From a virus, in the IMG/VR virus record IMGVR_UViG_3300044997_000597, positions 1 to 36,733 of that record: a stretch of DNA of 36,733 nt, one strand, 5' to 3'. Made by a program: the position numbers and the translations under genes. Under the pieces are notes generated by a model. It saw only the letters and a list, made by a program, of their open reading frames with translations, made no database searches and was not told the DNA's origin. Shown one piece after another: positions 1 through 36,733 of the stretch (position 1 is the first letter of the stretch; each line of letters starts with the position of its first letter).

Positions 1-185
1 ACATTCTTTACGCACCAACGACCATAATCAGTTTCTAAGAAGCTTGTAAGATAGGTGTCTGCAAATACATTTGGATCTTCATCGCCTATAGGGACCCGTG
101 CTAATACTATCCAATCAAAGCATTCACTGTCAATAAGTTTATACATAGGAGTGATGCCTTCAGTAAGTTTAATTTCAGTTGGCAT
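1..185 (-). CDS. Hypothetical protein, partial (3' end outside window)
   Basis: A minus-strand frame opens with ATG at 185 and stays open to the window edge, giving 61 codons (starts MPTEIKLTEG and continues through a D-W-I-V-L-A segment). Its start overlaps the last 11 bases of the methyltransferase gene, the same coupling style seen between other genes of this strand, which supports it being a real downstream cistron. I do not recognise the product and cannot see its C-terminus. Confidence 0.6.
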   Translation of the reverse strand, partial: MPTEIKLTEGITPMYKLIDSECFDWIVLARVPIGDEDPNVFADTYLTSFLETDYGRWCVKN

Positions 186-990
186 ATCTAGTTAGGCTCA
201 ATACTGCATGAAATTCTGGACTTAGATGTTCTGGTTGGGTAACGCTTTCTACCACCCAAGGATGTAATCCTAGTTGACAGGTTATGTTTATATTATATCT
301 AAAACTTTCTGGAGTAAAATACCAAGCATGGATGTCAGCAAATTTCCTTTGCTTTTCATCTCTAGCCCTATCAATCTTATGTCTCAATTGTGTGGCATAG
401 GTTAGGTCAATAGGAATATGTCTTGGATTGGCACCGTGCACTCCATGCCAATGTTCGTAAATATTATTATGTGCAGAATAAACTATATGCTTTAGATAGC
501 TGGCAAAGGTATGTGTATTTCTTTCTTCCAAAAAAGCATCTATCATTTCAGTATATTCACTTTCAGTTTGAAAATGATCATAGCAATATCTTTTATCTGG
601 AACAGTCACAAAAAATTTAGTATGTAAAGCTGCCGCCAAACTAGCCATCTCATTTAAATGATTTATAATATCTGGATAATGTTCAATATTGTGAGCACTA
701 TATAAACAGTCAAACTTTAGATTAGTATGAAAGCTAGGTCTCTTGGCAGGATCTACCAATATATCAATATGTTCTGGGATTTCAGTAGTAACTGTTTCAG
801 TAGCATATCTTGTTATTTCTTCTCTAATTTGGTCACTGGTAAAACAATCCATATATTGAAGATTAACAAAATCTTTTTTAAGTAGAGTTGGACGATTATA
901 TGGTCCTATTTCTAATATTCTTGAATTTCTTGGAATAAATTTAATAAATTCATCTTTACTAATGACATTAGGAAGTGTAACTGGATTCAT
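175..990 (-). CDS. Class I SAM-dependent methyltransferase-like protein
   Basis: A 271-residue protein. Residues 25-34 (ILEIGPYNRP) match the glycine-rich SAM-binding loop at the end of strand 1 of Rossmann methyltransferases. An acidic residue (D48) follows strand 2, and residues 94-107 (D-C-L-Y-S-A-H-N-I-E-H-Y-P-D) resemble the strand-4 region of glycan-cluster methyltransferases. A longer reading starting at a TTG is possible, but the ATG at 990 overlaps the TAA of the upstream gene (TAATG), so translational coupling favours it. It is the last complete gene of the early minus-strand block. The substrate cannot be read from sequence; a sugar or other small molecule is as likely as nucleic acid. 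The family call is fairly firm, the substrate unknown. Confidence 0.7.
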   Translation of the reverse strand: MNPVTLPNVISKDEFIKFIPRNSRILEIGPYNRPTLLKKDFVNLQYMDCFTSDQIREEITRYATETVTTEIPEHIDILVDPAKRPSFHTNLKFDCLYSAHNIEHYPDIINHLNEMASLAAALHTKFFVTVPDKRYCYDHFQTESEYTEMIDAFLEERNTHTFASYLKHIVYSAHNNIYEHWHGVHGANPRHIPIDLTYATQLRHKIDRARDEKQRKFADIHAWYFTPESFRYNINITCQLGLHPWVVESVTQPEHLSPEFHAVLSLTRYAN

Positions 991-1274
991 TACCAATACC
1001 CCAAAGCTCTACCGAATCCAAATAGATGGACACAGGCAAAATAACAAGTTAACAGAAATGGCCAAGCCAGCTGTCTACGCCAATAAGCTAGTATACTAAA
1101 AACTGCGCCGATAAAACTAATTGGGTAAATGTATTTCATTGGAGGATTATAAGCCATCCAAGCAATGGCAAATGTAGAGCTTATTACGCATAGACTGGCC
1201 ATCATTTCTAAGTAGAAGGCTTTACGATCTGTTGTATAACTTTGATGCCAAAAGGCCTTAACTTTTTTTAACAT
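990..1274 (-). CDS. Small membrane protein, about three TM segments
   Basis: A 94-residue protein. A short charged N-terminus (about residues 1-22) is followed by hydrophobic stretches near residues 25-42, 48-65 and 70-88, separated by polar or aromatic turns (N-P-P-M-K-Y and W-R-R-Q), consistent with three membrane helices. The ATG at 1274 lies 4 bases after the stop of the previous cistron and its own TAA overlaps the methyltransferase ATG, so it is embedded in the operon. No family recognised. Its position in a block behind host-type promoters suggests an early inner-membrane function, which is inference only. Confidence 0.6.
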   Translation of the reverse strand: MLKKVKAFWHQSYTTDRKAFYLEMMASLCVISSTFAIAWMAYNPPMKYIYPISFIGAVFSILAYWRRQLAWPFLLTCYFACVHLFGFGRALGYW

Positions 1275-1278
1275 AATC

Positions 1279-1560
1279 TTATATACCTGTATTATCTAAG
1301 GTGTCATTGTACTTCAGTTTTAGTAACATAGTCATTTCTTCAGTCATTTCTAATCTACGACGATATAAAATATAACTGTCGTCATCAGTCTCACGCCAAG
1401 TTGCTCCTTCCTTATCCGCATAAGTATTACGGACCCAATCGATAATTTCCTTTTTAAGTGCCACTAGGTACCAACCATCTGGTACGCGAAATAGAATATT
1501 TACATTGGGCTCTTTGGCAAATAAAGGGACATCCAACTTAAAACTTGTTAATCTAGCCAT
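1279..1560 (-). CDS. Small early protein, distant member of the C-terminal F-x-L-R-W family
   Basis: A 93-residue soluble protein starting at ATG 1560. It has a Y-I-L-Y-R-R-R segment followed by M-L-L-K-L-K-Y. That is the same layout as the C-terminal signature of four small neighbours (aromatic strand, 8-10 polar residues, then [W/M]-[F/L]-x-L-[R/K]-[W/F/Y]). The match is looser and the protein has a longer tail than the others, so membership in the family is tentative. No catalytic motif is visible. Function unknown. Confidence 0.6.
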   Translation of the reverse strand: MARLTSFKLDVPLFAKEPNVNILFRVPDGWYLVALKKEIIDWVRNTYADKEGATWRETDDDSYILYRRRLEMTEEMTMLLKLKYNDTLDNTGI

Positions 1561-1575
1561 GATATCCTATATTGT

Positions 1576-1794
1576 TCAAAGCCATTTTAGTGTAAACCAA
1601 GTTGCCCATTTTTCCTCATAGAAAAAGAATACAGCATCTCTTGGCTCAGAATAATTACTATCAAAATCATATAAAGAAGGTATAAACCTAAAATCAAAAT
1701 CACGCCCTTGTTCTAAGCCCTGTTTTTTAAGTTCCTTCACCATGTCTATGAGTTGACCTGTTATCTCATTAGGTACAGTGACTTGAATACTCAT
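1576..1794 (-). CDS. Small early protein with C-terminal W-F-T-L-K-W motif
   Basis: A 72-residue protein with ATG at 1794. Its C-terminus (F-F-F-Y-E-E-K-W-A-T-W-F-T-L-K-W-L) carries the motif shared with its neighbours at 2123-2326, 2335-2523 and 2516-2722. No Shine-Dalgarno sequence precedes the ATG. An AATATATA stretch sits 4 bases upstream (1799-1806 on the minus strand), resembling a degenerate late or -10 element, but this is weak. The 58-base gap before it is one of the few breaks in this block. Function unknown. Confidence 0.6.
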   Translation of the reverse strand: MSIQVTVPNEITGQLIDMVKELKKQGLEQGRDFDFRFIPSLYDFDSNYSEPRDAVFFFYEEKWATWFTLKWL

Positions 1795-1852
1795 ACACTA
1801 TATATTAGATTTTTTTTGCTAGACCTTTAAATATGATTAAAATGTAGCTTAT

Positions 1853-2110
1853 TTAATTTATATCTTGTCCCCATAAGCGCACTGCTAAAATGCTATCAGA
1901 ACAGCCTTGTTCATATCCATCCCAATAAGGCTCATACCTACTACCATCTTTACTATAACGCCAACTGTTTATGTCTTTTTCTATGTCCGCAAGCATCAAC
2001 CTAACAAAGCGTTCCAGTGCTGGACGATCCAAGTGAGCAAGATAAAGACGTCCACCTGCAAGGTTTATTATCTCATCTAATTTGTTATTAAATGTAGTAC
2101 CATCATTCAT
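1853..2110 (-). CDS. Hypothetical small early protein
   Basis: An 85-residue protein using the ATG at 2110; a TTG three codons upstream is a less likely alternative. It contains a predicted helical segment (residues about 10-45, rich in L, A, R, E) followed by a W-R-Y-S-K-D-G-S-R-Y-E-P-Y-W-D-G-Y stretch rich in aromatic residues, then a hydrophobic C-terminus. It does not carry the F-x-L-R-W ending of its neighbours. No family recognised. It sits 12 bases after the stop of the preceding cistron, so it is likely co-transcribed. Confidence 0.55.
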   Translation of the reverse strand: MNDGTTFNNKLDEIINLAGGRLYLAHLDRPALERFVRLMLADIEKDINSWRYSKDGSRYEPYWDGYEQGCSDSILAVRLWGQDIN

Positions 2111-2122
2111 AATGATCAAATT

Positions 2123-2326
2123 TTAATAATTATCATTAAACCATCTTAATTTAAACCAATTAGCATCGCTTTCATTTTTGAAAGTAAATACACCTTCGCC
2201 TACGTAATAAAAGGTATGTGGTTGAAAGTTTTGGTCACACCAGGCTAAGCAGTAACACCAGCCAACTTTACTTTGAACGGGCTGTTGTACACTAACAACT
2301 TCCCAACCTTGCCAATCCTTACTCAT
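2123..2326 (-). CDS. Small early protein with C-terminal W-F-K-L-R-W motif
   Basis: A 67-residue protein, ATG at 2326. The C-terminal part reads F-T-F-K-N-E-S-D-A-N-W-F-K-L-R-W-F, an almost textbook copy of the motif shared by this tandem family. The N-terminal half is aromatic-rich (W-Q-G-W, W-C-Y-C-L-A-W-C) and predicted to be mostly beta. Members of this sort recur in marine T4-like phages as short hypotheticals, as far as I recall, but I know of no assigned function. The gene lies 8 bases downstream of the next family member, so the pair is translated from one message. Confidence 0.6.
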   Translation of the reverse strand: MSKDWQGWEVVSVQQPVQSKVGWCYCLAWCDQNFQPHTFYYVGEGVFTFKNESDANWFKLRWFNDNY

Positions 2327-2334
2327 CTTTTATT

Positions 2335-2523
2335 TTAAGAAAACCTTAATGCAAACCAATTTCGATTAGATTCTGACTTGAAGTAGATATATGGATGCAG
2401 TATTTTAGCACCAAACTCTTTTTCAAGCCAAGTTGGGAATCCTAATTTGCCACCCATCCAAATATTTGTATAATAAAAGTTTATAGCATAATCAAGATAA
2501 GGTATTACATCCAGTTTATACAT
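2335..2523 (-). CDS. Small early protein with C-terminal W-F-A-L-R-F motif
   Basis: A 62-residue protein. I use the internal ATG at 2523 rather than the longer open frame because GGAG lies five bases before it and the start then overlaps the end of the upstream family member by 8 bases, the usual coupling pattern here. The C-terminus (I-Y-F-K-S-E-S-N-R-N-W-F-A-L-R-F-S) is a clear copy of the family motif. The rest is short and aromatic. Function unknown. Confidence 0.6.
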   Translation of the reverse strand: MYKLDVIPYLDYAINFYYTNIWMGGKLGFPTWLEKEFGAKILHPYIYFKSESNRNWFALRFS

Positions 2524-2722
2524 CGCCACTCCAACGTAGAATAAACATGTCACGTTGAGTAGGCCTTTTAAAGCTCCACAGTGAATGTGTCATTTGCTTA
2601 CCGCAGTTATTCTCAGTGCACCATGCATTAATTTCTTCTATTTTCTTTGGAGTCAGACTATCACCTTCAATCACCACACCAGGTAGTTTGAATAGACCAA
2701 CTTCTACGCAACTTATTTTCAT
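2516..2722 (-). CDS. Small early protein with C-terminal M-F-I-L-R-W motif
   Basis: A 68-residue protein starting at ATG 2722. It ends with W-S-F-K-R-P-T-Q-R-D-M-F-I-L-R-W-S, another copy of the motif shared with the next three motif-bearing cistrons, and has a helical middle (T-P-K-K-I-E-E-I-N-A-W). Two cysteines (C34 and C39 region, C-T-E-N-N-C) are specific to this copy. The 32-base gap upstream is AT-rich and contains TATTAT and TATACA, but no convincing -35 box, so a separate promoter is not claimed. Confidence 0.6.
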   Translation of the reverse strand: MKISCVEVGLFKLPGVVIEGDSLTPKKIEEINAWCTENNCGKQMTHSLWSFKRPTQRDMFILRWSGDV

Positions 2723-2754
2723 TTTAGGTATGTATAATACATAGAAATCTACCC

Positions 2755-3120
2755 TTATTTTACTTCCTTCACATGTTTACAGGTTTTTCTAAATTCATAG
2801 CCTGGACAGGTACAAGACCATTTTCCGTTTATTTTATACAGTTCATAGATATTACCTTTACTACCTTCTATTATACGGCGTTCTGCTGCGCCAACAAATT
2901 CATCTAAAATAAACAATTCATGTGGTTGGCTCTTTATAATTAAATTCCTATCAATAACACGGATTTTAAAATCTTCTAGGCCTGTAGTAAGGCACAGATA
3001 TTGCTTGCTATCAACGTGCTTAAGGGTAACCTCCTCACCTTCATATTCATAGAACTCAGGCATTGGATAGGGAAAACGATCTTTAAATGGGTATTGTAGA
3101 TTACGAACGGTAACTTTCAT
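2755..3120 (-). CDS. SWIM-type zinc-finger protein
   Basis: A 121-residue protein. The last 24 residues contain C-T-C-P-G-Y-E-F-R-K-T-C-K-H, which is the C-x-C-x(n)-C-x-H ligand pattern of the SWIM zinc-binding domain. Known SWIM domains bind DNA or protein partners and occur in SWI2/SNF2 ATPases, MuDR transposases and bacterial nucleic-acid factors. Here it is joined only to a small N-terminal beta-rich part with no helicase or transposase region. It starts at ATG 3120, 6 bases after the lipoprotein stop. A role in binding host DNA or a host regulator early in infection is plausible but inferred. Confidence 0.65.
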   Translation of the reverse strand: MKVTVRNLQYPFKDRFPYPMPEFYEYEGEEVTLKHVDSKQYLCLTTGLEDFKIRVIDRNLIIKSQPHELFILDEFVGAAERRIIEGSKGNIYELYKINGKWSCTCPGYEFRKTCKHVKEVK

Positions 3121-3126
3121 TTTGCT

Positions 3127-3372
3127 CTATTGCCATTTTGGACGACATTGTTGAGGAATCCCATGATAGCAATTCTGTGCTATGTCTATACAAGCATCAC
3201 ACTTAGCTTGACGTTGCAGTGCCATATAGGGAGGGTTAGGAATTGTGTAAATCCTCTCGCCCCTACATAATTGAACATCATACTCTCTTGTACCAGGACA
3301 TAAAGGAGGTTTGATATCAATACTTGAGCAGCTTGTTAGAGTTATCAGTAAAACTACAGCAAACTTATGCAT
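3127..3372 (-). CDS. Small cysteine-rich lipoprotein
   Basis: An 81-residue protein. The N-terminus M-H-K-F-A-V-V-L-L-I-T-L-T-S-C is a lipoprotein signal peptide: one positive residue, a hydrophobic core and a lipobox L-T-S-C with the acylated cysteine at 15. The mature part is about 66 residues with six further cysteines and several prolines, suggesting disulfides in the periplasm. AGGAAAA lies 7 bases before the ATG at 3372, and a good sigma70 promoter lies just upstream. Early envelope lipoproteins in phages are often superinfection-exclusion proteins; an Rz1-like spanin is the alternative, but no Rz partner is nearby. Function inferred only. Confidence 0.65.
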   Translation of the reverse strand: MHKFAVVLLITLTSCSSIDIKPPLCPGTREYDVQLCRGERIYTIPNPPYMALQRQAKCDACIDIAQNCYHGIPQQCRPKWQ

Positions 3373-3397
3373 GATATTTTCCTAATTAACAATCATA

Positions 3398-3426
3398 AGT
3401 TTATGCGATGTAGCTCATCTTGTCAA
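3398..3426 (-). promoter_or_regulatory. Sigma70-type promoter for the lipoprotein gene
   Basis: On the minus strand TTGACA (3426-3421), a 17-base spacer and TAAACT (3403-3398). The -35 is perfect and the -10 matches 4 of 6. The predicted start near 3391 leaves a leader of roughly 20 bases that contains the AGGA ribosome site. The -35 box overlaps the stop codon of the HAD gene. Confidence 0.6.
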
Positions 3427-3857
3427 GAGCCTGCATTGTAGTTTAAAAACAACTCGCAAAAGTCGCTAAAATGAACAATGGTCTTTTTATCTACATCCAA
3501 ATTAGTTTTTAAATGATCTACAATTTTTTTATCACTTTCGATATAAACATCAATATCGTGTTCGTTGATCATTCTTAACTTGTATTGTTCATTATTTTCT
3601 TTTTCTTGATCTCTTTGGTGTAAAATCATTTTAGGCTGATTAGAAAAATATTTTAATAACCAACTTTTTGTTATGTGCTCAAATTGTGCAGGTCTTCCTG
3701 TTAATAATATCCATTCACCCACTGGTTTGAATACAGGTTGCATATACATAGTCAAATTTAAATATGCATTATGATCACCAAGATCTGGAATATGGTCACA
3801 GTCTGGAATTAATACCCCATCCAAATCAAATGCTGTTATATTACTGTGTTTATTCAT
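3423..3857 (-). CDS. HAD-superfamily phosphatase
   Basis: A 144-residue protein. Residues 9-16 (A-F-D-L-D-G-V-L) are HAD motif I, with the nucleophile Asp and the general-acid Asp two residues later. L-L-T-G-R near residues 52-56 is motif II, and Y-I-E-S-D-K-K near residues 105-111 fits the acidic motif III. The short length implies a capless phosphatase, like the 3'-phosphatase part of T4 polynucleotide kinase or small nucleotidases. It overlaps the phosphoribosyltransferase gene by 8 bases, so the two are probably coupled and may act on nucleotides together. The fold call is strong, the substrate unknown. Confidence 0.75.
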   Translation of the reverse strand: MNKHSNITAFDLDGVLIPDCDHIPDLGDHNAYLNLTMYMQPVFKPVGEWILLTGRPAQFEHITKSWLLKYFSNQPKMILHQRDQEKENNEQYKLRMINEHDIDVYIESDKKIVDHLKTNLDVDKKTIVHFSDFCELFLNYNAGS

Positions 3858-4332
3858 CTCTAAATCTTACTCCATAGTCTTTGCTTATTTTTTTACTGCC
3901 CCAAAAAGGTTCTTCGGCAAAATAAGGAAGCCTTGTACCTTGTATTACTTCGTTTCTTATGTTTTCAGGAGTATTCCAATCTGTATACAATACTGCCCAA
4001 ACAAATTTAGTTTGTGGATAGTTACGTGCCATATATTCTTTGCACCTTAGATAACTATTACCAGTCACAGTGTTGTCATCCACAAAGGCCACACGTTCTG
4101 GATTACTATCTGTCATCAGTAATTTATCTTTACCTGGATAATATATGCCAATATTACGAATGGATAATAGTTGACTTACCCAAGTAGCATATATTAATCC
4201 AGTACGTGCTACACCTACAATATTTGTGGGACTGAAGTGTCCAATAGCCTTTACTATTCTATCAAAATATTCCTCACCCTCGGCGTTGGTCATACACCTC
4301 GGTTGTTCAGGAAAGTCTTTATATTTGTTCAT
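3850..4332 (-). CDS. Phosphoribosyltransferase (PRTase, type I)
   Basis: A 160-residue protein if started at the ATG at 4332. V-A-F-V-D-D-N-T-V-T-G-N-S-Y, about two thirds of the way through, is the PRPP-binding signature (hydrophobic strand, D-D, then T-G-x-[ST]) of orotate, hypoxanthine and adenine PRTases. N-I-V-G-V-A-R-T-G upstream matches the pyrophosphate loop. The frame continues upstream to 4374, but that extension would cover the promoter, so it is rejected. The promoter -10 box ends 7 bases before ATG 4332, implying an essentially leaderless mRNA. An alternative start at 4293 has GAGG three bases before it. It likely works in nucleotide salvage with the HAD phosphatase. Confidence 0.75.
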   Translation of the reverse strand: MNKYKDFPEQPRCMTNAEGEEYFDRIVKAIGHFSPTNIVGVARTGLIYATWVSQLLSIRNIGIYYPGKDKLLMTDSNPERVAFVDDNTVTGNSYLRCKEYMARNYPQTKFVWAVLYTDWNTPENIRNEVIQGTRLPYFAEEPFWGSKKISKDYGVRFRDE

Positions 4333-4339
4333 GCCTTGA

Positions 4340-4368
4340 ATAATACTATATATTAAAGTTAATGTCAA
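4340..4368 (-). promoter_or_regulatory. Sigma70-type early promoter, minus strand
   Basis: TTGACA (4368-4363), a 17-base spacer and TATTAT (4345-4340) on the minus strand. The -35 is perfect and the -10 matches 5 of 6. Transcription would begin at about 4333, next to the A of the PRTase ATG. This is the presumed main promoter of the early minus-strand block. It lies just upstream of the Shine-Dalgarno sequence of the divergent epimerase gene. Confidence 0.65.
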
Positions 4369-4385
4369 CACCAAGGAGGTGTAGA

Positions 4386-5210
4386 ATGCGAATTTTAATA
4401 ACCGGACATCTTGGCTTTATAGGTCGTAATATGTGTGCTTTTTTAAAGCAACAGGAAAATTTACAAATAGATGGTTATGATTGGGATCCTAAGCACTGGC
4501 CTGATGTAAAAAAGTACGACTGGGTGATACATCTAGGTGCATTGGCTGATATGACTGAGACGGATGTTGAAACAATTATGATACAGAATTATGACTTTAG
4601 TGTCTATCTGTTTAGTGAATGTAATAGGTACGGAGTTAACATGCAATATGCAAGTTCTAGTTCTGTATATGGTAATACAAATAATTTTGAAGAATATGCA
4701 CCATGTAAGCCACAGACACCATATGCTTGGTCAAAATATCTAGTAGACAGATGGTTTTTTGGCCAGAAACATAAAATCTATGTTCAAGGATTTAGATATT
4801 TTAATGTCTATGGTAAATGGATGCATTTACGTGGGCGCAGAGCTAATGCTATCTATAAATGGCGTGAACAAGCTAGGAAAGAAGGATTTATTGAAGTTTG
4901 GAGTAATGCAGAGCATATATATAGAGATTGGACGTGGGTAGGTGATGTCTGTCAAATCCATTTAGATTTTATGTCAAACGTGAAAGGTAGTGGAATTTGG
5001 AATGTTGGAGCAGGATTACCACATAGTTTTTTAGATATTGCACAAGTTATAGCAGAACAGGAAAAAGTTCCATTAAAAATAATTCCGATGCCTATTGAGG
5101 AATTACCAAGATTTAGACAAAAAACTTGTGCAGATCTAAAACATCTTAAACAAACTATTGGCAAGCGTAGTTGGTTGAATGTATATGAATGGTTGGATTA
5201 CGATAAATAA
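4386..5210 (+). CDS. NAD(P)-dependent sugar epimerase/dehydratase (extended SDR)
   Basis: A 274-residue extended short-chain dehydrogenase. G-H-L-G-F-I-G at residues 7-13 is the Rossmann GxxGxxG. A-S-S-S-S-V-Y-G (89-96) carries the catalytic Ser, Y-A-W-S-K (113-117) is the YxxxK pair, and G-F-R-Y-F-N-V-Y-G (135-143) is the family signature seen in ADP-heptose and UDP-sugar epimerases. It is slightly shorter than the usual 300-330 residues. The frame extends upstream to 4362, but AAGGAGG at 4374-4380 selects the ATG at 4386. It probably changes a nucleotide sugar used on the host envelope or on virion components. It resembles HldD-type epimerases, but the exact substrate is uncertain. Confidence 0.8.
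   Translation: MRILITGHLGFIGRNMCAFLKQQENLQIDGYDWDPKHWPDVKKYDWVIHLGALADMTETDVETIMIQNYDFSVYLFSECNRYGVNMQYASSSSVYGNTNNFEEYAPCKPQTPYAWSKYLVDRWFFGQKHKIYVQGFRYFNVYGKWMHLRGRRANAIYKWREQARKEGFIEVWSNAEHIYRDWTWVGDVCQIHLDFMSNVKGSGIWNVGAGLPHSFLDIAQVIAEQEKVPLKIIPMPIEELPRFRQKTCADLKHLKQTIGKRSWLNVYEWLDYDK
5202..5209 (+). promoter_or_regulatory. T4-type late promoter octamer GATAAATA, leaderless spacing
   Basis: GATAAATA differs from the T4 late consensus TATAAATA only at the first base. It overlaps the end of the epimerase gene and lies 5 bases before the ATG at 5215. No Shine-Dalgarno sequence is present between them, so transcription would begin at or next to the start codon. Confidence 0.6.
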
Positions 5211-5214
5211 TAGT

Positions 5215-5511
5215 ATGAAAATATACGAGATTTTAGGTGAAAATTGGCAAAAGGTCAATAAAAATGACAATACTGATGGTATGAGTAGTAAGGCCGTAAA
5301 GGCATATCGTAGAGAAAATCCAGGAAGTAAGCTAAAAACAGCAGTGACTACCAAACCAAGTAAGCTAAAGAAAGGTAGTAAGAGTGCTAAACGTCGCAGC
5401 AGTTTCTGTGCAAGGATGAGCGGAATGAAAAAAGCTCATGCAAGTGCCAAGACTAAGAGGAATCCAGACAGTCCAATTAATAAGGCATTACGCCGTTGGA
5501 ACTGCGAATGA
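5215..5511 (+). CDS. DUF6321-type small basic protein, candidate internal head protein
   Basis: A 98-residue, strongly basic protein. The second half (S-S-F-C-A-R-M-S-G-M-K-K, then S-A-K-T-K-R-N-P-D-S-P-I-N-K-A-L-R-R-W-N-C) matches my memory of the DUF6321 family found in marine T4-like phages. The N-terminus M-K-I-Y-E-I-L-G-E-N resembles the capsid-targeting peptide of T4 internal proteins (M-K-T-Y-Q-E-F-I-A-E) and ends in L-G-E, matching the [L/I]-x-E prohead protease cleavage rule. The longer frame from 5179 would ignore the late promoter and is rejected. It is followed by two more genes with similar N-termini. Packaging into the head and injection is inference. Confidence 0.7.
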   Translation: MKIYEILGENWQKVNKNDNTDGMSSKAVKAYRRENPGSKLKTAVTTKPSKLKKGSKSAKRRSSFCARMSGMKKAHASAKTKRNPDSPINKALRRWNCE

Positions 5512-5747
5512 AGGTAGCAGAAATTATAATGGAAGAAGGTAAGGCAAGTCAAAACTTATGTAAAAGTTCTAAGTCTAATAAGGATTTAGGAGCTAGTCAG
5601 TTAAGTAGTTGTATTAGTCAAGGGTTTCGTGCAAGGACGACTCAAAAAAAATTTACCATAAACAAGAAGCGTAAAAGTATAGCAGGGAAAAAAGTCAAGG
5701 GCGGCAATTACGGTGGCCCTTTACCAGTGTGGAAAGGCAACAGCTAA
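5508..5747 (+). CDS. Small basic protein, candidate internal head protein
   Basis: A 79-residue protein rich in Lys and Arg with few acidic residues after the first 11. The N-terminus M-K-V-A-E-I-I-M-E-E is of the same type as the preceding gene and contains I-M-E, a possible prohead protease site. The middle (S-S-C-I-S-Q-G-F-R-A-R-T) and end (K-Y/N-Y-G-G-P-L-P-like, here N-Y-G-G-P-L-P-V-W) look like a conserved nucleic-acid-associated peptide. The ATG overlaps the previous stop (ATGA). A TTG at 5496 is the rejected longer start. Likely co-expressed with DUF6321 from the late promoter at 5202. Function not established. Confidence 0.6.
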   Translation: MKVAEIIMEEGKASQNLCKSSKSNKDLGASQLSSCISQGFRARTTQKKFTINKKRKSIAGKKVKGGNYGGPLPVWKGNS

Positions 5748-6496
5748 TGCGTCTTAAGGAATTTGATATATCAGTACCCATAGGAAGTCGTGGACCAGAT
5801 TGGGTAGACTTACAAAAAGCTTTTGTTAGTTTAGGTTATGACTTAAAAAAATTTGGTATTGATGGAACAGCCAATCCAGAACTCAGAAAAGTCATTTCTC
5901 AATTTGAACGTGATCATAAGTTAACTATCAATGGTAGTCCAGACGCAGAGATGGTCAACTTAATTAATAAGATCATGCGTGATAAAAATATAAATTTCCC
6001 AAAAAGTACGGAAGCCGATATTAAGCCCAAAGTTCAAACTCCTACTAAATTCAATCCAAAGGCTTTGAAATCCAATCCAACAGATTTAGGATCAGTTGAT
6101 CAAGCTATAAAATTCTTTACAAGCAAAGGCTATACTCCAGCGCAAACCGCTGGTATTATAGGAAATCTCAAAGCAGAAAGTGGCCCCAATCTAAATCATA
6201 GAGTAGGAGGCGATGGCGGCAGAGCTTATGGGATAGCACAATGGCACCCCCCAAGACAGGCAACATTCAAGCGTGTATTCGGTAAAGATATTAGAAATAG
6301 CAGTTTTCAAGAACAATTAGAATTTATAGATTGGGAATTAAAAAATACTGAACTTAGAGCAGGACAGATGCTAAGTAAAGCTAGAACACCAAAACAGGCT
6401 GCAATTATATTTGACAAATATTATGAACGTAGTGCAGGATTACATACCAAGCAAAGAGTAGCCTATGCGCAGGAAATAGAACCAAAGTTTACATAA
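5747..6496 (+). CDS. Peptidoglycan-binding domain plus phage tail-lysozyme-type hydrolase
   Basis: A 249-residue protein. Residues about 16-78 resemble a PGBD-1 peptidoglycan-binding domain (W-V-D-L-Q-K-A-F-V-S-L-G-Y and V-I-S-Q-F-E-R-D-H-K-L). Residues about 115-245 match the phage tail lysozyme family: A-G-I-I-G-N-L-K-A-E-S-G (135-146) with E144 as the likely catalytic acid, then A-Y-G-I-A-Q-W (160-166) and Q-E-Q-L-E-F-I-D-W-E-L. A TAATG overlap fixes the ATG at 5747 over the GTG at 5729. There is no signal peptide. The first residues M-R-L-K-E-F resemble the targeting-like N-termini of neighbours. It could be the endolysin, a tail lysozyme or a head-packaged hydrolase. Confidence 0.75.
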   Translation: MRLKEFDISVPIGSRGPDWVDLQKAFVSLGYDLKKFGIDGTANPELRKVISQFERDHKLTINGSPDAEMVNLINKIMRDKNINFPKSTEADIKPKVQTPTKFNPKALKSNPTDLGSVDQAIKFFTSKGYTPAQTAGIIGNLKAESGPNLNHRVGGDGGRAYGIAQWHPPRQATFKRVFGKDIRNSSFQEQLEFIDWELKNTELRAGQMLSKARTPKQAAIIFDKYYERSAGLHTKQRVAYAQEIEPKFT

Positions 6497-7044
6497 TGAA
6501 TTTTACAGGTAAATTGCTAATAGCACCACCCAAAATTAAATCAGGATTTTGGTATAAGAGTGTAATTTTTATAACAGAAGATCATGAAAATGGAAGTATG
6601 GGACTCTTACTTAATAAAAGGAGTAGTATCTCTGTATCTGATTTCACAGATCAAGTAGGTGAGAGATTAAATATACCAGGTTCAATTTACATAGGTGGAC
6701 CGGTCAATATTAAGGCATTAACCATGTTACATAGTAATGATTGGGAATGCAATAATACCATGAAGATTAATAATATTTTAAGGCTTAGTAGTAGTGATGA
6801 CCTTTTACCAAGATTGAGTGAAGGTGATGCCCCTAAATATTTCAGATTATTCTTAGGATTATGTGGATGGAACCCATGTCAATTGCAAGAAGAATTCGAT
6901 GGAGCGCCACCAAGAGATCGTAATAGTAGTTGGTTAATAGCCAATGCCAATATTGATTTAGTTTTTCACCATGATTTAAAGGATCAATGGTTACAGTGTT
7001 TAGAAAAAAGTAGTAATGATTTTGTTCAATCAATTTTTGATTAA
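6496..7044 (+). CDS. YqgE/AlgH family protein (UPF0301)
   Basis: A 182-residue protein close to the normal YqgE/AlgH length (about 185). G-K-L-L-I-A-P-P at the N-terminus, F-W-Y-K-S-V-I-F-I-T-E-D-H-E-N-G-S-M-G-L-L-L-N-K (about 18-41), Y-I-G-G-P-V (about 65-70) and F-L-G-L-C-G-W-N-P-C-Q-L-Q-E-E (about 118-132) are the conserved blocks of the family. The bacterial protein is of poorly defined function; in Pseudomonas AlgH is linked to regulation of alginate and virulence. Its ATG overlaps the lysozyme stop (TAATG). A viral copy may retune a host regulatory process, but no mechanism is visible in the sequence. Confidence 0.8.
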   Translation: MNFTGKLLIAPPKIKSGFWYKSVIFITEDHENGSMGLLLNKRSSISVSDFTDQVGERLNIPGSIYIGGPVNIKALTMLHSNDWECNNTMKINNILRLSSSDDLLPRLSEGDAPKYFRLFLGLCGWNPCQLQEEFDGAPPRDRNSSWLIANANIDLVFHHDLKDQWLQCLEKSSNDFVQSIFD

Positions 7045-7055
7045 ACTTAGGAATG

Positions 7056-7568
7056 ATGGACACCCTAGTTCTTAATGCAGATGGTAATCCTTTAAGTTAT
7101 CTACCTCTTAGCACTATAAACTGGCAAGAGGCCATTAGATATATAGTATTGGATAAAGTTAGTGTAATTCAATGGCATGAGAATTGGATTGTGCGTAGTG
7201 TAAATTGGGAAACCTTTGTACCCAGTATTCTAATGCTAAAGGAATATACTAAGCCAAAACACTATGTAAGATTTAGTAAAAGTAATGTCTTCTTACGAGA
7301 TAATTATACTTGTCAATATTGTAACAAGCATCTTCAAAAGAAAGATTGCACGTTAGATCATGTAAAGCCAGTTAGCCAGGGTGGTCGAACCGTATTTGAG
7401 AACACTGTTACTGCATGCGTTCTTTGTAACGCTACCAAGGGTAGTTATGATAGGATGACACCAAAGATAAAACCGTATAAACCTGCTTACTTTGAATTGG
7501 TAAATAAGCGTAAAGTACTCCCATTCAATGTAAGGCAAAATTCTTGGCTGATATACATCAACTCTTAA
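7056..7568 (+). CDS. HNH endonuclease with paired CxxC zinc site
   Basis: A 170-residue protein. C-Q-Y-C (86-89) and C-V-L-C (121-124) form the structural zinc site. L-D-H-V-K-P (100-105) carries the catalytic DH pair, and N116 plus N-A-T-K-G complete the HNH fold. The N-terminal 80 residues are of the type seen in stand-alone HNH proteins of marine T4-like phages and cyanobacteria. AGGA at 7049-7052 serves the adjacent ATGs at 7053 and 7056; the start may be one codon earlier. It may act in DNA processing, packaging or homing. There is no intron around it, so homing is unproven. Confidence 0.8.
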   Translation: MDTLVLNADGNPLSYLPLSTINWQEAIRYIVLDKVSVIQWHENWIVRSVNWETFVPSILMLKEYTKPKHYVRFSKSNVFLRDNYTCQYCNKHLQKKDCTLDHVKPVSQGGRTVFENTVTACVLCNATKGSYDRMTPKIKPYKPAYFELVNKRKVLPFNVRQNSWLIYINS

Positions 7569-8416
7569 GAATACAATGGAATTTAACCGATCATTGTAAT
7601 TTTGATTGCGACTATTGTCCTAGCATATTAAAGTCAGGACATACTCTACTGCCTGATCCACAACTGTTCGCTAGGGGATTTGATCAAGTATATAACCATT
7701 TTGATAATTTTGAATTAAGTTTAATAGGTGGAGAACCTACATCATATGAAGGTTTGGATCTGTGTTTAACAAAGATTGGAAAAAAAGATTTTAATAAAAA
7801 GATTTGGCTTGAAACCAATGCCAGTAGAGAAAAGTCTTGGTGGGATAAATTTGGATTTGTTTTTGATAATGTCGTTATAAGTTATCATATTCATTTTTTA
7901 CCTGTAGAACATTTACTTTATGTTTTAGAAACTCTACAAAACAATAAAGTAAATTTTGTTATAAAATTACCAATTACTCCTGAGAATTGGGATGATGTAA
8001 TCAAAAATAAACATAGCTTAGAAGCTAAAGGTTTCCATCCTAAAATACAATTACTGTATCAAAATTTTACCAAGGGTAATAATAATTATTTGTCTTATAG
8101 CGAAGAACAAATAAAATTTTTTTATAAAGATAAAAACATTAGCGATGATCAAATACCAGAACAAATTGAATACAAAAAAATACATAGGTTAAATGTATAT
8201 CGTGGTAATATGTGCTGGGCTGGAGTAGATCAGTTTGTAATAGATAAGTATGGTCATATATATAGGGGTTGGTGTGAACAGGGAGGATCTCTAGGTAATA
8301 TATTTTATGACGAAATAACGTGGCCTAAGGATCCAATACTGTGTCAAAAATCTCTGTGTGCAAATGGCTTTGATTTATTAGCTCGTAAGAGTGTAAATAG
8401 TTGGGGAAGATTATGA
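7544..8416 (+). CDS. Radical SAM enzyme with C-terminal cysteine cluster
   Basis: A 290-residue protein. C18, C22 and C25 (L-T-D-H-C-N-F-D-C-D-Y-C) are the CxxxCxxC ligands of the 4Fe-4S cluster that binds SAM. L-I-G-G-E-P-T (about 61-67) is the SAM-contact GGE motif. The last 80 residues hold four cysteines in a SPASM-like arrangement (M-C-W-A-G, G-W-C-E-Q, L-C-Q-K-S-L-C-A). No ATG is available before the cluster; TTG 7544 with AAGG eight bases upstream is the best start and overlaps the HNH gene by 25 bases. SPASM enzymes usually modify peptides or proteins, but no precursor peptide is visible nearby. The C-terminal ten codons are duplicated after the next gene. Confidence 0.75.
   Translation: MADIHQLLRIQWNLTDHCNFDCDYCPSILKSGHTLLPDPQLFARGFDQVYNHFDNFELSLIGGEPTSYEGLDLCLTKIGKKDFNKKIWLETNASREKSWWDKFGFVFDNVVISYHIHFLPVEHLLYVLETLQNNKVNFVIKLPITPENWDDVIKNKHSLEAKGFHPKIQLLYQNFTKGNNNYLSYSEEQIKFFYKDKNISDDQIPEQIEYKKIHRLNVYRGNMCWAGVDQFVIDKYGHIYRGWCEQGGSLGNIFYDEITWPKDPILCQKSLCANGFDLLARKSVNSWGRL
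8385..8416 (+). repeat. 32-bp direct repeat, copy 1
   Basis: This stretch encodes the end of the radical SAM protein (R-K-S-V-N-S-W-G-R-L-stop). It recurs at 9309-9340 with a single mismatch (G to A). It is followed by ATG-AAA-TGA and then a 15-codon frame starting MKKNYF at 8418. That frame looks like a decayed copy of the DUF454 start (MKKYFW at 9337). Confidence 0.85.
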
Positions 8417-8469
8417 AATGAAAAAAAACTATTTTATTACCTTGAAAGTTAATGAATTAGAGTAGATTT

Positions 8470-9312
8470 ATGAGTAAGTTAGTAATTTTTGGTGACAGTT
8501 TTGCCACTAAAGGCCGATTTTTAGACAAAGATAAAATTGCAGTAGATTATCCAGTTTGGTACGAGTTAATGTCTAATAAACTTCAACAAAAGGTACTTCC
8601 TTTTGGATTACGGGGATCATCAATAGATTATTCTATTGAAATGTTATATAAATATATAAATTCTAATCTGTACAGCCAATCTGATACTATAATTTTTGTC
8701 AGCACTAGTATCTATAGAAATCCTATAATATACAGAGAAGTACCTCTAGAAATAGCATACCAATGGATTGAATTTTTAGAAGGCAGTATTTTTCAAAATA
8801 AGGAGAATAAAAGACTCCATCACTATGAAAAATATAGAGAATTTTATAAAACTCTTTTTAGATTTTTTAATTCTGATACCGCTCATCAAAAAAAAGTACA
8901 TGTTGCTCTCTTATTAAAATCATTACCAAATAGAACAATAATTTTATCGGCGTTTCAAGATGTTGATACAGCTCTTAAAACAGATCGTAGACACCTCTTA
9001 AATGATAACCCTAAATCCTTAGTAATAAATGCGTCTTTAAACGATATATCAACTGAAGAATATGAAAAAGGTGTTAATTTTCAAACATTTTATAGATTTT
9101 TTAATAGAGATCCTCGCCACGCACACTTATCAAAATCAAATAACATAGTCCTTGCGGATCAGTTATGTCAATGCTTACAGAATACCTCCGATAAGTATTT
9201 TGATAGAACTAAGTTTAAGAAGAACTTTATTAAGTTAGAGCTTAACGATAAGACAAAGAAAGTATTTGACGATGAACTATTGTCAATCTGGAAAAGTCAA
9301 TTTAATATGTAA
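8470..9312 (+). CDS. SGNH/GDSL-like hydrolase, apparently inserted
   Basis: A 280-residue protein. V-I-F-G-D-S-F-A (5-12) is the block I GDS nucleophile motif of SGNH hydrolases, and a D-P-R-H-A-H-L-S stretch in the last third fits the D-x-x-H catalytic pair. SGNH enzymes hydrolyse esters, often acetyl groups on sugars or peptidoglycan. Its flanks are the key oddity: a 32-bp direct repeat brackets it, and its TAA stop lies inside the second copy, so the gene seems to have entered between radical SAM and DUF454. The ribosome site is poor (GAG about 8 bases upstream). The substrate is unknown; surface glycan deacylation is a reasonable guess. Confidence 0.7.
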   Translation: MSKLVIFGDSFATKGRFLDKDKIAVDYPVWYELMSNKLQQKVLPFGLRGSSIDYSIEMLYKYINSNLYSQSDTIIFVSTSIYRNPIIYREVPLEIAYQWIEFLEGSIFQNKENKRLHHYEKYREFYKTLFRFFNSDTAHQKKVHVALLLKSLPNRTIILSAFQDVDTALKTDRRHLLNDNPKSLVINASLNDISTEEYEKGVNFQTFYRFFNRDPRHAHLSKSNNIVLADQLCQCLQNTSDKYFDRTKFKKNFIKLELNDKTKKVFDDELLSIWKSQFNM

Positions 9313-9340
9313 GAGTGTAAATAGTTGGGGAAAATTATGA
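9309..9340 (+). repeat. 32-bp direct repeat, copy 2
   Basis: Second copy of the 8385-8416 repeat, 31 of 32 identical. Read in the radical SAM frame it still encodes K-S-V-N-S-W-G-K-L-stop. It supplies the GGGG ribosome site and ATG of the DUF454 gene, and the TAA of the SGNH gene. Confidence 0.85.
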
Positions 9341-9756
9341 AAAAATATTTTTGGATGTGTTTTGGATTTATTAGCTTAGGCATGGCATATATAGGAGTCA
9401 TTACTCCAGGATTACCTTATAGTCCATTTGTAGTTTTCGCGGCCTATTGTTTTGCTAAATCCAGCCCACGCTTACATGCTTGGATAATGAATCATCGAAT
9501 ATTTGGTAAATTTCTAGCCAATTGGAACACAAAACGTGTATTTCCTCTAAAGCTGAAATTTTTTATGTTGGGCAGTATGACTTTAAGCCTTATACTTATG
9601 TATACAGGCGAAGTTCCTATGCGTGGCATTATATATACTGCCATTTTTATGTTTTGTGTTGCAATTTGGGCTTGGCGGTATCCAAGCACTGTAGAAGAAC
9701 ACGATCGTCGTATATTAGAGGGACGGAAAATTGGTTGGTTCAATAACAATTTCTAA
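9337..9756 (+). CDS. DUF454 (YbaN-type) inner-membrane protein
   Basis: A 139-residue protein. G-V-I-T-P-G-L-P-Y-S-P-F (about residues 20-31), C-F-A-K-S-S-P-R-L-H-A-W (about 39-50) and F-G-K-F-L-A-N-W are the conserved blocks of the YbaN/DUF454 family. Hydrophobic segments lie near the N-terminus, at about 26-42, and at about 75-112. The ATG at 9337 is preceded by GGGG; an in-frame TTG at 9325 is less likely. In cellular genomes this family is sometimes found near heme or iron genes, though its function is unknown. In the inferred ancestral order its ATG overlapped the radical SAM stop. Confidence 0.75.
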   Translation: MKKYFWMCFGFISLGMAYIGVITPGLPYSPFVVFAAYCFAKSSPRLHAWIMNHRIFGKFLANWNTKRVFPLKLKFFMLGSMTLSLILMYTGEVPMRGIIYTAIFMFCVAIWAWRYPSTVEEHDRRILEGRKIGWFNNNF

Positions 9757-9762
9757 TAAATA
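9755..9762 (+). promoter_or_regulatory. Late promoter octamer AATAAATA, leaderless spacing
   Basis: AATAAATA overlaps the end of the DUF454 gene and lies 4 bases before the ATG at 9767. No Shine-Dalgarno sequence is present. It matches the T4 late consensus except at the first base. Confidence 0.5.
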
Positions 9763-9766
9763 TGTT

Positions 9767-10198
9767 ATGAAAAAACTACTTTTAATAGTATTCTTGTTAC
9801 CATTAGTGACGTTGGCACAAAAAATGCCTAATGGAGTAATGTATGATACTACAATTTTACGTGTTACTGATGGCGACACTGTTATTATAAGTGCTAGGTT
9901 CTTACCAGCACCCCTAAAACCAGAACTCGCTGTACGGATATATGGAGTAGATACTCCAGAGAAGGGACATAGAGCACAATGCGACAGTGAAGATCAACGT
10001 GGACAGGCTGCCACTACATTTACAAAAAATGCAGTGACAAACACTCAAAAACCTAAAGTAATAATATATGGTTGGGATAAGTTTGGTGGCCGTGTACTAG
10101 GGGACTTGATTCTTAATGGTGTAAGTCTCCGTGCGGAATTAATAAAGAATGGCTATGCTCGTGAATATTATGGTGAGGCTAAACAGAGTTGGTGCTAA
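9767..10198 (+). CDS. Secreted thermonuclease (SNase family)
   Basis: A 143-residue protein. An N-terminal signal peptide (M-K-K-L-L-L-I-V-F-L-L-P-L-V-T-L-A) directs it to the periplasm or outside. The nuclease fold is marked by V-T-D-G-D-T-V (33-39), V-R-I-Y-G-V-D-T-P-E (56-65) and D-K-F-G-G-R (104-109). R57, D62, E65 and R109 correspond to R35, D40, E43 and R87 of staphylococcal nuclease, so the active site looks complete. It ends directly before the Dps-like gene. A secreted viral nuclease could digest periplasmic DNA for nucleotides or attack superinfecting genomes; both are inference. Confidence 0.8.
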   Translation: MKKLLLIVFLLPLVTLAQKMPNGVMYDTTILRVTDGDTVIISARFLPAPLKPELAVRIYGVDTPEKGHRAQCDSEDQRGQAATTFTKNAVTNTQKPKVIIYGWDKFGGRVLGDLILNGVSLRAELIKNGYAREYYGEAKQSWC

Positions 10199-10639
10199 AT
10201 GGAAGAACTACATAAAGCAGCCAAAGTAGCATTTAGTACTACATTTGCTTTTTATTTGAAAGCACATAATTTTCATTGGAACGTAGAAGGGTCAGATTTT
10301 TTAGAATATCACGATCTATTTGGTAAAATATATGAAGAAGTATATGGTGCAATAGATGATTTTGCAGAAAAAATACGTGCCTTAGGAACCTATGTACCTG
10401 GAAGTTTTAGTAGATTTAGTATGCTTGCAATATTAGAGGATGAAACTGATATATTACCTAAAGACCAAATGGTTGCCATGCTGTTAGAAGATAATGAAAA
10501 ACTAATCAAGTTATTGAAATTAGTTTTTCAAATAAGTGAAAGCCATAATGAATATGGCTTTAGTGATTTTATTGCTTCTAGAATTGATGCTCATAGCAAA
10601 CATCGTTGGATGCTACGATCAAGCCTTATATCCGATTAA
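10199..10639 (+). CDS. Dps-like ferritin (DNA-protecting iron storage protein)
   Basis: A 146-residue four-helix protein of Dps length. [10 protein letters not shown] (22-31) matches the Dps A-H-W-N helix motif, followed by H38 and [13 protein letters not shown] (51-63), giving H26, H38, D53 and E57 as ferroxidase-type ligands. The residue corresponding to D67 of E. coli Dps appears to be Gly, so one ligand differs. There is no long basic N-terminal tail, so DNA binding may be weak. The ATG follows the nuclease stop with no gap (TAAATG) and its end overlaps hemA, on the other strand, by 14 bases. It probably stores iron or consumes peroxide during infection. Confidence 0.75.
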
Positions 10640-11822
10640 AAACATCCTTTAAAGCTATAATTAATTTTTCCATCATACCATCATTGTGGAACGGAGTGGG
10701 GGCAAAACGTAATCTTTCTGTGCCTTCTGCTACCGTAGGGTAATTTATAGGTTGCACATAAATGTTATGATCTTCAAGTAGAGCATCACTCATAGCTTTA
10801 CAACGGACAGCATGTCCTACTAGCACAGGTACAATATGGGTACTAGTGTTCATCATTGGAAGGTTATTTTGTTTTAGTAATGTCTTTAGCCTATTTGCAC
10901 GCTCTTGATGCTTTTCTCTAAGTTCATTATGTTCTTTCAGGTACTTAACTGCACTCAACGCCCCTGCACAGGTAACTGGACTCATTGAAGTAGTAAAAAT
11001 AAAACCATGACTTACACTACGTATTGCATCAATTACTTCACTATCTGCAGCGATATATCCGCCCTGGACTCCATAAGCTTTACCTAAAGTACCATTTACT
11101 ATGTCTACACGATGTTGAAGTTTAAGTTCTTCCAATTTACCTGCACCACGCTCGCCATATAAGCCCACAGCGTGTACTTCATCAATATAGGTAACAGCCT
11201 CATATTTGTCAGCAAGGTCACATATTTCCTCCATAACACTACAAACCCCATCCATACTATATACGCTTTCAAATACTACACAAGGAGTTTCTCCAGCGTC
11301 TCTAATGGTTTTTAATATGCCCTCAAGATTTTCCATGTCATTGTGTTTGAATATGGTTTTTGGAGCTCTACTATGACTTATACCTATAATAAGACTATTA
11401 TGATTTTTGCTATCACTAACAAAGTGTATATTAGGTATAATTTTACTCAATGCGATAAGACTCCATTCATTAGCCACATAGGCACTTGTGAATAGTAATG
11501 CACGATCCTTACGATGTAAAAAGGCTAGTTCTGTTTCCAAAGCAACGTGATATGTACTGGTCCCGCCTATGTTTCTAGTACCACCTGATCCTGAACCAGT
11601 TTGATCTAGTGCAGTATGCATTGCGTCTATGACAACTTTGTGCTGACCCATTCCGAGGTAATCGTTAGAGCACCAGTTAACGATGTTCTTGATTGCGTAT
11701 GGACCGTACCAAATTGCGTTGGGGAAACAACCCTTTTCACGGACTATATTATTGAATACACGATATTTGCCTGAATTTTTTAAGTCGCCAATTAAGCGTC
11801 TGAAGTGGATTTTATCTATCAT
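10626..11822 (-). CDS. hemA: 5-aminolevulinate synthase (ALAS)
   Basis: A complete 398-residue PLP enzyme that condenses glycine and succinyl-CoA to 5-aminolevulinate, the first step of heme synthesis by the C4 route. [13 protein letters not shown] (76-88) is the ALAS-type glycine loop with the T-R-N succinyl-CoA determinants. D214-E-V-H-A-V-G holds the PLP-nitrogen Asp and His. G-T-L-G-K248-A-Y-G is the Schiff-base lysine, and I-N-Y-P-T-V with G-T-E-R-L-R-F (C-terminal part) is ALAS-specific rather than KBL- or AONS-like. A TATAAATA on its own strand ends 8 bases before the ATG, with no Shine-Dalgarno sequence. Its 3' end overlaps the Dps-like gene. No residue seems missing, so I expect an active enzyme. 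Confidence 0.93.
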
Positions 11823-11830
11823 GATAGTAT

Positions 11831-11838
11831 TATTTATA
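11831..11838 (-). promoter_or_regulatory. Late promoter octamer TATAAATA for hemA
   Basis: A perfect T4 late consensus on the minus strand, 8 bases before the hemA ATG, which would give a leader of only a few bases. It directly abuts the plus-strand octamer at 11839-11846. Confidence 0.65.
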
Positions 11839-11846
11839 GATAAATA
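11839..11846 (+). promoter_or_regulatory. Late promoter octamer GATAAATA for the 11864 gene
   Basis: GATAAATA lies 17 bases before the ATG at 11864, with GGAG (11854-11857) placed as ribosome site in the short leader. Together with the abutting minus-strand octamer it forms a 16-bp near-palindrome. Confidence 0.65.
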
Positions 11847-11863
11847 TTCAAAATGGAGTTAGT

Positions 11864-12145
11864 ATGGACAAAAAACTAAGTTTATATGATGTAGATAGAA
11901 ATGCTAGATTTCAAACACTACCAACATCAACCACTAGCAGTCAAAGTGCAGTAATAGATGCTGATAAGATAGTTCTAATTACAAATGAAGCGCATTTTAT
12001 AGCATTTGGCGCTAATCCTGTAGCCACTACTTCAAGTTTTATTTTACCTGCTGGTTTTCCACTACAGGTTGCTTTTACTAAAGGTGATAAAGTCGCAGCA
12101 AGAACTTATAATAGTAATGGAAACTTAACTATACTGGCACAATGA
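11864..12145 (+). CDS. Small beta-rich protein, candidate virion component
   Basis: A 93-residue protein. The C-terminal two thirds read as alternating beta strands (I-V-L-I-T-N, H-F-I-A-F-G, S-S-F-I-L-P-A-G, K-V-A-A-R-T-Y, N-L-T-I-L-A) with an A-F-G-A-N-P-V-A-T-T turn. That pattern is common in small phage accessory structural proteins, and the protein at 33955-34287 is built similarly. It has a late promoter and a clear GGAG site. Its stop overlaps the next ATG (ATGA). No specific family recognised; a head decoration or tail accessory role is inference. Confidence 0.6.
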   Translation: MDKKLSLYDVDRNARFQTLPTSTTSSQSAVIDADKIVLITNEAHFIAFGANPVATTSSFILPAGFPLQVAFTKGDKVAARTYNSNGNLTILAQ

Positions 12146-12339
12146 CTACTTTTACTTTCTTAGACTTATTAGATGGAGGTGAAATGAAACGTCTATATAC
12201 CCCTTGTAGCTGTGATCATGAACATCATTGTGGTCAGAACTGTAAAAAATGTGGGTGTACTACTTGTAGCTGTCCAAATTGTCTAGCTCGTAAGGCAGGA
12301 ACCCATCCTGAACAACAGACTAGCAAAAGGTTTCTATGA
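12142..12339 (+). CDS. Cysteine/histidine-rich metallothionein-like small protein
   Basis: 65 residues from the ATG that overlaps the preceding stop (ATGA), or 51 residues from the ATG at 12184, which has a strong GGAGGT four bases upstream. Both starts are possible. The core C-S-C-D-H-E-H-H-C, then C-K-K-C-G-C-T-T-C-S-C-P-N-C, places nine cysteines and three histidines within 26 residues, with three CxC pairs. That density suits a metal-thiolate cluster (metallothionein) or two small zinc knuckles. Hydrophobic core residues are scarce, which favours metal-driven folding. It lies between the ALAS/Dps pair and a zinc metalloprotease. Metal identity and function are unknown. Confidence 0.65.
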   Translation: MTTFTFLDLLDGGEMKRLYTPCSCDHEHHCGQNCKKCGCTTCSCPNCLARKAGTHPEQQTSKRFL

Positions 12340-12908
12340 AATTTCAAGAACTTAAGGACAAGCCTGTAAAAGATAAGGGCATTAAAAATATTGTTGCTAA
12401 TTTTATGAAATTTGCTAGTAAATATATGGGACTCACGAACTCTCCTAAACTGAAACTAATAAACAATCCCGAACAGGCTAGCCAACTACGTAGTTTTGGT
12501 GGATATAGTGATGGTAGGATTCAAATTAATATTGCCAATAGGCATATAATGGATGTATTGCGTACACTGGCTCATGAGATGGTGCATTTTAAACAAGACA
12601 GTATGGGAGTTCTTGGTCCTGATAGTGGTACAGATGGTAGCAAACATGAAAATGAAGCCAATGCTAAGGCTGCCGTCATAATGCGTCTCTGGGGCAAGAT
12701 GAACCCAGACCTATTTAAGCATAGTGTTCTTATAGCTGAATCAACAACTAAGAAAATGATACATGATCTAGCAGATCGCAAAGGCATACCTTGGGATAAT
12801 GAGCCTAGTTTTTTAAAACTTACCAAACAGCTAACAGGTAAGGAGCATTTGGATGATCTAAATGCTGATCAATTACAAAAAGTATACGATTTTATCAAAA
12901 AATCATGA
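12336..12908 (+). CDS. Zinc metalloprotease (HExxH)
   Basis: A 190-residue protein. L-A-H-E-M-V-H-F (78-85) is the HExxH zinc and catalytic motif, and H-E-N-E-A-N-A about 20 residues later supplies a probable third ligand (E105 or E107), as in gluzincin-type peptidases. There is no signal peptide, so it acts in the cytoplasm or is packaged. The N-terminus M-K-F-Q-E-L resembles the targeting-like starts seen at 5215, 5508, 17128 and 17706. It starts inside the previous stop (ATGA) and ends the same way on the next gene. The substrate is unknown; head maturation or host-protein cleavage are both possible. Confidence 0.75.
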   Translation: MKFQELKDKPVKDKGIKNIVANFMKFASKYMGLTNSPKLKLINNPEQASQLRSFGGYSDGRIQINIANRHIMDVLRTLAHEMVHFKQDSMGVLGPDSGTDGSKHENEANAKAAVIMRLWGKMNPDLFKHSVLIAESTTKKMIHDLADRKGIPWDNEPSFLKLTKQLTGKEHLDDLNADQLQKVYDFIKKS

Positions 12909-13534
12909 GCTTTTTAGTTGCAAATATACCTCCAATACACTGCTTTATTAAACGCGAGTTTTTGTATGATTTTGAAAAAGGATTGGGAGAATACGAACCT
13001 TGTATTTGGATCACAATAAAAAGTATAAGAGGACAAGCATTTAGGATAGAAGCATATTTGCCTAATTATGGAGCCGTATATGATAAATTGCCTTTACATG
13101 CATTTGTCAGTAGAAATAAAAATTTGGGTCCACCATTAGGTTTAGATACTCTTGAAATATGGGATAGTTTTAGCTATGATATAACGGTGATACAAAAAAG
13201 TTTTTTAAAAAATTTAACCTGTAAGTTTTACGCAAAAGATAGAAACGTTTATAGTGGTTCCTATATGTTTACTGTTGACCAGGCACATGCTGATCCAAAT
13301 GTGATTGATACTACCTATTCTGAATGGCCAGAGGATCATAAAAGTTTTAATTTTATAGAGTTAGATAATGGACAGTATGCAGCACAACCCAACAATCGTT
13401 GTATATTTTTAGATGCTGCTAGTAATCCTAAAGATCTTAAAGTCCCTGACTTTAAAGTTTGTACTAAAATATATAGAGTTGAGACTAATCCAAAGTGGGC
13501 ATTAGGTGAGTCTAATACTGTGACTTACGAATAA
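12905..13534 (+). CDS. Conserved hypothetical protein, possibly virion-associated
   Basis: A 209-residue protein, mostly predicted beta structure with many aromatic residues and no catalytic motif I can name. It has no signal peptide or membrane segment. It is the last gene of the 11864-13534 late operon: its ATG overlaps the metalloprotease stop and a strong intrinsic terminator follows its TAA. The overall look (I-E-A-Y-L-P-N-Y-G, F-T-V-D-Q-A-H, D-P-N-V-I-D-T-T-Y-S-E-W-P-E-D-H-K) reminds me of conserved hypotheticals of marine T4-like phages, but I cannot assign a role. Confidence 0.6.
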   Translation: MSFLVANIPPIHCFIKREFLYDFEKGLGEYEPCIWITIKSIRGQAFRIEAYLPNYGAVYDKLPLHAFVSRNKNLGPPLGLDTLEIWDSFSYDITVIQKSFLKNLTCKFYAKDRNVYSGSYMFTVDQAHADPNVIDTTYSEWPEDHKSFNFIELDNGQYAAQPNNRCIFLDAASNPKDLKVPDFKVCTKIYRVETNPKWALGESNTVTYE

Positions 13535-13538
13535 TATA

Positions 13539-13561
13539 GGGGCACAAGGGCCCCTTTTTTT
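13539..13561 (+). terminator. Intrinsic terminator
   Basis: GGGGC, a six-base loop (ACAAGG) and GCCCC, followed by seven T residues (13555-13561), five bases after the TAA of the 12905 gene. It closes the 11864-13534 operon. Confidence 0.85.
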
Positions 13562-13660
13562 GTGTTATACCTGCTATGCAGTTTTATCTTTTAATGCCCT
13601 GATTAACAAACTCTTGCTTATTACAACTCTTAAAAAATATAATATATTTATTTGATTAAG

Positions 13661-14371
13661 TTAATTTAATTGAGCAAATAGATCATCCATTATCTTAACA
13701 ACCATTTTTATATCCCTACTGGCATGGAAATGTAAAATTTTAGCTGTATCTATATCTGTTTGATTAAATTCATCTGATACATTACGATCCATATTAACAA
13801 ATAAAGACCAATTCATAGATTTATCTAATGCCTGTTCTACCTTAAGTCCTTGACTCCAAAGCATATTGTTTAGTATAAGTTGCTCTGTATGGTAACTGCT
13901 TTTATTCCAATTCGCAGCTAGATTACGCCCTAATCCCCAAGTATAATCTGTCATCGTACTAGGAAAGTATCTTACTCCTGCGTTGAAGAAATGTTCAACT
14001 AAGACCTGGCCATCTATTTCTAAAGACTTTGGGTAAGTATAATTGAACATCATAAACTTATGGTAATGCCAAGGATTAACAGGCTTTATAGCCATGGTAT
14101 CAGGATCTGTGTATAAAATATTGCAAGACTCACTATGCCACAAGTCGTGTATTAACCAAAAAGTATTTCTAAAAGCTTCATTGATATTATCTACTGTACC
14201 ACTGTAAAATTTAAATTCAAAGTCAGGTTTCAAAAATTTATTATACGATCGTAAACTCAGTTCATGAGCTTGCATATAATATGCAAATATATCGCCTTCT
14301 TCTTTTCTATCTTTAAATAGCCAATTGGTATCATTTACTTTGAATAAAGTTTTTACGAGATAATTTTTCAT
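13661..14371 (-). CDS. Glycosyltransferase-like protein (GT-A type)
   Basis: A 236-residue protein. C-N-I-L-Y-T-D-P-D-T-M-A-I-K-P (83-97) places a D-x-D motif (D89, D91) after a hydrophobic strand, the metal and nucleotide-sugar site of GT-A glycosyltransferases. F-F-N-A-G-V-R-Y-F-P (about 128-137) and the late H-F-H-A-S-R-D stretch fit the acceptor and second metal-ligand regions. It is shorter than most such enzymes. It lies 29 bases after a small cistron, both behind a perfect sigma70 promoter on this strand, so it is likely early. Possible targets are host surface glycan or modified DNA bases; neither is shown. Confidence 0.65.
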   Translation of the reverse strand: MKNYLVKTLFKVNDTNWLFKDRKEEGDIFAYYMQAHELSLRSYNKFLKPDFEFKFYSGTVDNINEAFRNTFWLIHDLWHSESCNILYTDPDTMAIKPVNPWHYHKFMMFNYTYPKSLEIDGQVLVEHFFNAGVRYFPSTMTDYTWGLGRNLAANWNKSSYHTEQLILNNMLWSQGLKVEQALDKSMNWSLFVNMDRNVSDEFNQTDIDTAKILHFHASRDIKMVVKIMDDLFAQLN

Positions 14372-14400
14372 TTATGAAATTTCACGTCATTGATAAAAAA

Positions 14401-14571
14401 TCACTTGTATAGCTCTTTATACACAAACTCTTTGATATATTTTTCCAGCATAGCTAAATCTGTTATGCTTTTTGTTTTTAGGTAAGATTCTAATTTCGTT
14501 TGATAAGGGTAACTTTGAAACATTCCAGCTAGTCTACTGAAGATTTCTAATAGGTATTGTTTTTTCGTCAT
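14401..14571 (-). CDS. Small hypothetical early protein
   Basis: A 56-residue protein, helical and Lys/Tyr-rich (M-T-K-K-Q-Y-L-L-E, then L-E-K-Y-I-K-E-F-V-Y-K-E-L-Y-K). The frame continues upstream to 14616, but both promoter elements here (-10 at 14617-14622, late octamer at 14598-14605) place transcription starts at or inside that extension, so the ATG at 14571 is chosen. The ribosome site is weak (AGAGAA). It is followed by the glycosyltransferase gene. No family recognised. Confidence 0.6.
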   Translation of the reverse strand: MTKKQYLLEIFSRLAGMFQSYPYQTKLESYLKTKSITDLAMLEKYIKEFVYKELYK

Positions 14572-14597
14572 TATATTTTTTCTCTGTGTAAGTGTGG

Positions 14598-14605
14598 TAT
14601 TTATT
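14598..14605 (-). promoter_or_regulatory. Late promoter octamer AATAAATA, minus strand
   Basis: AATAAATA reads on the minus strand 26 bases before the ATG at 14571, leaving a leader of about 20 bases. It lies downstream of the sigma70 promoter, so this pair of genes may be transcribed both early and late. A second match, TATAAATA at 14636-14629, sits inside the sigma70 spacer and may be incidental. Confidence 0.4.
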
Positions 14606-14616
14606 CTACAGTTCAT

Positions 14617-14646
14617 ATTATAATAAACTATTTATATTATTGTCAA
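14617..14646 (-). promoter_or_regulatory. Perfect-consensus sigma70 promoter, minus strand
   Basis: TTGACA (14646-14641), an 18-base spacer and TATAAT (14622-14617): both hexamers are exact. It points to the 14571 and 14371 genes. The predicted start is near 14610. Confidence 0.75.
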
Positions 14647-14655
14647 CCTTACCGC

Positions 14656-14663
14656 TAAATAAA
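14656..14663 (+). promoter_or_regulatory. Candidate late promoter TAAATAAA
   Basis: A TAAATAAAT stretch lies 15 bases before the ATG at 14679, with GAGAGG between them as ribosome site. It departs from TATAAATA at more than one base, so it is a weaker call than the other octamers. Confidence 0.4.
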
Positions 14664-14678
14664 TGGTGAGAGGTATTA

Positions 14679-14939
14679 ATGAAAAAAAGCACAAGAAGTA
14701 TTTTAGAAGAATTAAACGAAATCAGTTTAATAAGGAATAAAGATCATCTTATAGAAACCAAAGGTGTAAATCTTGTAGGTAGTGCTATTAATCTTCTAAA
14801 ATTAATAAAAGAAAATTATAATTTAGAAACTGCTATTGAATTAGAGCGTAGATTTATTAATGCAATCCGCAGTGGCGATAGTGATAAATTTAAGCGTGGT
14901 ATGAATAAAGTACACGAAAGCAGGAAAAATAAATCTTAA
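14679..14939 (+). CDS. Conserved small hypothetical protein
   Basis: An 86-residue, helical, charged protein (T-R-S-I-L-E-E-L-N-E-I, N-L-V-G-S-A-I-N-L-L-K-L-I, I-E-L-E-R-R-F-I-N-A-I-R-S-G-D). It has GAGAGG as ribosome site and a candidate late promoter. It precedes the strongly expressed 15041 gene. Similar short helical proteins occur among structural genes of marine T4-like phages, from memory, but no function is assigned. No membrane or signal segment. Confidence 0.65.
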   Translation: MKKSTRSILEELNEISLIRNKDHLIETKGVNLVGSAINLLKLIKENYNLETAIELERRFINAIRSGDSDKFKRGMNKVHESRKNKS

Positions 14940-14981
14940 ACTCCCAAAAAAGCCCTAATAGACAGTAATTTTGTAAAAATC

Positions 14982-14989
14982 GATAAATA
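14982..14989 (+). promoter_or_regulatory. Late promoter octamer GATAAATA for the 15041 gene
   Basis: GATAAATA lies 51 bases before the ATG at 15041. The leader carries a stem-loop (15001-15017) and a strong GAGGAG site (15029-15034). Confidence 0.65.
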
Positions 14990-15000
14990 AATTTACTAGA

Positions 15001-15017
15001 CCCGTGGAGTTGACGGG
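15001..15017 (+). promoter_or_regulatory. 5' leader stem-loop upstream of the 15041 gene
   Basis: CCCGT and ACGGG form a perfect five-pair stem around a seven-base loop (GGAGTTG) soon after the predicted transcription start. A leader hairpin of this type may stabilise the mRNA. The GGAG in the loop is a second, decoy-like ribosome sequence. Confidence 0.55.
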
Positions 15018-15040
15018 CAAAGGCAAAGAGGAGAAAAATT

Positions 15041-15514
15041 ATGCCAATGATGACAATGGACGTAGGCGGCACGTTAGTATCAGGCCGTCAGACAGGTATA
15101 GGTCATGTAGATAACAAATTATATGATCACTTACAAATTCGTGCTTGGAGAATAGAAGTTACAGACGTAGACTTAGATGACCCAGCTTCAGACACACCAG
15201 TGAACGGTACTCCAGCAGCATACCGCCACAGCAAACGTGAATTATTAGCACAAGAGTTTGGTACAACAGGAGCTATTATTCAATTCAGTGCTGACACAAT
15301 GATCTTAATTGGTGACAGCCACGCAATAGATAGTAATGTAATTGCACGTCGTGCAGATCGTTGTATGGGTGGCACAGGTGCGCTAGTTAACTTTGTTGAA
15401 GATGGTTACAGCAGTGGTAGCGGAGATGGTGTAGCAGGTACAGTCGCAGCTCCAGTAACCACAGCACTTGTAAAAGTTGGTAGTGTTACAAGTTTATTTG
15501 GTTTAGTTAACTGA
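15041..15514 (+). CDS. Probable abundant virion structural protein
   Basis: A 157-residue protein. It has its own late promoter, a structured leader, a strong GAGGAG site seven bases before the ATG and its own terminator, a single-gene unit typical of an abundant virion component. The sequence is Gly, Ala, Thr and Ser rich with a central R-R-A-D-R-C-M-G-G-T segment and a G-S-G-D-G-V-A-G-T-V linker near the C-terminus. There is no signal or membrane segment. I do not recognise the family; capsid decoration or another structural component are the leading options. The structural role rests on context, not homology. Confidence 0.6.
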   Translation: MPMMTMDVGGTLVSGRQTGIGHVDNKLYDHLQIRAWRIEVTDVDLDDPASDTPVNGTPAAYRHSKRELLAQEFGTTGAIIQFSADTMILIGDSHAIDSNVIARRADRCMGGTGALVNFVEDGYSSGSGDGVAGTVAAPVTTALVKVGSVTSLFGLVN

Positions 15515-15546
15515 TCTATAAAATTCTCAATCGGGATGGGAAACTA

Positions 15547-15569
15547 GGGCTCTTAGGAGCCCTTTTTTT
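15547..15569 (+). terminator. Intrinsic terminator
   Basis: GGGCTC, loop TTAG, GAGCCC, then seven T residues (15563-15569). It lies 32 bases after the 15041 gene. Confidence 0.9.
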
Positions 15570-15612
15570 GTTTACAAAACTTTTATACGTATAGAACTTT
15601 TAATGATTATAC

Positions 15613-15620
15613 TATAAATA
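15613..15620 (+). promoter_or_regulatory. Late promoter octamer TATAAATA (perfect)
   Basis: Exact T4 late consensus, 27 bases before the ATG at 15648, with AGGAGG (15633-15638) in the leader. Confidence 0.75.
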
Positions 15621-15647
15621 ATTTGAGTTAATAGGAGGACCGAACAT

Positions 15648-16013
15648 ATGCCTACTACAGAAGAACGATTAGGTGTTGTGGAGACTAAAGTTGAACACCT
15701 AAATGAAAAAGTAGATGATATAAAGCAAAACATAAAGGATGCTAATACCAATATCAAGGAAAATCACGTTATTCTGATGAAGAAACTTGAAGATATGGAT
15801 AGAAAATATGAGATAAATCGTGACGCCTATTATGAAAAATTGGAAGAGAATAAACAGGATGAGGAAAAGGCACATAAGGCCATGAATCAAAAAATAGATA
15901 ATCTTGAACAATTTAAAATGAAATGGATTTATATTGTTACAGGAGCAGCTATTATAATAGGATGGGTCAGTGCGCATGGTGATTCCATTTTTAAACTTTT
16001 AAAAACATTTTAA
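15648..16013 (+). CDS. Coiled-coil protein with C-terminal membrane anchor (XhlA-like)
   Basis: A 121-residue protein. Residues about 4-90 are a long charged helix with heptad-like spacing (E-R-L-G-V-V-E-T-K-V-E-H-L-N-E-K-V). Residues about 92-108 (K-W-I-Y-I-V-T-G-A-A-I-I-I-G-W-V) form one membrane segment, followed by a short amphipathic tail. This layout resembles XhlA-type proteins that accompany phage holins. The best ribosome site and late promoter of the window precede it. It could be a holin partner or another membrane-linked late factor. No lysis cassette is adjacent, so the assignment is tentative. Confidence 0.6.
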   Translation: MPTTEERLGVVETKVEHLNEKVDDIKQNIKDANTNIKENHVILMKKLEDMDRKYEINRDAYYEKLEENKQDEEKAHKAMNQKIDNLEQFKMKWIYIVTGAAIIIGWVSAHGDSIFKLLKTF

Positions 16014-16015
16014 TC

Positions 16016-16023
16016 ATTAAATA
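16016..16023 (+). promoter_or_regulatory. Late promoter octamer ATTAAATA, leaderless spacing
   Basis: ATTAAATA lies 4 bases before the ATG at 16028, with no Shine-Dalgarno sequence. It differs from the consensus at two positions but has the same spacing as three other such starts. Confidence 0.45.
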
Positions 16024-16027
16024 GTGT

Positions 16028-16423
16028 ATGCGATATAGATTGTATACACTTGCAGATATAACAGCCACCGGACAATATCGTCTTGAAGAAGGTAGAGATC
16101 GAGCACGTAGTCAACAACAAAACTTTGACACCATATTAAATACAATTGGTTTACGAGCAAACGTATTTTATGAAGATTTACCCTCTGCCCTAATTGGTAT
16201 ACCAACAAGATATGGAATGAAGGGCAATGAATTAAATAACATTTGGAAATTTGATTGGAGTGTGGAGAGTAAGTACAGATTTTTGTATGAAGAAGATGAG
16301 GTTGGTCTCCTAAACAAAGATTTTAGTTTAGTGCCATATATAGCAGATCTAACCGAAACCAGTAAATTTAAAACCAATTTATTCATGCCATCCATCAATA
16401 TCTATTTTGAAATGCTAAGATAA
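16028..16423 (+). CDS. Conserved hypothetical protein of T4-like structural region
   Basis: A 131-residue protein. The start M-R-Y-R-L-Y-T-L-A-D-I-T-A-T-G followed by S-Q-Q-Q-N-F-D-T-I-L-N-T-I-G-L-R-A-N and the middle F-D-W-S-V-E look like a conserved protein I associate with marine T4-like phages, but no function is known to me. No catalytic, membrane or signal features. A possible late octamer with leaderless spacing precedes the ATG. The next gene begins 7 bases after its stop with another octamer in between, so each may be transcribed separately. Confidence 0.65.
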   Translation: MRYRLYTLADITATGQYRLEEGRDRARSQQQNFDTILNTIGLRANVFYEDLPSALIGIPTRYGMKGNELNNIWKFDWSVESKYRFLYEEDEVGLLNKDFSLVPYIADLTETSKFKTNLFMPSINIYFEMLR

Positions 16424-16426
16424 ATA
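16419..16426 (+). promoter_or_regulatory. Late promoter octamer GATAAATA, leaderless spacing
   Basis: GATAAATA overlaps the stop of the 16028 gene and lies 4 bases before the ATG at 16431. No ribosome site. An out-of-frame ATG at 16426 does not open the conserved frame. Confidence 0.55.
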
Positions 16427-16430
16427 TGGA

Positions 16431-17141
16431 ATGCAAGAAGATCTTGTTAGCACCGCAATTATCTTTCATAAAAGACTAAATCCTAAAATATGGCGTAAAG
16501 GTAAATTAGACCCTATGGTCAGATATAAATTATTAAAAATAGCAAAAAATTTTATTAATTATATCTCCATTAATAATTTAGGATTAAAAGATATAACTTT
16601 GAGTGGTAGTAATGCAGGCTATACTTTTAGTAAGGCAAGTGACTTAGATTTACATTTATTGGTGTCTTTTGATCCTAAACGTAAAAATCTTATGCGTCAA
16701 TTCTTTGATGCCAAAAAGAATCAATTTAACTTTAATTACAACATAACCATTAAAGGCATTAGTGTAGAACTATATGTACAAGATATAGAACAACCCCATA
16801 CAAGTGCAGGTATCTATAGTGTCCTAGATAATAAATGGTTACAAATTCCAAATAGTCAAAAAGATACTATTAATAGATTAGAAGTAAAAGACAAGTATAA
16901 ACATTACGTAGGTAAAATCCGTCTATCTTTGCGGAGTGATAATATTGCAAGTATAAAAAAAGTTTTTGATGACATAAAGAATATGCGAAAACACGGCTTA
17001 GAAACTGGAGGGGAACTCAGCGTTGAAAATATAACATTTAAAGTGTTACGTGCAAAAGGTCTTATAGAAAAACTTAGGAATCATATAAGTAAATTAGAGG
17101 CTGATAGTATGAGCCTGGAGACGCAAGATGAAAATTTATGA
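16431..17141 (+). CDS. Predicted nucleotidyltransferase
   Basis: A 236-residue protein. L-S-G-S-N-A-G-Y-T-F-S-K-A-S-D-L-D-L-H (58-75) is the nucleotidyltransferase-fold signature: G-S in the loop, then D71-x-D73 binding metal. A third acidic residue is probably in the I-S-V-E-L-Y-V strand further on. Such folds transfer a nucleotide to RNA ends, proteins or small molecules. The rest is helical and basic, consistent with an RNA or protein partner. It overlaps the next gene by 14 bases. A tRNA-repair or protein-AMPylation role would be speculation. Confidence 0.7.
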   Translation: MQEDLVSTAIIFHKRLNPKIWRKGKLDPMVRYKLLKIAKNFINYISINNLGLKDITLSGSNAGYTFSKASDLDLHLLVSFDPKRKNLMRQFFDAKKNQFNFNYNITIKGISVELYVQDIEQPHTSAGIYSVLDNKWLQIPNSQKDTINRLEVKDKYKHYVGKIRLSLRSDNIASIKKVFDDIKNMRKHGLETGGELSVENITFKVLRAKGLIEKLRNHISKLEADSMSLETQDENL

Positions 17142-17709
17142 AGTAACTGGCAAGATTAGAGAAAATCCTCAACAATCTAGTATGCAACCAGCCAAAGTTG
17201 TTAAACAGACTGGTAATGAGTTAATAGTTGCACCACAGTCAAAAGGACAGCCTACAGGCACAGAGATCACAGTGGATCTAAGTAAAAATCCACAGGCTAT
17301 ACAAAAAGACCCACAAGGTAATATTACAGTTAATCCTAATGCACAACCAGGTCCTACAGGACAACTTAGTCTTAAACCTGGACAGGATATTAATCTAGCA
17401 GGTGCTCCAGGTGAAATGTTACCTAACCAAAATCAAGATCAAGTTACTCCAGAAAATATGGATGAAATAGATCATTTAGAACAAGAAATGATGTCTGTAC
17501 AGGACAGTTATTATCCTACAGGCTACAATGACAAATACAGAGAAAAGGCTATGATGCGTAAAGCTTATAAAAATATTACACAAAGTAAAAGTTATATGGA
17601 ATCAAATGATATTGTAGCCCTAGCCAAGCGAGTAGCTTTTGTTGAACCTCAAGGTAAAACAAACAATTTTAAAGACTTAAATGATCTTAAGAAATTAGCA
17701 GGACTATGA
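17128..17709 (+). CDS. Gln/Pro/Asn-rich protein with targeting-like N-terminus
   Basis: A 193-residue protein. The N-terminus M-K-I-Y-E-V-T-G-K-I-R-E-N resembles the M-K-I-Y-E-I start at 5215 and contains I-R-E, a possible prohead protease site. Residues about 15-110 are low in complexity, rich in Q, P, N, G and T, and look disordered. The C-terminal 80 residues are helical and charged (M-D-E-I-D-H-L-E-Q-E-M-M). Its ATG overlaps the nucleotidyltransferase end and its stop overlaps the next ATG. It may be a head core or internal protein. I cannot name the family. Confidence 0.6.
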   Translation: MKIYEVTGKIRENPQQSSMQPAKVVKQTGNELIVAPQSKGQPTGTEITVDLSKNPQAIQKDPQGNITVNPNAQPGPTGQLSLKPGQDINLAGAPGEMLPNQNQDQVTPENMDEIDHLEQEMMSVQDSYYPTGYNDKYREKAMMRKAYKNITQSKSYMESNDIVALAKRVAFVEPQGKTNNFKDLNDLKKLAGL

Positions 17710-17906
17710 AAGTTAGTGAACTTGTGCGGAGTTTTTCAATATGGACTTCAATTGAAGAGCGTACCTTATTGAAGAAACTTACTCGTCCTACAAGGCTAAG
17801 CACACTTCCTGAAAGAGAACAACAAGTCGCAGAAAGTTTAATACGTAAAAGTTTATTAATTAAGATAGGCCATTTAGACCCAAAGGTGGTAGCCAATGAG
17901 TATTGA
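17706..17906 (+). CDS. Small helical protein with targeting-like N-terminus
   Basis: A 66-residue protein, basic and helical, starting M-K-V-S-E-L-V-R-S-F. It is joined by an ATGA overlap at its start and an 11-base overlap at its end, so it belongs to a tightly coupled set (16431-18333). No known motif. Its size and start sequence fit the internal-protein-like group discussed in the findings. Confidence 0.6.
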   Translation: MKVSELVRSFSIWTSIEERTLLKKLTRPTRLSTLPEREQQVAESLIRKSLLIKIGHLDPKVVANEY

Positions 17907-18333
17907 TCAAGCAGTAATTAAATTTGAAACTTTGTTACGTGATGTTGATAAAATAATACCTGCTGTCTTAAAAGATGGCAGTATAGGATACCACAATTAT
18001 ATTGTAAGGAAAAATGAATCAGGCTTATGGGATCTTATACAAATAGGTAAAAAAATTAAAAATAATATTGCAAGTTTTTACTTAAAATCTAGTGCTTTAA
18101 TGGCGGCTCAACAACATAGATGCAATAGAATAATGGAATTAAGTAGGACGAAAGATCTAGATCAAAGATATTGGTATAGTTATACGGATAGTATTAATTT
18201 TAAAGAAAGGTATAAAAGAGCCAAAGATGAATTCAAGCGTGATGTTTTTTTATGGCGTTATGAACAAGCTAAAGTTAGATCAGAATATTATAAAGAAGAA
18301 ATAACTGGAGCATTTACTTACCTATTTAGATAA
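17896..18333 (+). CDS. Conserved hypothetical protein
   Basis: A 145-residue, strongly charged, mostly helical protein (F-E-T-L-L-R-D-V-D-K-I-I-P, I-G-Y-H-N-Y-I-V-R-K, L-M-A-A-Q-Q-H-R-C-N-R-I-M-E-L and a long K/R/E C-terminal helix). It begins inside the end of the preceding gene and closes the coupled set before the late promoter at 18329. It resembles conserved proteins of the T4-like structural region in composition and position, without assigned function. Confidence 0.65.
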   Translation: MSIDQAVIKFETLLRDVDKIIPAVLKDGSIGYHNYIVRKNESGLWDLIQIGKKIKNNIASFYLKSSALMAAQQHRCNRIMELSRTKDLDQRYWYSYTDSINFKERYKRAKDEFKRDVFLWRYEQAKVRSEYYKEEITGAFTYLFR

Positions 18334-18336
18334 ATA
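18329..18336 (+). promoter_or_regulatory. Late promoter octamer GATAAATA
   Basis: GATAAATA overlaps the stop of the 17896 gene and lies 21 bases before the ATG at 18358; AGGA (18347-18350) is the ribosome site seven bases before the ATG. Confidence 0.65.
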
Positions 18337-18357
18337 TTTGATATTTAGGAACTCTGC

Positions 18358-19272
18358 ATGAACATCAAGGACCTTAAAAAACCAATTACGACAAAAACAT
18401 TAAATGAAAGCCTAGCGAAACATTTTGGCTATAAATTAAATCTTGAAAAATTTACGACTGAGCAATTGATGGACGCACGTAATAAACTCCGTACGGAACA
18501 AAGCCAATTTGAATCTACTAATAGTTATGATAGTGTACTAGAAGATCATAAGTATCAAAAGAACAAAATGTTCCTTGATGTTATCAATCAAGAAATTGCA
18601 GAGCGTGAAATGGAGAATGAAGAAGAGCCTAAGGCAGATCATAAGAAAAAGAAAAGGAACATTAGAGAATTTTTTAGTGCTTTACGCAGACTACGTAGTT
18701 ATAAGTTTCCAAAACAATGGGCAGATAATGCACGTCAACGTTTGATATTAGAACGTGATGCAAGTGAAGAAATTATTAATGAACTTATCATTCGTTATGA
18801 TTTAGATGAAGATAGAGCCAAAAGCGTAATACGAGACTTAAGACTAACAGAAGGCGAAGAAGAAAAGGCAGAGTTGATCATGGCCGCCAAGGATATGACT
18901 GACCGTATTACAGGCTGGCTTGAAGACGTAGCTTCAATGAAATCAGAAGCTATGTTAGATTTATTAGACTCTATAAGAGATGAAATGGGTAGTGATATAA
19001 GCACGAGTTTTGAACAAACTGTACGTCCTGCTTTGGACGAAATTTATCTTGCATTGGAAAAAAATAGGCAGGCATTATCACAAGCAGTAGGTATATTAAC
19101 AGGAGTAGTAGCTCCAGGTGGTGCAGATGTTGGGCCACCAGATATGGAAGGGGCCGCTGCTGCTGGCATGGGAGCAGAACTTGGTGGTGAGGAAGGTGCC
19201 GCTGGTCGGGCCATGCGGGAGGCTGCTTATAGTCGTAGACTAGCTACTTTACTTGCGTCAAAAAAAAAGTAA
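18358..19272 (+). CDS. Scaffold/core-like structural protein (frameshift candidate)
   Basis: A 304-residue, highly charged, helical protein. Residues about 20-60 (L-A-K-H-F-G-Y-K-L, then F-T-T-E-Q-L-M-D-A-R-N-K-L-R-T) and about 65-85 (K-Y-Q-K-N-K-M-F-L-D-V-I-N-Q-E-I) look conserved, followed by an E/K-rich segment, a long helix and an Ala/Gly-rich linker near residues 250-285. R-L-T-E-G at about 160 fits the T4 prohead protease rule ([L/I]-x-E). This suggests a prohead core or other morphogenesis protein. It ends L-A-S-K-K-K-stop on a nine-A run that contains A AAA AAG, beyond which a -1 frame is open for 107 codons. Confidence 0.65.
   Translation: MNIKDLKKPITTKTLNESLAKHFGYKLNLEKFTTEQLMDARNKLRTEQSQFESTNSYDSVLEDHKYQKNKMFLDVINQEIAEREMENEEEPKADHKKKKRNIREFFSALRRLRSYKFPKQWADNARQRLILERDASEEIINELIIRYDLDEDRAKSVIRDLRLTEGEEEKAELIMAAKDMTDRITGWLEDVASMKSEAMLDLLDSIRDEMGSDISTSFEQTVRPALDEIYLALEKNRQALSQAVGILTGVVAPGGADVGPPDMEGAAAAGMGAELGGEEGAAGRAMREAAYSRRLATLLASKKK
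19260..19272 (+). promoter_or_regulatory. Candidate -1 programmed frameshift site
   Basis: Nine A residues (19260-19268) and a G form the heptamer A AAA AAG (19263-19269) in register with the zero frame, followed directly by TAA (19270-19272). This is the same slippery heptamer as in E. coli dnaX. A -1 slip continues V-T-E-N-Q-D-K-L-F-D and gives a protein of about 411 residues. No strong upstream ribosome-like stimulator is seen at the usual distance, and downstream pairing is weak. Confidence 0.6.
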
Positions 19273-19289
19273 CTGAAAATCAAGATAAA

Positions 19290-19592
19290 TTGTTTGATCT
19301 ATTGGTGGCAAAACGTAATGCAGCAGATAGTGCTGACAATCCAGAAGTTATTAATTGGCAGGCGCTGGGAAAACTCACACAAAACGTTCTAGGACAACGC
19401 ATTGATAGTGCAGACAAATTTGGGCCAAGATTCAACGCCAATCCTGCATTTGATCAAATATGTAGTTATGATCCTAGAGGTGTAAAACTTAAAACACGAG
19501 CTAGTGAACAACCTCAACAATCAGGGGGAGATCCCACAAAAGGCAATCTTACAAAAAGTATGGCTAAGAGCGCACTTAACCGAAGACGTTGA
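19290..19592 (+). CDS. C-terminal extension of the 18358 protein, or separate small protein
   Basis: The frame is open from well before 19290, but its only nearby start is a TTG at 19290 without a ribosome site. Read by -1 frameshift, the sequence is continuous with the helix that ends the upstream protein (L-A-S-K-K-K then V-T-E-N-Q-D-K-L-F-D-L-L-V-A-K-R-N-A). The coding part has I-N-W-Q-A-L-G-K-L-T-Q-N-V-L-G-Q-R and Y-D-P-R-G-V-K-L-K-T, and a basic tail. I favour a domain of a 411-residue fusion. A separate TTG-started 100-residue protein, or a homopolymer sequencing error, are the alternatives. Confidence 0.6.
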   Translation: MFDLLVAKRNAADSADNPEVINWQALGKLTQNVLGQRIDSADKFGPRFNANPAFDQICSYDPRGVKLKTRASEQPQQSGGDPTKGNLTKSMAKSALNRRR

Positions 19593-19616
19593 CTAAATTA
19601 ATAATAATGTTACAAT
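19589..19616 (+). promoter_or_regulatory. Sigma70-type promoter before the exonuclease gene
   Basis: TTGACT (19589-19594), a 16-base spacer and TACAAT (19611-19616). Each hexamer matches the consensus at 5 of 6. The predicted start at about 19623 is 3 bases before the ATG, so an AAGG at 19617-19620 would not be in the transcript. Confidence 0.55.
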
Positions 19617-19625
19617 AAGGTTATT

Positions 19626-20342
19626 ATGTCATTAATCAATCCTAAATATCTTTATAAAAGTTTAAAGCGGGATGAATCAAACGGTAAAAGATTATATGCT
19701 TGCCCTGATGGTCACAATGTTCCCAGCGTAACTACCATATTAGATCGTACCAAACCTGAAGAAGCAAAACAAGCACTTAAAGAATGGCGTGATCGTATAG
19801 GATATGTACAGGCACAGGCTATTACTACTGAAGCTGCTGCACGTGGTACGAGGATGCATACATACATTGAACGCTATATAAAAGGTGAAGGCCTTAAAGA
19901 TTCAGTGAGCAATCCATATGCGCAGCAAAGCCTTTTAATGGCTCAAAAAGTAATTAATGAAGGATTTAATAATATAGATGAAATTTGGGGTAACGAAGTG
20001 CCAGTATATTATCCTGAACTCTATGCGGGCACCACTGATTGTGTAGGTTTGCATATGGGTGAACAAAGTATATTAGACTTTAAACAGACCAATAAACCAA
20101 AAAAAATAGAGTGGATTGATGATTATTATCTGCAGGTTACTGCTTATGCCTTGGCTCATAATGCTGTTTATGGTACAGACATACGTAAAGGTGTCATTAT
20201 GATGTGCGTTAGACCCCCAGAAATAGCTCCTGGACAGTGGGGCGAACCTGAATATCAAGAGTTTATCTTAGAAAGTAATGATTTTGACCATTGGAGTCAT
20301 CGTTGGTTTGATAGGCTAGAACAATACTACACCAGCCTATGA
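19626..20342 (+). CDS. PD-(D/E)XK exonuclease
   Basis: A 238-residue RecB/MGME1-like nuclease. G-T-R-M-H-T-Y-I-E-R (74-83) is the conserved alpha-helix motif, Y-A-G-T-T-D138 gives the first metal-binding Asp, and L-D151-F-K153-Q-T completes the D-(D/E)xK core. Y-Y-L-Q-V-T-A-Y-A-L-A (about 167-177) is the QxxxY motif. All catalytic residues seem present. It is close to the length of exonucleases common in marine T4-like phages. It probably degrades DNA ends in recombination, replication or host-genome breakdown. It has a sigma70-type promoter, unlike the structural genes around it. Confidence 0.85.
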   Translation: MSLINPKYLYKSLKRDESNGKRLYACPDGHNVPSVTTILDRTKPEEAKQALKEWRDRIGYVQAQAITTEAAARGTRMHTYIERYIKGEGLKDSVSNPYAQQSLLMAQKVINEGFNNIDEIWGNEVPVYYPELYAGTTDCVGLHMGEQSILDFKQTNKPKKIEWIDDYYLQVTAYALAHNAVYGTDIRKGVIMMCVRPPEIAPGQWGEPEYQEFILESNDFDHWSHRWFDRLEQYYTSL

Positions 20343-20348
20343 TAAATA
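20341..20348 (+). promoter_or_regulatory. Late promoter octamer GATAAATA
   Basis: GATAAATA overlaps the stop of the exonuclease gene and lies 19 bases before the ATG at 20368. The ribosome site AGGGG can pair with CCCT just upstream (4-bp stem, loop ATA), which could dampen initiation. Confidence 0.65.
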
Positions 20349-20367
20349 CCCTATAAGGGGAAAGTAC

Positions 20368-22095
20368 ATGGCCGTAGTGCAAATATCTAAAATTCAAATA
20401 CGTCGTGATATCAAGGATGCTGAACCAGAAGAAAATCTTCCTATAATACTTTCAGCAGGTGAATTAGCTTGGTGTATTGATACCAATCAATTATACATTG
20501 GAACCTATGCTGTCAGTGATCCAGAAAATAGGAGTAACGTGGAAATTCTAACGAAAGAAAGTAATATTTTTAGTATAAGTAGCTATAAATATGGGCCAGT
20601 TAATACATTAGATAATAGTAATTACACTAGAACTATTCAACAGCGTTTAGATGATAGAGTAAATGCTAAATCCTTTAATGTTAGAGGAGATGGAATAGAT
20701 AACGACTCTGACGATATTAATAGAGCTATTAGACGTTTATATAAAGAAACGTTACAGGATGGTGGATTTGTAGATAGACGAGCAGTATTAGAATTCAGTC
20801 CTGGAGTTTATAAACTTGAAGATCCAATTTACATTTATAGTTATACAAAAATAGTTGGTGCGGGTCCAGGTAGAACTATATTCAAATATTTAGGATCTGG
20901 TAGTGCGTTTATTTTTGTTGATGATAATAATAATATTAGTCAAGTTGATTTTTTAAATCAATGTAAAAATGTAAGTTTAAATGATTTTACATTACAAATT
21001 GAGAATAGCAATACTACAGGTTTTGACATGTATTGCGTTAGACACAGTGAATTTGTTAATATAGATATAAAGAGCACATGGGATAGGGATATAAATCCTA
21101 TCATGCGGAATGACAGTGTAGGCATTTTAATGAAAGTCAAAACAGAATTAATTACATGTAAAAATAATAGTTTTAATAATGTTAATATAGAAAAATTCAA
21201 ATATGGTATAAGCAGCAGAGGAGATATAGTCAATAACATTATTAGAAATAGTAGATTTAAAGGAAATGAAATTGCTGTAAACTTAGGTTATTATAATGTA
21301 AACCCAAACGTTATTGCTATTGAAGGTGAAAAGTACGGTCCAAGAAATAATATTATATCAACCTGTACCTTTAATGATATACAAAAACATGCTATTAAAG
21401 TATGGCAAGGAACAGGTAATGTTAGCAGTAAAAACAGTTTTAGATCTGTAGGTAATAATTTTGGTGGCAATATTGAAGCAGCATTTGGACAAATAGAATT
21501 TGATGAATCAAATAATTTGAGTGTAGATGATCACAGTGATAGGCATGAGGATTTAGGCTTTTTAGGAGTTGATGCGTTAAACATAATACCATATGTTAGT
21601 GAAGTTACAGGTTATGGCAGTTACGAAAATAACTTTACTTATAAATTAAATATGGTATATTCTATAAATGATCAGGAACTTTTTAGATTTCCAGTTCCTA
21701 AAAGTAGTACACCGCTTGTAGGGCCCACAGTTTGCAATATTGAAATTGAATATCTTTATCGGAGTCTAGCTAATGATATTGAATATAAAAGATTAAGAAA
21801 AGGCAAGCTAACTTTATTAGTTGATACTAGGAATTATGCTAGTTCGTTAGCCCCGCTAGAATTTATAGATGAATACGACTATTTAGGACATCCCTTGACC
21901 TCAAATGTTCCTGCTCCTCTAGGTGATATAACTGATGAAGACCTATTCTTTGAATTCAAAGCAGTGCTGCATCAACAAAATAATCAATGGCAAGTGAAAG
22001 TATCATATAAGTACAATATCTCAGAATCAAGACTTAATTTTCTTCCAAATCTAGAGTTAGGATCGATAACATATACCTATAGAATATTAAGTTAA
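20368..22095 (+). CDS. Tailspike / tail fibre with right-handed beta-helix
   Basis: A 575-residue protein. Residues about 8-50 (I-Q-I-R-R-D-I, G-E-L-A-W-C-I-D-T-N-Q-L-Y-I-G) form the short fibre-attachment module also present in the giant fibre at 26184. From about residue 105 (F-N-V-R-G-D-G-I-D-N-D-S-D-D-I-N-R-A-I) the protein has the start signature of pectate-lyase-type beta-helix tailspikes, followed by Asn/Ile-rich rungs to about residue 390. The rest is a beta-rich C-terminal domain. Such spikes bind or cleave host surface polysaccharide. Catalytic residues cannot be assigned from sequence alone. A late promoter precedes it. Confidence 0.8.
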   Translation: MAVVQISKIQIRRDIKDAEPEENLPIILSAGELAWCIDTNQLYIGTYAVSDPENRSNVEILTKESNIFSISSYKYGPVNTLDNSNYTRTIQQRLDDRVNAKSFNVRGDGIDNDSDDINRAIRRLYKETLQDGGFVDRRAVLEFSPGVYKLEDPIYIYSYTKIVGAGPGRTIFKYLGSGSAFIFVDDNNNISQVDFLNQCKNVSLNDFTLQIENSNTTGFDMYCVRHSEFVNIDIKSTWDRDINPIMRNDSVGILMKVKTELITCKNNSFNNVNIEKFKYGISSRGDIVNNIIRNSRFKGNEIAVNLGYYNVNPNVIAIEGEKYGPRNNIISTCTFNDIQKHAIKVWQGTGNVSSKNSFRSVGNNFGGNIEAAFGQIEFDESNNLSVDDHSDRHEDLGFLGVDALNIIPYVSEVTGYGSYENNFTYKLNMVYSINDQELFRFPVPKSSTPLVGPTVCNIEIEYLYRSLANDIEYKRLRKGKLTLLVDTRNYASSLAPLEFIDEYDYLGHPLTSNVPAPLGDITDEDLFFEFKAVLHQQNNQWQVKVSYKYNISESRLNFLPNLELGSITYTYRILS

Positions 22096-22099
22096 GGTA

Positions 22100-22128
22100 T
22101 TGTTTTCACCACAAAAAAACAGCATAAT
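22100..22128 (+). promoter_or_regulatory. Sigma70-type promoter before nrdA
   Basis: TTGTTT (22100-22105), a 17-base spacer and CATAAT (22123-22128), 5 bases before the nrdA ATG. The -10 matches 5 of 6, the -35 only 3 of 6. No ribosome site lies between it and the ATG, so the mRNA would start at the ATG. Confidence 0.5.
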
Positions 22129-22133
22129 ATAAT

Positions 22134-24470
22134 ATGAATAAAATCACAGTGGTAAAAAGAAATGGGGAGAGAGAGCTTTTAGACTTATCAAAGTGGCAAG
22201 CCCAAGTTAGTAGAATATGTAATGGTGTTGCAGATGTTAGCCAAAGTATGATAGAAATTAGAAGTAATCCGCATTTTTATGATGGTATAAGAACAAGAGA
22301 AATTGATGAAATCACACTACGTGCGATTGTAGATTTAATTGATGTAGAATCAAATCCAGATATTGGACATACAAATTATCAATATGTGGCTGGCCGACAG
22401 CGGTATCATATGCTGCGTAAAGACGTATATGGCAGCATGGAAATACCCCATATCTATGAAATAGTTAAACGGAATGTAGCCACTGGGTTATATACCAAGG
22501 AACTATTAGAATGGTATTCTGAAGCTGATTGGAATAAAATGAATGATTTTATTGATCATGAAAAAGACTTCCAATATAGCTATGCTGCTATTGAGCAATT
22601 TATTGAAAAGTATCTAATCAAAAATCGTAGTACCAAAGAAACATACGAAACTCCTCAGGTGCGTTATATGGTGGCTGCTGCCACTATATTTCATAAGGAA
22701 GAGCCTAATGTAGCTCGTATGCGTTATATAAAGGAATATTATAATGCAGCTAGTGATGGGTTATTCACTCTTGCCACTCCTGTGCTCGCTGGGCTTGGCA
22801 CTCCTACAAAACAATTTAGTAGCTGTGTGCTTATCCGTAGCGATGATGATCTTGATAGTATTTTTGCCAGCGGAGAGATGATGGCTAAATATGCCAGTAA
22901 ACGTGCTGGGATAGGTTTAGAAATAGGACGCCTCAGACCATTAGGTAGTCCTATTCGTGGTGGCGAAATCATGCATACAGGCATGCTACCATTCCTTAAA
23001 AAGTGGTTTGGTGATTTAAGGAGTTGCAGTCAAGGTGGAATACGCAATGCTAGTGCCACTGTGTTTTATCCTATTTGGCATTATCAGTTTGATGATCTTA
23101 TTGTTCTCAAAAACAATCAAGGAACCGACGAAACCAGGATTCGACATATGGATTATGGGGTTATCCTTTCGGCTTTATTCTGGAGAAGATTCAGAGAACA
23201 AAAAAACATAACCTTCTTTGATCCTAACCAGGTGCCAGATCTCTATGAAGCATTTTATAGAGATACTCAGTTATTCGAAGAATTATATATCAAATATGAG
23301 AATACACCAGGTCTTCGTAAAAAGACCATGAGTGCCGAGGAAGTATTTAAGGGAGGCATACTTAAGGAAAGAACTGATACAGGACGTATATACCTTGTGT
23401 TCATTGATAACGTATTGAATCAAGGCCCATTTGATTCCTTACATCATCCCATATATCAAAGTAATTTATGCTGTGAAATTCTGCTGCCCACACTCCCATT
23501 TAAAAGTCTTAATGACCCCAAAGGTAGAATAGCTTTATGCACCTTGGGATCAATTAACTGGGGCAGTTTCCGTAATCCTGAAGACATGCGTCGTGCCTGC
23601 CGCATTTTGCAGCGCAGCCTATGTAACATACTTGATTATCAAGACTTTTTAAGTATACAAAGTAAATTAAGTAATGATGAAATACAGCCATTAGGCATTG
23701 GGGTCACAAACTTGGCCTACTGGCACGCTAAACGTAGCCTAAAGTACGGTGATAAGGATGCTCTTGCAGAAGTAAAAAGTTGGATGGAACACCAAGCATT
23801 CTATCTAACTGAAGCTACAGTTGAACTAGCCAAAGAGCGTGGTGCCTGTAAGGACAGTCATTTAACATATTATGGTAGAGGCATATTTCCTTGGGAACGT
23901 AGAGCCAAAGGAGTAAATGAACTAACAAACTTTACTCCAGAACTTGATTGGGAACCATTGCGTGAACAAATGAAACAGCACGGTGTGCGCAATGCTACAC
24001 TAATGGCCATTGCTCCTGTTGAATCCAGTAGCGTGGTAATTAATAGTACTAATGGTATTGAACTACCAATGAGTCTTATAAGTACAAAAGAAAGTAAAGC
24101 AGGATCGTTTACACAGGTCGTCCCAGAGTATCATAAACTTAAAAATAAATATCAATTAATGTGGGAACAAACCGATTGTATAGGATACCTTAAAACAGCA
24201 GCAGTATTAGCAGCCTATGTGGATCAGAGTATAAGTACAAATACCTTTTATTCGCCTAGGCATTTTCCTGATCGTAAAGTACCTAGTACGTTGATAGCGA
24301 AAAACCTTTTGCAAGCACATATCTGGGGCATCAAGACATTTTATTATAGTTTGATTGATAAACAAGGAGCCAAAGCAGATATAAAATATACTAGTGGTTC
24401 CAGCAAAGAAAGTAAAATAAATTACACAGAGATAAAAATGGAGGAGGAATGTGATTCCTGTATATTATGA
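22134..24470 (+). CDS. nrdA: Class Ia ribonucleotide reductase, alpha subunit
   Basis: 778 residues, full-length. It reduces ribonucleoside diphosphates to deoxy forms for viral DNA synthesis, with NrdB as radical source. An ATP-cone-like N-terminus (I-T-V-V-K-R-N-G) starts the protein. F-S-S-C-V-L-I, S-N-L-C-C-E-I-L-L-P-T and I-A-L-C-T-L-G hold the cysteines equivalent to E. coli C225, C439 and C462, with the catalytic N and E around C439. K-T-F-Y-Y (near residue 740) gives the radical-transfer tyrosine pair. The tail C773-D-S-C776-I-L is the redox pair recharged by glutaredoxin. It overlaps nrdB by 4 bases and a glutaredoxin gene follows. Confidence 0.97.
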   Translation: MNKITVVKRNGERELLDLSKWQAQVSRICNGVADVSQSMIEIRSNPHFYDGIRTREIDEITLRAIVDLIDVESNPDIGHTNYQYVAGRQRYHMLRKDVYGSMEIPHIYEIVKRNVATGLYTKELLEWYSEADWNKMNDFIDHEKDFQYSYAAIEQFIEKYLIKNRSTKETYETPQVRYMVAAATIFHKEEPNVARMRYIKEYYNAASDGLFTLATPVLAGLGTPTKQFSSCVLIRSDDDLDSIFASGEMMAKYASKRAGIGLEIGRLRPLGSPIRGGEIMHTGMLPFLKKWFGDLRSCSQGGIRNASATVFYPIWHYQFDDLIVLKNNQGTDETRIRHMDYGVILSALFWRRFREQKNITFFDPNQVPDLYEAFYRDTQLFEELYIKYENTPGLRKKTMSAEEVFKGGILKERTDTGRIYLVFIDNVLNQGPFDSLHHPIYQSNLCCEILLPTLPFKSLNDPKGRIALCTLGSINWGSFRNPEDMRRACRILQRSLCNILDYQDFLSIQSKLSNDEIQPLGIGVTNLAYWHAKRSLKYGDKDALAEVKSWMEHQAFYLTEATVELAKERGACKDSHLTYYGRGIFPWERRAKGVNELTNFTPELDWEPLREQMKQHGVRNATLMAIAPVESSSVVINSTNGIELPMSLISTKESKAGSFTQVVPEYHKLKNKYQLMWEQTDCIGYLKTAAVLAAYVDQSISTNTFYSPRHFPDRKVPSTLIAKNLLQAHIWGIKTFYYSLIDKQGAKADIKYTSGSSKESKINYTEIKMEEECDSCIL

Positions 24471-25564
24471 GCAAACAACAATATGATCTACACACAAAGA
24501 CAGACTATATAAATAGAAAAATGTTTTTGGATCCGGCTGGCCAGGTGGTTATACAAAGATTTGAAGAAGTCAAGTATAATAAAATAGCCGACTATGAAAA
24601 AACAGCTAGAGGTTTTTTTTGGGTTCCGGAGGAAATAACCCTATCTAAAGATGCGCAGGATTTTAAAGATGCAAGCGAAGCAGTCAAACATATTTTTACC
24701 AGTAACCTATTAAGACAAACAGCCTTGGATAGCCTACAAGGACGGGCCCCTAGTCAAATATTCACCCCAGTAGTAAGTTTGCCAGAATTAGAAGCATTGG
24801 TTTATAATTGGACCTTTTTTGAAACTAACATTCATAGTCGCAGTTACAGTCATATTATTCGTAATATCTACAATGTGCCTAAAGATGTGTTTAATACTAT
24901 TCATGATACAAAAGAGATTGTGGATATGGCTTCAGGCATTGGCAGATATTATGAACAGTTACACATGATTAACTGTGAAAAAGAACTTGAGGGTTCGGTT
25001 AAAGAGCAAGCACACATTAAAGCTATTTGGCTAGCACTGAACGCCAGTTACGCACTAGAAGCCATACGTTTTATGGTAAGTTTTGCAACAAGTCTAGCCA
25101 TGGTAGAAAATAAAATCTTTATTGGTAATGGTAATATTATCAGTCTTATTCTACAGGACGAATTATTACACAAGGGATGGACAGGTTGGCTGATAAATCA
25201 GGTTGTCAAGGAAGACGGCAGATTCGCTCAGGCTAAAGTAGAATGTGAACAAGAAGTTTACGCCATGTATATGGATGTAATCCGTGAAGAAAAAGCCTGG
25301 GCCGACTATTTGTTTAAATGTGGTCCTGTAATTGGACTTAATGCAAATATTCTAAAAGACTTTGTTGACTATACTGCAACATCATCATTAAAAGAAATAG
25401 GGATAAAGTATTATACTAATATTAAGACTAATCCTATTCCATGGTTTAACAAACACAGCGATACCAGTAAGAAACAAACAGCCTTACAAGAAAATGAATC
25501 AACTAATTATGTTATTGGTGTTATGAGCGATACGATAAATTATGATGAACTTCCACAAATTTAG
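24467..25564 (+). CDS. nrdB: Class Ia ribonucleotide reductase, beta subunit
   Basis: A 365-residue radical-generating subunit. D88 (L-D-S-L-Q-G-R-A-P), E119, H123 and the radical tyrosine Y127 (S-R-S-Y) correspond to D84, E115, H118 and Y122 of E. coli NrdB. The second ligand set follows in L-E-A-I-R-F and Q-D-E-L-L-H. Compared with E. coli and T4 (E-T-I-H), this protein has E-T-N-I-H, one extra residue between the first Glu and His ligands; the D88-to-E119 distance is unchanged. The C-terminus (I-N-Y-D-E-L-P-Q-I) should dock on NrdA. It is coupled to nrdA by an ATGA overlap. Confidence 0.95.
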   Translation: MSKQQYDLHTKTDYINRKMFLDPAGQVVIQRFEEVKYNKIADYEKTARGFFWVPEEITLSKDAQDFKDASEAVKHIFTSNLLRQTALDSLQGRAPSQIFTPVVSLPELEALVYNWTFFETNIHSRSYSHIIRNIYNVPKDVFNTIHDTKEIVDMASGIGRYYEQLHMINCEKELEGSVKEQAHIKAIWLALNASYALEAIRFMVSFATSLAMVENKIFIGNGNIISLILQDELLHKGWTGWLINQVVKEDGRFAQAKVECEQEVYAMYMDVIREEKAWADYLFKCGPVIGLNANILKDFVDYTATSSLKEIGIKYYTNIKTNPIPWFNKHSDTSKKQTALQENESTNYVIGVMSDTINYDELPQI

Positions 25565-25576
25565 AAAGGAAAACAC

Positions 25577-25819
25577 ATGAAAGCCGTTTTATGGAGTAAG
25601 TATCACTGTCCCTATTGTGACCAAGCCAAAAGACTTTTACAGAGGGAAGGTATAGACTTTGAGGAACGTAAAATAGGTGATGGATGGACTAAAGAAGAAT
25701 TGCTTGAAGTAGTTCCTACTGCTAGAACAGTTCCACAAATATTAATAAATGATGAATATATTGGTGGGTATCAAGAATTAGCTTTATATTTCCAAACAAG
25801 AGATTACCATGCTATTTGA
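25577..25819 (+). CDS. Glutaredoxin
   Basis: 80 residues, the usual length for a viral glutaredoxin. C11-P-Y-C14 is the redox site, T-V-P (51-53) the cis-proline loop and G-G-Y (63-65) the glutathione-binding turn. It most likely re-reduces the C-terminal cysteines of NrdA, as its position right after nrdAB suggests. AAAGGA lies 8 bases before the ATG. It overlaps the next gene by 11 bases. Confidence 0.9.
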   Translation: MKAVLWSKYHCPYCDQAKRLLQREGIDFEERKIGDGWTKEELLEVVPTARTVPQILINDEYIGGYQELALYFQTRDYHAI

Positions 25820-26099
25820 AAAAACGTTTACACAAAATGAAGTCATAAGCCTAAAGGTTAGTAGTGGAGAAGAAATATTAGGTCGATATGTTCGTGAAGA
25901 TGATAGATATTTTTATCTAAGCAAACCTAATGTGCTAATGATGAACCCACAGGGTATGGGGATGGTTCCTTACATGTTCACTGTAAATCCAGATGAAGAC
26001 TATGCTATAACAAAAGCTAGTATCATTACTATATCACGCACAAGTAGCGATGTAGCCAAACAATATCTTAGTAAAACCTCAGGGATAGCTCTAGGATAG
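25809..26099 (+). CDS. Sm/SH3-like small beta-barrel protein
   Basis: A 96-residue protein. V-I-S-L-K-V-S-S-G-E-E-I-L-G-R-Y-V-R-E-D-D-R-Y-F-Y-L-S-K-P (12-40) follows the Sm-type pattern: strand, G-x-E, strand, D-D turn, strand ending in a buried Leu. A Met-rich hydrophobic loop (L-M-M-N-P-Q-G-M-G-M-V-P-Y-M) and a further strand come next. It is coupled to the glutaredoxin gene. Phage Sm-like proteins may bind RNA as Hfq does, but the fold call is from pattern only and no RNA-binding residues are identifiable. Confidence 0.55.
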   Translation: MLFEKTFTQNEVISLKVSSGEEILGRYVREDDRYFYLSKPNVLMMNPQGMGMVPYMFTVNPDEDYAITKASIITISRTSSDVAKQYLSKTSGIALG

Positions 26100-26108
26100 A
26101 GCATTTTT
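26088..26108 (+). terminator. Weak candidate intrinsic terminator
   Basis: GCTCT, loop AGGAT, AGAGC, then ATTTTTAT. The five-pair stem overlaps the stop codon of the 25809 gene and separates the RNR operon from the fibre operon. The short U tract makes it weak. Confidence 0.45.
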
Positions 26109-26124
26109 ATATCAAACTGTTCTA

Positions 26125-26132
26125 AATAAATA
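26125..26132 (+). promoter_or_regulatory. Late promoter octamer AATAAATA for the giant fibre
   Basis: AATAAATA lies 51 bases before the ATG at 26184 and precedes a structured leader. Confidence 0.6.
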
Positions 26133-26140
26133 GTGTATTA

Positions 26141-26173
26141 AGCGATTTGGAGCTTGTCTTCAAATGTATCGCT
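26141..26173 (+). promoter_or_regulatory. 5' leader stem-loop ending at the ribosome site of the giant fibre gene
   Basis: AGCGAT (26141-26146) pairs with ATCGCT (26168-26173). Inside it, TTGGAG pairs with CTTCAA (one G-T wobble) around loop CTTGT, with a four-base ATGT bulge on the 3' side. The twelve-pair structure ends exactly before GGAG (26174-26177), so it could position or gate ribosome entry. Confidence 0.6.
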
Positions 26174-26183
26174 GGAGAACAGA

Positions 26184-29100
26184 ATGACGAGAAGGATTCA
26201 ACTAAGACGAGACATTCAAGCTAATTGGGAAGAAATAAATCCTATATTAGCACAAGGCGAATTAGGTATAGATCTATCAAATAAAAATTTTAAAATTGGT
26301 AACGGTGTAGGACGTTGGGCAGAATTAGATTATGCTCTTTTGCAAGGTAGATTAAGCAGAATAAATTCTAATACTTATATAGAAACTGGTGCACAAGCAA
26401 ATGATGGAGACAAAATATATTTTGTAAACAATGGCCAAACCACTACTGAGATATCCGCAGAAGAATATACCATTGTTATACAAGCATTGTTTACTGCAGA
26501 TATACCAAGTACTAATCCTTATAATGGAACTATAGTTGTGCAAGGTGGGATGGGTGTAAGCGGTGATTTAAACATTGGCGGGCAAATAAATGCAGAAGAA
26601 ATATTTGGTAACAGAATAACTATTATCGATAAAATATTTGGCAATGTAGAAGGTACAGTATATGGCAATCTCATAGGTGATGTTTTTAATAGCACAGGAT
26701 CTAGAATATTAGATACTGGTGGTTCAGGAGTTCCTGCACTATATATAGGAAATATTAATGGCAATATTAATAGTCCTGGTGGTAGTTTCTTTTCAAACCT
26801 TACTACCAATAGTGGATTTATTGATGGAACTATTATTGGATCTAATACACCAACTACTATAAAAGGTACTGTAATAACTGCCACTGATAAATTTGAAGGA
26901 ACATTACAAGGCAACTTAGTTGGGGATGTATATGCTCAAAACGGCACAACTAAAATAATCGAAAATAGTGCTGATGGTATTGAGGCTACTTTTTATGGCA
27001 AGTTAATTGGTAACATAGCTGGTGATTTCAAAGGTGATATCTATGCAAATAATAGTTCAAGAAAGGTATTTGAAAATGGTGCAGGAAATTTACCTACTGA
27101 TCTAGACTACGCTCCTGCTCAATTTATAGGTAATGTTGCAGGTAATATAACAAGTAATCAAATTAGTACATTTTCAAATATAGAAGTTAACGGTGGTAGA
27201 TTAGATAATGTCATAATAGGTGATAATCTTCCTGCAAAGATAGTGGGAACGACTATTATTGCAACAGAAGTTTTTATTGGGCAATTTGAGGGTATTATTG
27301 TTGGATCGTCAACTGGAGACATATTAGCTTCTAATGGTGTAAAAGTATTAGAAAATGGTACTGATGGAAAAAATGCCTTTTTTATAGGCGTTGTTAAAGC
27401 TAAGGATGGAACAACTACTATCTTGGATCCAGGAACAGGTGGACCAACCGATGCTTCTACTTATTTGGCTGCTGAATATTTTGGCAATGTTAGAGGTAAT
27501 TTAATTGGTAATGTTGACGCAACAACTGTGACAACTGACTCTATTGACATTGACAATATTAATATTAATGGAAACACAATTTCAAGTACCAATGGCGGTA
27601 TTATCATTAGTACCCATACGTCAACTGATCCTTTAGTTATTAATAGCAAAACCTTACAAGCAACTTATGATTCTACTTTAGGTAAAAGTAACTTTACGTT
27701 AGATGGTAAAGTTAGTGTAAGTGGTATTATAGAAGCAAATGGCGGATATTTAAATACTACGAGTGGTATTTTCAAATTATTGGATGATACGGCCACTACA
27801 ATTAATTTTGCAGGAGCAGCTACAAATCTTGAGATTGGCTCTGCAACTGGTACTACCAAAATTAAAAATGACGTAACCATAGATAAGAATTCTAATATAT
27901 TAGGTAATTTGACGGTAACACAAAATCTCACGGTTGAAGGATCCCTAACGTATCTAAAGACAACTAATACTGAAATTAAAGCCAATACAATAATATTAAA
28001 CAAAGGTGAAACAGGATCAGGAGTAACTGCTGGTACAGCTGGAATAGAAATAGATAGAGGTTTAGCTCATAGTTCTTGGATAAAATGGAGTGAACCAACT
28101 GATACTTGGGAGTTTGGTATAAACGACTCCTACGCAAACACTAAGATGCTTGATCTAAGTGTTACAGGCAACGTTAGTGTAGTTGGTGATATTGATGCTG
28201 CTAACATTACAACTACTGCTAATATTAATGTAGGAGGAGATTTCCAAGTCACAGGTACTAGCCAATTTTCAGGAAATATAACAACAAATGATATTAGTGT
28301 AGATAATCTTACTGTAGAAGGCAATGAAACTGTAGAAGGGACACTTGCAGTAACTGGATTGAGTACATTAGCCACTGTAGATATTAATGGTGGCAATATA
28401 GATGACACTAAAATAGGTTATACTACACCTAGTACAATAAGAGCCACAGATGTAGAAGTAGAACAATTAGTGGTAAAAAATCAAGGAGAAATTAGGTTTA
28501 AAGAAAGCACGGACGCAGGTAACACTTACGTAGGTTTTAAAGCACCTGATTCATTTGTAGAAAGTTATACGTTAACTCTACCTGCTGTTAAAGGTATAGA
28601 TGGTAATGTACTAGCCTTTAATGCAAATGGAGATAAACTTGAATTTGTCAGTGCAGACTTGTTTGGTGGCGGTCAGGTTGCTGTTAGTGCGGAAAATGGT
28701 GATGATGCTAATGATGGTATAAATAGACCAGTTAAAACTATTAAACGTGCTCTACAAATTGCTAGCGGACAAGTTTATGATGCTACAGGCAAAGTAAATG
28801 GCAAGAGAATAGTGATTGCAGTTGCTAGTGGTGAATACTATGAGGATAATCCGATTATTATTCCAGATAATGTGAGTGTAGTCGGAGCTGGTCTACGTGC
28901 CTGTAATATCAGACCATTAAATAACGGTAAGGATATGCTGCGTGTGCGTAATGGCTGTTATTTTACAGAGATTACTTTTAGGGATGCTCTAAATGTAGAT
29001 GGCAAACCTGTATTCACTTTTAATTATGCTGTGGCCTTTGATGATGCTACTGACATCTATACATCAAGAACAGGCTACATAAATCTACCTACAATTAAAC

Positions 29101-32100
29101 CAATTATAACCATTAGTCCATATGTACAAAATTGTAGTATTATTAGTTTCTTAGGTGGCAATGGTGTATTAGTAGACGGTAATAAAGTCAAGGTTCCTAA
29201 CAGACCACAAAACGCTATTGAAGCAGAATTAGTTAATAACACATTACCAGGAATACCACAACAAGGTAAGTCAATGGTTGCCAACGCCTTTACTATGTTG
29301 AGTTTTGGTGGTACAGGTTGGCGTGTGATAAATGATGCTTATGCTCAAATAGTAAGTTGTTTCCAAATCTTCTGTTTAAATGGTAGTTACTGTCAAAGTG
29401 GTGGATATTTAAGTATAACTAATAGTGCTACAAACTTTGGCCAGTACGCTCTACGTGCTAGTGGATATAGCCCAAATGCTTTTGATTTCAATAGAGGATT
29501 TATTACGTCAATTAGTAGCTTTTTAGGTCAAGATGTTATTACAGCGATTGGTTTTAAAGAACTACCAAATCCACATTATGTTACACGTTTTAGAGAACCT
29601 TCATATAAACAGGCCTATGATTTAATTAATGCGAATAAAGAAGAATTAGCTGATGACCTTATCAGTTGGATAAATGATCAAATAACTAATGGTACTAGTC
29701 CATTTTTTACCCAATTTATATATAATCAAGCTAAATGTTTGCGCGATGCAAAAATAGTACTTGAAGCTGTGGCTTATGATACATTGTCAGGTGGTAATAG
29801 CAAATTAATTGAAGCCGCATTATCCTACTCTGAAGCAAACAGTATTACATTGAATTTGCAGAAGGAACAAAATATAGCAGCATTTAATAGACTACGTGAT
29901 ATTACTTTACCTTTAGTAACATCAACAGGACATGCCCCTATTGTAGCGGCCAAATTTAACCTCCTTATCAATGTGCTAGATGATCCAACTACAGCACCAC
30001 CAATTGTAGAAATTACCAATATAGGTGATATTACTAATAATCATATAATTACTAATCCTAATGATATAGTACCATTTAATGCTGCTAACGTAGATATTAT
30101 CAATGATACTCTTTTGATTCCAATCCACGGACTAGCTAATATGCAAAAAGTAGTCTATAGTAATAACGGTAACAATGACATTCCTGGTTTGGACAATGAA
30201 CAGTCCTACTATGTAGAAGTTTTAAATGCGAATACAATTAGATTATTTACAGATGAAAGCAAGAGTAAACGAGCTGATATCTTGAGTGTAGGTATAGGAA
30301 CACATAGACTAATTAAAAATGTAATAGAATATTTTATTGATGATTTATTAACCTATCACAAAGTATTCCAAAAATTAACATTGCCCTCTGATAGCTACAC
30401 ATTTATTCCTGGAAGATTGATTTCTGCTACGACTCAAACTGGATCGTTAAGCGTAACTAATCTTGCATATGTTTTAAGTTGGGATAAAACTACCAAAGAA
30501 CTTATCGTTGCTATTGATATAGCTGCTCAAAGTCCTCGCTTCCTACTCACTAGTATTATAACTGGAGATCATAGTGATGATAGCACAGTAATTGGTGGTA
30601 TTACTCCAATTAATGTAGTCAATATCAGTGATTATTACAGTGCCACATTTAAAGTTGGCAGCACATTTGGCAGTGCCATAATACAGAATAAGTCACAATT
30701 AATTACAAAACAGATATGGCTTCACAGACCCAGTATTTGTAATAGCAGCAGTCATACTTGGGAATATGCAGGAAGTGGCATAGATTATAATGCACTACCA
30801 CAGAATGGTGGTGTTACTAGAGTAGAATATCAACAGGTCAGTGACTTACCAGGTCGTGTATATACTTCAGGCACTAATGAATTAGGTGACTTTCTCGTTG
30901 GGGATTTCATTAAAGCAGAAAACAAGACTGGTAATGTAACCTTTACCAACACTGTGAGTATTGGTGAACTGGATGCACTGAAACTGAGTATTAACGACAT
31001 TATTATTGAAGAATTCAGTATTGATATACAACTTGGCGATAGTGAACCAGGAGGTCCAAAAGATTCAAGGATCAGCACTCAAAAAGCTATTCGTAGCTTT
31101 ATTCAAAATAAATTAAGTCCATTTTTAGATAGAGAAGTTACTACCAATAACCTTGCAGGTGCTATACCACAATTGAATAGTTTAGGTTTATTAAACGCAG
31201 ATGTAATACCACCAATTAGAGCCTTTCTTATATGGAAAACTAATGGATATGGTAGTAGACTCGCACTTAAAGACACTGTGCCAAGCAGTAATGTATTACC
31301 TGCTGACATTAGCACAGAAAATTATAGCACCATAGATGTTTACTTAAATTCTACCATAACTGCGGATGATCTTACCTTAATTGTACAGGACAACACTAAC
31401 GCCCGTGGTTATCTTCTAGGTAATGTGATTGAACAAAACGTAATAACAATCGCAAGTATTGATAAAACCTTTGAAATTCTATTTAATAATTTTGATGATT
31501 TAATCATAGAGGGGGTGGGAACTTATTCCTTAAATACCACCCCAGGCATACCAACTATTAGTCCTATTTTAGTTAATCAGTCAAGCAACTATGTACTTAC
31601 TGAAATATTACCAAGTCAAATGCTATTGTTAGATACTACACAGACATATAATTTTGCAGGTATAAATCCAGTAACTGGTGCTATAACTAAGGCACAAGGT
31701 TATATTAATAGTGAAGATTATGAACCCACTGGACTAGAACTTGGTGTAATAGTACAGGTTGATAATGTTAATAAAATAAGCGGAACAGGTTATATTGATA
31801 ACGTTTACAAAAATGTACCTTTACAAAGTTTAACTGGTGCTGGTACTGGTGCAAAGGCTACGCTAACAGTACGTGATAACAAAGTAGATTCAGTAGAAAT
31901 GACATCTGGAGGTACTGGTTATATACTAGGAGAGGTATTAAGTGCCACTATTCTACTACAGAATGAAGGTGTAGGTGGATTCCAAATACCAGTACTTAAG
32001 ATAGAAAATAGGCTGCATATTAATAACGTGGGCGGTGTTAAGTTTAGTAATACTCAAGACCCAGATTTAAAAGATTTTATTCAAGATGCAAATGCAACCA

Positions 32101-33953
32101 CAGTGTCAATAAATCAAACAGGGTCAATAGAAATTTCCTTTGATGCTAATGAAGGTGTAAACACAACCCCTGGTGTTGATACTATTACTATACCAAATCA
32201 TGGATTGATAGATGGTGATCCTGTACTGTATGATCCTATTGGTCAAATTGAGATAGGTGGGAATTTGCAAGGACCACAGGCAGATGAGGTATATTATGTA
32301 AAGTATATTGATTCCAATACAATCCAGTTGTATACAAATTATACCTTATTGGCACAGGAGAGAGTAATATTATACCTTTCAGGACAAGGAACTCAAAAGC
32401 TAATTGTATCTAATATTGATTTGAAAAGGAATACCATATTCTTAGCAGGACACGGATATTTAAAAGGAACAGCTTTAAAAATTACTGGTACAGCATTGCC
32501 TGTAGGGTTTGTATCAGGTCAAGTTTATTATGTTGGATCTGTTACAACAAATAGTTTTACGTTACACGATGATAAAATTGATGCAGATAATAGTTTTGAC
32601 GGTGTAGTAACGGAAGCTAAGGATATACAAAACAAACCAACAGGCACGATGGTATTAACTAGGCTCAATATTAGAGTTGACGGTGCCATCAACACGAGTT
32701 CTAAGGAATATGCTAACTGGAGTGGACTAAGTGCCAACAATATTGCTGCCAATAATATTATTAGTGGTGTAATAAGTCCAAGTAGATTAGGTAGTTTGGC
32801 GGCAAACAATACTACGTTTTTAAGAGGCGATAGTGTTTATGCACCTGTGGTACAAAACATTTATAAACCAAATGATAGTGCTATTATACTTTTAGGTAGC
32901 TTTAAAACCAATGCAAATAATATAGCTGAATATACCAATGCTGTTAGTGTAGATGTAGATGTAGTTGATGGATCAGAATCTAGAGCCAGTCCTGGTGGAT
33001 TTCAGTGGACTAATTTAGGTGTAGCTAGATTTAATCGTGATCAATTTGCGGTTGGTTCAGGAACAGGTTTAGGGCAAGTTACCATAAAGGATTTAGTTGT
33101 TAATGCAGGTCAATTGGATAATAATAATGCCGCCTATTATTTGGAAAGTAGTAATCATACTATACAACCTGTAAACAAAGGTGGAACAAATATATCGACT
33201 TACACCGCAGGTGATATGTTGTATGCCGCTACAGATAGTATATTAAACCTACTTCCAATTGCAGATCCTTTTAATGTGCTCCAGGTTAAAGCAGATGGTT
33301 CCAAACCAGAATGGTCCAGCACCTTATTATTATCTGGTCTTACTGTTAATGGTGATATTACTGTATCGGGTGCTAAAAGCACATTGAATGCATACGATAT
33401 CAAAATGGATGATAATAATATTGAATTAGGTAGTGTAGAACCTGTATTCAATAGAGAGGGTGTAATAAACTATACAGGTGGGGGCAGTTTAACCACTGAA
33501 GTAACTATTCCTCTATCTAACTTAGGAACCACAGGATTGATACCAGGAATGACTATTACTAAGGTCACTGTGGCTGGTCAACCTGGTTTGTTTGGAAATG
33601 ATAGCAAGATTTTAAGTGTTGATAGTGCTACACAGTTTACGGTAATAGGTACAACTTTACCAACATCTGGAACTGTGAGATTTAATGCTGGTGGTGCTTC
33701 AGATGATACTGCCAATAACGGTGGATTAACCATTAAGAGTTCGGTAAATAAGACACTGACTTGGAGTAAAGTTACAGGTGCATGGACTAGTAGTGAAAAT
33801 ATGGATCTGGCAGCAACAAAAACTTTTATGATTAATAATACTACAGTTTTAAGTGAAAATAAAGTATTAGGAAAGGAACTAAGTAGTCAAGCAGGCAAAA
33901 TAATGACCAGTGGTAGTACTTGGATACGAACATTCGCCTTTATGGGAGTATAA
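26184..33953 (+). CDS. Giant tail-fibre structural protein
   Basis: A 2589-residue protein. Residues 1-50 (R-R-I-Q-L-R-R-D-I, G-E-L-G-I-D, F-K-I-G-N-G) are the fibre attachment module shared with the 20368 tailspike. Residues about 130-440 are repeated short modules of the type G-x-x-x-G-N-L-x-G-D-V/I-Y-A-x-N-G. From about residue 832 (A-E-N-G-D-D-A-N-D-G) comes a pectin-lyase-like beta-helix region. At least three H-G-[L/Y] modules ending in Y-Y-V follow, near residues 1307, 1997 and 2081. GGAG six bases before ATG 26184 decides the start; a TTG at 26154 is rejected. It is probably a long tail-fibre component that contacts the host; the exact T4 equivalent cannot be assigned. Confidence 0.85.
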   Translation: MTRRIQLRRDIQANWEEINPILAQGELGIDLSNKNFKIGNGVGRWAELDYALLQGRLSRINSNTYIETGAQANDGDKIYFVNNGQTTTEISAEEYTIVIQALFTADIPSTNPYNGTIVVQGGMGVSGDLNIGGQINAEEIFGNRITIIDKIFGNVEGTVYGNLIGDVFNSTGSRILDTGGSGVPALYIGNINGNINSPGGSFFSNLTTNSGFIDGTIIGSNTPTTIKGTVITATDKFEGTLQGNLVGDVYAQNGTTKIIENSADGIEATFYGKLIGNIAGDFKGDIYANNSSRKVFENGAGNLPTDLDYAPAQFIGNVAGNITSNQISTFSNIEVNGGRLDNVIIGDNLPAKIVGTTIIATEVFIGQFEGIIVGSSTGDILASNGVKVLENGTDGKNAFFIGVVKAKDGTTTILDPGTGGPTDASTYLAAEYFGNVRGNLIGNVDATTVTTDSIDIDNININGNTISSTNGGIIISTHTSTDPLVINSKTLQATYDSTLGKSNFTLDGKVSVSGIIEANGGYLNTTSGIFKLLDDTATTINFAGAATNLEIGSATGTTKIKNDVTIDKNSNILGNLTVTQNLTVEGSLTYLKTTNTEIKANTIILNKGETGSGVTAGTAGIEIDRGLAHSSWIKWSEPTDTWEFGINDSYANTKMLDLSVTGNVSVVGDIDAANITTTANINVGGDFQVTGTSQFSGNITTNDISVDNLTVEGNETVEGTLAVTGLSTLATVDINGGNIDDTKIGYTTPSTIRATDVEVEQLVVKNQGEIRFKESTDAGNTYVGFKAPDSFVESYTLTLPAVKGIDGNVLAFNANGDKLEFVSADLFGGGQVAVSAENGDDANDGINRPVKTIKRALQIASGQVYDATGKVNGKRIVIAVASGEYYEDNPIIIPDNVSVVGAGLRACNIRPLNNGKDMLRVRNGCYFTEITFRDALNVDGKPVFTFNYAVAFDDATDIYTSRTGYINLPTIKPIITISPYVQNCSIISFLGGNGVLVDGNKVKVPNRPQNAIEAELVNNTLPGIPQQGKSMVANAFTMLSFGGTGWRVINDAYAQIVSCFQIFCLNGSYCQSGGYLSITNSATNFGQYALRASGYSPNAFDFNRGFITSISSFLGQDVITAIGFKELPNPHYVTRFREPSYKQAYDLINANKEELADDLISWINDQITNGTSPFFTQFIYNQAKCLRDAKIVLEAVAYDTLSGGNSKLIEAALSYSEANSITLNLQKEQNIAAFNRLRDITLPLVTSTGHAPIVAAKFNLLINVLDDPTTAPPIVEITNIGDITNNHIITNPNDIVPFNAANVDIINDTLLIPIHGLANMQKVVYSNNGNNDIPGLDNEQSYYVEVLNANTIRLFTDESKSKRADILSVGIGTHRLIKNVIEYFIDDLLTYHKVFQKLTLPSDSYTFIPGRLISATTQTGSLSVTNLAYVLSWDKTTKELIVAIDIAAQSPRFLLTSIITGDHSDDSTVIGGITPINVVNISDYYSATFKVGSTFGSAIIQNKSQLITKQIWLHRPSICNSSSHTWEYAGSGIDYNALPQNGGVTRVEYQQVSDLPGRVYTSGTNELGDFLVGDFIKAENKTGNVTFTNTVSIGELDALKLSINDIIIEEFSIDIQLGDSEPGGPKDSRISTQKAIRSFIQNKLSPFLDREVTTNNLAGAIPQLNSLGLLNADVIPPIRAFLIWKTNGYGSRLALKDTVPSSNVLPADISTENYSTIDVYLNSTITADDLTLIVQDNTNARGYLLGNVIEQNVITIASIDKTFEILFNNFDDLIIEGVGTYSLNTTPGIPTISPILVNQSSNYVLTEILPSQMLLLDTTQTYNFAGINPVTGAITKAQGYINSEDYEPTGLELGVIVQVDNVNKISGTGYIDNVYKNVPLQSLTGAGTGAKATLTVRDNKVDSVEMTSGGTGYILGEVLSATILLQNEGVGGFQIPVLKIENRLHINNVGGVKFSNTQDPDLKDFIQDANATTVSINQTGSIEISFDANEGVNTTPGVDTITIPNHGLIDGDPVLYDPIGQIEIGGNLQGPQADEVYYVKYIDSNTIQLYTNYTLLAQERVILYLSGQGTQKLIVSNIDLKRNTIFLAGHGYLKGTALKITGTALPVGFVSGQVYYVGSVTTNSFTLHDDKIDADNSFDGVVTEAKDIQNKPTGTMVLTRLNIRVDGAINTSSKEYANWSGLSANNIAANNIISGVISPSRLGSLAANNTTFLRGDSVYAPVVQNIYKPNDSAIILLGSFKTNANNIAEYTNAVSVDVDVVDGSESRASPGGFQWTNLGVARFNRDQFAVGSGTGLGQVTIKDLVVNAGQLDNNNAAYYLESSNHTIQPVNKGGTNISTYTAGDMLYAATDSILNLLPIADPFNVLQVKADGSKPEWSSTLLLSGLTVNGDITVSGAKSTLNAYDIKMDDNNIELGSVEPVFNREGVINYTGGGSLTTEVTIPLSNLGTTGLIPGMTITKVTVAGQPGLFGNDSKILSVDSATQFTVIGTTLPTSGTVRFNAGGASDDTANNGGLTIKSSVNKTLTWSKVTGAWTSSENMDLAATKTFMINNTTVLSENKVLGKELSSQAGKIMTSGSTWIRTFAFMGV

Positions 33954-33954
33954 T

Positions 33955-34287
33955 ATGTCAGAACAATTAAAAATATTAGGCCAAGCAGCACCAGCAAATA
34001 CTAATTTAACAGATATATATACTGTGCCGGCACAGACTATGGCCACCATAAGTACTATCACTGTATGTAACTTATCAGCAAGTTTAACTAACTTTAGAAT
34101 ATCAGTGGCCGCAAATGGTGAATTAGATTCAATTAAGCAATACCTTTTTTACGATCAAGAAATTGATACTAAAACTACATTTGCAGTGACTATAGGTATA
34201 ACATTAGGTCCTGGAGATAAAATTAGAGCAAAAGCTGCGACTGGCAATACTTTAACATTTAATATATTTGGTATAGAGGTCAGCTAA
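33955..34287 (+). CDS. Small fibre-associated structural protein
   Basis: A 110-residue, beta-rich protein. I-Y-T-V-P-A-Q-T-M-A-T-I-S-T-I-T-V-C-N-L-S and G-P-G-D-K-I-R-A-K-A form a jelly-roll-like pattern common in small phage tail or fibre accessory proteins. GGGAG six bases before the ATG at 33955 and the immediately preceding stop select this start over 33910. It lies between two fibre genes and overlaps the second (TAATG). A role in fibre assembly or as a tip protein is inferred. Confidence 0.65.
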   Translation: MSEQLKILGQAAPANTNLTDIYTVPAQTMATISTITVCNLSASLTNFRISVAANGELDSIKQYLFYDQEIDTKTTFAVTIGITLGPGDKIRAKAATGNTLTFNIFGIEVS

Positions 34288-36092
34288 TGGCGCTAGAATT
34301 ATCAAACCCAACAACAAATTTAACTAAGATTAGAAATACTCTTGTGGATGTAAACACTGGTAATGCCAGTGAAGGTACACAACGTGTAATCTTAGCCACA
34401 AATCAACCCACAATTTCTGTTTCATTAACGGGGAGCACTAGCGATGTTAATGTTCAACAAGTCTACATACAAGATTCAGCAGCAGCATCTGGAGCTAGCC
34501 TTTTTGTTGCAGGAGCCGTAAGAGAAGATACTTTAGCTGCTGGTTCTCTTGTTTCAGGTGATTATACTTGGTTAAAAACTAACCAACTAGGGAGATTATA
34601 TACAAGTGCAACAATAGATGCATCAATACCTGCTGGCTCTAATACTATTGGTCAAGTAAATTTAAATGCCGGCTCTAATACTATTGGTAAGATTGATATT
34701 AATCAAGTTTATATAGAAGATGCTACTGCCCCAGCTACTGGTGGTCAATCATTATTTTTAGCGGGAGCAATAAGACAGGATAATATAGCTACAACAACCA
34801 CTGCTGATGGAAATTACAGTAACCTAAAAGTTAATAGTACAGGAAGGTTGTATACTCTAGCTACCCTTGACGCTGCATTACCTACAGGTACAAATATAAT
34901 TGGTAAAGTTAATCTTTTACAGGGTACCAGTGGTAACGAAATTAACATAAGAAACAAGGCTGATTCTATTGCAAGTATAACATCTATACAGATAACAGGA
35001 CCAAGTGGTCAATTTAGTTGTGCACCTACAAATTCAATAATGATAGTTGGGCAATTTATTACCTTATCAGGTACAGTAAATTCAGGTAGCATTTCTGGTT
35101 ATAATAGTCCTACAACTTACAAAATTAGTGCTACTAATGGTAGTAATACATTTACTTTAATTAATTTAAATAATTCATCTCTCACGACCACCGCTGGGGG
35201 GATCACTTCTTTAACCGGTTCAGCTGCATCTCTTGAAACTGCTTTAGTTACAAGTTTGAGAGATAGTTTACCAGAAGGCTACAATGTAATTGGTAAATTA
35301 GCACCTAATAGTGGAATTAATATTGGAACAGTTGATGCAAATATTTTAAATGGAGTAACCGTTAGTGGTAATTTAAGCACTATTACTTCAATTACAACCG
35401 CTAATCTTGCAGCAGATGATCTACACGATGGCGTAGCAGGAACAACTGTAGTAATGAATGGCGGTTTTGCTAATAGCACAGCACCTACAGCAGTTGCAGA
35501 CGGAGATGCAGCAAGGCTTTGGACTACTTTAAATGGAGCCTTACATGTGGCTGATGCAGGTGGTAGTTTAACAGTAGATGCACCAGTTACTACGCCTGTA
35601 CATGTTAGACTTAGTGATGGAACCAGCGTAATAAACACACTTCCAGTAAGTTTAGTTACTGGAACTAATTCTATAGGAAATGTAGGTCTAAATGCTGGAA
35701 CTAACGCTATTGGAAAACTAGCAGCCAATGACGGTGTAGATATTGGTGATGTATCTATCAAGGATATTAATATTCTATTAAACAATACCACCACAAGTGC
35801 GTTAGCAAATGCTCTTGTAATAAAAGCAGGCGCAGGTAATTTATATATGTTAAACGGATATAATAATCATTCAAGCCCTCAGTTTATACAAATACACAAT
35901 ACTAGTAGCGTACCTCTACAAGGTGCGACACCAATATTAACCTTTATTGTACCTCCTAATAGTAATTTTAGTTTTGACTGGGGAGTTTATGGAAGGAGAT
36001 TTAATACTGGTATTACGGTAACCAATAGTTCCACTTTGAGCTCCTTAACTATAGGCCTACCCAATTGTTGGTTTGACGCTCAGACTTCGTAA
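34287..36092 (+). CDS. Fibre / adhesin protein with internal repeats
   Basis: A 601-residue protein, rich in Thr, Ser, Asn and Gly. The start (N-A-S-E-G-T-Q-R-V-I-L-A-T-N-Q-P) and repeated units G-S-N-T-I-G-x-V/I-x-x-N and Q-V-Y-I-[Q/E]-D, each present two or more times, indicate a modular beta-structured fibre. A duplicated block (S-L-F-V-A-G-A-V-R-E-D and S-L-F-L-A-G-A-I-R-Q-D, each followed by G-R-L-Y-T) covers about residues 60-215. The C-terminal 110 residues form a separate compact domain. It is probably a tail fibre or receptor-binding protein; the receptor is unknown. Confidence 0.7.
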   Translation: MALELSNPTTNLTKIRNTLVDVNTGNASEGTQRVILATNQPTISVSLTGSTSDVNVQQVYIQDSAAASGASLFVAGAVREDTLAAGSLVSGDYTWLKTNQLGRLYTSATIDASIPAGSNTIGQVNLNAGSNTIGKIDINQVYIEDATAPATGGQSLFLAGAIRQDNIATTTTADGNYSNLKVNSTGRLYTLATLDAALPTGTNIIGKVNLLQGTSGNEINIRNKADSIASITSIQITGPSGQFSCAPTNSIMIVGQFITLSGTVNSGSISGYNSPTTYKISATNGSNTFTLINLNNSSLTTTAGGITSLTGSAASLETALVTSLRDSLPEGYNVIGKLAPNSGINIGTVDANILNGVTVSGNLSTITSITTANLAADDLHDGVAGTTVVMNGGFANSTAPTAVADGDAARLWTTLNGALHVADAGGSLTVDAPVTTPVHVRLSDGTSVINTLPVSLVTGTNSIGNVGLNAGTNAIGKLAANDGVDIGDVSIKDINILLNNTTTSALANALVIKAGAGNLYMLNGYNNHSSPQFIQIHNTSSVPLQGATPILTFIVPPNSNFSFDWGVYGRRFNTGITVTNSSTLSSLTIGLPNCWFDAQTS

Positions 36093-36106
36093 AATAGAAT
36101 TAAAAT

Positions 36107-36733
36107 ATGGCTTTATTTATATCTCCCCCATTACAAGGAATCCAAGGTTTACAGGGAATCCAAAGTATACAGGGAATCCAAGGTATTCAAGGGTTCCAAG
36201 GTACTCTAGGGTTCCAAGGTATACAGGGAATCCAAAGTATACAGGGAATCCAAGGTACTCAAGGGTTCCAAGGTATTCAAGGAATCCAAGGTACTCAAGG
36301 ATTCCAAGGTACTCAAGGAACCCAAGGTATTCAAGGGTTCCAAGGTACTCAAGGGTTCCAAGGTATACAGGGAATCCAAGGTACTCAAGGGTTCCAAGGT
36401 ATTCAAGGAATCCAAGGTATTCAAGGAATCCAAGGTACTCAAGGAACCCAAGGTACTCAAGGGTTCCAAGGTATACAGGGAACAGCTGGACCAAGCACTA
36501 TAATAAATGCGGCATCTGTAACGACGGGGACATATTATCCGGTATTAGTAGGAGGAGTTGGATCACTTCAAACAGCACGAACTTCAACCAATTTTAGTAT
36601 CGATACCCAGACTAATGTACTTTCTGTACAGGCTGCTGCTGCTCGATATAGTGACTTGGCAGAAAACTATGTAGCAGATGCAGCCTATCCACCAGGTACT
36701 GTACTAATGGTGGGTGGAGATCAAGAAGTTACT
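36107..36733 (+). CDS. Collagen-like Gly-X-Gln tail fibre, partial (3' end outside window)
   Basis: At least 209 residues, open to the window end. After M-A-L-F-I-S-P-P comes about 115 residues of Gly-[I/F/T/L]-Gln triplets, a collagen-like rod that should form a triple helix. Then G-T-A-G-P-S and a beta-rich region containing A-R-Y-S-D-L-A-E-N-Y-V-A-D and Y-P-P-G-T-V-L, a block I associate with C-terminal domains of phage tail fibres. The correct frame starts with ATG at 36107. Another forward frame and the reverse strand are also open only because the repeat lacks stops. No ribosome site is obvious; the upstream sequence is AT-rich. Confidence 0.75.
   Translation, partial: MALFISPPLQGIQGLQGIQSIQGIQGIQGFQGTLGFQGIQGIQSIQGIQGTQGFQGIQGIQGTQGFQGTQGTQGIQGFQGTQGFQGIQGIQGTQGFQGIQGIQGIQGIQGTQGTQGTQGFQGIQGTAGPSTIINAASVTTGTYYPVLVGGVGSLQTARTSTNFSIDTQTNVLSVQAAAARYSDLAENYVADAAYPPGTVLMVGGDQEVT
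36131..36480 (+). repeat. 9-bp tandem repeat array encoding Gly-X-Gln
   Basis: Roughly 38 imperfect copies of a nine-base unit of the form GG(A/T/G)-NNN-CA(A/G). Higher-order blocks of 18-36 bases recur almost unchanged, for example ATTCAAGGGTTCCAAGG. Such an array can change length by slippage or unequal recombination, and may be collapsed or expanded in short-read assemblies. Confidence 0.9.

Follow-up and report, generated by a model that had tools for sequence, protein, structure and literature searches.

A tandem array of phage mini-proteins with a common C-terminal tail and divergent N-terminal heads

Genes and tails of the array

The window, a stretch of 36,733 nucleotides of viral DNA (IMG/VR record IMGVR_UViG_3300044997_000597), carries a run of very small genes on the minus strand. 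A sequence-only reading had proposed that four of them, named here by their lower coordinate (1576, 2123, 2335 and 2516), and more loosely a fifth (1279), form a duplicated and diversified set sharing a C-terminal interaction tail. The features are listed below; "head" denotes the protein with its tail removed, and bit scores refer to the tail HMM described in the next section.

4340..4368, minus strand: promoter-like TTGACA-17-TATTAT, 11 of 12 consensus matches (a consensus match only)
2516..2722, minus strand: family member, 68 aa; tail LWSFKRPTQRDMFILRWSGDV; head cluster 3; 18.7 bits
2335..2523, minus strand: family member, 62 aa; tail YIYFKSESNRNWFALRFS; head cluster 7; 23.5 bits
2123..2326, minus strand: family member, 67 aa; tail VFTFKNESDANWFKLRWFNDNY; head cluster 6; 36.0 bits
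1853..2119, minus strand: gene lying between members that lacks the tail and does not belong to the family (direct reading); orthologue at 392078-392338 of contig G004
1576..1794, minus strand: family member, 72 aa; tail VFFFYEEKWATWFTLKWL; head cluster 1; 30.2 bits
1279..1560, minus strand: possible divergent fifth member, 93 aa; YILYRRRLEMTEEMTMLLKLKYND, then a short extension at the end

Direct reading of the C-termini gave ...SLWSFKRPTQRDMFILRWSGDV for 2516-2722, ...PYIYFKSESNRNWFALRFS for 2335-2523, ...GVFTFKNESDANWFKLRWFNDNY for 2123-2326 and ...AVFFFYEEKWATWFTLKWL for 1576-1794, all of which fit a pattern like [FYIW]xFxx[ED]xDAxWFxL[RK]W. The shorter motif [WM]FxL[RK][WF] was found at the C-terminus of 4 of the 122 window ORFs of 40-150 aa, and residue shuffling of the window ORFs produced no C-terminal match in 2000 trials. 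Together with the tail HMM scores of 18.7-36.0 bits, this result bears out the claim that the four cistrons have a common C-terminal motif.

The ATG of the 2335 cistron at position 2523 overlaps the end of 2516. This ATG, rather than the GTG at 2553, is most likely the start, because the orthologues in three other loci (L003-L005) start there. Orthologues of 2516 showed 78-82% identity in contigs G004 and G006 and 45% in G008, and those of 2335 showed 46-53% in G004 and G006.

The fifth gene, 1279-1560, ends in ...YILYRRRLEMTEEMTMLLKLKYNDTLDNTGI, with LLKLKY, kept in its orthologues, where the others have WFxLRW. It did not score above 3 bits with the tail HMM, and phmmer gave a weak link (E 0.0076) to an ORF ending in ALLFRMMWS in another locus (L036). 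Its membership is therefore possible but unproven.

The promoter-like sequence precedes the co-oriented minus-strand block that contains the array, and no terminator-like site was found in positions 1-5300 of the window. The block also holds PRTase-, HAD- and SWIM-like genes. The SWIM zinc finger gene (2755-3120, minus strand; Pfam PF04434, 21.2 bits) lies immediately upstream of the array and has orthologues near arrays in G004 and G006. The early, anti-host setting proposed for the array draws solely on gene size and position, and the promoter-like match is no proof of timing.

Extent and arrangement of the family

A tail HMM of 26 columns was built from 400 tails, and membership was defined as a score of at least 14 bits with the match no more than 12 aa from the C-terminus. 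By this definition 2123, 1576, 2335 and 2516 are members (36.0, 30.2, 23.5 and 18.7 bits, respectively). In all, 679 ORFs scored at least 14 bits, 673 of them C-terminally, while no reversed or shuffled version of the 11,138 ORFs reached 12 bits. As the seeds had been picked at C-termini, the unbiased figure comes from a DNA pattern for DAxWFxLRW that required no stop codon nearby. This pattern was found in at least 120 viral loci, which are not strictly non-redundant, and in all 127 ORF occurrences among the matches listed the motif lay within 12 residues of the C-terminus. The tail consensus is hydrophobic-x-F-x-x-[ED]-x-D-A-x-[W/L/M]-F-x-L-[RK]-W. The enrichment of the motif at the C-termini of other small phage proteins was thus confirmed by the unbiased pattern. 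It is strongly supported that the tail marks a large, widespread and unnamed family of phage proteins, mostly of 60-120 aa. Tryptophan is abundant in the family, at 5.4% compared with 1.5% for the large ORFs at those loci.

Among the matches listed, 103 of the 117 pattern loci with HMM matches contained at least two members, 54 at least five and 14 at least ten; the largest array had 17 tail matches. All 549 neighbouring member pairs were co-oriented, 386 of them with a gap of less than 60 nt, and the ATG following a tail gene was most often found at -4, that is, with a 4-nt overlap. Since the genes are co-oriented and overlapping or closely spaced, the products of an array are probably made together; termination-reinitiation coupling at such overlaps has been shown experimentally (PMC6728339). 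In a contig from a Bacteroidetes MAG (L155, DLXM01000070, positions 160-3693), fifteen tandem tail proteins are packed into 3.5 kb. Many of them have a WWxNF head in common and end in a sequence like SMFILR[WY]S, and this run is possibly a recent expansion.

The arrays were found in uncultured, often giant, phages, and orthologues of 2123 and 1576 in IMG/VR sit in runs of small ORFs with the same ending. The window is collinear, gene by gene, with part of the 400-kb contig G004, mostly at 40-92% identity. Between the conserved flanks, G004 has 14 tail matches and the window has 4. In G004 the matches form a single island, and in the other contigs they lie mainly in one.

Pfam, PHROGs and NCBIfam gave no credible profile match, only isolated weak ones, each for a single member. 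PADLOC gave nothing credible for the 1576 group, and tblastn with queries from the window and from the wider family gave nothing convincing in 50,697 phage records. The tblastn matches in Aeromonas, Pseudomonas ZY21, Gordonia and Mycobacterium phages were weak and were set aside as chance; the Aeromonas and ZY21 regions, on inspection, contained no tail. Matches in Nitrospira genomes were likewise attributed to chance: they are internal, and most fall within proteins roughly 1000 aa long.

A profile search of chosen isolates revealed distant members in Pseudomonas phage PA5oct (best E 1.3e-7) and Agrobacterium phage Atu_ph07 (E 4e-5) and a borderline member in Sphingomonas phage PAU, with no match in T4, phiKZ, RaK2, HTVC008M, phiM12 or X1. 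The PA5oct proteins EST35_0274, EST35_0275 and EST35_0247 and the small ORFs of Atu_ph07 have the WCxEN helix, the FxF strand and D/E-A-xx-F-x-L near the C-terminus. Unlike the arrays, these are few and mostly dispersed copies, often lacking the terminal R-W. One Atu_ph07 member (AUZ95077.1, MF403008 239836-240018, minus strand) adjoins a gene for the replication factor C small subunit. Longer proteins of 117-191 aa with the C-terminal tail were also seen in Microvirga isolate genomes (L137, L149 and L152), in one case near a phage-type integrase.

Predicted fold, heads and selection

AlphaFold2 models were obtained for 1576 (pLDDT 89.8, pTM 0.74) and 2123 (pLDDT 84.8, pTM 0.72), the heads of which are unlike. 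Both proteins are predicted to adopt a strand-helix-strand-strand-helix topology, so that on this point the two folds are alike rather than unrelated. In both models the tail corresponds to strand 3 and helix 2. The pLDDT of this block is 92-95, which suggests that the tail is an ordered last strand and helix and not a floppy tag. The term "interaction tail" is accordingly only partly apt: a common C-terminus on unlike heads stands, but a separate tag does not, since the tail is part of a small domain. Judging from these two models, the family probably shares a small half-ferredoxin-like b-a-b-b-a domain, and much of the tail conservation is probably structural, the tail residues being presumably buried. 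In the tail helix, hydrophobic residues occupy positions -2, 0, 1, 2, 3 and 5, and R/K occupies position 4. The helix would thereby present two hydrophobic faces, one of which could make contacts outside the monomer.

Sequence search found no homologue in the PDB. Foldseek against the PDB with the predicted models gave no E below 0.05, and the best matches were weak and ferredoxin-like. The b-a-b-b-a likeness extends to the ACT domain of TyrA (Z 7.5, rmsd 2.6 over 61 residues) and the RRM of KIAA0430 (Z 5.5, rmsd 3.6 over 62 residues), although these Z values may reflect a common arrangement only. Identity to ferredoxin-like folds (ACT domains, PII/GlnK, CutA1, RRM) is about 12%, and their fourth strand is missing in the family models. 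Many proteins of "uncultured Caudovirales phage" in BFVD (for example A0A6J7WFP6 and A0A6J5LVZ4) matched with Foldseek probability 1.00, TM 0.72, 38% identity and a best E of 1e-3. They are uncharacterised and unnamed there, and nothing we found describes the array context or the tail. Matches of one profile (A3) to designed PPR repeats were dismissed, as they were limited to roughly 19 residues in helix 1.

The heads of 546 distinct members were compared by BLAST clustering, which yielded 96 clusters, of which 66 were singletons. The window heads of 2516, 2335, 2123 and 1576 fall in clusters 3, 7, 6 and 1, respectively, which agrees with the earlier description of a diversified set with unlike N-terminal parts. 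Cluster 1 is present in 62 loci and, if the broad cluster 0 is left aside, is more widespread than any other orthologue group; cluster 3 is also present in many other viral loci. Profile comparison linked cluster 6 with 0 (92%), 7 with 11 (96%) and 3 with 4 (79%), while cluster 1 stands alone. Against the [IV]xxWCxEN helix core of cluster 0, the tailless heads gave probabilities of 92% for 2123, 50% for 2516, 2.4% for 2335 and 0.4% for 1576. Some heads would thus share this helix, and the rest appear to have diverged beyond recognition. Since copies in the same locus seldom belong to one head cluster, the broad cluster 0 excepted, the duplications within arrays are old. Gene conversion of the tails was considered and rejected, the identity of the F1 codon being 0.67 within and 0.68 between loci; tail residues are slightly more alike inside a locus (0.89, against 0.79 in permutations). 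A few longer members (L006:4085-4462, L012:4863-5246, L098:3163-3648 and L103:935-1321) carry a Walker-A-like GRGTGKS, GRGSGKS, GRNVGKS or GRQTGKS in an N-terminal extension, which looks as if a P-loop piece had been fused to the tail domain.

In the same groups, pN/pS was 0.10-0.35 for the tail and 0.42-0.69 for the head; pS is near saturation, and the selection of members through their tails biases the tail pN downwards, so that only the direction of the difference is safe.

The codons of the tail were also analyzed. In members coupled to a following gene, ...TTGAGGTGGNNATGA carries the Shine-Dalgarno sequence for the next ATG. The R codon was AGG in 291 of 426 coupled members (68%), against a background of 9% and against 12 of 39 uncoupled members (Fisher p 6e-6), and TTG was raised at L3. 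Part of the nucleotide pattern thus serves as the Shine-Dalgarno sequence of the next gene in other arrays. With members found by a profile ignoring position 4, R/K was present at this position in 394 of 434 members with a coupled gene and in 33 of 39 without one, and the uncoupled members retain both R/K and W. The window tails have the codons CTACGTTGG, TTAAGATGG, CTAAAATGG and TTAAGGTTT; the copies here, three of which use the first three of these, mostly avoid Shine-Dalgarno codons and keep the residues. Because the residues are kept in the uncoupled members and in these three window copies, the tail amino acids are selected in their own right, at the protein level.

Interpretation of the conserved C-terminal half

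Phage regions with runs of tiny accessory genes are already known. The host-takeover regions of T4-type phages are clusters of small accessory early genes and resemble these arrays in their tight, co-oriented runs of tiny, fast-changing genes, but to our knowledge they do not share a C-terminal signature. Tandem copy-number change is familiar from gene accordions. The 4 and 14 copies in syntenic relatives resemble such a case, but the array copies have unlike heads and so are not recent identical duplicates. What appears to be new is that one family with a constant C-terminal half fills the arrays and that its motif overlaps the Shine-Dalgarno sequence of the next gene; neither was found described in the libraries and papers searched. 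A literature search of openly available papers found no description of the motif or of arrays of small phage proteins.

As a whole explanation we tentatively favor a shared scaffold and docking half combined with variable specificity, in arrays devoted to host interaction. The window holds one locus of a large mini-protein family, the genes of which overlap or lie close together in a co-oriented array, and in many phages the proteins are probably made by termination-reinitiation. The conserved last strand and last helix (FxFxxExDAxWFxLRW) probably hold the fold, and the helix would give every copy the same docking face, either for a common partner or for sister copies. The fast-changing b1-a1-b2 half and the N-terminal extensions would bind different targets in the infected cell, and the array may have an anti-host role. 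We counted in favor of this explanation the strictly C-terminal position (127 of 127 among the matches listed), the co-oriented arrays with their frequent 4-nt overlaps, the link in E. coli between overlapping genes and heteromeric complexes that is described below, the unlike heads (some joined by profile links) on one topology, the contrast in pN/pS between tail and head, R/K at position 4, the two-faced helix, and the 4 against 14 copies. The difference in copy number between close phages is as expected for an accessory host-interaction repertoire. It should be noted that PA5oct and Atu_ph07 have the domain, often without the terminal LRW. Since these relatives have often lost LRW, a universal docking motif would not be strictly required.

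The tail may instead be conserved for folding alone, the proteins reaching unrelated targets through variable surfaces with no common partner, and we regard this as almost as likely as docking. Strand 3 and helix 2, to which the tail corresponds, belong to the best-ordered segments of each model, and most tail positions are dominated by hydrophobic or by turn and capping residues. On the other hand, strand 1, helix 1 and strand 2 are far less conserved, with 96 head clusters. Position 4 is nearly fixed as R/K, a charged residue that would not be needed by a buried core alone, and the hydrophobic residues lie on two helix faces.

An improbable alternative is that the co-translated copies of an array form one hetero-oligomer through the conserved half. 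The 4-nt overlaps with a Shine-Dalgarno sequence inside the tail codons are compatible with this, and the absent fourth strand would, in the models, leave an open sheet edge. Overlapping gene pairs in E. coli show a 4.5-fold enrichment for subunits of heteromeric complexes (PMC10666635). However, 1 to 17 copies per locus, and 4 against 14 in close relatives, are unlike a fixed stoichiometry. Moreover, gene overlaps are common in phages anyway.

That the mini-proteins are virion components instead of host-interaction proteins is very unlikely. Tail-like and virion-like proteins are encoded elsewhere in the window, but the array lies in a separate block with the PRTase-, HAD- and SWIM-like genes, no structural PHROG was matched, and the PA5oct homologues lack the ESI-MS/MS note present for several of their neighbours. 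Least probable of all is that LRW is kept only since YTG-AGG-TGG is the Shine-Dalgarno sequence of the next overlapping gene: the excess of AGG and TTG in coupled members would fit, but it concerns three codons, outside which the F, D, A, W and F positions lie, pN/pS is well below 1, and the window codons and uncoupled members described above contradict it.

The docking reading can be extended to an evolvable repertoire of co-translated mini-proteins in large phages, all with a common scaffold in which the docking half stays constant and the recognition half is hypervariable. Copies would be gained and lost to match host targets, and the C-terminus would double as the ribosome-binding site that joins the cassettes. 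In this full form we consider the proposal unlikely. If the constant half does bind one partner, a single pull-down would lead to the target of hundreds of proteins, and the distant copies in PA5oct and Atu_ph07, both of them cultured phages, are already open to experiment. A large, recognisable family with no credible library match also offers a clean entry into phage dark matter, as the tail pattern by itself suffices to find the family by DNA search. In addition, the arrays are a natural case of codons encoding both a protein motif and the Shine-Dalgarno sequence of the next gene.

Elsewhere in the window, an ORF of 2599 aa (26154-33953, plus strand) adjoins highly conserved genes and is itself partly conserved in G004 and G008, with 26-40% identity over about 800-900 residues.
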